The notes under the pieces are model-generated. The model had not been told where the DNA came from, did not search any database, and saw nothing but the letters and a program-made list of their open reading frames with translations. DNA of 64,000 nucleotides from Demequina sp. TMPB413 (GTDB lineage Bacteria > Actinomycetota > Actinomycetes > Actinomycetales > Demequinaceae): positions 1,178,001 through 1,242,000 of the forward strand of contig NZ_CP096184.1 of NCBI RefSeq assembly GCF_020447105.2, written 5' to 3'. The number at the start of each line of letters is the position of its first letter. Position 1 is the stretch's first letter. Of the stretch, positions 1 through 64,000 are shown in pieces. Both the position numbers and the translations under genes were made by a program.

Positions 1-935
1 GCAACGACTGGCAGGCCGACAGCCATCGCCTCGAGATTGACGATGCCAAGCGGTTCGTACACAGAGGGGCACACGAATGCCGTACAAGCGTCGAGTACAG
101 CAACCAGTTCGGGCCGAGGCAGCATCTCTTCGATCCAGATGACGCCACCGCGCTCCTTTTGAAGCTTGGTCACCGCTCCCGAGACTTCCTGAGCGATCTG
201 AGCGGTGTCGGGCGCTCCAGCGCACAACACGACCTGGATTTCGGGTGGCAATTGTTCGACCGCCTTGAGGAAGTAGGGCAAGCCTTTCTGGCGGGTGATC
301 CGGCCGACGAATACGATTGCCGGTTGCGAAGGATCAATGCCATACCGGGCGACGACGGCGTCGGCCGCCGTGCGCTCGTCTTCAGTCGCTGGCGCCGCCC
401 ACGCGTCGACGTCGATGCCGTTGTGCACCACGTGGACCCTGGCAGGGTCGACGTCGGGGTAGCACCTCAATACGTCGCGCTTCATTCCCTCCGACACGGC
501 GATGATGGCGTCGGCCGCCTCGTACGCCGTCTTCTCGATCCAGCTGGACACGCGGTAGCCGCCTCCCAGCTGCTCGGCCTTCCACGGCCGCAAAGGCTCA
601 AGCGAGTGCGCACTCACCACGTGAGGAATGCCGTGCAGCGTCTTGGCGAGGTGACCAGCCATGTTGGCGTACCACGTGTGCGAGTGCACCAGGTCGGCGC
701 CTTCGCAGTCGCGCGCCATCGGCAGGTTGTGGGCAATGACGTCGAGCGACGAGTCGCCGACGCCGCCGCCCAGGGCCGTGTACCCGGTGACGCCTTCTTC
801 TTCGCGAGGGCCATCAAAAGCCCGAACTCTCACCTCGAGGTGTTCTCGAAGGACCTTCGCGAGTTCGTTGACGTGGACGCCAGCGCCTCCATAGACGTGC
901 GGCGGGTACTCGCGGCTGAGGATGTCGATGCGCAT
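1..935 (-). CDS. glgA: Glycogen synthase / alpha-maltose-1-phosphate synthase, GT4 type (5' part; gene runs off the left edge)
   Basis: The frame starts at ATG 935 and is still open at base 1, so about 311 N-terminal residues are present. It begins MRIDILSREYPPHVYGGAG, the N-terminal signature of actinobacterial GT4 glycogen synthases, whose GGAG loop binds the nucleotide sugar. Later segments read HSHTWY, VSAHSLEPLRPW, VHNGIDVD and FVGRITRQKG, which is the start of the second Rossmann domain. Mycobacterial relatives (GlgM type) make maltose-1-phosphate from ADP-glucose, so GlgA and GlgM cannot be separated here. The gene is divergent from glgC, which makes the ADP-glucose donor. A -10-like TACGGT (947-942) ends 7 nt before the ATG, suggesting a leaderless transcript. 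Confidence 0.93.
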   Translation of the reverse strand, partial: MRIDILSREYPPHVYGGAGVHVNELAKVLREHLEVRVRAFDGPREEEGVTGYTALGGGVGDSSLDVIAHNLPMARDCEGADLVHSHTWYANMAGHLAKTLHGIPHVVSAHSLEPLRPWKAEQLGGGYRVSSWIEKTAYEAADAIIAVSEGMKRDVLRCYPDVDPARVHVVHNGIDVDAWAAPATEDERTAADAVVARYGIDPSQPAIVFVGRITRQKGLPYFLKAVEQLPPEIQVVLCAGAPDTAQIAQEVSGAVTKLQKERGGVIWIEEMLPRPELVAVLDACTAFVCPSVYEPLGIVNLEAMAVGLPVV

Positions 936-1005
936 GGTCCCACCGTAATCGCTCCGCCGAGTGTTGGGCCTGTGCCACGCGGCCCCTGACACCTATGCTG
1001 GGGCT

Positions 1006-2247
1006 ATGCCAGCGCCGAAAGTACTCGCCATTGTCCTCGCGGGAGGTGAGGGCAAGCGCCTGATGCCCCTCACCGCGGCCCGCGCCAAGCCGTCGGTCCC
1101 GTTCGGAGGGACCTACCGACTCGTCGACTTCGCCTTGTCGAACCTGGTGAACTCGCGATACCTGCACATCGTCGTGCTTACGCAGTACAAATCGCACTCG
1201 CTCGACCGCCACATCGCCCGCACGTGGCGGATGTCGCCGTTGTTGGGCAACTACGTTGCACCAGTGCCCGCCCAGCAGCGGCGCGGCAAGCACTGGTACC
1301 TCGGCAGCGCCGACGCCATCTACCAGTGCGTCAACATCATCGAGGACGAGCGTCCGGACATCGTCGTGATCGTGGGTGCCGACCACGTGTACCGCATGGA
1401 CTTCTCGCAAATGGTCGACGCGCACATCGAGTCGGGGGCCGATTTCACCGTTGCGGGTATTCGCCAGCCCATCGAGATGTCCGACCAGTTCGGCGTGATC
1501 GACGTGGACCCGTCGAGCAAGCATTTGGTGCGAGCCTTCCTCGAGAAGCCAGACAACCCCGACGGTCTTCCGGACAGCCCCCACGAGATTCTCGCGTCGA
1601 TGGGCAACTATGTCGCCTCCGTCGGCCCCCTGCTTCAGGCGCTCAAGGACGACGCCGAGAACGAGTCCTCCAAGCACGATATGGGTGGGGACATCGTCCC
1701 CTACTTCGTGGACAAAGGGACGTGCGGCTTCTACGACTTTGTCGACAATGACGTGCCGGGTTCGACGGCGCGCGACAAGGACTACTGGCGCGACGTGGGA
1801 ACGATCGACTCGTACTACGACGCCCACATGGACCTCATCGCGGTCATGCCCATCTTCAACGTCTACAACGACAGCTGGCCACTTCACCAAGGGCTCATCA
1901 CGCAGCCTCCTGCGAAGTTCATCCACTCGGAGGAGGGCCGCATGGGCCACGCCGCCGATTCGGTGGTCTCGCCAGGAGTGATCGTGTCTGGTGCGACGGT
2001 TACCGGATCCATCCTGTCACCCGGCGTGCGCTTGCATTCGTGGTCAACGGTGTCGGATTCGGTGCTCCTGGACGATGTGCATGTGGGCAGGCACGCCCAG
2101 GTGCACCGCGCCATCCTCGACAAGAATGTGGTGGTCGAAGAGGGTGCACGCGTCGGCATCGATCGTGAGGCAGATATCGCGCGTGGTTTCACCGTGACCG
2201 AGTCCGGCCTGACCGTCGTGGCGAAGGGCACCGTGATCGCTAGATGA
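1006..2247 (+). CDS. glgC: Glucose-1-phosphate adenylyltransferase (ADP-glucose pyrophosphorylase)
   Basis: The 413-residue protein makes ADP-glucose from glucose-1-phosphate and ATP, the committed step of glycogen synthesis. It opens [19 protein letters not shown], the nucleotidyltransferase signature with the GGEGKRL loop, followed by [10 protein letters not shown]. The motifs [10 protein letters not shown] (substrate site) and FLEKP are present, and the C-terminus is a left-handed beta-helix of hexapeptide type. The frame is open upstream to 961, but ATG 1006 is chosen because homologues start there and because a TATGCT hexamer (994-999) ends 7 nt before it. The gene is divergent from glgA across 70 bp, and its stop overlaps the serB start. 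Confidence 0.97.
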
Positions 2248-2879
2248 CGGCTAGGCGCCTGATAGTCCTCGACGTCGACTCGACTCTCATCCGCCAAGAA
2301 GTCATCGAACTGCTTGCCGACCGGGCCGGATCAGGCGAGCAGGTGGCGCAGATCACCGATCGCGCCATGCGTGGCGAGATCGACTTTGCCGAGTCACTCG
2401 CGCAACGGGTGGCGACGCTCAGGGGCCTGCCCACCACCGTGTTTCATGAGGTGGCGGAACAGGTCGAACTCACGCAGGGCGCTCTCGAGCTTCTCGACGA
2501 CGCGCGCGCGGCCGGATGGGCCGTTGCCTTGGTCTCTGGCGGCTTCGAGGAGATCGTCACCTCGATTGCACACTCCGTCTCGGTCGAGCTCTTCGTGGCC
2601 AACCGTCTCGAGGTGGCCGAGGGCCACCTCACGGGGCGTACCAAGGGCCCTGTGATCGATCGCAATGCCAAGGCCGTCGCCCTTGCCGCATTCGCGCGCG
2701 CTACTGGCGTCGCTCTTCAGGACACCGTCGCGGTAGGCGATGGCGCGAACGACTTGGGAATGATGGCTGCGGCGGGGACGTCTGTCGCGTTTGCGGCGAA
2801 GCCGATTGTGCGTGAGGCGGCGGACATCCAGATCGACGGCCCGACGCTGAGCGCGTTGTGGCCCCTCATCCGCTCCTAG
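2244..2879 (+). CDS. serB: Phosphoserine phosphatase (HAD family)
   Basis: The 211-residue HAD hydrolase carries motif I as DVDSTL (residues 9-14; the first Asp is the nucleophile), motif II as LVSGGFE, and motif III/IV as [11 protein letters not shown]. These are the standard SerB set for phosphoserine to serine. The protein has only the catalytic domain and no N-terminal ACT domains. The ATG overlaps the glgC TGA as ATGA, so translation is probably coupled to glgC although the pathways differ. A related HAD small-molecule phosphatase specificity cannot be excluded. Confidence 0.9.
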
Positions 2880-2895
2880 CCTCGGTGGGGGCCTG

Positions 2896-3855
2896 TCACG
2901 CGAGCGCGTTCGCGCGAGCAGATGCCGTGAGCGCCAAGATCGCGAAGGCCTGAGCCTCTGCGGAGGTTCCTGGCGCCGCGAAGTGCGGCGCACCGCAGAC
3001 TCCGTGGACCACACCGTCCGCGTCCACCTCTGCGAGTGCCGCATCCAACCACCGCTTCGCCGCCGGGCGATACCCCACCGGAAGCCAACCATCGGCGACT
3101 CCCGTAAAGGCCGCGTATGCCAACATCAGCCCGGCAGCGCCATCGGTGAACGTCGACGGGTCGTCGAGCACGTCGTGAAAGCGGCCGTCCGCCGTCTCCC
3201 AAACGGTTGCGGCGTCAAGCAGGTCCCGCGTCTGCCGCTGCCAGCGACCCCGCATTTCGTCCGGAACGCGCTCCGCGCCCAGGTGAAGGGCTCGAGCCAG
3301 TCCCGCGGCCGCCCAGCCGTTTCCTGATGCCCACAGGGCGGAACGCACTGGCTCGCCGGTGAGCGTGTCCGCCTTGTGCCGGTACAGGCCGGTCGCGCTG
3401 TCCCACAAGTGTTCCCTGTGCATGCGGTATTGCATGTCAGCAGGAGCGAAGTCGCCCGTGAGCACCAGCAACGGCACCACCATGTGGATCGAGTCGACCC
3501 ACACGTGGGACTGCCCGCTGAGGTGCCACACGACGCCCTCGTCGTCACGCGGCGAGAACCTGAGGAACCACCAGCGCTGGCGCTCGAGCGCGTCGGCCGC
3601 GTGATCGTCTCCTTGAGCGGCGAGGGCGGCGACGGCCTCCCCGAGACACCCGCCATTCACCAAGCCCGCGTCGCCCGTGGCGGCCAGCCTGCCGTCAGCG
3701 TCTTGATGCGCGACGGCGTCGCGAGCGATGGCGAGAGCAAGGTCCATGCGCCCGCTATCGAGGGCAGCCTGGGACGTGACTCCTTGTTCCCAGGAGAGCC
3801 TCTGCATCGCCAAGAGCGCGCGCCACAGGCGCTCCATCACGTCGTCATGCGCCAC
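2896..3855 (-). CDS. Glycoside hydrolase family 88/105-like protein (unsaturated glycan hydrolase type)
   Basis: The 319-residue protein has the repeated alpha-hairpin pattern of an (alpha/alpha)6 barrel. The segment SHVWVDSIHMVVPLL places an Asp near residue 121, where family GH105 (YteR-like) has its catalytic Asp, and ASGNGWAAAGLARAL matches another conserved family stretch. Such enzymes hydrate unsaturated uronyl groups at the ends of oligosaccharides, but no lyase or sugar transporter is nearby, so the substrate is unknown. There is no signal peptide. The start is GTG 3855, 9 nt after the sixA-like stop, so it is the last gene of the fabG-fabI-sixA run. Confidence 0.72.
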   Translation of the reverse strand: MAHDDVMERLWRALLAMQRLSWEQGVTSQAALDSGRMDLALAIARDAVAHQDADGRLAATGDAGLVNGGCLGEAVAALAAQGDDHAADALERQRWWFLRFSPRDDEGVVWHLSGQSHVWVDSIHMVVPLLVLTGDFAPADMQYRMHREHLWDSATGLYRHKADTLTGEPVRSALWASGNGWAAAGLARALHLGAERVPDEMRGRWQRQTRDLLDAATVWETADGRFHDVLDDPSTFTDGAAGLMLAYAAFTGVADGWLPVGYRPAAKRWLDAALAEVDADGVVHGVCGAPHFAAPGTSAEAQAFAILALTASARANALA

Positions 3856-3864
3856 GAACGGCCC

Positions 3865-4371
3865 TTATTCTGGCTTGCCCTCGACCACGTCGACGAGGCG
3901 CGCGCACTTGGGACCAATCTCGTGCCACGGCATGTCGAGTTCGAGAACGGCAGCGGCCGACGTTGGCATCCCCTGGGCGACTCGCTGCAACGGCCTCTTG
4001 AGCGAGCCGGGGCCCGACAGCCATGCGGCGACGTGTGACGTGGTGGGTTCGTGACCGACCACGATCACCGTCTGCACATCGCCAACGCGAGCGAGCACGG
4101 AGATGAAGCGCTCACGGGCGGATTCGTACAGGTCCTCGTCGATGCGGAGCTCGACATCGCCGAGCACCGACGCCATGCGCTTGAAGGTCTGCACGGTGCG
4201 GTTCGCAGAGGAGACGAGGGCGACGTTTGGGCGCAAGTCGGCGGCGAGCAGGCGTTCGGCGAGGCGTGCCGCCGCGTCCCTGCCTTCCATCGTGAGCGCG
4301 CGAGAGTGGTCGTCAAGCCCTGCCTGAGGCGCCTCGGCCTTGGCGTGCCTTGCGAGAATCAGCGTCGGCAT
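3865..4371 (-). CDS. SixA-like histidine phosphatase
   Basis: The 168-residue protein begins MPTLILARHAKAEA. The RHAKA box is the variant RHG motif typical of the SixA branch of the histidine phosphatase superfamily, in which His is the phospho-acceptor. A second conserved His lies in VIVVGHEPTTSHVA. SixA proteins dephosphorylate phosphohistidine, for instance on phosphotransfer proteins, but the actual substrate here is unknown. The ATG follows the fabI stop (TAG) after two bases, indicating coupled translation. Confidence 0.82.
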   Translation of the reverse strand: MPTLILARHAKAEAPQAGLDDHSRALTMEGRDAAARLAERLLAADLRPNVALVSSANRTVQTFKRMASVLGDVELRIDEDLYESARERFISVLARVGDVQTVIVVGHEPTTSHVAAWLSGPGSLKRPLQRVAQGMPTSAAAVLELDMPWHEIGPKCARLVDVVEGKPE

Positions 4372-4373
4372 GG

Positions 4374-5141
4374 CTACTGCCCCATCGCGTGCACGCCGCC
4401 GTCAACGTGCACCATCTCGCCGGTGGTCGACGGGAACCAGTCGCTCAGGAGCGCGATCACGGCCTTCGCGGCGGGCACGGTGTCTTCAGAGTCCCAGCCC
4501 AGCGGCGACCGCTCACTCCACTTGCCTTCCATCTGGTCAAAACCGGGAATGTGCTTGGCAGCTGTGGTCTTGAGAGGCCCGGCGGACACCACGTTGCAGC
4601 GGATACCGAGCGGCCCGAGGTCGCGGGCCAGGTAGCGGCTGACGGCCTCGAATGCCGCCTTCGACACACCCATCCAGTCATAGACGGGCCAGGCGAAGCG
4701 GCCGTCGAACGTCAGCCCAACGATCGCACCGCCGTTCGACATGAGCGGCACCGTCGCCTCTGCGAGCGCCTTGAGCGAGTAGGCGGAGATCTGCAGCGCG
4801 GTGGCCACGTCCTCCCACTGACCGCTCATGAAGTTGCCGCCCATCACTGTCTGCGGGGCGAAACCGATCGAGTGCACCACGCCGTCGACGTGTGGCACGT
4901 ACTCGCGCACCGCGTCTGGAAGCGCGGCAAGGTGCTCGGGGTTGGTGACATCGAGCTCAACAACCTTGGCCTCGACAGGCAGTCTGCGCCCCATCGCCTC
5001 AGTGACTTTGAGGGTGCGCCCCACGCCGGTGAGCACCACGTGCGCGCCCTGCTCCTGGGCAAGGCGTGCCACGTCGAACGCGATGGAACCCTCCGTCAGC
5101 ACGCCGGTGACGAGGATGTTCTTGCCTTCGAGAATGCCCAT
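4374..5141 (-). CDS. fabI: Enoyl-[acyl-carrier-protein] reductase (NADH), InhA/FabI type
   Basis: The 255-residue protein catalyses the last reduction of type II fatty acid elongation. It begins MGILEGKNILVTG and carries the FabI-type loop GVLTEGSIAFDVA. The active-site region is VYDWMGVSKAAFE, the Tyr-x6-Lys arrangement of FabI/InhA rather than the Tyr-x3-Lys of ordinary SDRs. A near-perfect ribosome-binding site (AGGAGG) lies 5 nt before ATG 5141. It is 36 nt downstream of fabG and followed by the sixA-like gene. Pairing of fabG and fabI supplies both reductases of the elongation cycle. Confidence 0.95.
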   Translation of the reverse strand: MGILEGKNILVTGVLTEGSIAFDVARLAQEQGAHVVLTGVGRTLKVTEAMGRRLPVEAKVVELDVTNPEHLAALPDAVREYVPHVDGVVHSIGFAPQTVMGGNFMSGQWEDVATALQISAYSLKALAEATVPLMSNGGAIVGLTFDGRFAWPVYDWMGVSKAAFEAVSRYLARDLGPLGIRCNVVSAGPLKTTAAKHIPGFDQMEGKWSERSPLGWDSEDTVPAAKAVIALLSDWFPSTTGEMVHVDGGVHAMGQ

Positions 5142-5177
5142 GGTTCCTCCTGTGGAAAAGACTACGTGGTTGGTGAC

Positions 5178-5882
5178 TTAGTGACCCATGCCCAGGCCAC
5201 CGTCTACCGGTAGCACCGCGCCAGAAACATACCCTGCCGCATCGGAGGCCAGGAACATCGCGGCCGCGGCCACATCTGCCGTGGAGCCGAATCGCTTGGC
5301 TGGGATGGAAGCCTCGTATTGCTTGACGGTGTCGGCATCGAGTTCGGCCGTCATGTCGGTCCCGATGAAGCCTGGGGCCACGACGTTGGCGGTGATGCCG
5401 CGGCTGCCCACCTCGCGCGTGATGGACCTGGCCATACCGACGAGCGCCGATTTTGATGCCGAGTAGTTCACCTGGCCTGGATTGCCGAGGAGGCCCACGA
5501 CGGAGCCGATGAGCACGATGCGGCCGTAGCGTTCCCGCATCATCGAGTTCACTGCGCGGCGCACCGTGCGGAACGTGCCGGTGAGGTTGGTGTCGATCAC
5601 GGCCGCGAAATCTTCGTCCGACATTCGCATGAGGAGCCCGTCGCGAGTGATGCCAGCGTTCGCCACGAGAACGCGCACCCGCCCGTGTTCGGCCTCTAGC
5701 GCGTCGAAGGCGGCGTTGACCGCGTCGGTGTCGGTGATGTCGGCAATAGCGCCCGTGACGCCTTCCGGTAGCTCCCCTCCTCTGTAGATACTCGAGACGG
5801 TGTCACCGTTCGCTACAAAGGCTTCCGCGATCGCACGGCCGATGCCGCGGTTCGCGCCAGTCACCACCACGTGTCGCGTCAT
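5178..5882 (-). CDS. fabG: 3-oxoacyl-[acyl-carrier-protein] reductase
   Basis: The 234-residue SDR protein has TGANRGIGRAIAEAF (dinucleotide-binding glycine motif), NAGITRDGLLMRM, the catalytic Ser in IGSVVGLLGNPGQ, and the YSASK active site. This pattern is that of FabG, which reduces beta-ketoacyl-ACP. The frame continues upstream to 5954, but ATG 5882 matches FabG N-termini (MTRHVVVTGAN). A TAGTTT hexamer (5895-5890) ends 8 nt before the ATG, suggesting a nearly leaderless mRNA. The gene is divergent from the SURF1 gene across 64 bp. Confidence 0.93.
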   Translation of the reverse strand: MTRHVVVTGANRGIGRAIAEAFVANGDTVSSIYRGGELPEGVTGAIADITDTDAVNAAFDALEAEHGRVRVLVANAGITRDGLLMRMSDEDFAAVIDTNLTGTFRTVRRAVNSMMRERYGRIVLIGSVVGLLGNPGQVNYSASKSALVGMARSITREVGSRGITANVVAPGFIGTDMTAELDADTVKQYEASIPAKRFGSTADVAAAAMFLASDAAGYVSGAVLPVDGGLGMGH

Positions 5883-5946
5883 GGCCCCCAAACTAGCCGA
5901 TGCATCGCGAACCTCGTGCACGCGCCTCGCACGTACGATCGACAGC

Positions 5947-6765
5947 GTGAGCAAGACCGCCGTGAATCAGCGCCCAGCTGCGTATGCACCGGGCCGAATC
6001 GTGCTCACCAGCCTGGCGGTCATCGCGGCGATGGCGCTCGGCCTCGTTGCCGGAGCGTGGCAGTGGGGCAGGTACGACGCGAGGGCCGATGCCGCGGCGG
6101 CTCAAGAGGCCGCGGAAGGCAAGCCAGTAGCAGAACTCGAGGAACTGGTGTCTGTCGACACCGGCGGACCCGAGGATGCCCAATGGCGGACGGCGACCGT
6201 GACGGGGCTGCTGGACCCCGACTCGGTGGTCGAGTTGCGCGGCCGCACGGTCAACCGCACGGCCTCTTTGCAATACCTCGCGTGGATGCGCACGGAGGCT
6301 GGTCGCGCCGTGCTCGTCAACCTCGGCTGGCAGCCCCGTACAGCCGCCGCGACAGATCCCTCCCTTCCCGCTGGAGAAGTCACGGTCACAGGTGTGGTGC
6401 GCTCCTTCGAGGCCGACAACGGCAAGCCAGGCACGCGCATCAACCCTGCCCAGATGCCCTCCGTCGACCAGCCGGTTGTCCCCGCCTACGTGATGGCCAC
6501 CTCTGTGTGTACGGCCAGCGATTGCGTTGAGGAACTCGAGCCCGTCCCGATCCCGAGCCTTTCCTTGGGCCCCCACCTCAGTTATGCGCTGCAGTGGTGG
6601 CTGCTCACGGCCGTCGCGGCGCCCTTAGGGGTGTGGCTCACCCGCAGAGATGCCTTGCATGAGCGCGAGCGTGCGCAGGAGGGGGGCGACGACGCCGCGA
6701 CCCCTCGTCGCAAACGGTCCCCGAAGCGTCGGCCTACCGACGAAGAGATCGAGGACGCTCTCTAG
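5947..6765 (+). CDS. SURF1-family cytochrome oxidase biogenesis protein
   Basis: The roughly 272-residue protein has one transmembrane helix near each end: about residues 17-37 (IVLTSLAVIAAMALGLVAG) and a second segment near LSYALQWWLLTAVAAPLGVW. This is the two-helix topology of SURF1, with an extracytoplasmic domain in between. Family marks are GAWQWGRYDARA, VLVNLGWQPR and LQWWL. SURF1 assists heme a insertion or assembly of cytochrome c oxidase, and ctaA at 17.2 kb fits this. The start is taken as GTG 5947 because TACGAT (5934-5939) ends 8 nt upstream. The C-terminus is charged. Confidence 0.88.
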   Translation: MSKTAVNQRPAAYAPGRIVLTSLAVIAAMALGLVAGAWQWGRYDARADAAAAQEAAEGKPVAELEELVSVDTGGPEDAQWRTATVTGLLDPDSVVELRGRTVNRTASLQYLAWMRTEAGRAVLVNLGWQPRTAAATDPSLPAGEVTVTGVVRSFEADNGKPGTRINPAQMPSVDQPVVPAYVMATSVCTASDCVEELEPVPIPSLSLGPHLSYALQWWLLTAVAAPLGVWLTRRDALHERERAQEGGDDAATPRRKRSPKRRPTDEEIEDAL

Positions 6766-6781
6766 GCCGAGTCCGCGGCTC

Positions 6782-8380
6782 CTAGGCGAGCGAGATCAGG
6801 TCCCTGTACGAGGCGTTCCACAGATCCTCGTCCGCGTCGGGTAGCAGCAGCACCCGCTCCGGCTCGAGGGCGTCCACCGCACCCTCGTCGTGGGTCACCA
6901 TCACGACAGCGCCCTCGTACGTCTTGAGCGCGCCAAGGATCTCGGCCCTCGACGCGGGGTCGAGGTTGTTGGTCGGTTCGTCCAGAAGCAAGACATTCGC
7001 TTGGCTCACCACAAGCGTCGCGAGCGCAAGCCTGGTCTTCTCTCCGCCGGAGAGCACCCGCGCTGGCTTGTCGACGTCGTCTCCCTGGAACAGGAAGGAT
7101 CCAAGAACACTACGCACTTCGGTGTCGTTCAGATCGGGCGCGCTGTGTCGCATGTTCTCAAGGACGGTCGCCTCCATGTCGAGGGTGTCGTGCTCTTGAG
7201 CGTAGTAACCGAGCTTCAGTCCGTGACCGGGTTCGATCTGCCCTGTGTCTGGCTTCTCGACCCCCGCCAACAGTTTCAGCAGCGTCGTCTTGCCAGCGCC
7301 GTTGAGGCCGAGCACCACCACTCGTGAGCCGCGGTCGATCGCGAGCTCCACGTCGGTGAAGACCTCGAGCGTTCCGTAGTTCTTGGACAGTTCGGAGGCG
7401 CGCAGCGGCGTCTTTCCGCACGGCGCTGGCTTGGGGAAGCGCAACGCGGCCACCTTGTCCGACTGGCGCGCGGTCTCCGTCTCGGCGAGCAGGCGTTGGG
7501 CGCGCTTCGCCATGTTCTGTGCTGCGACAGCCTTGGTAGCGCTTGCGCGCATCTTGTTGGCCTGAGCCATGAGGACTGACGCCTTCTGCTCCGCGTTCTT
7601 GCGCTCGCGGTGGCGCCGGTGCTCGTCGTCCTCGCGCTGCTTGAGGTAGAGGTCCCAGCCCATGGCGTATTGGTCCATGACGCCACGGTTGGCGTCGAGG
7701 TAGAAGACCTTGGTCACCACGGACCGCACCAGCTCCACATCGTGCGAGATGACGACAAGGCCGCCTGGGTACTGCGCGAGGAAACCGCGCAGCCATTGGA
7801 TCGAGTCGGCGTCGAGGTGGTTGGTCGGCTCATCAAGCAGCAGCGTCTCCGCATCGGAGAACAGAATGCGAGCCAATTCAACGCGCCGACGCTGACCGCC
7901 AGACAGAGTGCCCAGTTCTTGAGAGAGCACGCGTTCGTCGAGGCCAAGATTCGCAGCGATGCGCGCCGCGTCAGACTCCGCCGCGTAGCCGCCAGCTGCA
8001 CGGAATCGCTCCTCGATGGCCGGGTACCTCTCCATGGCCTTCTCGGCAACGGCGGCGTCCTCGCTTGCCATGCCCAGTTCCGCCTCTCGCAGCTTGCCCA
8101 GGATCGTCTCAAGGTCGCGTGCAGCCAAAATGCGATCCAGTGCACGCACCGTGACGTCGCCCTCCCTGGGGTCCTGTGGGAGGTAGCCGACGGAGCCCTT
8201 GTGCGTGACCTTCCCTCCGGAAGCCTGGCCTTCCCCTGCGAGGATGCGGGTGAGCGTGGTCTTACCAGCGCCGTTGCGCCCCACGAGGCCGACGCGGTCG
8301 CCCTTGCCGATGCGGAAGGACGCCGGGTGCAGTAGCACTCTGGCGCCGATGCGCATCTCGAGATCTTGGGCGACAATCAC
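6782..8380 (-). CDS. ABC-F family ATPase (ribosome-associated)
   Basis: The 532-residue protein has two ATP-binding cassettes and no membrane segment, the ABC-F layout. Cassette 1 has GRNGAGKTTL, the signature LSGGQRRRVELA and LLLDEPTNHLD. Cassette 2 has GLNGAGKTTL, LSGGEKTRLALA and LLLDEPTNNLD. Between them is a basic Ala/Lys/Arg-rich helical linker (EDDEHRRHRERKNAEQKAS), the ribosome-contacting element of the family. Housekeeping translation factor versus antibiotic-protection role cannot be decided. GTG 8380 is preferred because it follows GGAAGG and gives the usual N-terminus VIVAQDLEMRIG. A short GC hairpin precedes the ribosome-binding site. Confidence 0.92.
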   Translation of the reverse strand: MIVAQDLEMRIGARVLLHPASFRIGKGDRVGLVGRNGAGKTTLTRILAGEGQASGGKVTHKGSVGYLPQDPREGDVTVRALDRILAARDLETILGKLREAELGMASEDAAVAEKAMERYPAIEERFRAAGGYAAESDAARIAANLGLDERVLSQELGTLSGGQRRRVELARILFSDAETLLLDEPTNHLDADSIQWLRGFLAQYPGGLVVISHDVELVRSVVTKVFYLDANRGVMDQYAMGWDLYLKQREDDEHRRHRERKNAEQKASVLMAQANKMRASATKAVAAQNMAKRAQRLLAETETARQSDKVAALRFPKPAPCGKTPLRASELSKNYGTLEVFTDVELAIDRGSRVVVLGLNGAGKTTLLKLLAGVEKPDTGQIEPGHGLKLGYYAQEHDTLDMEATVLENMRHSAPDLNDTEVRSVLGSFLFQGDDVDKPARVLSGGEKTRLALATLVVSQANVLLLDEPTNNLDPASRAEILGALKTYEGAVVMVTHDEGAVDALEPERVLLLPDADEDLWNASYRDLISLA

Positions 8381-8492
8381 AGTGAATCCTTCCGAGCGCC
8401 CGCGAGCGGGCGTGGTGGTGGTGAGCGCTGATGAGCGCAAAGAGGGGGCCGCCCGGTATGGTTGCGGCCAATTCATTATCTCAGGGAGTCCC

Positions 8493-9137
8493 ATGAACCT
8501 GCGTCACGCTCTGTCCCCCACCAACCTCGCCCTCATCGCCGTCTTCGCTGGCCTCATCGCTGCGTCGACCATCTGGCCGGGAGCCGAACTGGTCTCTGGG
8601 GTGCCCATCACGCTTCAGACGCTCGCCGTGCTGCTTGCCGGTGCAGCCCTTGGACCGTGGCGCGGCGCGAGCGCCGTCGCCCTGTACCTCGTCGTCGGCA
8701 CTGCCGGCGCGCCCATCTTTGCTGGCCGCTCTGCGGGGCCCGCCGTCTGGACGGGACCGACAGCGGGGTTCCTCGCCGGCTTCGTGGTGGCGGCCTTCGT
8801 CGCCGGCTGGCTCGTGCGCAGCATGCGCCGCCGCGGCCAGTTGACGGTCTCTGGCGTCATCGGCGCTTGCGCGGTCGCCTCGCTACTGGTGCTCAACGTC
8901 ATCGGTTGGGGCTTCTTCATGATCAGGCTCGGCACCACGGCGGCCGACACCGTCGCTTTCGCAACGCCCTTCCTTGTGGGCGACATCATCAAGGTGTTCG
9001 TCGCTGGCATCACCGGCGCCGCAGTGCATCGTGCGTACCCCGGCCTGCTCGGCGCCACCCGTAACGGAGGCGAGGCCCCTCAGCACGAGACGCTCGCCGC
9101 TCCACCGGTCGCCGTCGGCGCGCAGGACGCCTCATAG
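8493..9137 (+). CDS. bioY: Biotin ECF transporter S component
   Basis: The 214-residue protein is very hydrophobic, with about six membrane segments. It contains GVPITLQTLAVLLAGAALGPWRGASAVALYLVVGTAGAPIFAG, broken here across several conserved BioY stretches (PITLQ near residue 42 and the LYLVVG-GAPIF region). BioY is the biotin-binding subunit of the energy-coupling-factor transporter. ATG 8493 has AGGGAG 5 nt upstream, and a TATGGT hexamer (8457-8462) is a possible -10. The gene leads bioM and bioN and is divergent from the ABC-F gene. Confidence 0.95.
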   Translation: MNLRHALSPTNLALIAVFAGLIAASTIWPGAELVSGVPITLQTLAVLLAGAALGPWRGASAVALYLVVGTAGAPIFAGRSAGPAVWTGPTAGFLAGFVVAAFVAGWLVRSMRRRGQLTVSGVIGACAVASLLVLNVIGWGFFMIRLGTTAADTVAFATPFLVGDIIKVFVAGITGAAVHRAYPGLLGATRNGGEAPQHETLAAPPVAVGAQDAS

Positions 9138-9153
9138 CGCATACCCTGTCCCC

Positions 9154-9858
9154 ATGATCGAATTCAAGGACGCGACCGTCGTCGCGCCCGATTCTGACGT
9201 CGTCATTCTGAAGCCAACAACGTTGACCCTGACCGAGAGCCGCATCACGGTGATTGGGGCCAACGGTTCTGGAAAGTCGACGTTGGCGAGGCTCATCAAC
9301 GGTTTGGCCATTCCCGTGTCAGGAAGCGTCAGCGTCGATGGGGTCGACACCCGCAAGCACGGCGCCTTGGTGCGTCGCAAGGTGGGCTTCCTGTTCACTG
9401 ACCCGACGTCGCAACTCATCATGCCCACCGCCATCGAAGACGTCATGTTGTCCTTGCGGCGCGTGGTCCGGTCGAAGAACGAGCGCGTCAAGGCAGCACT
9501 CGCCGCGCTTGAGGACATTGGGCTTGGCGACAAGGCTGACGTGTCGGTCAACTCGCTGTCCGGAGGCCAGCGCCAACTTCTCGCCCTTGCAGGCGTTCTC
9601 ACGGCCACGCCAAAGGTGGTCGTTGCCGACGAGCCGACGACGCTTCTTGACCTGCGCTGGAAGGCTCACGTCGGTGCGCTCCTGCATTCCCTGCCGATCC
9701 AGCTGATCGAGGTCACTCACGACCTTGAAGCGGCGACCAAGGCTGAACGCACTCTGGTGGTCGACGACGGCGGAGTCGTGTTCGACGGCAATCCGATGGA
9801 CGCGGTCGCCCATTACCGGGACCTCATGTACCGCAAGTCGGTGGGAGCTCCAGCGTGA
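9154..9858 (+). CDS. bioM: Biotin ECF transporter ATPase (A component)
   Basis: The 234-residue ABC ATPase has Walker A GANGSGKSTL, Q-loop TDPTSQLIMPTA, signature LSGGQRQLLALAG and Walker B VVVADEPTTLLD, then EVTHD. The position between the S component bioY and T component bioN gives the assignment. Although only 16 nt separate it from bioY, a TACCCT hexamer (9142-9147) ends exactly 7 nt before ATG 9154, so an internal leaderless promoter is possible. Its stop overlaps the bioN GTG as GTGA. Confidence 0.93.
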   Translation: MIEFKDATVVAPDSDVVILKPTTLTLTESRITVIGANGSGKSTLARLINGLAIPVSGSVSVDGVDTRKHGALVRRKVGFLFTDPTSQLIMPTAIEDVMLSLRRVVRSKNERVKAALAALEDIGLGDKADVSVNSLSGGQRQLLALAGVLTATPKVVVADEPTTLLDLRWKAHVGALLHSLPIQLIEVTHDLEAATKAERTLVVDDGGVVFDGNPMDAVAHYRDLMYRKSVGAPA

Positions 9859-10520
9859 CTCACGTGCTCGGTGCCTACCGACCTGGAGCCTCGCCGCTGC
9901 ACAGGCTCCCTGCATGGTCCAAGGTGCTCGGCCTCGTCGTGTGGTCCGCGGTCACGCTCCTCATCAGGGATCCCATCACGTCAGGGGGTATGGCCGCGGC
10001 AGCGCTCCTGCTGCTCATCAGCGTCCTGCCGGCGCCAGGGCCGACGCTGAGAGGGCTCGGCATGATCGTGATCGTGGCCGCGATGGCGAGTGCGTACCAA
10101 TTGTGGCGCGGTGACTATGTGGCAGGCATCGACATCGGTGTCGACCTCATCGGTCTCTTTGCCTTGTCGCTCGCCATCACGGGGTCGACCCCTATGTCAG
10201 ACATGCTCGACCTTGCCACGGCCGCTGCGCGGCCATTGAGGCGCGTGCTTCCGCCCGCCGTCACCGGGCTCATGTTCGCGATCATGTTGCGAGCCATCCC
10301 CGAGATCGCCGGCATCATGCGGCAGTCCCGAGACGCGGCGCGCGCACGCGGCATCAGGCGCGGCCCTGTCTCCTTCATGATTCCCACCGCAACCCGCACG
10401 GTCGGCTTCGCTCTCGATCTCGGAGCGGCGCTCCACGCGCGCGGAATCGGCGATGACGCCAAAGCCGACACCACGCGATCGCGCGCTTTGCGCGTCCCGC
10501 CTGGGACCGCGCGTCAATAG
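9855..10520 (+). CDS. bioN: Biotin ECF transporter transmembrane T component
   Basis: The 221-residue membrane protein has GASPLHRLPAWSKVLGL near the N-terminus, typical of ECF T components, and several hydrophobic helices. The segment RQSRDAARARGIRRGP is the Ala-Arg-Gly coupling motif that contacts the ATPase. It starts at GTG 9855 overlapping the bioM stop (GTGA). With BioY and BioM it forms a complete biotin importer. No biotin biosynthesis genes are in the window. Confidence 0.92.
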   Translation: MTHVLGAYRPGASPLHRLPAWSKVLGLVVWSAVTLLIRDPITSGGMAAAALLLLISVLPAPGPTLRGLGMIVIVAAMASAYQLWRGDYVAGIDIGVDLIGLFALSLAITGSTPMSDMLDLATAAARPLRRVLPPAVTGLMFAIMLRAIPEIAGIMRQSRDAARARGIRRGPVSFMIPTATRTVGFALDLGAALHARGIGDDAKADTTRSRALRVPPGTARQ

Positions 10521-10586
10521 AACCGCCGGAACGAGCACCGTCCGCGGCGTCGTGCCCGACCCCTCAGCCCGTCGAGGACGAGCGAA

Positions 10587-10913
10587 CTAGACGTTGAAGC
10601 CGAGCGCCCTCAGCTGCTCGCGGCCGTCGTCGGTGATCTTGTCAGGGCCCCACGGCGGCATCCATACCCAGTTGATGCGGAAGCCGTTGACGAGCCCCTC
10701 AAGCGCCTGGGCCGTCTGATCCTCGAGCACGTCCGTCAGCGGGCACGCGGCCGAGGTGAGCGTCATGTCGATGATGGCGTGCTGGTTCTCGTCGAGGTGA
10801 ACGCCATACACGAGGCCAAGGTCAACCACGTTGATCCCGAGTTCTGGGTCGATGACGTCGCGCAGCGCCTCTTCGACGTCGGCCACGTTGGAGGGGGTTG
10901 CAGTGTCGGTCAT
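10587..10913 (-). CDS. sufT: SufT-like metal-sulfur cluster assembly factor (MIP18/DUF59 family)
   Basis: The 108-residue protein carries the DUF59 core: EALRDVIDPELGINVVDLGLVYG, here split as DPELGINVVDLGLVY, followed by MTLTSAACPLTDVL. The Cys of the TSAACPL segment is the conserved family cysteine. SufT proteins help mature Fe-S proteins and sit at the end of many suf operons. ATG 10913 overlaps the sufU stop as ATGA, and it is the last gene of the operon. The upstream in-frame extension lies inside sufU and is rejected. Confidence 0.92.
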   Translation of the reverse strand: MTDTATPSNVADVEEALRDVIDPELGINVVDLGLVYGVHLDENQHAIIDMTLTSAACPLTDVLEDQTAQALEGLVNGFRINWVWMPPWGPDKITDDGREQLRALGFNV

Positions 10914-11383
10914 GGTGTTGATCCTTCCGTGCCAACCGTGGCGCGCGCAATCGCGTCGCGCAACGCTATCCAGCTGATGAGGGCGCACTTGATGCGCGCC
11001 GGGTACTTTCCCACGCCCACAAAAGCGGTGGCATCTTCCAGGAGGTCTTCTCGTTCGTCTCCTAGCGGCACGCCCTTGTGGTGCATGAGGGCCATGAAGG
11101 CCTCCATGGTCTCGTCCGCCGTACGAAGATCGGTGCCGTCCATGAGTTCAGACAACATCGAAGCAGAGGCTTGAGAAATTGAGCAGCCTTGCCCCTCCCA
11201 TGACACCGACGCGATGCGGTCGCCGTCAAGGCCAACGCGCAGCGTGATCTCGTCCCCGCACGTCGTGTTGACCTGGTGCGATTCCCCCACCGATGGCGCA
11301 TCTGGGGTCACGAGACCGCTTCCTCGCCTCGTCTTCGCATAGTCAAGCATGACCTGCTGATACATCTGCTCAAGGTCGCTCAT
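10910..11383 (-). CDS. sufU: Fe-S cluster assembly sulfur-transfer protein SufU
   Basis: The 157-residue protein shows three conserved cysteines in NTTCGDEI, GQGCSISQAS and RIKCALISW, at about residues 42, 66 and 128, with an Asp next to the first. This is the zinc-binding SufU set that accepts persulfide sulfur from SufS. The insertion between the second and third Cys (the SELMDGTDL region) is typical of SufU and distinguishes it from IscU. The ATG overlaps the sufS stop and the TGA overlaps the sufT start. Confidence 0.95.
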   Translation of the reverse strand: MSDLEQMYQQVMLDYAKTRRGSGLVTPDAPSVGESHQVNTTCGDEITLRVGLDGDRIASVSWEGQGCSISQASASMLSELMDGTDLRTADETMEAFMALMHHKGVPLGDEREDLLEDATAFVGVGKYPARIKCALISWIALRDAIARATVGTEGSTP

Positions 11384-12660
11384 GAGTTCACTCCAAAGAA
11401 CGTCCTGACGGTACCAAGGACGTCAACAAAGGCCCTCGCCTCGTCCTCGGTCGTGTACACGTGTGCGCTCGCGCGGGTCGAGCTGACCACGCCGAAGCGC
11501 CGATGCAATGGCTGGTTGCAGTGGTGACCGACGCGCACGGCGATACCGGCATCGTCGAGGATCTGCCCCACGTCGTGGGCGTGGACGCCCTCAACCACGA
11601 CGGCGGCGAGGCCGAGGACGTCGGCCTTGTCGACGTCCCCCACGGGTCCAAGCAGGCGCACCCCTGGCAACTCGGACACGCCCTCCCGCAAAATCTGCGC
11701 GAGCCGCGACTCGTGCCTGGCCACTTTGTCCATGCCGAAGTCCATGAGGTATTCGGCGGCGGCGCCCAAGCCAACGGCCTGCGCGACCGGCTGTGACCCC
11801 GACTCGAAGCGGTGGGGGGCGGCTAGCCACGTGGTGTCTTCCATCGTGACGGTCTTCACGCTGCCGCCGCCAAAGACGACGGGGGGAAGCGCGTCGAGCA
11901 AGTCTCCCCTGCCCCACAGCGCGCCGATGCCGGTGGGGCCGAGCATCTTGTGTCCAGAGAAGGCGGCGAAGTCGACGCCGAGCCTCTGGACGTCGACGGG
12001 CAGGTGCGGCACCGCCTGGCAGGCATCGAGCACGGTGAGAGCGCCCACCTCTCGCGCCCTGGCAACAATCGGAGCCACGTCGGTGACGATGCCGGTCACG
12101 TTGCTGGCCGCGGTGAACGCGACCACCTTGGTGGAGTCGTCGATCACGCTGGCGATGGACTCTGGCCGCATGCGGCCGTCGTCGTCCACCTCGATCCACG
12201 TGAGGGTCGCGCCCGTGCGGGCACACAACTGCTGCCACGGCACCAGGTTCGCGTGGTGCTCCGTCTCCGTCACCACAATCGTGTCGCCTGGGCCGACGCG
12301 GAACCGCGCCGACTCCGTGCCGCCGATGCCCGCTGAGGCATTGGCGATGCCGCCCGCCACAAGGTTGATGGACTGCGTCGCGTTGCCCGTCCAGACGATC
12401 TCTGCTGGTGCCGCAGCGTTCACCAAACGGGCGACGCTTGAGCGCGCGCCCTCGAAGGCCTCTGTGGCCTCTTCCGCGATCAGGTGCGCTCCGCGCTGGA
12501 CAGCGCCGTTGTGGGCGCGCTCGAACTCCGCGACGGCCTCGAGCACCTGGCGGGGTCGCTGCGAGGTCGCTGCGGAATCGAGGTACACCAAGGGCTTCCC
12601 GTTTCTCACCGTGCGGCTGAGAATCGGGAAGTCGCCCCTGACGCCAGTCAGCGTGTCCAT
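11380..12660 (-). CDS. sufS: Cysteine desulfurase
   Basis: The 426-residue PLP enzyme begins with a SufS-type N-terminus (GVRGDFPILSRTVRNGKPLVYLDSAATSQRP; only key parts quoted here: YLDSAATSQRP). The PLP lysine is in FSGHKMLGPTGIG, and the catalytic Cys is in VRVGHHCNQPL near residue 390. It removes sulfur from cysteine and passes it to SufU. The start lies 8 nt after the sufC stop, and its own stop overlaps sufU as ATGA. Confidence 0.95.
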   Translation of the reverse strand: MDTLTGVRGDFPILSRTVRNGKPLVYLDSAATSQRPRQVLEAVAEFERAHNGAVQRGAHLIAEEATEAFEGARSSVARLVNAAAPAEIVWTGNATQSINLVAGGIANASAGIGGTESARFRVGPGDTIVVTETEHHANLVPWQQLCARTGATLTWIEVDDDGRMRPESIASVIDDSTKVVAFTAASNVTGIVTDVAPIVARAREVGALTVLDACQAVPHLPVDVQRLGVDFAAFSGHKMLGPTGIGALWGRGDLLDALPPVVFGGGSVKTVTMEDTTWLAAPHRFESGSQPVAQAVGLGAAAEYLMDFGMDKVARHESRLAQILREGVSELPGVRLLGPVGDVDKADVLGLAAVVVEGVHAHDVGQILDDAGIAVRVGHHCNQPLHRRFGVVSSTRASAHVYTTEDEARAFVDVLGTVRTFFGVNS

Positions 12661-12668
12661 GACGGTGG

Positions 12669-13424
12669 TTACGCCTCCACCACGTAGCGGTCGTAGCCTT
12701 CGGCCTCGAGGCGCTCGGCCAACTCGGGGCCGCCCTCTTCCGCCACCTTGCCGTTGACGAACACGTGCACGAAGTCAGGCGTGATGTAGTTCAGGATCCG
12801 CGTGTAGTGCGTGATGAGCATGACGCCAAGACCGGTGTCTTCCTTCACTCGGTTGACGCCTTCTGAGACGATGCGCAAGGCATCGACGTCGAGGCCGGAG
12901 TCGGTCTCGTCAAGAATCGCGATCTTGGGGCTCAGCAGTTCCATCTGGAGGATCTCGTGGCGCTTCTTCTCGCCACCGGAGAAGCCCTCGTTGACGTTGC
13001 GCTCCGCAAACGCCGGGTCCATACGAAGCTTCTCCATTGACGTCTTGACGTCCTTGACCCAGTGACGCAGCTTGGGAGCCTCGCCTTCGATCGCGGTCTT
13101 CGCCGTGCGCAAGAAGTTGGACACCGAGACGCCAGGGACCTCGACGGGGTACTGCATCGCGAGGAACAGACCGGCACGCGCCCGCTCGTCAACGGTCATC
13201 TCGAGCACGTCTTCGCCATCGAGGGTGACGGTGCCTTCCGTCACGGTGTACTTGGGGTGGCCGGCGATCGAATAGGCGAGCGTCGACTTACCGGAGCCGT
13301 TGGGGCCCATGATGGCGTGGGTCTCGCCGGAAGAGATCGTGAGGTCGACCCCCTTGAGGATCTCCTTCACCCCCTCTGGCGTCTCGACGGTGACATGCAG
13401 GTTCTTGATCTCGAGGGTGCTCAT
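12669..13424 (-). CDS. sufC: Fe-S cluster assembly ATPase SufC
   Basis: The 251-residue ABC-type ATPase has Walker A GPNGSGKSTL, signature FSGGEKKRHEILQM and Walker B IAILDETDSGLDVDAL, the last being the specific SufC form. SufC powers the SufBCD scaffold. ATG 13424 was chosen because AAGGAGAA sits just upstream and the protein starts MSTLEIKNLHV like its relatives. The ATG overlaps the stop of the Rieske gene. Confidence 0.95.
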   Translation of the reverse strand: MSTLEIKNLHVTVETPEGVKEILKGVDLTISSGETHAIMGPNGSGKSTLAYSIAGHPKYTVTEGTVTLDGEDVLEMTVDERARAGLFLAMQYPVEVPGVSVSNFLRTAKTAIEGEAPKLRHWVKDVKTSMEKLRMDPAFAERNVNEGFSGGEKKRHEILQMELLSPKIAILDETDSGLDVDALRIVSEGVNRVKEDTGLGVMLITHYTRILNYITPDFVHVFVNGKVAEEGGPELAERLEAEGYDRYVVEA

Positions 13425-13780
13425 GCGTTCTCCTTCACGGGAAGTCGGGGGTGATCGACGTCGACGAGCACGCGCTCGCCATCGATGGTGACGGGGTAGG
13501 AATCGACGGGGTCTATCGCTGGCAGCTCGGTGACGGCTCCATTGCGCACGTCGAAGCGGGCGCCGTGAGCCCAGCACTCGACCTCACAACCCTCCATCTC
13601 GCCCTCTGACAGCGGCACCTCGCCGTGGCTGCATACGTCGTTGATGGCGTAGAACTCTCCGTCATCGGTGCGTGCGAGAGCGACGGGAACCTCGACGCCG
13701 TCTGCGCGCGTCAGGAAGACCTGCAACAGGGAGCCAGGCTCCAGGTCGGCGACGGCGCACGCGAACTGTTCGCTCGACAT
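13421..13780 (-). CDS. Rieske-type [2Fe-2S] protein of the suf operon
   Basis: The 119-residue protein has the two Rieske ligand boxes: CSHGEVPLSEGEMEGCEVEC, with C-x-H at about 52-54 and C-x2-H (CWAH) about 16 residues later. It resembles the ferredoxin subunits of non-heme dioxygenases, but no oxygenase is nearby. Its place between sufD and sufC is common in actinobacterial suf operons, and the role there (electron supply or cluster carrier) is not settled. The start overlaps the sufD stop by one base. Confidence 0.92.
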   Translation of the reverse strand: MSSEQFACAVADLEPGSLLQVFLTRADGVEVPVALARTDDGEFYAINDVCSHGEVPLSEGEMEGCEVECWAHGARFDVRNGAVTELPAIDPVDSYPVTIDGERVLVDVDHPRLPVKENA

Positions 13781-14972
13781 CAGGCATCGCCCTCCTCGAT
13801 CTGTGCGAGCTCAAGGTCGATCGCCCGCATGAGGCCCTCTTCCACCTCGGCCACGCCGATCTGGTGAACCAGGTCGGCAAAGAAGCCGCGGACCACAAGC
13901 TTGCGGGCTGCGTCTTCAGTGATGCCGCGAGAGCGCAAGTAGAACATCTGCTCCTCGTCGAAACGGCCGGTCGCGGAAGCGTGTCCCGCTCCCTCGATCT
14001 CGCCCGTCTCAATCTCGAGGTTCGGCACGGAGTCGGCGCGAGCGCCGTCCGTCAGCACCAGGTTGCGGTTCAGTTCGTACGTGTCAGTACCTTCTGCGGC
14101 GGCACGGATCAGCACATCGCCAATCCACACCGTGCGCGCCGTCTTGCCAGCGAGCGCGCCCTTGTAGGTCACGCGCGAGCGGCATCGCGGCGCGGCGTGG
14201 TCCACAAAGAGCTGGTGCTCTTGGTGCTGGCCAGAGTCCGCAAAGTACAGACCGTAGAGGTCAACGGAAGCGCCCTCTCCTGCCAGCGCTGCTGAGGTGT
14301 TCAGGCGCACCACCTTGCCGCCGAGAGTGACGACAGATTGGCGCAAGCGAGCGTCGCGACCGAGCCTAGCCACCACCTCGCCCACGTGGATGGCGTCGGC
14401 GTCCCAATCCTGGATCAGGACGAGGTTGAGTGAGGCGTTTTCCGCCACGTCGACCGAGATGAACTCGCCGACGACGGCTGAGCCCTTGCGCTCGATGATG
14501 ACGGTCGCTTCAGCGTTCGCGCCTACCTCGAGCGCGATGGCCTCGCGCGCCGACTGGCCGCTGCCGGTCACGCTCAGGCGCAGTGGTTCGGCGAGGACGG
14601 TGCCTCGCGCGATGGTCAGGGCCATGGCACCGTCCGCACGGGCAGCCGCGACGGCGCTCGCCCTGTCTCCTGGCGCGCGCACCGCCCGCTCGCGGAATTG
14701 CGTGGGGTCAAGCGACGTGACGCTCACACCCGCTGGCAACTCCGGCAACAGCGTGTCGAGGCTCTCACCTGTCTGCTCGTCCACCAGCAGCGCGGAGATG
14801 TCCCGCATGGGCGAGAACCGCCAGTTTTCTTCGCGGCCCGTCGGCATTCCGAAGGCGTCGGCGTCGAATGACTGAAGCCTGTCGGCGCGCGACTTGTCCG
14901 GAACGGTCGTGCCGTTGTACTGGTGGCCGTGCGCCGCGTCGGCGGTGGCCTGACTGTGGTCTGTCGTGATGC

Positions 14973-14976
<4 letters not shown>
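13780..14976 (-). CDS. sufD: Fe-S cluster assembly scaffold protein SufD
   Basis: The 398-residue protein shows the SufBD beta-helix core: [21 protein letters not shown], of which [18 protein letters not shown] is the recognisable stretch. A typical C-terminal part, [21 protein letters not shown], is followed by [13 protein letters not shown]. SufD lacks ATPase motifs and pairs with SufB and SufC. The start overlaps the sufB stop as ATGA. Confidence 0.95.
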
Positions 14977-16406
<1,430 letters not shown>

Positions 16407-16408
16407 CG

Positions 16409-17056
16409 TCATCCTTCCTTGAGGGCCGGGGTGAGCGGGATGGTGGTCGTGCACACGTGCGCCCCCTGGGCGAGCGTGGACAGTCTTTGGACATGGACGT
16501 TGAGAACTGAAGAGAATGCCCTGGCTTCCGCCTCGCACCACTCCGGCGCGACTTGGGCGATTTCTTGGACGGGACAGTGGCCTTGGCACAGTTGGATGGT
16601 GTGGCCGCCTGGGCCTGGGCGCACCGACGTCGCGTAGCCGAGGTCGGCGAGCGCCGACGACAGCGCCTCCACCCTGTCGGCGATCGGGGCTTGGTGGTCG
16701 ACGACGCCGGCAAGTGAGGCCTCTAGCCTCGCCGCGTGCGCTTCCACAAAGTCGGTCAGGTCGCCGCGATCACGCAAATAGTTGACGGCCTCCCTGGCAA
16801 CCTCGGAGTACGCGGACTGCAAGGCTCGCTGGCCCTCGGAGGTGGCAACAAATGACCTGGCTGGCCTGCCCCTGCCGCGGTCCGCAAGGTGGGGAAGCTC
16901 GTGGTCGGCGATCAAGCCGTCGTCAATGAGGGCGCCGAGGTGTCGCCGCACGGCGGCCGACGTCAGGCTCAGCTTCTCGGCGAGCGCGGCGGCGGTGATC
17001 GGCCCTGCGGAAGCGATGAGGCTCAGGATGCGCTCCCTCGTGGTGTCTTTGCCCAC
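16409..17056 (-). CDS. sufR: SufR-type winged-helix transcriptional regulator
   Basis: The 215-residue protein has an N-terminal winged helix (residues about 5-65: [40 protein letters not shown]) and a C-terminal domain with [15 protein letters not shown] and HVCTTT. This cysteine set is expected to hold an Fe-S cluster, as in SufR. Such proteins repress suf when the cluster is intact. It is the first gene of the suf operon, so it should be autoregulated. The start codon is GTG at 17056, preceded by GGAAGGAGG. Confidence 0.92.
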
Positions 17057-17100
17057 GTGTGCCTCCTTCCGCCGCTTCTGAATGCCGCCCGTGTGGGCAT

Positions 17101-17121
17101 CAGATAATTAAACAACAGTGT
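17101..17121 (-). promoter_or_regulatory. AT-rich suf promoter/operator candidate
   Basis: About 45-65 nt before sufR is the only AT-rich patch of the interval (AGATAATTAAACAACAGTG on the plus strand) in otherwise GC-rich DNA. On the minus strand it offers TTATCT as a -10 with a weak TTCGGC at 17-nt spacing. It is the likely place for the suf promoter and SufR binding. The exact operator cannot be defined from one copy. Confidence 0.4.
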
Positions 17122-17223
17122 CGTGCCGAAAATGCCCGAGCGCAAGCAAGGCGGACCTAACTAGACCGCCCCTCCCCCCAGCAGACGTCGGTTGCTTTTC
17201 GCGCCCACGCATAAACTGTGGGC

Positions 17224-18179
17224 GTGACCACCGAAGCACCCGCGCCAGCGACCCGCAACCCTCTCCAGCGACTTCGCCGCTTCACGGCGCGTCACGGTCG
17301 GGGCCTCACCGTCGCGAACATCTTCACTCAAGGCGGCATCATCGTCACCGGCGGCGCGGTGCGGCTCACGGGATCAGGCCTCGGCTGCTCGACATGGCCT
17401 CAATGCGAGCCGGGAACGTTCGTTCCCGAACTGCGCAGCGAGCTCGGAATCCACCCCTACATCGAGTTCGGCAACAGGACCCTGACGTTCGTTCTGCTCA
17501 TTGTGGCGATCGGCGTCGCGCTTGCCTTGTGGGACACCAGGCCCGACCTCAAGTGGTGGGGGCTCGTGCCTGTGCTCGGCGTCGTCGGCCAGGCCATCGT
17601 CGGCGGTATCACCGTCCTCGCCGACCTGAACCCCGTGATCGTCGCGCCGCACCTCTTGCTGTCGATGGGCTTGGTATGGCAAGCCGTGTGGCTCGCCCTC
17701 AAATACCGGGAGGCGCCACGCCGCGAGGGCCGGTGCGTCAAGACTCCCCTGCGCGTCAGTTCAGTGCTGCTCGTGGGACTGCTCGTGCTGGGCACCGTCA
17801 CCACCGGTGCCGGACCACACTCGGGGGACGCCGAGGCGACCGAGCGGCTCGGCATCGACTTGGACACCGCAGCGCGCGCACACGCGCTCGTGGTCTGGGC
17901 CTTCGTCGCCATCGTCGCGTACCTCGTGTTCAGAGTGCGCAACGACCGCTCGTATGGCAACGTCGACGAGGTCGGGAAGGCGTGGAAGGTCCTCGTCGGC
18001 GTGACGCTGGCCCAAGGCGTCATCGGGTACGTGCAGTACTTCAACGACCTACCCGAACTCATCGTGGGTGCCCACCTCGCGGGAGCCGCGGTGCTCACCG
18101 CCGCCCATTCAGCGGCCTTCTACCTGCTCAAGAGGGATCGCTCACGCGTCATGGCCGAGGCGGCCGTCGCGGGCAACAA

Positions 18180-18183
<4 letters not shown>
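17224..18183 (+). CDS. ctaA: Heme A synthase (COX15/CtaA family)
   Basis: The roughly 319-residue membrane protein has about eight hydrophobic helices and the CtaA marks TGGAVRLTGSGLGCSTWPQC (residues about 40-60), HPYIEFGNRTLTF, and GPHSGDAEATERLGID, plus His residues in membrane helices for heme. It converts heme O to heme A for cytochrome aa3 oxidase. The start could be GTG 17218 or GTG 17224. The latter is preferred because TAAACT (17212-17217) ends 7 nt before it, consistent with a leaderless mRNA. It shares its stop region with the convergent Nudix gene (CTAG). Confidence 0.93.
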
Positions 18184-20635
<2,452 letters not shown>

Positions 20636-20644
<9 letters not shown>

Positions 20645-21556
20645 TGCAATGAGATCCAGATTTTCCGCGATTCCGTAGCTTCCTGCGCCACCATCGAGCT
20701 GTTCCACGACGGCCAACACCACTTGCGCGTCCACGAGTGAAGGCTCCGTCGCCACGACGACGCTGGGGCGAGCGTCGGCCGCGAGAGCCTCGCCTTGGGA
20801 GATGGCGTCCGTGGCGACCGAAGGGGCGGTTGCGGAGCCGAAGGTCACGATCAAGGTCGCCGGCACGTAGTTCTCCCACGCGCCTGCCGCCACCGCTGCA
20901 ATGGTGCCAGCGCCTTCCGGACCGTCGGCGGTGACCACCACGAGTGCGGAAACTGGCGCCTCTGCGGCCCTGTCCACCGTGAGCAAGCCCGAGCGGGTCA
21001 ACACCTCGAGCAGCACTTCCGCACCGTCGGCGGCGACGACGCCCTCGCCTGGCTCCGCCTGGACGTCACCTTGGCCGGCAACGTCTGCCGGCACGGCGCC
21101 GGGCACCAACGCCTGGATGATCGCGTGCTGGAGCAGTTCTGTGGAACTCAGGCCCTCTGCGCCGACGACGGACTGGGCGACTTGGTCTGCGATCTCGCCG
21201 CGGAAGGAGGCCAGCTCAGGTGTCCACCATTCGGCACTCAGCGACGCCTCGAGGCCCACCTGGGCCCCCGCGCTCTTGAGCGCCTGCGTGACGGCCTCGA
21301 CGTCCTCAGCCTCGGCACCATCGGCCACGAGAACTCCCACCGACACGCCGTCGAGCCTGCCAGCAATAGCCGCGGCCGAGACGTTCATGAGCCAGTCCTC
21401 GAGTACGGCGACTTGCGCGAGTGCCTCGTCAGCAGCCTGGCCCCCCGTGGACGTCACGCGCGTCGCCTCCTGATCACGCGGAGTCGCGGTGCCTGCGACA
21501 AAGCCCACCGCAAGCGCCATCACGATCAACGCGGCAAAGACCAACCGTGCCGACAT
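20636..21556 (-). CDS. MctB-like copper transporter family protein (channel-forming/membrane-anchored)
   Basis: The 306-residue protein has one N-terminal hydrophobic segment (residues 5-22, VFAALIVMALAVGFVAG) and then a long Ala/Val/Glu-rich soluble region, matching the layout of mycobacterial Rv1698 (MctB). The neighbourhood steA-mctB-pyrG-Nudix is the same as Rv1697-Rv1700. MctB was linked to copper efflux in mycobacteria, but this organism probably has no mycolate outer membrane, so the role may differ. The ATG overlaps the steA stop by one base (TGATG). Confidence 0.75.
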
Positions 21557-22698
21557 CACTCGGTACCCGTGAGGCGCGTGACAAGGTCTTGGACTTCTGG
21601 ATGCAACGCCAACGCAGAGGCGAGCGCGAGAGCCGCGAAGGCCACTACCAGCCACCCTTGCAAGCGCGACCATCGCGACCTGTGGAGCCTCGCGAGCACG
21701 CGACCGTCAATCCAGGCCGGCCCCGCAGCGACCCTGGCCAACAGCGCCGACGCCCCGCGCGCCGAGTCCACCAGGTCAGGGATCGAGGTGTCGATGCCGA
21801 CGGTCGCGATGAGCTTTGCTCCTGCCGTCGCTGCGAGGGCAACCGCAAGGTCAGCCGATTCGAGCCGCGAATCACTACTCACGTGCCTCACGCCCAAGGC
21901 CCCCAGGCGGGTGGTCGCCACAGCGTTCGACTCGCCGTGGACCACCACGCGCGAGGCGTGCGCCAAGACGTCGTCGGTGACGGCCTCGATGGGTCCGACG
22001 ATCACGTCGATCCGATACTGCTCGGCCACGGTGTTCGCGGCATCCCCCGTCACGATCACGATGGGGTGGAGATCTCGAACCGCGCGCTTGAGCGCGGCCG
22101 CCTGGTGGCCGAAGCCTTGCCCGGCAGCGATCACGAGCACGTCTTTGTCTGCGAGGTCGAGGTCCAGGTGCGGAACTGCTTCACCGTCCACGAGCGCGGG
22201 CCCATCTCGCTGCACCAGATCAAGTGCGCTCGCCGTGAGCCTCGGCACACGGGACGCGGTGGCAGTGACGGCCTCCGCCAAGCGCTCATCGATCATCTCG
22301 GCGTCAACGACTCGGCACTCGACGGTTTCCTTGCCGAGCAACACCAGTGCTCGCGCGCCGTCGGCTCCAGGGTCGACCGTGAAATCGATAGTCGCTTCTT
22401 CACCGTCTGCTGCAGCGATGAGCGTGCGCTCGGCCGCGTCAAGCAGGGGAACGGAACGTGAGATAAGGGTCGACGCACCGCGTGCCTGGAACCGCCCCGT
22501 CAGGCTGGGCGCCACGTTGATGATGCACGCTGGCTCCCTGTCGGCAAGCAACTCCGCGGACGCTGCGTCCAGGTCGGCCCTGTCGATTACGGCGATTTCG
22601 CCGCGCCGCAAAGAACGCGCGAGTACCCGCGGATCGTGGCCCACGCGCACGCGTGCTGACAGGGTGGTGGGTGTGCTGGCCTTGGAAGAACGCCTCAT
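21556..22698 (-). CDS. steA: SteA-like cytokinesis protein (Rv1697 family)
   Basis: The 380-residue protein contains a thiamin-pyrophosphokinase-like fold region (VLVIAAGQGFGHQAAALKRAV; key part AGQGFGHQAA) and a C-terminal hydrophobic helix at about 350-368 (WLVVAFAALALASALAL). In Corynebacterium SteA works with SteB in cell separation. Synteny with recN upstream and the mctB-like gene downstream supports the family. No steB is labelled as such, but the downstream membrane-anchored mctB-like gene occupies that position. The start lies 4 nt after the recN stop. Confidence 0.83.
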   Translation of the reverse strand: MRRSSKASTPTTLSARVRVGHDPRVLARSLRRGEIAVIDRADLDAASAELLADREPACIINVAPSLTGRFQARGASTLISRSVPLLDAAERTLIAAADGEEATIDFTVDPGADGARALVLLGKETVECRVVDAEMIDERLAEAVTATASRVPRLTASALDLVQRDGPALVDGEAVPHLDLDLADKDVLVIAAGQGFGHQAAALKRAVRDLHPIVIVTGDAANTVAEQYRIDVIVGPIEAVTDDVLAHASRVVVHGESNAVATTRLGALGVRHVSSDSRLESADLAVALAATAGAKLIATVGIDTSIPDLVDSARGASALLARVAAGPAWIDGRVLARLHRSRWSRLQGWLVVAFAALALASALALHPEVQDLVTRLTGTE

Positions 22699-22702
22699 CC
22701 CG

Positions 22703-24388
22703 TCATGGTGCCACGTGTGCGTTCTCCAAGAGCTCTACGGCATGCGCACGCGCCGAAGCAGAGTCTTCCTCTCCTGACAACAGGCGTGCCAGTTCCGTCA
22801 CGCGATCCTCGCCATCGACTTCCCTCACGTGCGACACGGTGACGGCACCCTCCGACGATTTGGAGACCACCACGTGGTGCGCGGCGCAAGCGGCCACTTG
22901 GGCGAGGTGGGTCACCACGATGACCTGATGGGTGCGGGCGAGCGCAGCGAGCCGCTGGCCGACGGCTTGCGCAGCCTTCCCTCCGACGCCGGCATCGACC
23001 TCGTCAAAGACGAACGTGTGGGAAGGGCCCCCGGACTCGGCGAGCGCGACTTCGATGGCGAGCATGATGCGCGAGAGTTCGCCGCCAGAGGCCGCTTCCG
23101 TGACCGGTCGCGCAGGAGCGCCGGGGTGCGCGGCCAACAGCAGTGAGACTGAATCCGCACCGAAGGGACCTGGCTCGCGCGGTTCAACGAGAATCTGCAC
23201 CGTGGCGTCTGGCATGGCCAGCATCGCCAACTCCTTCTCGACGTGGTCTGCGAGGCGCTTGGCGGCCTCGTGGCGTCCCTCGGAGACTTGTTGGGCGCGT
23301 TCTCGCATCACGGCCCGTGCGGCGTCGTGAGCGGCCCTCGCGGCGGCGACGCGGTCTTCCCAGTCGGCGTCTCCCCCGAGTTCCTGTTCGATCGACTGCC
23401 GGAGCGGTTCAAGCTCGTCAGCGGCGCGCCCAAAGCGGCGTTCGGCTGTGCTGATGGTGGAAAGGCGCTGATGCATGGCGTCGAGCCTGGCCGGGTCGGC
23501 TTCGAGTCGATCGAGGTAGGACGCGAGCTCTTGAGCCACGTCGGTGGCTCCATACAGGTAGTCGGCGACTCGCGTGGCGAGAGGCTGAAGGGAAGGGTCA
23601 TGGCCTGCGGCATCGCCCAGGGCCTTGCGCGCTACCTCAAGCGACACGGCCGCGGTGAACTCCGACTCCCCCGCCAAAGCGTCGTGCGCCGTCACGCTCA
23701 ACTCGCGCAAGGACTCCGCGTGCGCGAGAACCCTTCCCGTGGCCTCTAGTTGTGCGCGCTCGCCCGGTTGGACCCCCGCCTCCTCCAAGGCGGCCAGGTC
23801 GTCCCGCAGTCTGGTGATGCGGGCACGCTCCGCGTCCTCAGACTCGACCATCCGCTCAAGCGTCTTGGCCGCTTCGCTCCAGTCGGCCCACGCCTGCCTG
23901 TACTGCCCCAACGCCACACCGTGTTGCGGGCCGGCGTAGGCGTCGAGCAATTGACGTTGGCGTGCAGGGGTGCGAAGGCGCACCTGATCGGCCTGCCCGT
24001 GAACGGTCACGAGTTCTTCGCCCACTTGTGCGAGCAGTGCCTGGGGCACCGTCCTTCCGCCCAAGATGGATCGAGACCTCGTGGTCGAGCCGACGGTCCG
24101 CACCACCGTCACCGTGCCGTCGTCATCGATCACTGCGCCAGCCTCAACGGCCAGCGCGCGTCCCTCCGAAGACTCCGGAAGATCGTAGATCGCCTCGGCA
24201 ACCGCCTCTTCTGCTCCGACGCGCACGGCGTCCGGCGTGGGCTTGCCACCAAGAATGAGGCCGAGCCCGGTGAGCACCATGGTCTTGCCCGCGCCGGTTT
24301 CACCTGTCACGACCGTGAGCCCAGGGCGCAACGGCATCCGCGCCGCCGAGATCACGCCGAGCGAGCTGATCGACAGTTCGTGGAGCAT
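22703..24388 (-). CDS. recN: DNA repair protein RecN
   Basis: The 561-residue SMC-like ATPase begins MLHELSISSLGVISAARM. It has Walker A GETGAGKTMVLTGL, two long coiled-coil stretches in the middle, the signature SGGELSRIMLAIEVAL and Walker B FVFDEVDAGVGGKAA. RecN acts in recombinational repair of double-strand breaks. ATG 24388 was chosen because AAAGGAG at the nadK end serves as ribosome-binding site and homologues start at MLxEL. Confidence 0.96.
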   Translation of the reverse strand: MLHELSISSLGVISAARMPLRPGLTVVTGETGAGKTMVLTGLGLILGGKPTPDAVRVGAEEAVAEAIYDLPESSEGRALAVEAGAVIDDDGTVTVVRTVGSTTRSRSILGGRTVPQALLAQVGEELVTVHGQADQVRLRTPARQRQLLDAYAGPQHGVALGQYRQAWADWSEAAKTLERMVESEDAERARITRLRDDLAALEEAGVQPGERAQLEATGRVLAHAESLRELSVTAHDALAGESEFTAAVSLEVARKALGDAAGHDPSLQPLATRVADYLYGATDVAQELASYLDRLEADPARLDAMHQRLSTISTAERRFGRAADELEPLRQSIEQELGGDADWEDRVAAARAAHDAARAVMRERAQQVSEGRHEAAKRLADHVEKELAMLAMPDATVQILVEPREPGPFGADSVSLLLAAHPGAPARPVTEAASGGELSRIMLAIEVALAESGGPSHTFVFDEVDAGVGGKAAQAVGQRLAALARTHQVIVVTHLAQVAACAAHHVVVSKSSEGAVTVSHVREVDGEDRVTELARLLSGEEDSASARAHAVELLENAHVAP

Positions 24389-24390
24389 CG

Positions 24391-25236
24391 CTACTCCTTT
24401 GGCGTCCGGTTCGCCCCGCGCCAACCTTCGGTGTCGAGGCCAAACTTGCGAACCAGCCGATCGGTGAAGGGGGCATCGGACGTGCGCGCCAGCCGGACTC
24501 GTTCAGCACCAAGGCGCACCTCAATCCGCGCTCCGCGCCGCACCGCGATGGTCTCAGCGCCGTCGAGAACCAGAAGCCCGTCAGCGGGAGATCGGTCCAA
24601 GACCTCAACAGCGAACTTCGAACGAGGGCCGACCACGAGAGGCCTGGCGAAGAGCGCGTGAGCGGCGAGTGGCACCATCAACAGTGCCTCGACATCTGGC
24701 CACACCACGGGCCCGCCACCCGAGAACGCGTGGGCCGTCGAGCCCGTTGGCGTCGCGATCACAATGCCGTCGCAGCCGAAGCTCGCCAGTGGCCTGCCAT
24801 CGACCTCAACAGCGACGTCGAGCGTTCGCAGCAACTCAGAGCGTTCGATCGCCACCTCATTGAGCGCCCAACCGTTCTCCACGGTGCCGTCCGGTTGCCG
24901 CACCACCACCTCGACGGTGCGGCGCTCCTCGACATCGAATTCGCCGTCCGCAAGGCACGTCACCGCGTGGGCCACGTCACCACGCTCAAGCTCGGCGAGG
25001 AAACCGACGTGACCCATGTTGACCCCCAGGAGTGGTGCACCGGTGCCTTGCACTTCCCGCGCAGCTCGGAGCATGGTGCCATCGCCTCCGAAGACCATGA
25101 CGGCGTCAACGGCTCCCTCGCCGGTGTCAGCGCACACGGCGATGCCGCGCCGCTCGAGTTCCGCGCGCGCCACGTCGGCGGCTTGGAGCGTCTCGGGGCG
25201 ATTCGGATTCGCGACGATGAGAATTCGGCGGGTCAT
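24391..25236 (-). CDS. nadK: NAD kinase
   Basis: The 281-residue protein has the NAD kinase motifs VMVFGGDGTMLRAAR, LGVNMGHVGFLAE, NGWALNEVAIER and TPTGSTAHAFSGGGP. It phosphorylates NAD to NADP. It sits between tlyA and recN, overlapping the tlyA stop as ATGA, in the order found widely in actinobacteria. Confidence 0.96.
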   Translation of the reverse strand: MTRRILIVANPNRPETLQAADVARAELERRGIAVCADTGEGAVDAVMVFGGDGTMLRAAREVQGTGAPLLGVNMGHVGFLAELERGDVAHAVTCLADGEFDVEERRTVEVVVRQPDGTVENGWALNEVAIERSELLRTLDVAVEVDGRPLASFGCDGIVIATPTGSTAHAFSGGGPVVWPDVEALLMVPLAAHALFARPLVVGPRSKFAVEVLDRSPADGLLVLDGAETIAVRRGARIEVRLGAERVRLARTSDAPFTDRLVRKFGLDTEGWRGANRTPKE

Positions 25237-26054
25237 GGAGTTCCTTCGACGAGCGTGGAAATTGCTGCACTCAAGGCATCACCAGCGAGCACGCGCTCCT
25301 GAGCCGCACCCCTAGCCTGCCATGTCTGGCTGAGCCAGACGAAGAATTCCACATTGCCGCTCGGACCAGGCAGGCTGCTGCGCTCCAGCGCGCGCACCAC
25401 AAGACCCTGGCGCTGCGCGCTCTCGCACACCGCTGCGACCGCCTTGGCGCGTAGCGTCGGCGAAGAGACGACTCCGTGCTTGTCGAGCCCCGACTTGCCC
25501 ACTTCGAACTGAGGCTTGACCATCAGGACGAAGTCGGCGTCATGAGCGACGACGGCCCGCAGGGTGCCGACCACCATGGTGAGCGAAATGAACGAGAGAT
25601 CGGCGACCACGACCTGGGCGCCAGTGCCGGGCGAGCCTGGCTCCATGTCTCGCACGTTGAGGCCCTCGACGACCGACACCCGTGGGTCCTTCGCGAGCTC
25701 GGGAGCGATTTGCCCGTGGCCAACGTCAACGGCCGTCACGCGGTCCACCCCTCTCTCAAGGAGCACCTGTGTGAACCCACCAGTGGAGGCGCCGACGTCG
25801 AGAGCGTGTTTGCCTTCTACCGCGAGTCCGAGGGGACCGAAGGCGTCGAGCGCGCCGACGAGCTTGTGCGCGGCGCGAGACACGTAGTGGTCTGCCTCTC
25901 CGCTCAGGGTGATGACGGAGTCGGCATCGACCGTGCGGCTTGGCTTTGTTTCTGGCTCCCCGTCAACCAGCACCCCGCCCTTGGCGATGAGGTCTTGGGC
26001 GTGCGAGCGCGAGCGCGCGAGGGCGCGCGCGTAGACGGCTTGATCAAGCCGCAT
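25233..26054 (-). CDS. tlyA: rRNA 2'-O-methyltransferase TlyA (hemolysin A family)
   Basis: The 273-residue protein has an N-terminal S4 RNA-binding domain (MRLDQAVYARALARSRSHA, then DLIAKGGVLVDG) and an FtsJ-like methyltransferase domain with the SAM motif ALDVGASTGGFTQVLL. In mycobacteria TlyA methylates 16S and 23S rRNA cytidines and its loss gives capreomycin resistance. The start is 12 nt after the stop of the 56-aa gene. Confidence 0.94.
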   Translation of the reverse strand: MRLDQAVYARALARSRSHAQDLIAKGGVLVDGEPETKPSRTVDADSVITLSGEADHYVSRAAHKLVGALDAFGPLGLAVEGKHALDVGASTGGFTQVLLERGVDRVTAVDVGHGQIAPELAKDPRVSVVEGLNVRDMEPGSPGTGAQVVVADLSFISLTMVVGTLRAVVAHDADFVLMVKPQFEVGKSGLDKHGVVSSPTLRAKAVAAVCESAQRQGLVVRALERSSLPGPSGNVEFFVWLSQTWQARGAAQERVLAGDALSAAISTLVEGTP

Positions 26055-26066
26055 GGAAGTCGAGGC

Positions 26067-26237
26067 TCAGGATTCCTCGCGCAGGCGCGAGGCGAGCGAA
26101 TCCTGGATCTTGTCGAAGAACTCGGCTTGCTCGTCCGCGTCCTCAGGGACCTCACTGACGGCCTTCAGCGCCTGCTCCACCTCTGGCGGGTAGTGCACCT
26201 CACCGAGTGGCTCACGGACTTCCTCAAACTTGCTCAT
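26067..26237 (-). CDS. Small conserved acidic protein, 56 aa
   Basis: ATG 26237 begins MSKFEEVREPLGEVHYPPEV, and the frame ends at TGA 26067. The protein is acidic and probably helical. It fills the exact position of Rv1693, a similar small protein between the HAD phosphatase and tlyA in Mycobacterium. The ATG follows the HAD-gene stop after one base, so it is very likely translated. No function is known. Confidence 0.8.
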   Translation of the reverse strand: MSKFEEVREPLGEVHYPPEVEQALKAVSEVPEDADEQAEFFDKIQDSLASRLREES

Positions 26238-26238
26238 G

Positions 26239-27249
26239 TCACGACCCTACTCCGAAGTCGGGGATGCTTCCACCATCGACAGGCTCCCCCGCGTCGGCTG
26301 CAGCCCATGACGCGGCACACGCGGCGCGCACCGCGTCGATCCCTGTCCCCTTGACGATGAGCTTCCCTGCATCGACCGACGCAGAGGCGGCGCCGACGTT
26401 CCACGTCGAGCCGTCCCTTCTGGGCTTGGGATGCGGTTGGGCGAGACATCCGAGGTCCTCGCCGACGTACGTGGGGCGTTGATCCCGTGGCGCCAAGACG
26501 GCGTCGGCGGGCGCAGAGACGCCAGTGAACACGAGCAACCCTGGCATCCCCGCGGCCCTTGCCCCTTTGAGGTCGGTATCGAGCCGATCGCCGATGGCCA
26601 GCGGACGCTCCGAGGAGACGGACGCGGCGGCGAGGTGGAAGAGCGTCGGCTCAGGCTTGCCGGCGGCAGTGGGAGCGACTCCCGTCGCGTTGACGACCGC
26701 TCCCACGAGAGAGCCATTACCAGGGGCGATGCCCCTCTCGTTCGGAAGAGTCAGGTCAAGGTTGGAGGCGAAGTACCTCGCTCCGCCTTGGACGGCGTAT
26801 GCCGCTTCAGCGAGGTCTCGCCAGGAAATGTCGGGGACGAATCCTTGAGCGACGGCATCCGGGTTGTCCTGCGCAGATGCGACGAGGGAGAAACCCAGTT
26901 CCACGAGAGCGGTCCTCAGGCCCTTGCCACCGACGGCGAGCACCGTCGCTCCCGGCTCGAGGTCCGCTGCCATCAGGCGTGCTAGCGCTTGGGCGGCCGT
27001 CAAGACCTCGTCGGCCTCTGTGGGGATTCCAAGACTGCTGAGGTGCTCTGCGACCTCGTGGGGTTCACGGCTCGCGTTGTTCGTCACAAACACGAGGCCC
27101 ATGCCCGCTTCCCGAGCGTCCTGCAACGCTGGCGGTGCCGTGGGGATGGCGTGCGGGCCACGATAGGCGACGCCATCAAGATCCACGAGGGCCGCGTCAA
27201 AAACATCCTGGAGGGGGCTCTCGCTCCCCTTGAGCATGGACTCAGGCAT
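26239..27249 (-). CDS. HAD-superfamily IIA phosphatase (Rv1692/NagD-like)
   Basis: The roughly 336-residue protein has motif I ALVDLDGVAYRG (nucleophile Asp then DGV), motif II FVTNNASREP and a late AIGDRLDTDLKGARAAGMPG, the class IIA set. The M. tuberculosis neighbour in the same position, Rv1692, is a glycerol-3-phosphate phosphatase, so that activity is plausible. ATG 27249 overlaps the end of the TPR gene by 8 bases and has GAGGAAG upstream; ATG 27237 is the alternative. Confidence 0.85.
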   Translation of the reverse strand: MPESMLKGSESPLQDVFDAALVDLDGVAYRGPHAIPTAPPALQDAREAGMGLVFVTNNASREPHEVAEHLSSLGIPTEADEVLTAAQALARLMAADLEPGATVLAVGGKGLRTALVELGFSLVASAQDNPDAVAQGFVPDISWRDLAEAAYAVQGGARYFASNLDLTLPNERGIAPGNGSLVGAVVNATGVAPTAAGKPEPTLFHLAAASVSSERPLAIGDRLDTDLKGARAAGMPGLLVFTGVSAPADAVLAPRDQRPTYVGEDLGCLAQPHPKPRRDGSTWNVGAASASVDAGKLIVKGTGIDAVRAACAASWAAADAGEPVDGGSIPDFGVGS

Positions 27250-28309
27250 CGGGCTCTTCCTCGAGGTCGTAGACAATCACTTCCTCGTCGTCAACGCCTG
27301 GTAGAGCCTGGAGTTCCACGTCAGGCGCGGGCGCCCCTTGGCCGAAGGCCGCCTCAGCATCTGGGAGCGTGCCGAGCCCAGCCGCGGCGCGGATGGTCGC
27401 CCTAGCTTCGTCGACGCGTGCAGCCTGATCGCTATCGACAGCGACGATGCGGTCGAGCACCAGGAATGCGGCGTCGAACTCCTTGAGGTCCGCACGAGCG
27501 CCCGCCACGACCAATTCGAGCTCCGCCGTACCAGCCTTGTCGAGGCCTTTGGCTTCGGGACCGGAGGCGATCTCCAGGGCGCGAGCGGGTCTGCCGAGCC
27601 CGCGCTCACAGTCAGCGACAAGCGCGAGGTGCTCGTGAGACCCGCTCAAGCGGGTCACTGTACGAAACTCCCGCAGCGCCTCGGCATAGCGACCCGTGGC
27701 ATAGGCGGTCAGCGCCGCTGCCTCACGCACGACGTCGACTCGCCCTCCGCGGGCCAGTGCAACCTGGGCGTGGCGGTAGGCGAGTTCAGGGTCATCGTCA
27801 AGAAGCCGACCGGCCATCACGAGATGCCTGGCGACATCCTCGGCGTTGTCCTTGCTTAAGGTGCGAAGTCTGCCGTGCGCGTCTCTATCGAGATCGCCAC
27901 CAGTGACACCCTCTGGTACATCAGGAACGTCAAGACGCGTCTGGGAGGGACGCGCCTCACCACCGTCCCGCTCTCGACGGGGAACTCGCGCCTCGCGGTC
28001 CCCGGCATGGCCGGCGCCGCGGGAGCCTCCCCTTGAGGGCGCCCCAGCACCGCGCGCTCCCGCATTCGAAGGGCCTCCCTCACGACGGGGGCCGCCATCA
28101 CGACGCGGACCTCCTTCACGACGGGGGCCACCATCCCGGCCAGACGCGCCATCACGACGCGGGGCCCCGCCGCGAGACGAACCCCCGCTTGCGCTGGAAC
28201 CGTTGCGTTCTGAGTTTCCGCTCCCGCTTGAACCTGCGCGGTAGGGCCGCCGCTCGCCGCGCTGTTCGCGCCCACGTCCGTCTAGGGGCCCTGAGTCGTT
28301 GTCGGCCAC
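27242..28309 (-). CDS. TPR-type protein with a disordered Gly/Arg-rich N-terminal region (Rv1691-like)
   Basis: The roughly 355-residue protein has a low-complexity N-terminal part (about 1-125) with repeated RRDGGPRREGGP units. A helical repeat region follows (about 150-320: HLVMAGRLLDDDPELAYRHA, LTAYATGRYAEALREFRTV), and the tail is acidic. Only the second half resembles the conserved actinobacterial protein at the head of this cluster. GTG 28309 is favoured because AAAGGTGA lies 5 nt upstream, although the frame extends to 28363. It is the first gene of the run to the Nudix gene. Confidence 0.75.
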   Translation of the reverse strand: MADNDSGPLDGRGREQRGERRPYRAGSSGSGNSERNGSSASGGSSRGGAPRRDGASGRDGGPRREGGPRRDGGPRREGGPSNAGARGAGAPSRGGSRGAGHAGDREARVPRRERDGGEARPSQTRLDVPDVPEGVTGGDLDRDAHGRLRTLSKDNAEDVARHLVMAGRLLDDDPELAYRHAQVALARGGRVDVVREAAALTAYATGRYAEALREFRTVTRLSGSHEHLALVADCERGLGRPARALEIASGPEAKGLDKAGTAELELVVAGARADLKEFDAAFLVLDRIVAVDSDQAARVDEARATIRAAAGLGTLPDAEAAFGQGAPAPDVELQALPGVDDEEVIVYDLEEEPDA

Positions 28310-28377
28310 GAGTTCACCTTTCACATCGCCGTTCGAAAACTGTACGCGCACCTGGAACGACACGCATTCGGGAACGC

Positions 28378-28422
28378 AAAAAATGCGCGAAGGGGCCGCC
28401 CATCATTGGGCGGCCCCTCGCG
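28378..28422 (-). terminator. Rho-independent terminator of the rrn operon
   Basis: Just after 5S on the transcribed strand is an inverted repeat with arms GCGAAGGGGCCGCCC (28387-28401) and GGGCGGCCCCTCGC around a 6-nt loop. It is followed by six T residues on the minus strand (28383-28378). This is a textbook intrinsic terminator and also insulates the TPR gene downstream. Confidence 0.93.
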
Positions 28423-28428
28423 AATGAA

Positions 28429-28548
28429 TGTCCGGCAGCGTCCTACTCTCCCACACCATCTCCAGTGCAGTACCATCGGCGCTGAGAGGCTTAGCTTCCG
28501 GGTTCGGAATGGAACCGGGCGTTTCCCTCTCGCTATGACTGCCGAAAC
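28429..28548 (-). rRNA. rrf: 5S ribosomal RNA
   Basis: The minus strand reads GTTTCGGCAGTCATAGCG at the 5' end, has the conserved CCATTCCGAACCCGGAAGCT and GCGCCGATGGTACTGC blocks, and ends GCTGCCGGACATT. The ends pair as helix I. The length of about 120 nt is normal. It is about 80 nt downstream of 23S. Confidence 0.95.
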
Positions 28549-28591
28549 TCTATGGAGTTACTTTCGGTTTCCCGACCGTAATTCGGGAACC

Positions 28592-28605
28592 GCACAGTGG
28601 ACGCG
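28592..28605 (-). other. 3' arm of the 23S processing stem
   Basis: GCACAGTGGACGCG on the plus strand at 28592-28605 is the exact reverse complement of CGCGTCCACTGTGC at 31747-31760. The two arms lie just outside the ends of 23S, so the precursor can form a 14-bp stem suitable for RNase III cleavage. Confidence 0.85.
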
Positions 28606-28630
28606 TAGCAATGCATTTGAAATCTTGAGT

Positions 28631-31730
<3,100 letters not shown>

Positions 31731-31746
31731 AGAAATCAAAGATGCT

Positions 31747-31760
31747 CGCGTCCACTGTGC
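31747..31760 (-). other. 5' arm of the 23S processing stem
   Basis: CGCGTCCACTGTGC (plus strand) is fully complementary to the arm at 28592-28605 on the other side of 23S. It lies directly next to a BoxA-like element, repeating the arrangement seen upstream of 16S. Confidence 0.85.
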
Positions 31761-31900
31761 AGTTCTCAAGTTACGGGCGGGCCCATCTTCCACCTGCGCC
31801 TACGTCGCAATAGCGACGGGGTTCGTCAGGATTCGATGGTCCGGCCGGCCGGTCTTTCGACCTGGCCTGAGGTGGGGCTTACGCCCGATCCCTCAGGACC

Positions 31901-31916
31901 CAACAGTGTGCCATGT
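31901..31916 (-). other. 3' arm of the 16S processing stem
   Basis: The transcript here reads ACATGGCACACTGTTG, which pairs with CAACAGTGTGCCACATGT in the 16S leader (33792-33775), with a two-base bulge. The stem would bring both ends of 16S together for RNase III processing. Confidence 0.83.
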
Positions 31917-32073
31917 AGTGATGTTCTTTCGCGGGAGCGTTCCAGCCCTAAGGCGTACTTGCTCTCGACGCTGTCTGCGTCGCTACCACGTCGATGTTCC
32001 ATCCGTGAGCTCTCGCCGTTCTACGTATGAGAACGATGCGAGGCCTTGGACGCTCCGAAGAGCGCCAAGTGCT

Positions 32074-33603
<1,530 letters not shown>

Positions 33604-33774
33604 TGTTTGATAGCAATCCGCCGAAGCGGGTTACAGTCTTACGAAGCGGTTCTCGAAAGAACCAGTTTAATCTCTAGCAAATGAACAAAATGTCACTGAC
33701 ATTTGTTTCGTTTACCAAAGGAATCCAACATCGATCAGGCGGAAGCCTTCACGACGCCGGAGGTTTTGGCATCG

Positions 33775-33801
33775 ACATGTGGCACACTGTTGAGTTCTCA
33801 A
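33775..33801 (-). promoter_or_regulatory. rrn leader: BoxA-like antitermination element and 5' arm of the 16S stem
   Basis: On the minus strand the leader carries TTGAGAACTCAACAGTGTGC, close to the mycobacterial rrn BoxA region. Its second part (33792-33775) is the arm that pairs with 31901-31916. A second TTGAGAACT copy in the spacer precedes 23S. Confidence 0.72.
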
Positions 33802-33858
33802 GGTTCGGACGCGCACCGCATCCACGCTCTTTCGAGTTGGATTTGGGGCAACCCTTCT

Positions 33859-33887
33859 AACTTACTCCCCCCGAGCCTCCCTGTCAA
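33859..33887 (-). promoter_or_regulatory. rrn proximal promoter
   Basis: On the minus strand a perfect -35 TTGACA (33887-33882) is followed after 17 nt by the -10 TAAGTT (33864-33859). Transcription should start near 33852, giving a leader of about 250 nt before 16S. Confidence 0.85.
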
Positions 33888-34052
33888 CTCGCCTCATCGG
33901 CGTGTCTCCGGTTTGGAGGGGGGTTCCCATCGTACCTCGTTCCGGGCGCTAGCGCGACCAGAATCTGATCCGATAAGAGGTGGCTGCCTGATGAAGTTCG
34001 CGGGGCCTTTTCAGTCCTCCGCGTGTTCGCTCCGTCTTCGGCAACAGGTGAA

Positions 34053-34081
34053 ACATTACGGGCTGGTTAACCCCAAGTCAA
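34053..34081 (-). promoter_or_regulatory. rrn distal promoter
   Basis: On the minus strand TTGACT (34081-34076), a 17-nt spacer and TAATGT (34058-34053) form a second consensus-like promoter about 195 nt upstream of the proximal one. It lies between the end of tyrS and the rrn leader. No other gene is seen between 33604 and 34156. Confidence 0.78.
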
Positions 34082-34156
34082 ATCGCCTGTATCTCGGGCG
34101 TGTCGCGCTCATCGTGCCTGGTAGACACCAAGTTGGGTACGCCCGAGGCGTCCCCC

Positions 34157-35440
34157 TCAGGAAGACGGCCGCACAAGTCCGATGGTCTTTTTTCCGCGCC
34201 TCAGCACGAACCATCCGCCTGCCAAGGCGCCGTCAGCTGCGAGGACCGCATCGGCGTCGCCGACCTTGACGTTGTTGACGTAGGCGCCACCTTCCGCAAC
34301 GGCCCGTCGCGCTGCCGATTTCGACTCCACCACGCCGGACTGAACCAGGGCGTCGACCACCATCACACCGGCAGGCACCGCCACGCCGCCGAGCTCCTTC
34401 GCGCAGCCCTCAATGGTGGCGTCGTCGAGGGCGCTCAACTCCCCCCGCCCGAAGAGCGCGGCCGACGCATCGACCGCCCCCTGCGCCGCGGTCTCACCGT
34501 GCACGAGTGCGGTCACTTCCCATGCGAGGGCACGTTGGGCCTCGCGTGCGAAGGGCCTGTCCTGAACGGCCGACTCCAGTTCCGTGATTTGGGCGCGCGT
34601 GAGGAACGTGAACACCTTGAGGTAAGGGATCACGTCAGCATCGGCCTGATTGAGCCAGAACTGGTAGAAGGCGTAGGGACTCGTCAACTCCGGATCGAGC
34701 CACACCGTCCCAGACTCTGTCTTGCCGAACTTGGTGCCGTCGGCCTTGGTGATGAGAGGCGTCGCGAGCGCGTGGACGGACACGCCCTCTGCCTTGCGGA
34801 TGAGTTCGGTGCCCGCAGTGAGGTTCCCCCACTGATCGGAACCACCTGTCTGCAACGTGCAGCCGTAGCGCCTGTACAGCTCGAGGTAGTCCATGCCCTG
34901 CAGCACTTGGTAGCTGAACTCGGTGTAGGAAATGCCGTCCTCCGAGTTGAGGCGCCGCGCCACGGTGTCCTTGGCCAGCATGGTGCCTAGCCGGAAGTAC
35001 TTGCCCACATCCCGGAGCAGCCCGATCGCGCTGAGATCCTTGGTCCAGTCATAGTTGTTGACCATGCGCGCGGGGTTGTCCCCCTCGAACTCCATGAAGG
35101 GCTCGATCTGACGTCTGATGCGCTCCACCCACTCGTGCGCCACGTCCACGGGGTTGAGCGTGCGCTCACCCGCCATCTTGGGGTCGCCGATCAGACCGGT
35201 CGCGCCTCCCACGAGCATGAGCGGCCTATTGCCCGCGTTCTGGAGCCGGCGCTGCGTGAGGATCTGCACCAGGTTGCCTATATGCAGACTTGGCGCCGTC
35301 GGGTCGAACCCGCAATACATCGTGATGGGCCCTGCATCCAACGCCGCGCGAAGTTCATCGTCGCCAGTGGTTTGGGAGATCAGCCCACGCCAAGCGAGCT
35401 CGTCCAGGATGTGTTCCGCCGCAGCGTTGTCAGGAGCCAT
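34157..35440 (-). CDS. tyrS: Tyrosyl-tRNA synthetase
   Basis: The 427-residue class I synthetase has the HIGH-type motif PSLHIGNLV, the KMSKS-type motif GTKFGKTESG, the tyrosine-binding region ITMYCGFDPTAPS, and a C-terminal S4 domain (ALVQSGVVESKSAARRAV, then GGAYVNNVKV). ATG 35440 is chosen because homologues start near MAPDN and the upstream extension lies in the short gap after the racemase gene. It lies just upstream of rrn, an order common in Micrococcales. Confidence 0.96.
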   Translation of the reverse strand: MAPDNAAAEHILDELAWRGLISQTTGDDELRAALDAGPITMYCGFDPTAPSLHIGNLVQILTQRRLQNAGNRPLMLVGGATGLIGDPKMAGERTLNPVDVAHEWVERIRRQIEPFMEFEGDNPARMVNNYDWTKDLSAIGLLRDVGKYFRLGTMLAKDTVARRLNSEDGISYTEFSYQVLQGMDYLELYRRYGCTLQTGGSDQWGNLTAGTELIRKAEGVSVHALATPLITKADGTKFGKTESGTVWLDPELTSPYAFYQFWLNQADADVIPYLKVFTFLTRAQITELESAVQDRPFAREAQRALAWEVTALVHGETAAQGAVDASAALFGRGELSALDDATIEGCAKELGGVAVPAGVMVVDALVQSGVVESKSAARRAVAEGGAYVNNVKVGDADAVLAADGALAGGWFVLRRGKKTIGLVRPSS

Positions 35441-35503
35441 AATGCGGCCATTCTGCCAGCAGGCGCCGTGCACCAGCGATCACCCGCCGACGCTACGGCG
35501 AGT

Positions 35504-36628
35504 TCACAGCGGCAGGTCAACGCTCGCGACGGTCGCTGCGGCGAGGCGGGAAGGGTCGGGGACGGCCGCGAGCCCCGGTGACTCCGGGATCATGATGTGG
35601 CCGTCGACCAGATCGAAGGGCTCGGTGATGTCCTCCTTGTAGAAGCGTCCGGAAGCGGAAATGTCTCCTGTGAGGGTGAATCCAGGAAGGCCCGCGAGCG
35701 CCGCGTTCGCCGCGCGTCCGATGCCCGTCTCGAGCATTCCTCCACACCACACCGCCACGCCGTGCGCGCGCGAGATGTCATGGATCCGCCTGGCCTCTAG
35801 GTAGCCACCTACGCGCGAAGGCTTGATGTTGATGACCTGAGCGGCGCCCAGCTGGATGGCATCGGCCGCCTTGGTGGCCGACGTCACGGACTCGTCGAGG
35901 CACATCGGCGTGCGCATCCGGCGGGCGAGTTCGGCATGCTGGCGCATGTCGTCCTCTCCTAACGGTTGTTCGATGAGCAGCAGGTTGAACTCGTCGAGCC
36001 TCGCCAAGTGCGCCGCGTCGGCGAGCGTGTAGGCGGCGTTCGCGTCCACCTGGAGTGGAACGTCTGGGTGCGCGTCGCGAACTGCCCGCACCGGCGCGAT
36101 GTCCCAGCCCGGTTGGATCTTGAGTTTGATGCGCTGGTAGCCCTCGGCGAGGTACGCGTCGACCGCGTCCATCAGTCGCGGGATCGAGTCCTGAATTCCG
36201 ACGGAGACGCCGGAGGGCACCCTGTCAACGGTGACGCCCAGGTAGTCCTTGAAGCTGAGACCCGCCGCGCGCAACTGGGCGTCGAGCACCGCCATCTCCA
36301 ACATTGCCTTGGCCATCCTGTGGCCCACGATCTTCTCCAGGTGCTCGGAGACCGTCTCCGCTGTCAGCGGTCCGACCGCCGACGCGGCCACGAGTCGCGG
36401 CAGCAGGTGCCTCGCGGTCACGTCGATCACGCCCTCGGTGTACTCCTCTGAATAGACGGGCTCGCTCAGCGCACCGCACTCCGCCCAACCCGTCACCTCT
36501 TGACCGTCAACGGCGGCCGTCAACTCCATGACCAGGACTCGTCGCTCCGTCTGGGTGGAGAAGGACGTGGTGAACGGCGTCACGAGTGGAAGCGCAAGGG
36601 TGTGCAATTGGACGCGGCGGATTCTCAC
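35504..36628 (-). CDS. N-acylamino acid racemase / o-succinylbenzoate synthase family (enolase superfamily)
   Basis: The 374-residue protein has the muconate-lactonising-subgroup active site: the KLK pair (Lys168, Lys170), Asp195 in QVDAN, Glu220 in LIEQP, Asp245 in CLDES and Lys269 in NIKPSRVGG. Its overall sequence resembles the bifunctional NAAAR/OSBS of Amycolatopsis. No other menaquinone gene is nearby, while a GNAT and an M20 hydrolase gene precede it with overlapping codons. I therefore read it as a racemase of N-acylated (probably N-succinyl) amino acids rather than MenC. It starts at GTG 36628 (GTGA overlap). OSBS activity remains possible. Confidence 0.85.
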   Translation of the reverse strand: MRIRRVQLHTLALPLVTPFTTSFSTQTERRVLVMELTAAVDGQEVTGWAECGALSEPVYSEEYTEGVIDVTARHLLPRLVAASAVGPLTAETVSEHLEKIVGHRMAKAMLEMAVLDAQLRAAGLSFKDYLGVTVDRVPSGVSVGIQDSIPRLMDAVDAYLAEGYQRIKLKIQPGWDIAPVRAVRDAHPDVPLQVDANAAYTLADAAHLARLDEFNLLLIEQPLGEDDMRQHAELARRMRTPMCLDESVTSATKAADAIQLGAAQVINIKPSRVGGYLEARRIHDISRAHGVAVWCGGMLETGIGRAANAALAGLPGFTLTGDISASGRFYKEDITEPFDLVDGHIMIPESPGLAAVPDPSRLAAATVASVDLPL

Positions 36629-37422
36629 AGTGCCTCCATCAGGTAGCGGCCATCCCGGCCGACGGCGGTGGGGCGCCAGCCTGCGGCCCACCTTTCCACC
36701 ATGGCCTCTCGCAAGGCCATTCTCCAGCGGGCGGCCAACTCGAGGTGGTCGCGACGCATGGCTTCGATATCGGCTGGCACAACCACAGACACGGCCGACG
36801 CGCCGGATGGGACGGGGCCGACGACGGGTTCGAGGGCCTCGCCGACGCTCAGAATGGCTGGCGCTGGCTGGGGGTCGCGGGGCGCGGGGGGCAGGGGCGC
36901 GTCGAGCGCCCACCGCGCGAGGATGCGATCGGATCCCTGGCCTGCGTTCACACCGTCTGTCATCGCACCGTAGAAATCGACTAAGTACTCGTCGAGCGTC
37001 GCACCGAGCCTGCGCACATTGAACGCCGCGTTGCGCGCCACGAGGGGGTCAAAGGTCCACGTGACAGTCCCCACGTCGCGGTCTAGGCACCACGCGCGTT
37101 GGTGGAGCTTCATCGCCGTGCCGACGCCAGTACCTGCGAGGCCAGGGACGACGCCAGCCACGTGAGAGTGCATCGCGGCGTGCGCCGGTGGCCCAAAGAA
37201 TCCTGCGGTCGCTCCGACGATGCGTTCGCCGACGAAGGCGCCGGCGACGTAGCCGCCCGCGTGAGACAGCGCAGTGAGCAGGTGGCGCTCCATCACCGGC
37301 TCGTTCCACACCGCGCGCCACACCTCAGTGGCTCGTTCCAACTCGCTTCCCGCGAGCACGCGCGCCTCGACGCCCGCCGCCGTCGCGGCCTCGTCGTAGT
37401 CCGCCCACGCGTCGACGCTCAT
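36625..37422 (-). CDS. GNAT-type N-acyltransferase of the racemase cassette
   Basis: The 265-residue protein has a GNAT-like core with GVVPGLAGTGVGTAMKLHQR (acetyl/acyl-CoA loop) and the stretch VTWTFDPLVARNAAFNVRRLG, which is characteristic of the large GNAT proteins encoded next to NSAR/OSBS enzymes. In Geobacillus the comparable gene product N-succinylates D-amino acids. Start and stop overlap both neighbours (ATGA and GTGA). Substrate choice is inferred only from context. Confidence 0.78.
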   Translation of the reverse strand: MSVDAWADYDEAATAAGVEARVLAGSELERATEVWRAVWNEPVMERHLLTALSHAGGYVAGAFVGERIVGATAGFFGPPAHAAMHSHVAGVVPGLAGTGVGTAMKLHQRAWCLDRDVGTVTWTFDPLVARNAAFNVRRLGATLDEYLVDFYGAMTDGVNAGQGSDRILARWALDAPLPPAPRDPQPAPAILSVGEALEPVVGPVPSGASAVSVVVPADIEAMRRDHLELAARWRMALREAMVERWAAGWRPTAVGRDGRYLMEAL

Positions 37423-38579
37423 GACGATTCCCCGGCGAGTAGGTCAGCCACCAGCAGGGCCAGCAGCGCGGTGCGAGGGACGATATGGTCAATCAAGACG
37501 TGTTCGTCGTCCGCGTGAGCGCCTCCGCCAACGGCACCCAGCCCGTCGAGCGTCGGCACCCCCAGGCCGGCCGTGAAGTTGCCGTCAGATGCGCCCCCCA
37601 CCGCGATCTCGCCCAGGGCCTGTATCCCGACCGCTGGGGCAAGTGCCGCAGCCTTCGAATAGAGGGCGGCCGCGCTCGCCCGCTCCATGACCGGCCTGTT
37701 GATGCCGCCGGTGACTCGGAGCTGCGCGCCAGGCAGCACGGGAACGAGGGCGCTCATCGCGTCATCGACGCGGCGTTGCTCCGCCGCCGTCGTCGCCCGC
37801 ACGTCCACGTCAACACGGGCGTGTGCCGGCACGGTGTTGACCGTCGTGTCAGCCATCAACCTGGTGGGAGTGACCGTTGTGCCCCGAGCGGCATCGGCCA
37901 GTGCCGCAATGAGCGGAATCTGATGCGCGATTTCGATGGTCGCGTTGACGCCCTTCTCTGGTTCGAGTCCAGCGTGAGCGGCGGCGCCCATCGCTTCCAC
38001 CGAGTACAGGGAGACGCCCTTGCGCGCCGTTTTGAGTGCGCCTCCCGGGCCCGCCGCCTCAAGCACCAGGACCGCTTCGCAACCCGCCGCCTCCGCCTCG
38101 AGTAGAGCGCGCGACGTGACAGAGCCAATTTCCTCGTCACCCGTCACCAGCAGCGTCACGCCGTCCACAGCGTGCGCGCCGCTCGTCTCGACCAGCGCGC
38201 ACAGCGCATGAACGGCCTGCAACAGCCCCACGATCATGTCGAAGCAGCCCGGCCCACGCATCACGCCGTCGCTCACGGTGAACGGCAAGCGTTCCAGGGT
38301 GCCGAGCGGCCACACCGTGTCGTGGTGGGCCAACAGCAGTACCCGTGCTGGTCCGTCGCCCCACCGCCACCGCACGTGGGGGCAACCGTCGACCACGATG
38401 CGCTCGGCGTCGGCCGCGATGCCCGCTTGGGCGAAGCGCTCCCCCACCACCCTGGCCACCACGTCGGCGCTTGCCAGGACCGCCTTGCGATCGTCGGAGG
38501 GAGACTCCTGCCTGATCAGCGTCCCCGCATCGTCAAGCAACGGGCCTAGGCGCGCGATGCTGGCGTCGACGATGCTCAC
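37419..38579 (-). CDS. M20-family metallohydrolase (N-acyl-amino acid deacylase candidate)
   Basis: The 386-residue protein has the M20 metal-binding and catalytic pattern: LLLAHHDTVWPLG (His and Asp ligands), RGPGCFDMIVGL, TGDEEIGS (catalytic Glu and ligand) and a final GGGAHADDEH. A dimerisation domain lies between. It is the first gene of the three-gene cassette and would release the acyl group from the L-isomer. GTG 38579 is used because CACGAT (38591-38586) ends 7 nt before it. Carboxypeptidase G2-like activity is the main alternative. Confidence 0.82.
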   Translation of the reverse strand: MSIVDASIARLGPLLDDAGTLIRQESPSDDRKAVLASADVVARVVGERFAQAGIAADAERIVVDGCPHVRWRWGDGPARVLLLAHHDTVWPLGTLERLPFTVSDGVMRGPGCFDMIVGLLQAVHALCALVETSGAHAVDGVTLLVTGDEEIGSVTSRALLEAEAAGCEAVLVLEAAGPGGALKTARKGVSLYSVEAMGAAAHAGLEPEKGVNATIEIAHQIPLIAALADAARGTTVTPTRLMADTTVNTVPAHARVDVDVRATTAAEQRRVDDAMSALVPVLPGAQLRVTGGINRPVMERASAAALYSKAAALAPAVGIQALGEIAVGGASDGNFTAGLGVPTLDGLGAVGGGAHADDEHVLIDHIVPRTALLALLVADLLAGESS

Positions 38580-38613
38580 CCTGCCATCGTGGCACGGCCC
38601 GGTTTCGGGCGGG

Positions 38614-39243
38614 TTACCAGGCGTCAGGAAGCCGCGTGTCACCGCTCACCACGGCGTCGGCGGCGTGCTCGGTTCCCTCCTCATACAGAAACTCGTCCTC
38701 CGCCTGGTGCCACGCCTCCCAATGGGGACGCAGTGCCTCGCCGTCGCGCTCGATGCCGCGACGAAGCCGCTCGGGCCACGGCGCGTCGACATAGATGAGC
38801 ATGCTCGCGTACTGTCGCGCGGCGCGCTGGCCCACGCCGACCCCCTCGATGATGATGTACGGGCGTTGCGGGACGCGGATTGTGTGGGTGCGTTCCTCAA
38901 GCGACCAGTCCCACATCGCGAACTCGCCGCCCACCCCTCTCGACAGCGGTTCGAGGATCTGGTCGACCAAGACGCGGTCGAGGATGGGAAGCCCTCCCCA
39001 GCCCTCGTACATGTCATCGCCGTGGATGATCTGGACCGGCGCCGAGGCCGGGGTGCGGTGGTCAGGATCGTAGGTTCCCGAGCCCGCCGACTCCGCACCA
39101 CCGAGTGCCACAGACAGCCGATTTGCCAGCGTCGTCTTGCCGCTTCCTGCAGGCCCGTCGATGAGGACGACGCGGGTGCCGCCAATCAAGGGTTCGCGGC
39201 GTAGCAGCAGGGATACCAGGTCCGACAAGGATGGCTGGGACAT
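38614..39243 (-). CDS. P-loop kinase, uridine kinase-like
   Basis: The 209-residue protein has Walker A LIDGPAGSGKTTLANRL near residue 28, HGDDMYEGW in the position of the substrate-binding Asp of nucleoside kinases, and IIIEGVGVGQRA. The fold matches small uridine kinase-like proteins of actinobacteria. The true substrate is unknown. It is divergent from the YbaK-like gene and upstream of the M20 gene. Confidence 0.8.
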   Translation of the reverse strand: MSQPSLSDLVSLLLRREPLIGGTRVVLIDGPAGSGKTTLANRLSVALGGAESAGSGTYDPDHRTPASAPVQIIHGDDMYEGWGGLPILDRVLVDQILEPLSRGVGGEFAMWDWSLEERTHTIRVPQRPYIIIEGVGVGQRAARQYASMLIYVDAPWPERLRRGIERDGEALRPHWEAWHQAEDEFLYEEGTEHAADAVVSGDTRLPDAW

Positions 39244-39334
39244 AGCAGCAGGCTAGCGCGCGGAGCGCTTTCGGGCGCGAGATAGGTGGGGCGTGATGCG
39301 TGCCTTCCGCCGCCGGTATCGCTACGTTGGTCGC

Positions 39335-39811
39335 ATGAAGCCGGAGTCGCATCCCAAGGTCCAGCAGGTTCAAGCTGCGCTCCATGCCGGCGGCGTCGAT
39401 GTCACGGTGCGCGAGATCGACAAGGCGACGCCCACGGCGCTCGCCGCCGCGGAGTACTTGGGTTGCGAGGTGGGCGCTATCGCGAATTCACTCGTGTTCC
39501 TGGCCGACGGTTCGCCGATTCTGGTGCTCACGTCAGGGGCGCACCGGGTCGATACCGCTGCGCTGGCCGGCCGCATTGGCGCCGACGCGATCACCAGGGC
39601 GACGCCGGACGACGTGCGGGCGGCGACGGGTCAGGTCATCGGCGGCGTGGCACCGGTGGGACATCCTTCCCCAGTGCGTACCTATCTTGACGTGGCGCTC
39701 AAGGCGTACGACGAGGTGTGGGCGGCGGCGGGCATCCCTGCGTCGCTATTTCCCATCTCGTATGCAGACTTGCTTCGGGTGACAGGGGCGACCGAGGTCG
39801 AGGTCGACTAG
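39335..39811 (+). CDS. YbaK/EbsC-family aminoacyl-tRNA deacylase domain protein
   Basis: The 158-residue protein has the YbaK/ProX fold marks: VREIDKATPTALAAAEYLG, IANSLVFLADGSPILVLTSG and GQVIGGVAPVGHPSP, with the conserved GG-PxGH loop. Such proteins hydrolyse mischarged tRNAs such as Cys-tRNA-Pro. The frame is open back to 39293, but ATG 39335 lies 7 nt after a TACGTT hexamer (39323-39328), so a leaderless start is favoured. Confidence 0.86.
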   Translation: MKPESHPKVQQVQAALHAGGVDVTVREIDKATPTALAAAEYLGCEVGAIANSLVFLADGSPILVLTSGAHRVDTAALAGRIGADAITRATPDDVRAATGQVIGGVAPVGHPSPVRTYLDVALKAYDEVWAAAGIPASLFPISYADLLRVTGATEVEVD

Positions 39812-39838
39812 CCCGCGCGGGCGCGTGGCTTCAGTGAC

Positions 39839-41284
<1,446 letters not shown>

Positions 41285-41293
41285 TCACGAGTG

Positions 41294-41337
41294 TGCCAGG
41301 AACCCGCCGCCGGATGCGCGGCGGCGGGTTCCTGGCA
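41294..41337. terminator. Perfect 18-bp hairpin between argG and argH
   Basis: The arms TGCCAGGAACCCGCCGCC (41294-41311) and its exact reverse complement (41320-41337) flank an 8-nt loop. The stem lies right after the argG stop. There is no T-run on either side, so it may be a U-less terminator, a partial attenuator or an mRNA-stabilising element before argH. Confidence 0.6.
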
Positions 41338-41346
41338 TCGAGTTTC

Positions 41347-42552
41347 TTAAGAGTTGGCGACCCTCGCCGCGCGCGCCGCCGCCTGCTTGGCTGCGAGTCC
41401 GTAGATCTCGATGAAGCCACGCGCCGCGCTCTGATCGAAGGTGTCGCCCTCGTCGTACGTCGCGAGGTTGAAGTCGTACAGGCCGACGTCTGAGCGGCGG
41501 CCGGTCACGGTCACCTTGCCGCCGTGCAGCACGATGCGGATGTCGCCGGTCACGTATTGCTGGGTGTCCTCGATGAACGCGTCGAGCGACTTCTTGAGCG
41601 GCGAGGACCACATGCCGTCGTAGACAAGGTCGGTCCACTCCTGCTGGATGACGCGCTTGTAGCGGGCCTGCTCGCGTTCGAGCGTGACGTTCTCCATCTC
41701 GCGGTGCGCCTCGATCAGCGCGATCGCGCCAGGAGCCTCGTACACCTCACGGCTCTTGATGCCAACGAGGCGGTCCTCCACGATGTCGAGGCGGCCAACG
41801 CCGTGCGCACCCGCGCGGCGGTTCATCTCCTGAATGGCCTGCAGCGGCGTGACCTTCTGCCCGTCGATCGCGACGGGAATGCCCTTCTCGAACGAGATGA
41901 TTACCTCGTCAGGCACCGGCGGGAACGCGGGGTCGTCCGTGTACTCGTAGACGTCCTTGGTGGGTGCGTTCCAGATGTCCTCGAGGAAGCCCGTCTCCAC
42001 CGCGCGGCCCCACACGTTCTGGTCGATCGAGAAGGGGTTCTTCTTCGTGGTCGCGATGGGCAGGTTGTTGCGCTCCGCGTAGTCGATCGCCTTGTCGCGA
42101 GTGAGTGCGAGGTCGCGCACCGGTGCAATGCACTTGAGGTCGGGTGCGAGCGAGGCGATGCCCACCTCGAAGCGCACCTGGTCATTGCCCTTGCCCGTGC
42201 AGCCGTGAGCCATCGTCGTGGCACCAAACTCCCTGGCCGCCTGCACGATGTGCTTCACGATGACCGGGCGGCTGAGCGCCGAGACAAGCGGGTACTTGTC
42301 GTGGTACAGCGCGTTCGCCTTGAGTGCCGGCATGCAGTACTCCTCGGCGAACTCGTCGCGAGCGTCTGCCACGTAGGCCTCCACGGCGCCACAATCGAGC
42401 GCGCGCTGGCGGATCACCTCGAGGTCTTCCCCACCCTGGCCCACGTCGACGGCGACGGCCACGACCTCCGCGCCGGTCGCGTCGGCGATCCAACCAATGG
42501 CGACGGAAGTGTCGAGTCCGCCGGAGTAGGCAAGGACGATGCGTTCTTTCAT
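41347..42552 (-). CDS. argG: Argininosuccinate synthase
   Basis: The 401-residue protein has the PP-loop [15 protein letters not shown] near the N-terminus, [15 protein letters not shown], and the citrulline/aspartate-binding blocks typical of ArgG. It condenses citrulline and aspartate with ATP. The start overlaps the argR stop as ATGA. The C-terminal residues [17 protein letters not shown] precede the hairpin. Confidence 0.97.
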
Positions 42553-43064
42553 GTGAGTGTCTCTCCTGGGTGTGAGTCGTGCACCGTGCCTGAGGCGCGG
42601 TCGAGGAACTTTTGGGCAAGGGCAGGGCCGCCGTCGACGTCCCTGGAAATTACAAACACGGTGTCGTCTCCGGCCACGGTGCCGACGACGTCAGGATCGT
42701 CATGTCCGTCGATCGCTGAGGCGAAGTACTGCGCGCCGCCCGAGGGCGTTCGCAGGATCGCGATGTTGGCCGAGCCAACCGCCGAATACAGCAACTCTGC
42801 GCACAGCCTGTTGAGCCGCCCGCCGGTGTCTCCTGAGGCCTCGAGCGAGGACTGCGTCGTGTAGACCATGTGACCAGAGGCGCCACGCACCTTGAGCGCG
42901 CCGATGTCGAGCAAGTCGCGAGACAGCGTCGCCTGGGTGACCGTGATGCCTTGAGACTCGAGTCTGATGGCGAGGTCGCCTTGAGACCTGATCTCTTCCG
43001 ACTCGATGAGCCGCGCGATGAAGGCCTGACGAGCCGACTTGGTGGCTGGGATCGCTTGGCTCAT
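42549..43064 (-). CDS. argR: Arginine repressor
   Basis: The 171-residue protein has an N-terminal winged helix ([20 protein letters not shown], with [18 protein letters not shown] as recognition part). Its C-terminal oligomerisation/arginine-binding domain contains [11 protein letters not shown] and [12 protein letters not shown] with the conserved GDDT. It should repress argC and the rest of the operon. ATG 43064 overlaps the argF stop by one base. Confidence 0.95.
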
Positions 43065-44008
43065 CACGAGTCCTTGCCCGAATGGGCGGCCAGCCACGTC
43101 AGCAGTGCCTTCTGGGCGTGCAGACGGTACTCAGCCTCGAGCCACACGATGCTCTGCGGACCATCGAGCACTTCTGCCGTGATCTCCTTGCCGCGGTAGG
43201 CCGGAAGGCAGTGCAGCACCTGGGCACCAGGCGCAGCGATCTCGAGGCTGTGCGCATTGACCTGGTAGGACTCGAACTGACCGGCGCGCACGCCGAACTC
43301 GTTCTCATCGCCCATGGAGATCCAGGTGTCGGTCGCGATGATGTCGGCGCCACGCACCGCGTCGTCATGATCAGTCGTGACGGTGACGGAGCCGCCGTGT
43401 TCGGCCGCGAGAGCCTTCGCGTCAAGTACCACCGCCTCCGAGGGCATGTAGTCCTCTGGAGCGCCCACGCGCACGTGCATTCCCGCGAGCGCCCCACCCA
43501 GCAGGTAACTGTGCGCCATGTTGTTGGCGCCGTCGCCGACGTAGGCCAGCGTGAGGCCTGCGAGCGCGTCGACCCCGCCGCGTGCGTCGGCGACGGCCGC
43601 GAGGTCCGCAAGGATCTGGCACGGGTGGAAGTCGTCGGTGAGCGCGTTGACGACCGGGACACCCGAGAACTCGGCCATGTCCTCGACGCGATCCTGGCCA
43701 AAGGTGCGCCATACGATCGCGCTGACCTGGCGGCCGAGCACGCGTGCAGTGTCGGCGACCGACTCGCCGCGACCCATTTGCGAAGAGCCAGCGTCAAGCA
43801 CCAGCGGGTAGCCGCCCAGTTCGGCGATGCCCGCCGAGAACGACACCCTGGTGCGGGTCGAGGGCTTGTCAAACAGGACGGCGACGGCTTGCGGCCCCTC
43901 GAAGGGACGGTGCAGATAACGGTTCTTGCGGAACGCGAGCGCGAGCTCGAGGACTTCGCGCTGCTCAGCGGCCGTGAGGTCGTCGTCACGCAAGAAGTGA
44001 CGCACCAT
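43064..44008 (-). CDS. argF: Ornithine carbamoyltransferase
   Basis: The 314-residue protein begins [11 protein letters not shown] and has the carbamoyl-phosphate motif FDKPSTRTRVSF, the DDFHPCQILADL block and the ornithine loop VLHCLPAYRGKEI with HCLP. It makes citrulline. The ATG overlaps the argD stop by one base (TGATG). Confidence 0.97.
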   Translation of the reverse strand: MVRHFLRDDDLTAAEQREVLELALAFRKNRYLHRPFEGPQAVAVLFDKPSTRTRVSFSAGIAELGGYPLVLDAGSSQMGRGESVADTARVLGRQVSAIVWRTFGQDRVEDMAEFSGVPVVNALTDDFHPCQILADLAAVADARGGVDALAGLTLAYVGDGANNMAHSYLLGGALAGMHVRVGAPEDYMPSEAVVLDAKALAAEHGGSVTVTTDHDDAVRGADIIATDTWISMGDENEFGVRAGQFESYQVNAHSLEIAAPGAQVLHCLPAYRGKEITAEVLDGPQSIVWLEAEYRLHAQKALLTWLAAHSGKDS

Positions 44009-45225
44009 CAGGACTCCTTGGGTGAAACGCCGGTGGCGGCCAAGTGGTCGGCGAGCCATCGAACGAAGGGCTCGGCCTCGGCCTGCGTGAGGGTGAGCGA
44101 TGGTGCGAGCCTGATGGTGTCTGGGCTGGGCGGGTTGATGATGAAGCCACCCTCGATAGCCGCCGCCGCAACGGCAGCCGAGATCTCCGCCTCGAGCTTG
44201 ATGCCGAGCAGCAGCCCCTCGCCTCTCACCTCGACCACGCCAGGCAGCGCGCCGATGGTGGCCTTGAGCCACTCCCCCATGACCTTGACGTGCGCGAGCA
44301 GGTCGCGGGACTCGATAGCGTCAATGGTCGCGAGGGCCGCGGCCGACGCGAGGGCGTTGCCGCCGAACGTCGTGCCGTGCTGGCCTGCCGTGAGCAGCGT
44401 CGCGGCCGTTGTGCCGTACGCGACGACAGCGCCAACAGGGAAGCCTCCTCCGAGGCCCTTGGCGAGCGTCACGACGTCGGGCATGATGCCGTGGGCCTGC
44501 ATGGCGAGCCAGGTCCCCGTGCGGCCGATGCCGGTCTGGACCTCGTCCGCGATCAGTAGGACGCCGTGGGCGTCGCACTCGTGGCGGACGGCCGCGAGGT
44601 ACTCGTGGGTGAGAGGCTTCACGCCCGCCTCTCCCTGGATGGGCTCGATGAAGATCGCGGCGACGTCGTCCGACATGGCCGCTACTAGCGCGCCGATGTC
44701 ATTGGGTTCGATGAACTCGACGCCTGGGGCGAGCGGGGCGAAGGGGGCGCGATACGCCTCCTTGTGGGTCAGCGTGAGCGCGCCAGTCGAGCGCCCGTGG
44801 AACGATCCAGTCAGCGCGAGCAGTCGGGTCCGACCGGTGCGGCGCGACATCTTGAAGGCCGCCTCGTTGGCCTCGGTGCCGGAGTTGGTCAGGAAGACCC
44901 GCGAGCCCTCGGGGGCGCCGCAAATGTCCAACAGCCGCTCCGCGAGCGCGATCTGGGGTTCGGTCGCGAAGAAGTTGGAGACATGGGTGAGCGTGCCCGC
45001 CTGAGCCGCGATGGCGGCGACCCATTCGGGGTCGGCGTGACCGAGGGCGTTCACCGCGATGCCGCCCAGCAAGTCGAGGTAACGCTGACCGTCGGCGTCC
45101 CAGACGTAGGAGCCCTCGCCCTTGGTCAGCACCCGAAGCGGGCGCCCGAAGGTGCCCATGAGGGCGGACTGGTAGCGGTCGAGTCCCTGCTCGCCCAGCA
45201 CGTGGGCGCCTTGCGGGCCGGTCAT
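44008..45225 (-). CDS. argD: Acetylornithine aminotransferase
   Basis: The 405-residue class III aminotransferase has [30 protein letters not shown], the cofactor Asp in [15 protein letters not shown] and the PLP lysine in [15 protein letters not shown]. It converts N-acetylglutamate semialdehyde to N-acetylornithine. ATG 45225 overlaps the argB stop as ATGA; a GTG two codons earlier is possible. Confidence 0.96.
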
Positions 45226-46139
45226 CCCCACAGCTCCACGTCATCCGGCCGGACCATCGTGCCGGAACCGGACGAGGTGAAGATCTCCGTGAGGATCGAG
45301 TGCGCCTCGCGGCCGTCGATGATGTGGGCCTGGCTCACGCCTCCACGCACGGCGCGCAGGCACGCCTCCATCTTGGGCACCATTCCCGACATGAGGCTGG
45401 GAAGCAGCTTCTCCACGTCAGTGGCGTGGATGCGTCGCACGAGAGAGGAGCGGTCTGGCCAGTTGGCGTACAGCCCCTCCACGTCCGTCAGCACGATGAG
45501 CTTGCGGGCGCGAAGCGCCACCGCGATGGACGCGGCCGCCGTGTCCGCGTTGACGTTGAGCACCGTGGTGGGATCGTCGAGGTCAGGGGCGACCGTGCTC
45601 ACCACGGGGATGCGGCCGGCCCCGATGATGTCCTGGATGGCGGCGGGGTTGACCTTGACCACGTCGCCTACCTGGCCGACGTCGACCTTCTTGCCGTCGA
45701 CCATCGCGTGGCGGCGCTTGGCCTGAAGCAGCCCAGCGTCCTCGCCTGAAAGGCCAACGCCGAGCGGGCCGTGGTCGTTGATGAGCCCCACGAGCTCGCG
45801 AGACACCTGGCCCGTGAGCACCATGCGCACCACGTCCATCGCCTCAGGGGTGGTGACGCGCAGGCCGCCCTTGAACTCGGACTCGATGCCGAGCCTGCCG
45901 AGCATGTCGGTGATCTGCGGGCCGCCTCCGTGCACCACCACGGGCTTCAGGCCCAATAGCCGCAAGTGCACGATGTCTTGGGCAAAGGCGCGCTTGAGCG
46001 TCTCGTCCACCATCGCGTTGCCGCCGTATTTGATGACGACGACGGCGCCCTTGAACTCCTCAATCCACGGCATCGCGTCGATGAGGACGCTGACCTTCTG
46101 TTGAGGGTTGAGGTCGGGAGTATCTATCAGTTCGCTCAT
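45222..46139 (-). CDS. argB: Acetylglutamate kinase
   Basis: The 305-residue amino acid kinase has [23 protein letters not shown] and the C-terminal [17 protein letters not shown] and [11 protein letters not shown] blocks. It phosphorylates N-acetylglutamate. An N-terminal extension of about 25 residues before the kinase core is like those of arginine-sensitive hexameric forms, so feedback inhibition is likely. Its start overlaps the argJ stop. Confidence 0.97.
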
Positions 46140-47311
46140 GAGCTATACGCGCTGTTCTCGTGGACGTAGTCGTGGGTCAGGTCGTTGGTCCAGATGGTCG
46201 CGGTGGCATCTCCCGCGTGCAGGTCGATGACGATGTCTACCTCGCGGCCGCTCAGGTCGACGCCCTCGCGTGGTTCGCCCACGCCCGCGGCCTTGCAGAC
46301 CTGGACGCCGTTGATGTGGACATCGATGAGGCTCGCATCGAAAGGAGCGACGTCCTCCGGCACCGTGCCCGCTGCGGAAATGATGCGGCCCCAGTTAGGG
46401 TCGCGGCCGAATATTGCCGCTTTGAAGAGGTTGGAGCGTGCCACAGCGCGGCCAATGGCCTCTGCTGCATCCTCGGTGGTGGCACGCACGACGGTGATCG
46501 CGATGTCGTGCTCGGCCCCCTCCGCGTCGGTCAGCAGTTGCTGCGCCAAGTCGTGGCATGCGCCCGTCAGCGCCTCCTGGAACGCGGCAAGGTCAGGCTT
46601 GACTCCCGACGCGCCGGAGGCCATCAGCAGCACGGTGTCGTTGGTCGACATGCAGCCGTCTGCGTCGAGCCGGTTAAGCGTGGTGCGCACTGCCTCCCTG
46701 AGCGCAGCGTCCGCCTGGGCAGCGTCGACGTCGGCATCCGTGGTGATGACGCACAGCATCGTCGCCATTCCAGGGGCGAGCATGCCAGCACCCTTGGCCA
46801 TCGCGCCGATGGACCAACCGTCTTTGTCAACGACAACGGTCTTGGCCACCGAGTCGGTGGTCAGGATGGCGTGGGAGGCCGCATCGCCACCGTCGGCCGC
46901 CAACTGCCCCACAGCGTCGTCAACCCCGGCAAGCAACTTGTCCATCGGCAATCGCACACCGATCAGCCCCGTCGAACACACGGCAACGTCTCCTGCAGAA
47001 ACGTCCTTGCCCGCCGCCTGGAGTGCGTCGGAGACGCGTTCGGCGGTGGCGTGCGTGTCCGCGAAGCCCTCGGGGCCCGTCGCGGCGTTCGCTCCGCCGG
47101 AATTGAGGATGACCGCATCGACGCGGGCGTCGGTGACCACCTGACGGCACCATGCCACCGGCGCCGCGAACACCCTGTTCGTGGTGAAGACCCCTGCCGC
47201 CACAAAGGACGGGCCCTCGTTGACCACGAGAGCGACGTCAGATGCGCCCGTCGACTTGAGTCCTGCCGCTACCCCAGCGGCGAGGAATCCTTGCGGGTGT
47301 GTGACGCTCAC
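46136..47311 (-). CDS. argJ: Bifunctional glutamate N-acetyltransferase / ornithine acetyltransferase
   Basis: The 391-residue protein begins at GTG 47311 ([19 protein letters not shown]). It has the self-cleavage region [16 protein letters not shown], where the Thr of MATML is the nucleophile, and [13 protein letters not shown] (oxyanion region). ArgJ recycles the acetyl group from N-acetylornithine to glutamate. The start overlaps the argC stop as GTGA. Confidence 0.96.
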
Positions 47312-48351
47312 GGAGCCACTCCAATCTGGTTGAGGCCGGTTTCTTCCGGCAATCCGAGTGCAATGTTCATGGACTGCAGCGCCGCGCCTGCGGTTCCCTT
47401 CACGAGGTTGTCGATCGCGCAGATCGCGACGACTCGACGCGCTTTCGCGTCGACGGCAACCTGCAGGAGCGCGGTGTTCGCACCAATCACCCCCGCCGTA
47501 GAGGGCCACTGACCCTCGGGCAGGACGTGCATGAAGGGCTCGTCGGCGTAGGCGTCCACCCAGGCGGCCCGCACAGCGTCGGCGCTTGTCCCTGCCACCA
47601 GCGGAGCCGACACCGTCGCGAGAATCCCGCGCGACATCGGCACGAGCACCGGCGTGAAACTGAGCCGCACGTCGTCCGCTCCCGCGCTTTGCAGGTTCTG
47701 GACAATCTCTGGGATGTGACGATGCGTGCCAGCGACAGCGTAAGGCGCGGCAGCGCCAAGGCCCTCAGAGGCGAGAAGGTTCGTGGCCAGCTTCTTTCCC
47801 GCCCCCGAGTACCCCACCGCGAGCGTCGCGACAATGTCGGAAGCGTCAACGAGTCCCGCAGCGATTCCTGGCTGCATGGCGAGCGTGACCGCCGTGACGT
47901 TGCAGCCGGGGACGGCAATCCGGCGGCTGCCCGCGAGCGCATCGCGTTGGTGACCGGCGGGCGTGATGAGTTCAGGCATTCCATACGGCCAGGTACCGGC
48001 GTGCTCGCCACCGTAGTACTCGGCCCACGCCGCGGCCGACGCGAGGCGATAGTCGGCGCCGCAGTCCAGCACGAGCGTGTCTTCAGGCAACTGTGCGGCA
48101 ATCTCTCCCGATGCGCCGTGTGGGAGGGCGAGCACCACCACGTCGTGACCGGCGAGTGCCTCCACGGTGGTCGGCGCGATCACGCGGTCGGCTAGCGGAA
48201 CCAGGTGGGGGTGGTGAGTGCGAATGGTGTCACCGACTGACGAGTGGGCCGTGAGCGCGCCGAACTCGACATCGGGGTGTGCACTAAACACGCGCAGCAC
48301 CTCTCCCCCCACGTATCCGGACGCGCCAGCAACTGCCACAGAGAGAGCCAT
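47308..48351 (-). CDS. argC: N-acetyl-gamma-glutamyl-phosphate reductase
   Basis: The 347-residue protein begins [20 protein letters not shown]. It has the active-site Cys in [15 protein letters not shown] and the HRHIPEI and GPPHVSF-like blocks. It reduces N-acetylglutamyl phosphate. ATG 48351 is preferred over ATG 48357 because a TATAGT hexamer (48364-48359) would start transcription within a base of it. It heads the arg operon, and ArgR-like sites overlap the promoter. Confidence 0.95.
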
Positions 48352-48443
48352 ATGCATAACTATACACCACTGTGCATGAAATTCGGCACACTCGAGCCAC
48401 CCGTGACGTAAGGGACCTATCCCGGAAACACTGTGCGTGCACA
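48351..48443. promoter_or_regulatory. argC promoter with ArgR-box-like half sites, shared with a divergent GNAT gene
   Basis: The interval holds TATGCATAAC at 48351-48360 (over the argC -10 and start), TGTGCATGAA at 48371-48380 and the palindrome TGTGCGTGCACA at 48432-48443. They resemble the TGCATR-type half sites of actinobacterial ARG boxes. ArgR from this operon is the expected ligand. The third site lies at the -10 of the divergent acetyltransferase gene. Confidence 0.55.
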
Positions 48444-48451
48444 ATGGCGGT

Positions 48452-48952
48452 ATGCAGAACCTCCGCATGCGCGTCATGAACAGTCAGGACATTCCCGCTG
48501 TCACTGTTCTCAATAGTTCCGCGTATCCAGCGGTCACCCGCCTCACCGAGGAGGAGATGACGCAGCTGTTCGACCTATGCAACATCCGACTGGTCGCTAC
48601 GAACAGGGATCGCCAGATCACCGCGTTCCTGCTGAGCCTCGGAATGGACAAGGACTACGACTCCGAGAACTACCAGTGGTTCGAGAAGCGCGGGGTGCGC
48701 CACCAGTACATCGATCGCGTGGTGGTGGGTTCCTCTGCGAAGGGCACCGGCATCGGCCGCGCCCTGTATGAGTCGGTGTTCGAGCACGCGCGACAGTGCG
48801 GAGCAAACGAAGTGACGGCAGAGGTGAATTTGCGTCCGCCAAACCCAGGGTCGGTCGCCTTCCACGAGCGGCTCGGCTTCCGCAGGCTCGCGGAGCAAGA
48901 CACCAAGGGCGGCACCATCACGGTCGCACTGCTCGCGCGCTCCGTCTACTAG
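48452..48952 (+). CDS. GNAT-family acetyltransferase divergent from argC
   Basis: The 166-residue protein has [20 protein letters not shown] (the acetyl-CoA binding loop GTGIGRA) and a final [12 protein letters not shown], both standard GNAT features. It resembles a group of predicted acetyltransferases with the WFxxRGxxxxYIDRVVV pattern (COG3818-like). The substrate is unknown. ATG 48452 lies 7 nt after CACAAT (48440-48445). Sharing a possible ArgR site with argC suggests a link to arginine metabolism. Confidence 0.8.
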
Positions 48953-49024
48953 CGCGCAGCGCCACCACCACTACTCCGCTACGGCGCGGCGGCGCCCTCG
49001 CCCCACGGAACGTACGATCGCCCC

Positions 49025-50074
49025 ATGCGCATTCTTGTGGTTGGCGGTACCGGTCTCATCTCTTCTGCCTTTGCGGACGCGTGCGCCGCCCGAGGGGATG
49101 ATCTGACCCTCATCACCAGGGGGCGGCCAGGCCGCCAGCCTGCTCCGCCGACGGCGAAGACCATTCACGTGGATGCAACCGACGCCCCTGCGTTGCGCGC
49201 GGCCTTGCGCGGGCCGCGGCTTCGCGGCGAACGATGGGACGCGGTCGTCCAGTTCATCGCCTTTTCGCCCGAGCAGGTGCACGACGACGTCGAGACGTTC
49301 GCTCCTGTCACCGACCGCTACGTGCTCATTGCGACGGCGGCCGCCTACACCACGTTCGACCACTTCCACCCGCTGACAGAAGACACTCCCCTGAGCAATC
49401 GCTTCTGGGACTACGCGCAACAGAAGATCGCTTGCGAGCAGGCGCTCGTCGCCGATGCCCCTGCCGCCGGTCTCGGCTACACGATCGTGCGGCCAGCGCA
49501 CACCTACGGCGACTCCAAGATCCCTGCCTACACGGGCAACTCTCGGCACCCGTGGACGATCGTCGACCGCATGCGGCGCGGCGCCGACATCATCATTCCG
49601 GGCGATGGCACCGCGCTGTGGACCGTGACTCACGCCTCCGATGTCGCCGCCGGCATCAGGGGGCTCTTGTCGGCCGATGCTGCGGTGGGACGAGCGGTCC
49701 ATGTGACATCAGACGAGGCGCTCACGTGGACGGGCTTGTACGCGGCAATCGCCAGGGCGGCCGGATTGACCGCGGAACAGTTCGCGGCTCAAGCCGTGTA
49801 CGTGCCTTCCGACGCCATCATCGCGGCCGCTCCCGGCCAGCTGGGTTCGATCAGAGGGGACAAGATGCACAGCGCGGTCTTTGACACCTCGCTCGTCAAG
49901 GAGTTGGTCCCCGGCTGGAGCGCCGCAGTGCCGTTCTCGCAGGGAGTCGCCGACGCTATCGCCGCCTTCGAGTCACATCACGATTGGTGCACGGTCGACG
50001 ACGACGCCAACGCGATGTTCGATCGCCTTGGCACGATCTACCGCTCGGCCCTTCGCTCGGTGACGGAGGGCTAG
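49025..50074 (+). CDS. Extended SDR / NAD-dependent epimerase-dehydratase family protein (copy 1)
   Basis: The 349-residue protein has an N-terminal Rossmann motif VVGGTGLISSA in place of the usual TGGxGFIG, the Tyr-x3-Lys pair in FWDYAQQKIACEQ, and VRPAHTYGDSK. It shares the whole layout with the protein at 50978-52030. The substrate is unknown; nucleotide-sugar or RNA-binding SDR relatives exist. A TACGAT hexamer (49013-49018) ends 7 nt before ATG 49025, so a leaderless mRNA is likely. Confidence 0.83.
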   Translation: MRILVVGGTGLISSAFADACAARGDDLTLITRGRPGRQPAPPTAKTIHVDATDAPALRAALRGPRLRGERWDAVVQFIAFSPEQVHDDVETFAPVTDRYVLIATAAAYTTFDHFHPLTEDTPLSNRFWDYAQQKIACEQALVADAPAAGLGYTIVRPAHTYGDSKIPAYTGNSRHPWTIVDRMRRGADIIIPGDGTALWTVTHASDVAAGIRGLLSADAAVGRAVHVTSDEALTWTGLYAAIARAAGLTAEQFAAQAVYVPSDAIIAAAPGQLGSIRGDKMHSAVFDTSLVKELVPGWSAAVPFSQGVADAIAAFESHHDWCTVDDDANAMFDRLGTIYRSALRSVTEG

Positions 50075-50146
50075 CGGGACCGGGTGCCGGCGTCAGGGGC
50101 GCACTTTCGGCCTGCCGATCACGCGCCATTGTGCGACTCTATGGAC

Positions 50147-50884
50147 ATGCACCGTCCCCGTGTGATCGCGCTTGCCGCCGTCGTCTCTATGTCTCTTGCC
50201 GGCTGCGCTTCAGGCTCTCCTGAGCCTTTGCCAACGAACGTCGCCTTTTCCCCACAAGCGACGGCGACGGCAACGAGTTCGCCGACCCCAAGTGCCTCGC
50301 CGACGCCGACGCCCACGCCATCGGCCAGCACGCCCGTCGCGTCTGGGCCGCCTGCCGGCAATCCGTGCAGCAACCCTGGAACGACCGCAAGCGGGCTACC
50401 CGCCATCGACTTCAATCGCTATGCGAGCATTTGCCTGGGGATGTCCTTCACCGAAGCCTCCACCGCGATGCCGGGACCGCCTGTCGCTGGCCGGGCCGAC
50501 TGCCCTTGGTACGCAGAGGTGCTCGCGGTGGACGACCCAGGTCTTTACGTCGCGGCCGTCACCTATCCAGAGAATCCAGGCGACGAGATCTTCCTGTTTC
50601 GCATGAACTGGCTGGGCGATCCCGCGTCGGCGGCCTCTTTCGATGCCCCGACCACCCAACAGGGAATCTCGGTCGGTTCCACCACGGCCGAGGTGAAGAA
50701 GGCGTATCCCGCCGCCACTTCCGTCACTGTCGAGGACCCCGCGCGGGGGCCGAGGAGTCAACTGGTCATCTCAGGAACCGGTGGGTATTCGCTCGTCTTT
50801 GACGTCACCGCCGGCCACGTGGACACCGTGTACTGGGGCGCTGGCGTGAGCCAGGGAGCGGCAGGAGAGCTGTGCGCGCTGTAG
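50147..50884 (+). CDS. Predicted lipoprotein of unknown function
   Basis: The roughly 245-residue protein has a lipoprotein signal peptide (VIALAAVVSMSLAGCASG; lipobox LAGC, Cys about 19) and a Ser/Thr/Pro-rich linker to about residue 70. A globular part with four cysteines follows. ATG 50147 is chosen because it gives a compact signal peptide and a weak hexamer ends 7 nt upstream; ATG 50141 also works. It lies between two SDR paralogues on the same strand. I do not recognise the C-terminal domain. Confidence 0.78.
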   Translation: MHRPRVIALAAVVSMSLAGCASGSPEPLPTNVAFSPQATATATSSPTPSASPTPTPTPSASTPVASGPPAGNPCSNPGTTASGLPAIDFNRYASICLGMSFTEASTAMPGPPVAGRADCPWYAEVLAVDDPGLYVAAVTYPENPGDEIFLFRMNWLGDPASAASFDAPTTQQGISVGSTTAEVKKAYPAATSVTVEDPARGPRSQLVISGTGGYSLVFDVTAGHVDTVYWGAGVSQGAAGELCAL

Positions 50885-50977
50885 CCCATCTAGCCGCTTG
50901 ACGGTGCATATAGTGGTGGGGCGGTCTCGAGAAGTCTCGGGAAGGGGCGCCGCGCCGTTGCTGTGGTGGAGGTCTCG

Positions 50978-52030
50978 ATGCGGGTGCTCTTTCTAGGAGG
51001 AACCGGGCTCATCTCGTCTGCGGTGTCGCCCCTTGTAGTCGAGCGCGGTCATCAGCTGACCCTCGTGACGCGAGGCACCTCTGCCAAGGCGGGCGTGCCC
51101 GCAGGAGCCAGCACCATCGTCGTCGATATCCACGACACCGAGGAGTTTCGCGCTGCGATCAAGCGAGACGTGGCCAAGAACGGTCGCTACGACGTCGTGG
51201 TCCAGTGGATCGGCTTTTCTCCCGATCACGTGAGCGACGACATCGACACGTTTGACGGCATCACCGATCAGTACGTGTTCATCTCGTCGGCATCCGCCTA
51301 CGCGACGCCGCCTGAGCACTACATCGTCCGTGAAGACTCCACGCCCCTGTACAACCCTTACTGGCAATACAGCCGCGACAAGGCCGAGGCCGAGCGGCGG
51401 TTGAGGGTTGCCTATGGCGAACGCGGATTCCCGTTCACAGTGGTGCGGCCGTCACACACTTATGGGTACGCGGACGTGCCGATGGCCATCAACTCGTGGG
51501 TACACCCGTGGACCATGGTCGATCGCCTCCTGAACGGCAAGACCATCATCACGCCAGGCGACGGTTCGAGTCTGTGGACCCTCACCGACCACCGCGACTT
51601 CGCCTACGCCTTCACCGGTCTGTTGGGACACCAGGGCGCGATTGGCGAAGAGTTCCACATCACGTCAGACGACGTCCTGAGCTGGAACCAAGTGCATGCC
51701 ATCGTCGCGGGTGCCGTAGGGGTCGGGCCCGAACAACTCCACGACCAGACGCTCTTCATCCCGAGCGAACTCCTCGCGCGCTTCGACCGCGAGGCCTTCG
51801 AGGGCCCGCTACTCGGCGACAAAGCGCACGCCGGCATCTTCGACAACTCCAAGGTGCGCTCGCTCGTGCCGGACTATGCGCCACAGCACCACTTCGAGCA
51901 GTCCATCCACGAGTCGATCGCGTGGTTCATGGACGATCCGGCGAGGCGAACCATCGATAGCGACGCTGATGCCTTGTGGGACACGGTGTCGGAGCGCTAC
52001 CTGCGGGGCGTCGACGCCATGTTTGATTGA
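50978..52030 (+). CDS. Extended SDR / NAD-dependent epimerase-dehydratase family protein (copy 2)
   Basis: The 350-residue protein starts MRVLFLGGTGLISSAVSPLV and has the YSRDK active-site pair, VRPSHTYGYAD and PWTMVDRLLNGK. It aligns along its whole length with copy 1, including GFSPDHVSDDIDTF against AFSPEQVHDDVETF. ATG 50978 is favoured because GGAGGT precedes it at good spacing. The in-frame GTGs at 50963 and 50966 are less likely. Function is unknown. Confidence 0.83.
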   Translation: MRVLFLGGTGLISSAVSPLVVERGHQLTLVTRGTSAKAGVPAGASTIVVDIHDTEEFRAAIKRDVAKNGRYDVVVQWIGFSPDHVSDDIDTFDGITDQYVFISSASAYATPPEHYIVREDSTPLYNPYWQYSRDKAEAERRLRVAYGERGFPFTVVRPSHTYGYADVPMAINSWVHPWTMVDRLLNGKTIITPGDGSSLWTLTDHRDFAYAFTGLLGHQGAIGEEFHITSDDVLSWNQVHAIVAGAVGVGPEQLHDQTLFIPSELLARFDREAFEGPLLGDKAHAGIFDNSKVRSLVPDYAPQHHFEQSIHESIAWFMDDPARRTIDSDADALWDTVSERYLRGVDAMFD

Positions 52031-52081
52031 CGCCGCTTCTCCCACGCCCCGCGTCGGCCCCAGGTGCGCAACAGGTGAGCT

Positions 52082-53212
52082 CTACTGGCCCGCCATCGCT
52101 TCCTTCACGTGGTCAAGGAGTTCTTGCCACGAGGCGACGAACTTCTCGACTCCCTCGTCTTCCAGTGCGGCAGTCACGTCCGTCATCGATACGCCCGCCT
52201 CTTCGATGGCCTTGAGGGTGGCGCGAGCGGAATCATAGGTGCCGCTGACCGTGTCCCAACTTGCGGGGTCCGACGGCGCCTGGCCGTGATCGCCAACGGA
52301 GTTGAGCGTCGACATCGGCATCGTGTTGACCACGCCCTTCGTCACCAACTCGTCGACGTACATGGTGTCGGGGTAGGCGTCATCCTTGACGGATGTCGAC
52401 GCCCACAGGGGTCGCTGCGGGTGAGCGCCCTTGGCCGCGAGCGCGGCGAAGCGTTCGGTCTCAAGCGTCTGCTCATGAAGTTCCATGGCGAGGCGAGCAT
52501 TGGCGATCGCGGCGGCACCACGCGCTTGGTGTCCTGGCGAGGCCTCGTCGAGCAGCGCGTCGACCTTGGAGTCGACGCGGCTCACAAAGAAGGACGCGAC
52601 CGACAGGATCTTCGAGACGTCGTGACCCGCGGCATCGGCGCGCTCCATGCCCTCGAGGAACGCATCGATGACCTCTCGGTAGCGCTCGAGCGAGAAGATC
52701 AGCGTCACGTTGACACTGATGCCCTCCGCGAGCGCGGCCGTGATGGCAGGTAGTCCCTCGCGGGTTGCGGGGATCTTGATCATGACGTTGGGACGGTCAA
52801 CGAGCCACCATAGGTAGCGCGCCTCCGCGATCGTGGCGTGCGTGTCGCTCGCGAGGCGCGGGTCGACCTCGATGGACACGCGCCCGTCAACGCCGTCGGT
52901 GCGGTCAAACACGGGACGCATGACGTCACATGCCTCCCTCACGTCCGTCGCGGTGATGGTGCGGACAGCGTCGTCGACGGTGACGCCCCTGGCAGCGAGG
53001 TCGGAAATCTGAGGGTCGTACAGGTCGGAACCGGAGACCGCTGCGGCGAAGATCGAGGGGTTGGTGGTGACTCCCACAACAGACCGCTCCTCGACGTCCT
53101 GAGCGAGTTCGCCGTCCCTGATGCGATCCCGGCTCAGTTCATCGAGCCAGACCGACACTCCCGCTTCGCTGAGCGAGGCAAGTGCGGTGGAGGTGTGTGC
53201 TTCGGTGGCCAT
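52082..53212 (-). CDS. tal: Transaldolase
   Basis: The 376-residue protein has the transaldolase marks [15 protein letters not shown] near residue 50 and the Schiff-base lysine in [15 protein letters not shown]. This is the long actinobacterial form, related to the TalAB/Rv1448 type. ATG 53212 has AAGGAG upstream. The gene is divergent from zwf, so tal and zwf-gnd flank one control region. Transketolase is not in the window. Confidence 0.95.
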
Positions 53213-53472
53213 GTAGTGCTCCTTCGGTCGTCGAGGGGGCCTCGCCATGGTCGACGGGGCGACAGTTCGTGAACGCTCAACAGGGGTGGCATGCTTCCCC
53301 GCCCCGCCCCAAGCTCCGCCGCCGGGCCCGATTCGCCGCGACTTCTCGCCGCGAGCGAAAGGGTTGGATGCGGACAGACGTCTCGGCATAGGGTCGAAAC
53401 AAGCAGGATGCCTCGCGGCTGTCCCTCCTGCACGCTTCACCTCATGTCCCGCACGTGACCCAGAGGAGCATC
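53213..53472. promoter_or_regulatory. tal-zwf divergent control region
   Basis: This 260-nt GC-rich interval separates tal from the zwf upstream ORF. Promoters for both directions must lie here, but I find no convincing consensus -35/-10 pair. A pyrimidine-rich plus-strand stretch (53290-53340) and several short inverted repeats are present. I see no protein-coding frame with good support. Confidence 0.5.
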
Positions 53473-53532
53473 ATGCGTTGTCCCCATTGCCACCTCGTCG
53501 TCTTCCGCGAGCGCGAAGGGACGGCATCGTGA
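53473..53532 (+). CDS. Upstream ORF of zwf (19-codon CPHC peptide)
   Basis: ATG 53473 has a good ribosome-binding site (GAGGAG, 4-nt spacing) and encodes MRCPHCHLVVFREREGTAS. Its TGA overlaps the zwf GTG as GTGA, exactly like the coupled junctions elsewhere in the window. The peptide holds a CxxC pair followed by His, a metal-knuckle-like pattern. It could be a leader that couples or senses for zwf. No homologue is known to me. Confidence 0.55.
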   Translation: MRCPHCHLVVFREREGTAS

Positions 53533-54959
53533 ACCAGGAACGCTCGGACGCCTTCGTCTTCTTCGGCGCGTCAGGCGACCTGGCACGCAAGCAGATCTTC
53601 CCTGCGTTGCATGCGATGGTCGCTGCGGGAGAACTCGACGTGCCGGTGGTGGGTGTCGCGCACTCGGGATGGACTACCAAGGACTTGAGGGACAGGGCGC
53701 GTGAGTCGATCCTCGACAACGGCGGCAAGGACGATCGCCACCTGCAGGTGCTGCTTGAGCTCTTGACCTACGTCGATGGCGACTACCGCGAGAAGGCCAC
53801 TTTCGCTTCGTTGCGCGAGGCCCTGGGCAACGCGACGCGGCCCGCTCACTACTTGGCCATCCCGCCGTCGCTGTTCGGCACCGTCGTCGATGGGCTCCGC
53901 AGCGTCGGCCTGCACGAGAACGCGAGGGTGATTGTCGAGAAGCCCTTCGGCCGCGATCTCGAGTCCGCCCTCGAACTGGACGCCGTCATCTCGCGCGCGT
54001 TCACCGAGGACGCCGTGTTCCGGATCGACCACTACCTGGGCAAAGACGAGATCATGAACCTGCTGTACTTCAGGTTCGCCAACTCGTTCCTTGAGCCGGT
54101 GTGGAATCGTCACCACATCGACCACGTCGAGGTCACGATCGCTGAAGACTTTGGTGTTGAGGGCCGCGGAAGTTTCTACGAGTCGGCTGGCGCGTTGCGC
54201 GATGTGATCGAGAACCACATCTTCCAGATTGTCGCCCTCCTGGCCATGGAACCGCCCACCTACCAGGGCTACGGCGCCGTGCAGCACGCTAAGGAAGCCG
54301 TGTTCCGGTCCATGCGTCCGCTGACGCGTGACGACATGGTGCGCGGCCAGTTCGTGGGCTACAGGGACGAGCCTGGCGTCGCCCCCGATTCCGACGTGGA
54401 GACCTTCGCGGCCGTGCGGCTCTTCATCGACTCGTGGCGATGGGCAGGCGTGCCGTGGCTGCTGCGTACTGGCAAGAACCTCGAGGCAAAGGTGGCCGAG
54501 GTGCGGGTGTACTTCAAGCGCCCTCCGCAAGTGTTGTTCGACGATGCCGAGGCAGACGAACAGCCCAACTACCTGCGCTTTCGCCTGTCCCCCGTTTCGG
54601 AGATTGCACTCGCCGCCCGCGTCAAGACCCCTGGCCAGGAGTTCACAGGAACGCAAAAGGAGTTGCTCATCCACACGGAAAGCGACGACGAACGCGAACC
54701 CTACGAGCGGCTGCTGGCCGGCGCCATGGCCGGTGACAGGGCACTCTTCACCGCGAGCGGGTCCGTCGAGGCGGCCTGGCGCGTTGTCGACGCGGTCCTG
54801 ACGGATCACGACGCCGCCATCCCGTACGACGTCGGCTCGTGGGGTCCGGCTGAAGCCGATCGCCTCGCCGCCCCCTACGGCGGTTGGGATCATCTCCACC
54901 CCGACCCAGCGTCGTCCCCCGCCCATCCGAGCGCCGCCCCCGAGCAAAAGGAGAACTGA
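53529..54959 (+). CDS. zwf: Glucose-6-phosphate 1-dehydrogenase
   Basis: The 476-residue protein has the coenzyme motif FFGASGDLARKQIFPAL (residues 11-27), VEKPFGRDLESA and the active-site RIDHYLGKDEIMNLL with its catalytic His. It makes 6-phosphogluconolactone and reduced coenzyme. GTG 53529 is chosen from the fit to homologues (DAFVFFGASGDLA) and the overlap with the upstream ORF. It is followed 2 nt later by gnd. An OpcA partner is not next to it. Confidence 0.93.
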   Translation: MNQERSDAFVFFGASGDLARKQIFPALHAMVAAGELDVPVVGVAHSGWTTKDLRDRARESILDNGGKDDRHLQVLLELLTYVDGDYREKATFASLREALGNATRPAHYLAIPPSLFGTVVDGLRSVGLHENARVIVEKPFGRDLESALELDAVISRAFTEDAVFRIDHYLGKDEIMNLLYFRFANSFLEPVWNRHHIDHVEVTIAEDFGVEGRGSFYESAGALRDVIENHIFQIVALLAMEPPTYQGYGAVQHAKEAVFRSMRPLTRDDMVRGQFVGYRDEPGVAPDSDVETFAAVRLFIDSWRWAGVPWLLRTGKNLEAKVAEVRVYFKRPPQVLFDDAEADEQPNYLRFRLSPVSEIALAARVKTPGQEFTGTQKELLIHTESDDEREPYERLLAGAMAGDRALFTASGSVEAAWRVVDAVLTDHDAAIPYDVGSWGPAEADRLAAPYGGWDHLHPDPASSPAHPSAAPEQKEN

Positions 54960-54961
54960 CG

Positions 54962-56008
54962 ATGACGACCGAACAGCCAATGCGAATCGGCATGGTGGGA
55001 CTTGGACGCATGGGCGCCGGCCTCACGAGGAGATTGCTCGCCGACGGCCATGAAGTCGCGGTGAACGACGTCAACGCCGACGCTGTCGACGGCTTGGCTG
55101 CAGAAGGCGCCATCCCCGTCTACTCGGTAGCCGAGTTTGCGACCGCTCTCGAGAGCCCCCGCACCGTGTGGGTCATGGTGCCCGCTGGCGCCGTGACCGA
55201 CGCTGTGATCGCGTCGCTGGCCGCGGTGCTGGAGCCAGGCGACACGATCATCGATGGTGGCAATACGTACTACCGCGACGATCTGCGCCACGCTCAGGAG
55301 TTGGGCGAGCGGGGCCTGAACCTGATTGACGTGGGCACCTCTGGTGGCGTGTGGGGCGCCGAGAGGGGCTTCAGCTTGATGATCGGCGGGGAGCAGGACG
55401 CCGTCGACAGGCTCGGACCCGTGTTCCGTACGCTCGCCCCCGGTCTCGATGCGGTCGTGAGGACGCACGGCAAGACCGGCGAACCGCTCGCTGGAGAGGA
55501 AGGCTGGTTGCACTGCGGGCCGGTGGGCGCAGGGCACTTCGTCAAGATGGTGCACAACGGCATCGAGTACGGCCTCATGGCAGCTTACGCAGAGGGCTTC
55601 AATCTGCTCAAGGCCGCGAACGCTGGCACGCCGGGCTCGCCAGCCTTTGAGGCCCAGACAGCGCCCATGTCGAATCCCGAGTACTACCAGTACGACTTCA
55701 ACGTCGGCGAGGTCGCGGAGGTGTGGCGCCGGGGCTCCGTCATCGGATCCTGGCTGCTAGACCTCACGGCCGACGCGCTTCACAACTCCCCCGACCTGGA
55801 GGAGTTCTCTGGCCACGTGTCGGACTCTGGTGAGGGCCGCTGGACGTCAATCGCCGCGATCGATGAAGGTGTGCCCACTCCCGTGCTCACTACCGCTCTG
55901 TACTCGCGGTTCGCCTCACGCGACCTTGACGCCTACGCGGAGAAGGTCTTGAGCGCCATGCGTAAGGGCTTCGGGGGTCACGCGGAATCGAAGCCGACGG
56001 GCGAGTAG
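54962..56008 (+). CDS. gnd: 6-phosphogluconate dehydrogenase, decarboxylating (short form)
   Basis: The 348-residue protein has the coenzyme motif IGMVGLGRMGAGL, IIDGGNTYYRDD, the substrate loop LIDVGTSGGVWGAE and the catalytic Lys in HFVKMVHNGIEYG. The length fits the short GndA/YqeC type rather than the 470-residue form; NAD dependence is common in that group. AAAAGGAG at the end of zwf serves as ribosome-binding site. It forms the oxidative pentose phosphate pair with zwf. Confidence 0.93.
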   Translation: MTTEQPMRIGMVGLGRMGAGLTRRLLADGHEVAVNDVNADAVDGLAAEGAIPVYSVAEFATALESPRTVWVMVPAGAVTDAVIASLAAVLEPGDTIIDGGNTYYRDDLRHAQELGERGLNLIDVGTSGGVWGAERGFSLMIGGEQDAVDRLGPVFRTLAPGLDAVVRTHGKTGEPLAGEEGWLHCGPVGAGHFVKMVHNGIEYGLMAAYAEGFNLLKAANAGTPGSPAFEAQTAPMSNPEYYQYDFNVGEVAEVWRRGSVIGSWLLDLTADALHNSPDLEEFSGHVSDSGEGRWTSIAAIDEGVPTPVLTTALYSRFASRDLDAYAEKVLSAMRKGFGGHAESKPTGE

Positions 56009-56014
56009 CGGCGC

Positions 56015-56170
56015 CTAATCGTCCTTGGTCTCGCCTTTTTCCGCACGTGTCTTGTTGACCGTCGCCGCGGCGATCTCTTCTGCACGGTCCTCCGAGCGAC
56101 CCCTGTCGAGTTCCGACTCCTTGATGTGCTTGTACTGCCGTTGCCGCTTGTCTGACCATGCTTCTGGCAT
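56015..56170 (-). CDS. Small hydrophilic conserved protein, 51 aa
   Basis: ATG 56170 has AAGGAGG 6 nt upstream and opens MPEAWSDKRQRQYKHIKESE. The protein is highly charged, contains SEDRAEEIAAATVNKTRAEK and is probably helical. Proteins with this pattern are widespread in actinobacteria and proteobacteria and are sometimes labelled plasmid stabilisation protein, without evidence that I know of. It is convergent with gnd. No toxin partner is visible. Confidence 0.75.
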   Translation of the reverse strand: MPEAWSDKRQRQYKHIKESELDRGRSEDRAEEIAAATVNKTRAEKGETKDD

Positions 56171-56338
56171 GTCGCACCTCCTTCTTGACATCGCCAACGC
56201 TCCCCACCGCCTGGTCTATCCCGTTTTTCGCTCCTGGCGAGACCAAGGTCCCACCTCGTCGGCCTCGCACAACGGCAAACTCCCGGTAAAGAAAGGGTGT
56301 GCTCACTACCGGCGCGCCCTCGTTGCAAGGGAGCCCCC

Positions 56339-58252
56339 ATGAGCACCAGTCTCGACCACGCCGTACCTTTGACCGTCGACCTGGCGCCAGCCTTGCGCGC
56401 GGCGCTGGAGGCAAGCCCCAAGGTCGTCGTGCCCGCGACGCGTGCGGAGCTGTACCAACTCGCGCTCGGCCCCGAAGGCGGACCGCTGTTCTCGGTTGAC
56501 TACGAAGCCGACGGCGAGATCGTGACGGAGGCAACGGTCACTCGCTGCCGCAACGGCATCGCGGTGAACTACCCAGAGGACTACATGCGCAGGCGCGATC
56601 CCAAGTGCATGCACATTGCGGATGACCGCCCCACCGACAAGACGCGCTACGCCGACGCCTTTGGCGAGAGCTTCGACAGGGTCAAGCAAGAAACCCTCGA
56701 CTGGTTGGCCACTCAAGAACTCGTCGTAGTCCCCTTCAAGGCCGGAGCGCTCAGGTTTGGCTCCCCGTCACTCGCAGTAATGCCGATCAACTCGGCATTC
56801 TTTGCGCTCACCCTGATGGACCTGCAGGGCTGGACCACGTTTGACGAGCTGGGCCCGTACACGCCGCGCTCGATCCTCTACGTCGCTCCCCCGTTTCGCC
56901 AGACCCACTTTGCAGGCAAGCAGGTGGTCGTGCACGACCGCAGCGAGACGCTGCACGAGATCTTCGCCTACAACCTGTACCCGGGCCCGAGCGCCAAGAA
57001 GGGCGTCTTCTCCGTCCTGCTTGACGTGGGTGAGCAAGAGGGCTGGATCACCGCTCACGCCTCCTCTGTCCGAGTGACCACGCCTTACGACAACGAGACC
57101 ATCGTGATGCACGAGGGCGCTTCCGGCGGCGGCAAGTCGGAGATGTGCCAAGACCTACGCCGTCAGGACGACGGGCGCATCCTGCTCGGCACCAACGTCG
57201 TCACGGATGAGCCTTACTACATCACCCTCAGCGAGTCTTGCGAACTCGACCCCGTCACCGACGACATGACCCTGTGCCACCCGTCGGTCCAGACGGGCGA
57301 CGGCCGCATGGTGGTCGCCGACGCGGAGGACGGCTGGTTTGTGCGCGTCGACAACCTCAAGCAGTACGGCGAGGACATCTACTTTGAGCGGGCCGTCATC
57401 CACCCTGACGAGCCGCTGGTGTTCTTCAACATCGACGGCTCGCCCGACGCGACGGCGCTGCCGTGGGAGCACACGCTCGACTCCAACGGCAAGCCCTGCC
57501 CCAACCCCCGCATCGTGATTCCCAGGTCTCACATCCACCGCATCGTCAACGAGCCAGAGGCAGTAGACGTGCGCACCTTCGGCGTCCGCATGCCAGCTTG
57601 TACCAGGGACAACCCGACGTACGGGATTATGGGCATGACCCACTTTGTGCCGCCGGCCATCGCATGGCTGTGGCGCCTCATCGCGCCGCGCGGCGACAAG
57701 AACCCGTCGATCGGCGAGGCGGCCGACGCCGTGGCAAAGCTCGAGCACGGCGGCATGGTTGCCGAGGGCGTCGGTTCCTACTGGCCCTTCTCCACCGGCA
57801 CCAAGGTCGCGGCCGCGAACCTGCTCCTCAAGCAACTCCTGGAGTTCAACCACACGCGCTACGTGTTGACGCCCAACCAGCACATTGGTGCTTACCACGT
57901 GGGTTTCTCGGCCGAGTGGCTCACGCGCGAGTGGCTCGCCCGCAAGGGCGCGGGACGCATGCGTGCCGATCAGTTGGAGCCCGCGCGCTGTGCGCTGTTC
58001 GGCTACGCGCCCAAGGAAATTACCCTTGACGGCCAGCCGGTGCGGCGCACGCTTCTGCGCCCGGAGACGCAGTCGGCGGTGGGAACCGAGGCCTACGACA
58101 AGGGCTGCGCGATCCTGACCGGCTTCTTCAAGGCCGAACTCGAGCAGTTCCTCACGGACGACCTCGACCCGCTTGGCCGTCAGATCATCGAGCTGTGCAT
58201 GCGTGGCGGCACCGTCGAGGACTACGAGGCGCTCACCCCGATGTTCCTGTAG
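56339..58252 (+). CDS. DUF4914-like P-loop protein of unknown function
   Basis: The 637-residue protein has a central phosphate-binding loop HEGASGGGKSEM (about 258-269) after ITAHASSVRVTTPYDNETIV. This arrangement recalls PEP carboxykinase and HPr kinase folds. It also has conserved-looking VTRCRNGIAVNYPEDYMRRR (about 67-86), a CELDPVTDDM segment near 301-310 and many cysteines and histidines. It is not GTP-PEPCK: the FPSACGKTN loop and the rest of that family are missing. AAGGGAG precedes ATG 56339. It follows the pentose phosphate genes, so a role in central carbon metabolism is possible but unproven. Confidence 0.8.
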   Translation: MSTSLDHAVPLTVDLAPALRAALEASPKVVVPATRAELYQLALGPEGGPLFSVDYEADGEIVTEATVTRCRNGIAVNYPEDYMRRRDPKCMHIADDRPTDKTRYADAFGESFDRVKQETLDWLATQELVVVPFKAGALRFGSPSLAVMPINSAFFALTLMDLQGWTTFDELGPYTPRSILYVAPPFRQTHFAGKQVVVHDRSETLHEIFAYNLYPGPSAKKGVFSVLLDVGEQEGWITAHASSVRVTTPYDNETIVMHEGASGGGKSEMCQDLRRQDDGRILLGTNVVTDEPYYITLSESCELDPVTDDMTLCHPSVQTGDGRMVVADAEDGWFVRVDNLKQYGEDIYFERAVIHPDEPLVFFNIDGSPDATALPWEHTLDSNGKPCPNPRIVIPRSHIHRIVNEPEAVDVRTFGVRMPACTRDNPTYGIMGMTHFVPPAIAWLWRLIAPRGDKNPSIGEAADAVAKLEHGGMVAEGVGSYWPFSTGTKVAAANLLLKQLLEFNHTRYVLTPNQHIGAYHVGFSAEWLTREWLARKGAGRMRADQLEPARCALFGYAPKEITLDGQPVRRTLLRPETQSAVGTEAYDKGCAILTGFFKAELEQFLTDDLDPLGRQIIELCMRGGTVEDYEALTPMFL

Positions 58253-59105
58253 GGCGCGCAGTGATCATTCCGGCGAAGGGCCCGGCGAACACGTCGGGCT
58301 CTCCGTCGCCTGCAACCCAGAGCCGCGAAATCTGGCCGTCGAGGTAGAGCGCGTCTTCGCAACCGAGTTGGTCCCTGAATAGGGTGGCGAAGTCGTGGAG
58401 GTTGGTGAGCGTCCACGACAGTGCCAGGTACACCGTGGCGCCGTCGGGACTGACGCCGACTCCCGATCGGAATGCCAGGTTGGTGGAGCCTTCACGGAAT
58501 TCCGGGTGCACCTGGCCGTCGAGCAATAGCGCGGGTCCTGACTGGGTCGCGTGACGCACCCCCTCGCCTGTGTACTGGCTGGACTCGACGACGGCGGCCG
58601 TACCGTCGTCGGCGATCTGGAAGACGGCGTTGGGCTTGAGGTGGAAGTTCCCGCCGCCGTCGGCGAGGTTGAGGTCAACGAGGGTCACGCCGTCGCTCAC
58701 CAGCAACCCTCCGGGAGCAAACACTGGCGTGAAGATGCCGGCGTTGGTCGCCACGGCGATATCGGGATCGGCTGCGAGGACATCGGCGAGCATCACGCCG
58801 CCAGCGTCGGGGTCCCAATCGACCCTGACGTCCCACTGCTCCAGGGGCAACGCCACCACTTCATAGCGGTTGCCCTGGTGCTCGACGATGCGCACGTCTA
58901 CGGCCGCGTCCGCTTGGGTGGGTTGCTGCGCGGTGGGGCTGGGCGACGCCGCTGGCGTACTCGACGCAGGGGCTGGCACGGTGACCACGATCACCGGCGG
59001 CCCATCGGGGGACGTGCACGCAGCCAAAACCGCGCCAAGCACCACCACAGCCAGTGCCGCCTTCAGGGTCCGCCCAAGCCCTCGAGGTGACATGGAGGTG
59101 CGCAT
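58233..59105 (-). CDS. Lipoprotein with phosphodiester glycosidase (NAGPA/DUF2233-like) domain
   Basis: The 290-residue protein has a lipobox signal (AVVVLGAVLAACTS, Cys about 29), a Pro/Ser/Thr linker to about residue 65, and a DUF2233-type domain with ATNAGIFTP, GVGVSPDGATVYLALS and DALYLDGQISRLW. Related domains cleave phosphodiester-linked sugars at the surface. ATG 59105 is used because TACGCT (59117-59112) ends 7 nt upstream. Its 3' end overlaps the convergent P-loop gene by 20 bp. Confidence 0.85.
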   Translation of the reverse strand: MRTSMSPRGLGRTLKAALAVVVLGAVLAACTSPDGPPVIVVTVPAPASSTPAASPSPTAQQPTQADAAVDVRIVEHQGNRYEVVALPLEQWDVRVDWDPDAGGVMLADVLAADPDIAVATNAGIFTPVFAPGGLLVSDGVTLVDLNLADGGGNFHLKPNAVFQIADDGTAAVVESSQYTGEGVRHATQSGPALLLDGQVHPEFREGSTNLAFRSGVGVSPDGATVYLALSWTLTNLHDFATLFRDQLGCEDALYLDGQISRLWVAGDGEPDVFAGPFAGMITARPTGTSG

Positions 59106-59157
59106 CCCGCAAGCGTAATCCGGCACTCGGCCCTCGCCGTGCGCCTAGACTCGCGCC

Positions 59158-59805
59158 ATGGCCGTGTCGAACCTGTCCGCCTCGACGCAGGACTATCTCA
59201 AGTGCGTGTGGAACCTCCAGGAATGGTCGGGAGGCACCGTCTCGGTGACCGCCCTGGCGGAGCGACTCGGCGTGCGAACCTCAACCGCCTCTGACGGAGT
59301 CAAGAAGCTGGCCGAACAGGGACTTGTCGACCACGAGACCTACGGCGGGATCACCCTCACCACCGCCGGAGCGGCCCATGCGATCGCGATGGTGCGACGC
59401 CACCGCCTGCTTGAGACCTACCTGGTCCAGGAGTTGGGCTACGGCTGGGATGAGGTCCACGACGAGGCCGAGGTGCTCGAACACGCCGTATCCGATCGGA
59501 TGGTCGCGGCCATCGACACGTTGCTGGGCCACCCCACGCGCGACCCGCACGGCGACCCGATTCCCTCGGCCGACGGTGCCGCCCACTTGCCCGAGGCGGC
59601 GCCGCTTTCCTTGGCGAAGCCTGGCATCGTGACGGTGGTGAGGCTGTCGGATGCAGATCCGGAGCGTCTTCGCCGCTTTGCCGACGCTGGGCTCACCCCC
59701 GACGTTCAGGCGACGGTTCGGGATGATGGCGCGGTGGAAGTTGCCGGTGTGGAGGTGGCCCTCGACGCCGCCGACGCTGCGGCGGTGTGGGTCACACGTT
59801 CGTAG
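59158..59805 (+). CDS. DtxR/MntR-family metal-dependent transcriptional regulator
   Basis: The 215-residue protein has an N-terminal winged helix (SVTALAERLGVRTSTASDGV, then KKLAEQGLVDHETYGGI) and a metal-binding dimerisation domain with RRHRLLETYLVQELGY and DEVHDEAEVLEHAVSDRM, which supply His/Glu ligands. It also has a C-terminal FeoA/SH3-like domain. It is most like MntR regulators, and mntH lies 2 kb away. A TAGACT hexamer (59146-59151) ends 7 nt before the ATG. Its stop overlaps the convergent MFS gene by 14 bp. Iron rather than manganese sensing cannot be excluded. Confidence 0.87.
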   Translation: MAVSNLSASTQDYLKCVWNLQEWSGGTVSVTALAERLGVRTSTASDGVKKLAEQGLVDHETYGGITLTTAGAAHAIAMVRRHRLLETYLVQELGYGWDEVHDEAEVLEHAVSDRMVAAIDTLLGHPTRDPHGDPIPSADGAAHLPEAAPLSLAKPGIVTVVRLSDADPERLRRFADAGLTPDVQATVRDDGAVEVAGVEVALDAADAAAVWVTRS

Positions 59806-61153
59806 TGCTTGGGGCCTGGACTGCAGGGTCGACGTGACGCGCCGGGCCCTGTTGCCGAATCACCAGCGACAGCAGCGCGACCGAGGCCGCGATGGCCGCC
59901 GCGATCCACGCCAAGAGGGCATAGCTCGAGGCGCTGACAATGACGCCAGAGATGCCACCGCCGGCAGCTCCAGCGGCAGCGACAAAGAAGTCGGCGCGGC
60001 CTTGGAGTTTGGCGCGCACCTCGAGGGGCGGGGCCACGCTCAACACCTTGGTGCCAGCCGCCACGCCAAGACTCCAACCGAACCCCAGCAGGATGAGACC
60101 CACCCCCATGGCGACAGCGCTGCTCGCCGGCGCAAGCGCCACGACGACGCTGGCCCCGATGAGGACGGCCCCTGCGCCGACAAACACAGGAGGCGCCCCC
60201 CACCTGTCGACCAGCGAGCCGGACAAGGGCGCGGGGAGGTACATGGCCGCGACGTGGAGCGAGATGACGGCGGCAGAGACTTGGAGCGAGTGACCGTGCG
60301 CGACCATGTGGACCGGCGTCATGGTCATGACGCCCACCATGACGGCTTGCACCCCCACCAGAGCCGCCACAGCGACGACGACGCTGCGGCGCCAGTGGGG
60401 CAAGGGGCTGGCCGCCCCCGAGGAGACATGGGTGGCGCGCACCCGATCGGGTTGCGCCGTCTGCGACGCCCGAGCCGTTGCCATCGCCGTCAAGAGCGGG
60501 TCGGGCCGCAATCGCCAGGCCAGCACCACGGCGCCGACGGTGTAGGCGAGTCCCGCGACGAGAAAGGGTCCAGAAAGCGGCGTCAGCCCCCACCCCTCGA
60601 CGAGGCCTCCCGAAACGTCGGCGAGTTGAGGTCCTGCGACGGCACCGAGCGTCGTCGCGACCAAGACGACCCCCGCTGCGCGACCGCGCTCCGACGGCTC
60701 CGCGAGATCAGCCCCTGCATACCGCGCTTGCAGGTTAGCGGCCGACCCGGCTCCGTAGATCACGAGCGATCCCAACAGCAGGGGCAGTGACGCGAGGGAC
60801 GAGGCGAGCACCACGCCGATCGCGCCGACCGCTCCCACCCCGTATCCCCAGGCAAGCCCCAAGCGACGCCCCCGCCGCTGGGATGTGGCACCAATGATCA
60901 CGGCCGCGCCTCCCGCTCCCAGGGTGGAGAGCAGTGCGGGGATGCCCGCCGCGGCTTGAGACTGGAAAAGGTCGGCCGCGAGCAAGGCGCCGACGGTGAC
61001 TCCCGCCGCAAGGCCCGCACCGGAGAGGACCTGAGCAATCACAAGCGTGCGGAGTATCCGCCGCTGCAGCTGCGCGGCGTCTTGTGCAGACGGACCCCCT
61101 GCGTCTTCCAGAAGATCTGACGCGGGCCCCGAGGAGCTTTGCGGCGCGGTCAT
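59792..61153 (-). CDS. MFS transporter
   Basis: The 453-residue protein has about 12 hydrophobic segments, with the loop-2 region ATSQRRGRRLGLAWGY after the second or third helix and a central cytoplasmic loop near residues 225-260. It resembles actinobacterial drug or metabolite exporters, but the substrate is unknown. ATG 61153 overlaps the ArsR-rhodanese stop as ATGA, so both are expressed together. Confidence 0.85.
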   Translation of the reverse strand: MTAPQSSSGPASDLLEDAGGPSAQDAAQLQRRILRTLVIAQVLSGAGLAAGVTVGALLAADLFQSQAAAGIPALLSTLGAGGAAVIIGATSQRRGRRLGLAWGYGVGAVGAIGVVLASSLASLPLLLGSLVIYGAGSAANLQARYAGADLAEPSERGRAAGVVLVATTLGAVAGPQLADVSGGLVEGWGLTPLSGPFLVAGLAYTVGAVVLAWRLRPDPLLTAMATARASQTAQPDRVRATHVSSGAASPLPHWRRSVVVAVAALVGVQAVMVGVMTMTPVHMVAHGHSLQVSAAVISLHVAAMYLPAPLSGSLVDRWGAPPVFVGAGAVLIGASVVVALAPASSAVAMGVGLILLGFGWSLGVAAGTKVLSVAPPLEVRAKLQGRADFFVAAAGAAGGGISGVIVSASSYALLAWIAAAIAASVALLSLVIRQQGPARHVDPAVQAPSTTNV

Positions 61154-61749
61154 GAGGTCACCAAGCGGCCCGCTGCACGCCATTCGAGCGCGCCAGCACG
61201 CGCCACGCGCACGTCGCGGCCGTGTTCGCGCAGTATCTTCGCGGCGTCGTACGAGAGCGTGCAGAAGCGGTCGCGGCAGTACACGACGTAGCGCGCCTCG
61301 ACGGGCAGTTCCGGCATCCGACCCAGCAGGTCCTCCACCGGGACGTTGAGGGCGCCTGCGAAGTGGCCGTGGGCGTACTCAACCTCCGGGCGCACGTCGA
61401 GCACCACCTCGTCGGCGAGTGCCTCGTGATCATCGGGCGCGGGACTGACGGCGTCGTAGAGCTGGGTCAAGAGTGCCAAGACTCTCGGGCCTGCGAGGCC
61501 GTAGGTGACGGCTGGGCCTTCGCGCCGCGTCACCACAAGTCCGGCCTCCTTGAGCACTTGAAGGTGCGCCGACGCCGTGGTGAGTTTGAGCCCGGCGACG
61601 CTCGCAAGATCGCCGACGTTTCGGTCGGCTTGAGCGAGCAGCTCAAGGAGTTCGACCCGTGAACCGTTCGACAAGGCGCGGCCCACCCTAGCCACAGCGT
61701 CCCGCGAGGGCGGGCTCGGGTCGAGAAATCCGCTATTCCATGGATTCAT
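61150..61749 (-). CDS. ArsR-family regulator fused to a rhodanese domain
   Basis: The 199-residue protein has an ArsR-type winged helix (residues about 15-90: SRVELLELLAQADRNVGDLA, TTASAHLQVLKEAGLV) and a C-terminal rhodanese domain. The latter has DVRPEVEYAHGHFAGALNVP and the active-site loop YCRDRFCTLSYDAA with the Cys. Such fusions are thought to sense sulfur or redox species. ATG 61749 lies 7 nt after TACGAT (61761-61756), and an inverted repeat covers the start. It is coupled to the MFS gene. Confidence 0.88.
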   Translation of the reverse strand: MNPWNSGFLDPSPPSRDAVARVGRALSNGSRVELLELLAQADRNVGDLASVAGLKLTTASAHLQVLKEAGLVVTRREGPAVTYGLAGPRVLALLTQLYDAVSPAPDDHEALADEVVLDVRPEVEYAHGHFAGALNVPVEDLLGRMPELPVEARYVVYCRDRFCTLSYDAAKILREHGRDVRVARAGALEWRAAGRLVTS

Positions 61750-61754
61750 GGAAT
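61735..61754. promoter_or_regulatory. Operator-like inverted repeat at the ArsR-rhodanese start
   Basis: The arms ATTCCAT (61735-61741) and ATGGAAT (61748-61754) are perfect and separated by 6 nt. The repeat covers the predicted transcription start and start codon, the usual place for autorepression by ArsR proteins. Confidence 0.6.
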
Positions 61755-61823
61755 GATCGTAACGCACATGCCGCGCCGCTGACGTGCGCCCGCGTGCGGC
61801 GACGCCCGTCCACTCTGCGTCGG

Positions 61824-63158
61824 TCAGGCTCCGGCGAAGGTGATCACAAGCAGCGCCACGTTCAAGGCGACAATGAGGGCGACCACCAGCCACGGCACCA
61901 CCTGAAGGCGCCCGGAGGTGGCGTGCGCGCCCATGACCGCTCGCGACGATGTAAATCGCACGAGCGGCACCAGGGCGAACGGGATGCCGAGACTCAGCAC
62001 CACCTGGCTCAGGACCAGCGCATACGTCGGGTCGGTGCCAACGGCTAGCACCAGGAGCGCGGGGATGAGGGTCACCAGTCGCCTGAGCAAGAGCGGAACT
62101 CGCCTCTTGATGAGGCCGCCCATCACCACGGAGCCCGCATAGGCGCCAACGGAGGTCGCGGCGAGGCCTGACGCGAGCAGCCCCACGGCAAAGACGATGC
62201 CGATCGCCGGGCCAAGAGCATCCTCGATCGCGCCGTGGGCACCGCTGATCGTGTCGGTGCCGCCCACTCCTCTGAGCGAACCCGCTGCGAGGAGCAGCAT
62301 CGCGATGTTCACGGAGCCCGCAATGACGAGCGACCACAACACGTCGACTTTGGTGGCGCGAAGCAGCCGAGGCAGGCCCGCCCTGTGGGCGTCGACCTCG
62401 TCCGCAGTGGCGTCGGCCAGCGAAGCCGGCCCTTGCTGATCGTCCCGACGGGAGCCGTCAGGCCCAAAATGCGGCAGGTGCCGGTCGCGAGACAGCGCCG
62501 AGTGGAGGTAGATCGCGTGTGGCATTACGGTTGCACCGAGCATTGAAGCCGCCAAGACGACCGTGCCCGCGCCGTCGAACCTGGGCGCGAGGCCGCCGAC
62601 CGCGCCCATCCAGTCGACCGGGCTGACAAAGAGTCCTGCGAGGAAGCCGACGGCGATCACCGCGAGGAAGCCAATGATGACGAACTCGAAGGGCTGCTGA
62701 CCGCGCCGCGACTGGATCGACAGGAGGACCATCGAGATCGCACCGGTGATGAGCCCGCCGATCACGAGCGGAAGGTCGAACAGAAGGCTCAGGGCGATGG
62801 CGCCGCCGACGACTTCAGCCACGTCGGTCGCAGCGGCCACCACTTCGGCTTGCACCCAGTAGGCAAGTCGCGGCCACCGGCTGAGGCGCGTACCCAGGAG
62901 TTCGGGCAACGAGCGGCCAGTGACGAGCCCGAGCTTGGCGCTGAGGTACTGCACGAGCACCGCCATGGCGTTTGATGCGACGAGCACCCACACGAGCAGA
63001 TATCCGTGCTCTGCGCCCGCGGTGAGGTTTGCGGCGACGTTGCCGGGATCAACATAGGCGATCGAGGCGACGAAGGCTGGCCCGAGGAGGCGCCAGAGCC
63101 CACGCTCGGGATGAGGCACCGCCTCCTTGCGCACGTCAGCCACGGCATTGTTCGGCAT
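61824..63158 (-). CDS. mntH: Nramp-family divalent metal transporter (manganese)
   Basis: The 444-residue protein has about 11 membrane segments and the Nramp motifs VDPGNVAANL (metal-binding Asp and Asn in helix 1) and TVMPHAIYLHSAL (Met and His in helix 6). It is a proton-coupled Mn uptake protein. ATG 63158 is chosen over TTG 63167 because TAGATT (63171-63166) places transcription within a base of it. A perfect 22-bp palindrome overlies the start, likely bound by the nearby MntR-like protein. Confidence 0.94.
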   Translation of the reverse strand: MPNNAVADVRKEAVPHPERGLWRLLGPAFVASIAYVDPGNVAANLTAGAEHGYLLVWVLVASNAMAVLVQYLSAKLGLVTGRSLPELLGTRLSRWPRLAYWVQAEVVAAATDVAEVVGGAIALSLLFDLPLVIGGLITGAISMVLLSIQSRRGQQPFEFVIIGFLAVIAVGFLAGLFVSPVDWMGAVGGLAPRFDGAGTVVLAASMLGATVMPHAIYLHSALSRDRHLPHFGPDGSRRDDQQGPASLADATADEVDAHRAGLPRLLRATKVDVLWSLVIAGSVNIAMLLLAAGSLRGVGGTDTISGAHGAIEDALGPAIGIVFAVGLLASGLAATSVGAYAGSVVMGGLIKRRVPLLLRRLVTLIPALLVLAVGTDPTYALVLSQVVLSLGIPFALVPLVRFTSSRAVMGAHATSGRLQVVPWLVVALIVALNVALLVITFAGA

Positions 63159-63168
63159 GCCGAACAAT
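63147..63168. promoter_or_regulatory. Perfect 22-bp palindrome over the mntH start (MntR operator candidate)
   Basis: ATTGTTCGGCA (63147-63157) is followed directly by its exact reverse complement (63158-63168). The element covers part of the -10, the likely transcription start and the ATG of mntH. Its TGTTCGG...CCGAACA form is like actinobacterial MntR boxes. Confidence 0.75.
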
Positions 63169-63220
63169 CTAACACCGCCCCGTGGCTGGCGCGGTCATCT
63201 CAGGATCCCGGTGCGGCGAC

Positions 63221-64000
63221 TCAGCCCGTGTTCTTGCGTTCTGGGTCTGTCCACTTCTTCTCGGCGTCGCGGGTGGTCAGGTAGTCGTCGATTTTGTTGT
63301 CGGGGATTTGGTAGTTGAGGATGCCGTCTCCGTCGGGGTCGAACACGGTCTTCTGGTTCCCACCACCTTGGGTGCCGTTGACACAGTTGCCGTCGAGGTC
63401 GCAATCGACCCGGTGGGTGTGGGGGTTGTACACGTGCACCGTGGTGGCACCGGATGTGGTGGTCGCGGTGCCTGGTGCGTCCCTCCAGGTGGCGCCACCG
63501 TTGGTGGTGAACTCACCTCGCCACGTGGTGGTGAGCGTGAAGGTGGTGCGGTGTTCAGGTGTGCGGGGGAACGTGAACGGTTCACCCCCGTCCGCATAAG
63601 GCTTGCCAGGGTCGGTGGAGGTCCACACCGTGCCGTCAGTGTTGGTCCACGTATACAGAGTGGGCACGGCCCGAATCGTGACGGGGGTGCCCAGCAAGGT
63701 GACGTCCATCGTCCGCGGGTTCGTATCCACGATCAGGTTCACACCGAGCTCAGCGACCGCATACCCGCCCTCGGGTTGCACGTCGTACGTGTTCGGCGCA
63801 ATCGGCATGGACGCCCACGCCTGAGCGACTTGCGTGTACAAGATGTCGGAGGTGCACTGGTGCCCGCCCGTTTGCCTCCACGGACCATAGACACCGTCAC
63901 CAAGGTGGCGGCTGACCCACCAAGGTGCAAGGGCGACCTCACCGTCAGGACAGAAGTTCGGCGGCGGAGGCAATACCGTCGCGCACTCAGGGATCTCGTC
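63221..64000 (-). CDS. C-terminal part of a large extracytoplasmic protein (partial; 5' end beyond the window)
   Basis: The frame stays open from 64000 to the stop at 63221, about 259 residues, with no convincing start inside. It is Thr/Gly/Pro-rich with paired cysteines (CPDGEVAL, DCDLDGNC) and a calcium-binding-like DPDGDGILNYQIPDN near the end. The composition suggests a secreted or wall protein. I do not recognise a named family. Confidence 0.68.
   Translation of the reverse strand, partial: DEIPECATVLPPPPNFCPDGEVALAPWWVSRHLGDGVYGPWRQTGGHQCTSDILYTQVAQAWASMPIAPNTYDVQPEGGYAVAELGVNLIVDTNPRTMDVTLLGTPVTIRAVPTLYTWTNTDGTVWTSTDPGKPYADGGEPFTFPRTPEHRTTFTLTTTWRGEFTTNGGATWRDAPGTATTTSGATTVHVYNPHTHRVDCDLDGNCVNGTQGGGNQKTVFDPDGDGILNYQIPDNKIDDYLTTRDAEKKWTDPERKNTG

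What the first reader, a model, noticed from the sequence alone, without database searches (positions are those of the whole stretch)
35504..38579. Overlapping M20 deacylase - GNAT acyltransferase - NAAAR/OSBS cassette: candidate D- to L-amino acid conversion pathway
Seen: three genes joined by ATGA and GTGA overlaps behind one leaderless promoter, with the complete NAAAR/OSBS active site (Lys168/Lys170, Asp195, Glu220, Asp245, Lys269). Known: in Geobacillus an N-succinyltransferase of the GNAT superfamily, an N-succinylamino-acid racemase and an M20 hydrolase together convert D- to L-amino acids. Inference: this cassette does the same here, perhaps to salvage peptidoglycan D-amino acids, and the enolase is not MenC.
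Basis: partly seen in the sequence, partly recalled or inferred. Interest (0 to 1): 0.72.

Follow-up and report, generated by a model that had tools for sequence, protein, structure and literature searches.

The report
D- to L-amino acid conversion cassette
Three overlapping genes, kept as one block within their bacterial genus, encode a GNAT-fold protein, an enolase-family protein of the N-succinylamino acid racemase type and an M20-family hydrolase, which together are predicted to turn D-amino acids irreversibly into L-amino acids; a separate gene in the same genome is predicted to serve the menaquinone step for which such enzymes are often named.

Summary
In detail: M20 hydrolase, GNAT-fold protein and NSAR/OSBS-type enolase overlap by ATGA and GTGA on the minus strand, with the full enolase active site. 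The leaderless promoter was not confirmed. In 21 of 21 congeneric carriers examined the three genes sit together near tyrS; 17 of 17 non-carriers lack M20 and enolase there. In 80 actinobacterial loci the GNAT gene lies directly upstream of the enolase in 73. This is a new member of the known Geobacillus-type pathway; acyl donor, stereochemistry and activity are untested. Three Planotetraspora have MenB but no PRK02901-type MenC, so a dual role is possible there.

The parts
37419..38579 (-). M20-family amidohydrolase, predicted N-succinyl-L-amino acid desuccinylase (386 aa, GTG start)
   Evidence: PF01546 83.2 bits and PF07687 45.3 bits; nearest solved structures carboxypeptidase G2 7m6u 1.4e-30 and 1cg2 3.3e-30; below the NCBIfam cut-offs for ArgE/DapE-type models; H85, D87, D114, E149, E150, E174, H355 invariant in 41 of 41 homologues
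36625..37422 (-). GNAT-fold acyltransferase, predicted D-amino acid N-succinyltransferase (265 aa)
35504..36628 (-). NSAR/OSBS-subfamily enolase, predicted N-succinylamino acid racemase (374 aa, GTG start)
   Evidence: Amycolatopsis N-acylamino acid racemase 1sja E 1.1e-133; K168 K170 D195 E220 D245 K269 R272 invariant in 80 of 80; TIGR01928 294.6 bits, cut-off 200.65
37419..37422 (-). ATGA overlap of M20 stop and GNAT start
   Evidence: sequence
36625..36628 (-). GTGA overlap of GNAT stop and enolase start
   Evidence: sequence; 4-bp overlap at this junction in 44 of 61 related loci with both ORFs called

Best explanation
The three overlapping genes encode a GNAT-fold protein, an NSAR/OSBS-type enolase and an M20-family hydrolase that together likely form a one-way D- to L-amino acid conversion pathway. 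Predicted steps: the GNAT enzyme puts a succinyl group from succinyl-CoA on the alpha-amino group of a D-amino acid; the enolase, with lysines 170 and 269 as the acid/base pair (the alignment places them on Amycolatopsis K163 and K263; roles recalled) and a divalent metal held by D195, E220 and D245, would take the alpha-proton off and put it back, racemising the N-succinyl amino acid; the M20 enzyme would hydrolyse only the N-succinyl-L form, giving free L-amino acid and succinate and pulling the reaction forward at the cost of one succinyl-CoA. Shown: gene order, overlaps, folds or families, conserved residues, a separate MenC gene, block-wise presence in the genus, and a peptide-import and peptidase neighbourhood in relatives. 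Inferred: donor, stereochemistry, substrates, and that the D-amino acids come from imported peptides.
For: Separate MenC in a men cluster with menA, menE-like, menB and menD genes; PRK02901 MenC over cut-off in 40 of 41 genomes searched in the genus, own included, the other having a split match of 267 bits, while the cassette enolase was found in only 19 of 36 congeners. Block-wise: 21 of 21 congeneric carriers examined have M20, GNAT and enolase together near tyrS; 17 of 17 non-carriers lack M20 and enolase there, one keeps a lone GNAT gene. Eight of eight Streptomyces carriers searched have no MenB over cut-off, so the enzyme is unlikely to be a classical MenC there. Of 28 carriers with MenB over cut-off, 25 have a PRK02901 MenC too. 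Catalytic residues invariant in 80 of 80, M20 metal-site pattern in 41 of 41; distances of the three proteins correlate (r 0.80, 0.70, 0.82; 0 of 999 permutations reach each; shared descent of the hosts alone can give such values). R272, at the place of Amycolatopsis R266 (a paper title names R266 as a determinant of racemase specificity, reference list), is Arg in 80 of 80 and Pro in the genome's own MenC. Best VIA rows for the GNAT model are alpha-amino N-acetyltransferases (RimI, Ard1, Naa10; many rows tied, and Foldseek's own order puts other GNATs first). Neighbourhood: listed hydrolase classes 29 of 39 cassette loci vs 0 of 39 control loci from the same genomes; OppD/F 30 vs 2; PucR 25 vs 0.
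Against: No activity data. The nearest characterised enzyme (Amycolatopsis) also has OSBS activity, and a review states its biologically relevant function was found to be OSBS (PMC4215206, passages). NCBIfam's TIGR01928 names the protein o-succinylbenzoate synthase above cut-off. M20 is found in only 41 of 80 fetched stretches; in the rest it may lie elsewhere or another hydrolase may act. Seven of 80 loci have no GNAT hit, and of the two carriers found in other families of the order one has M20 and enolase but no GNAT hit, the other the enolase alone. Three Planotetraspora have MenB without a PRK02901 MenC, so OSBS activity may be used there. In this genome the cassette has no peptide genes beside it; two family-5 binding proteins lie elsewhere and no M19 dipeptidase was found; the other classes were not searched for in it. 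Succinyl-CoA versus acetyl-CoA cannot be told from the sequence.
Confidence: 0.78

Rival explanations
1. Bifunctional NSAR/OSBS: the enolase racemises N-succinyl amino acids and also backs up menaquinone synthesis as an o-succinylbenzoate synthase. (Overlaps with the best explanation.)
For: Most similar to the promiscuous Amycolatopsis NSAR/OSBS; TIGR01928 menC over cut-off; three Planotetraspora carry two cassettes each plus menB, menD and menE-like genes but no PRK02901 MenC.
Against: Own genome and 40 of 41 genus genomes searched have a dedicated MenC over cut-off; of the 17 of 36 congeners without the enolase, 16 have that MenC over cut-off and one a split match; Streptomyces carriers searched lack MenB over cut-off.
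Confidence: 0.12
2. Same cycle with a different acyl group or direction: for example N-acetyl instead of N-succinyl, or use of external N-acyl-D-amino acids taken up from outside.
For: The family also racemises N-acetyl amino acids (PMC8142540 table passage); a GNAT fold says nothing of the acyl donor; M20 is nearest to carboxypeptidase G2, not to a named desuccinylase.
Against: In that table Amycolatopsis enzymes show kcat/Km of 42,000 and 26,429 for N-succinyl-phenylglycine against 1,111 and 350 for N-acetyl-methionine (different side chains and sources); a cell that only used external N-acyl amino acids would not need the GNAT gene, which is adjacent in 73 of 80 loci.
Confidence: 0.15
3. 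The enolase is simply MenC and the neighbours are unrelated.
For: Public annotation names homologues menC; TIGR01928 over cut-off.
Against: Dedicated MenC in the men cluster; patchy, block-wise occurrence; GNAT conserved beside it in 73 of 80 loci, beside a homologue on a Priestia plasmid and two genes away on a Deinococcus plasmid.
Confidence: 0.03
4. The cassette belongs to arginine biosynthesis, with the M20 protein as an ArgE-type deacetylase.
For: In the genus it lies downstream of argH (seen in 19 of 21 carriers).
Against: The operon has argJ, so ArgE is not needed (established pathway knowledge); M20 scores 54.2 bits against the ArgE/DapE model with cut-off 217.6; none of the 79 fetched loci outside the genus has a match to argG, argH, argR, tyrS or the kinase-like gene at E<=1e-15.
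Confidence: 0.02

Closest known systems
Geobacillus kaustophilus D- to L-amino acid pathway: GNAT N-succinyltransferase, NSAR, L-desuccinylase (Sakai et al. 2006 Biochemistry 45:4455; title seen reference list, content recalled; use of a G. kaustophilus NSAR and L-succinylase is described in PMC7431475 passages)
   Same: Same three enzyme classes; NSAR of the same subfamily.
   Different: Another phylum; here overlapping in the order M20-GNAT-enolase. No Geobacillus sequence was fetched, so orthology of its GNAT and M20 to these was not tested; the one Bacillaceae GNAT seen (Priestia plasmid) is 27% identical.
Amycolatopsis N-acylamino acid racemase / NSAR/OSBS (1sja, 4a6g, 7s8w)
   Same: Nearest solved structure, aligned over residues 1-370, same active site. 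A. kentuckyensis has a close homologue of it (4.3e-200 to 1sja) in an M20-GNAT-enolase cassette plus a separate PRK02901 MenC match (446 bits, running over one stop codon).
   Different: The Amycolatopsis enzyme is described in a review as biologically an OSBS; here context says NSAR.
Deinococcus radiodurans NSAR (1r0m) and its plasmid MP1 homologue
   Same: The MP1 homologue lies two genes from a GNAT gene of the same family (35% identical to the window's).
   Different: Two ABC binding-protein genes lie between; no M20 gene is annotated in the stretch shown. The MP1 protein is a relative of 1r0m (525 bits over residues 10-373) and was not shown to be the crystallised protein.
Dedicated actinobacterial MenC (PRK02901)
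   Same: Enolase superfamily, same metal-binding acids in the alignment.
   Different: 64.9 bits against a cut-off of 288; 25% identity to the genome's own MenC.

Membership tests
NSAR/OSBS subfamily of the enolase superfamily | KxK and second Lys, three metal-binding acids, over-cut-off subfamily profile | tested here: met
   K168, K170, D195, E220, D245, K269 invariant in 80 of 80; TIGR01928 294.6 bits vs 200.65
NSAR/OSBS subfamily of the enolase superfamily | second-shell Arg equivalent to Amycolatopsis R266 (significance known from a paper title only) | tested here: met
   R272 in 80 of 80
[quoted passage not shown]
   needs an assay
Dedicated MenC (PRK02901) | over-cut-off match and place in a men cluster | tested here: not met
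   64.9 vs 288 bits; another protein fills that place
D- to L-amino acid conversion pathway (Geobacillus type) | GNAT, NSAR and M20 genes clustered | tested here: met
D- to L-amino acid conversion pathway (Geobacillus type) | D-specific N-succinyltransferase and L-specific desuccinylase activities | not testable with these tools
   needs an assay
D- to L-amino acid conversion pathway (Geobacillus type) | orthology of GNAT and M20 to the Geobacillus proteins | not tested
   no Geobacillus sequence was fetched
GNAT superfamily | GNAT fold | tested here: met
GNAT superfamily | Pfam PF00583 at curated cut-off | tested here: inconclusive
   17.4 bits vs 20.7; some of the 120 listed homologues carry PF00583, most have no Pfam domain
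M20 peptidase family | Pfam M20 plus conserved metal-site pattern | tested here: met
   83.2 bits vs 24.6; seven residues invariant in 41 of 41; their roles are recalled
ArgE/DapE deacylases | over-cut-off NCBIfam match | tested here: not met
   TIGR01910 54.2 vs 217.6 bits

The most novel reading that the evidence does not exclude
Actinobacteria carry a widespread peptide D-amino acid salvage island: an oligopeptide importer, a serine peptidase that fuses a prolyl-oligopeptidase domain to a D-aminopeptidase-like S12 domain (or an M19 dipeptidase), the GNAT-NSAR-M20 cycle and a PucR-type regulator together take up D-residue peptides and return L-amino acids; the Amycolatopsis 'N-acylamino acid racemase', long a model of a promiscuous MenC, works natively in this island and not in menaquinone synthesis.
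Probability: 0.5. Interest if true: 0.62.

Novelty: new member of a known kind. Interest (0 to 1): 0.45.

Why it matters
The enzyme family is a standard model of promiscuity, and members can be annotated menC, as the Deinococcus and Priestia plasmid homologues are. Block-wise presence in the genus, a separate MenC in most carriers searched and a peptide-uptake neighbourhood in relatives give a line of evidence on native function that does not rest on kinetics. If right, 'o-succinylbenzoate synthase' labels on such cassette enolases in actinobacteria are wrong, and a GNAT family often without a Pfam match gains a predicted substrate.

Tried and rejected
Arginine-pathway role (ArgE-like M20): rejected on argJ, profile scores and absence of arg neighbours in the 79 loci outside the genus. 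Plain MenC: rejected. Leaderless promoter: not confirmed; the scan covers sigma-70 consensus only, and the stretch just upstream of the GTG offers CACGAT at most as a weak -10 (my reading). Regulation is left open. Sequence search of the PDB with the GNAT protein gave nothing at E<=0.1; the fold search did. The C-terminal stretch of the GNAT model, residues 178-265, is barely covered by the rows and was not modelled alone. A third, weak enolase-family match in the genome (32.9 bits) was fetched (L007) but not identified. Other MenC families than PRK02901 were not searched for in the carriers. Literature: the listings of searches of an open-access library showed no title or abstract start that describes the peptide-importer neighbourhood; two of the relevant papers asked for were not held, so no claim of being unpublished is made. 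Of papers, only passages or reference lists were seen, or listings.

Limits of the neighbourhood test: the class representatives were taken from cassette loci, and the control loci (36 around enoyl-CoA hydratase-like genes, 3 around menB, same 39 genomes, 642,974 vs 628,561 bases) were chosen by me; the effect is weaker in the other 41 of the 80 loci, which had no control of their own (OppD/F 19 of 41, any listed hydrolase 13 of 41). Gene calls were made with a home-made codon-usage caller, so absences of ORFs are soft; cassette genes themselves were counted by tblastn. S12 representatives score best, below cut-off, against class C beta-lactamase, then an esterase-type hydrolase and AmpH; D-aminopeptidase comes lower, so a D-specific action is inference.

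Full report

It is not the only menC. The same genome has a dedicated MenC (PRK02901, 311 bits, cut-off 288) between menB and menD, with menA and a menE-like gene near. The cassette enolase reaches 64.9 bits against that family. Among 41 genus genomes (own included) 40 hold the dedicated MenC over cut-off and one, G026, a split match of 267 bits, while the cassette enolase was found in 19 of 36 congeners. A third enolase-family match in the genome is weak (32.9 bits) and was not identified. The genus is inferred to be Demequina: the contig of L008, a named Demequina record, has the same length, 175,884 bases, as contig 16 of congener G027.

It comes and goes as one block in the genus. In 21 of 21 congeneric carriers whose region was fetched, M20, GNAT and enolase lie together near tyrS. 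A small kinase-like gene, before or after them, and argH upstream were seen in 19 of 21 (two contigs are too short). In 17 of 17 non-carriers examined the kinase-like gene and tyrS are there without M20 or enolase; one of them (G062) keeps a lone GNAT gene. One further carrier, G012, has the enolase cut off by a contig end, and one non-carrier, G018, gave no tyrS match; neither was fetched. Two carriers in other families of the order fit less well: G042 showed M20 and enolase but no GNAT hit, G056 the enolase alone.

It is widespread. The GNAT gene is directly upstream on the same strand in 73 of 80; M20 is in the fetched stretch in 41 of 80, directly upstream of GNAT in 38. The seven enolase residues K168, K170, D195, E220, D245, K269 and R272 are invariant in 80 of 80, and seven M20 metal-site pattern residues in 41 of 41. 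Distances of the three proteins correlate (r 0.70-0.82, none of 999 permutations as high), which shared descent of the hosts can also give. The GNAT family reaches other phyla: on a Priestia megaterium plasmid it lies beside, and on the Deinococcus radiodurans plasmid MP1 two genes away from, an NSAR-type gene annotated menC.

Menaquinone genes in carriers. MenB is over cut-off in 28 of 39; all 8 Streptomyces searched lack it, in line with the futalosine pathway first found in a Streptomyces (PMC3914697 passages). The other three without it are A. kentuckyensis, where the match is split over two contigs, an Actinomadura and an assembled metagenome genome of Nocardioides. PRK02901 MenC is over cut-off in 27 of 39, and in 25 of the 28 MenB carriers. 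The three exceptions are Planotetraspora species. Each has two M20-GNAT-enolase cassettes, one beside an M19 dipeptidase gene and one beside S12, PucR and importer genes, and menB, menD and menE-like genes. There an NSAR/OSBS enzyme may serve both pathways, unless a MenC of another family, not searched for, is present. Amycolatopsis kentuckyensis, whose enolase is a close homologue of the classic Amycolatopsis enzyme (4.3e-200 to 1sja), has the full cassette with S12, binding-protein and importer genes and a separate PRK02901 MenC match at 446 bits, running over one stop codon. This speaks against OSBS as the sole native role stated in PMC4215206 (passage).

Where the D-amino acids may come from. 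Neighbour classes were named by Pfam and NCBIfam: OppD/F ATPases, DppB permeases, family-5 binding proteins, S12 (PF00144) hydrolases with below-cut-off similarity to class C beta-lactamase, AmpH and D-aminopeptidase, S9 peptidases, often fused to S12 (15 ORFs in 14 of 80 loci), M19 dipeptidases, M24 peptidases, amidohydrolases and PucR-type regulators with a below-cut-off match to AdeR. Against 39 control loci from the same genomes: OppD/F 30 vs 2, PucR 25 vs 0, S12 22 vs 0, DppB 15 vs 0, S9 14 vs 0, binding protein 11 vs 1, M19 6 vs 0, Bla2 4 vs 0, amidohydrolase 3 vs 0, M24 3 vs 0; any S9, S12, M19, amidohydrolase or Bla2 class 29 vs 0. The representatives were themselves taken from cassette loci. 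In the other 41 loci, without a control of their own, the figures are lower: OppD/F 19, any listed hydrolase 13. Listed hydrolases or OppD/F genes are near 37 of 41 cassettes with M20 and 21 of 39 without. In the window's own genome the cassette has no such neighbours; two family-5 binding proteins lie elsewhere and no M19 was found; the other classes were not searched for there. So the peptide source is an inference from relatives.

How it most likely works. GNAT N-succinylates D-amino acids, the enolase racemises the N-succinyl amino acid, M20 hydrolyses the L-form: an irreversible D- to L-conversion paid for by one succinyl-CoA, as described for Geobacillus (Sakai 2006; title seen, content recalled). 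The acid/base lysines are likely K170 and K269, which align with K163 and K263 of the Amycolatopsis enzyme (alignment; roles recalled). Donor, stereochemistry and substrates are not shown by any search. Succinyl is favoured over acetyl because tabulated kcat/Km for N-succinyl-phenylglycine with Amycolatopsis enzymes is well above that for N-acetyl-methionine (PMC8142540, table passage), with different side chains.

Verdict. It is a new member of a known pathway; what is added is the refutation test, the block-wise presence in the genus and the peptide-related neighbourhood in relatives.

Noticed in passing
L221, L222, L223 (Planotetraspora) and menB regions L224-L226: Planotetraspora genomes carry two M20-GNAT-NSAR cassettes each and menB/menD/menE-like genes without a PRK02901 MenC; which enzyme supplies o-succinylbenzoate is open.
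   Followed up: partly
L036:2580-5915, one of 15 such ORFs in 14 of 80 loci: Large ORFs that fuse an S9 prolyl-oligopeptidase domain (below-cut-off match to Dpp5) to an S12 beta-lactamase-like domain, near the cassette.
   Followed up: partly
L178 (G062), between the kinase-like gene and tyrS: A lone GNAT homologue (45% identity) at the place where carriers have the whole cassette; possibly a remnant.
   Followed up: no
window 28430-33603: 16S, 23S and 5S rRNA genes directly downstream of tyrS on the minus strand.
   Followed up: no
window 38614-39243: A small kinase-like protein (PRK06547, 125 bits, below the cut-off of 173) lies upstream of tyrS in 17 of 17 non-carriers examined and in 19 of 21 carriers, before or after the cassette.
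   Followed up: partly
L160 (Deinococcus radiodurans MP1) and L161 (Priestia megaterium plasmid): NSAR-type genes near GNAT genes are annotated menC in public records; possibly misannotations.
   Followed up: partly
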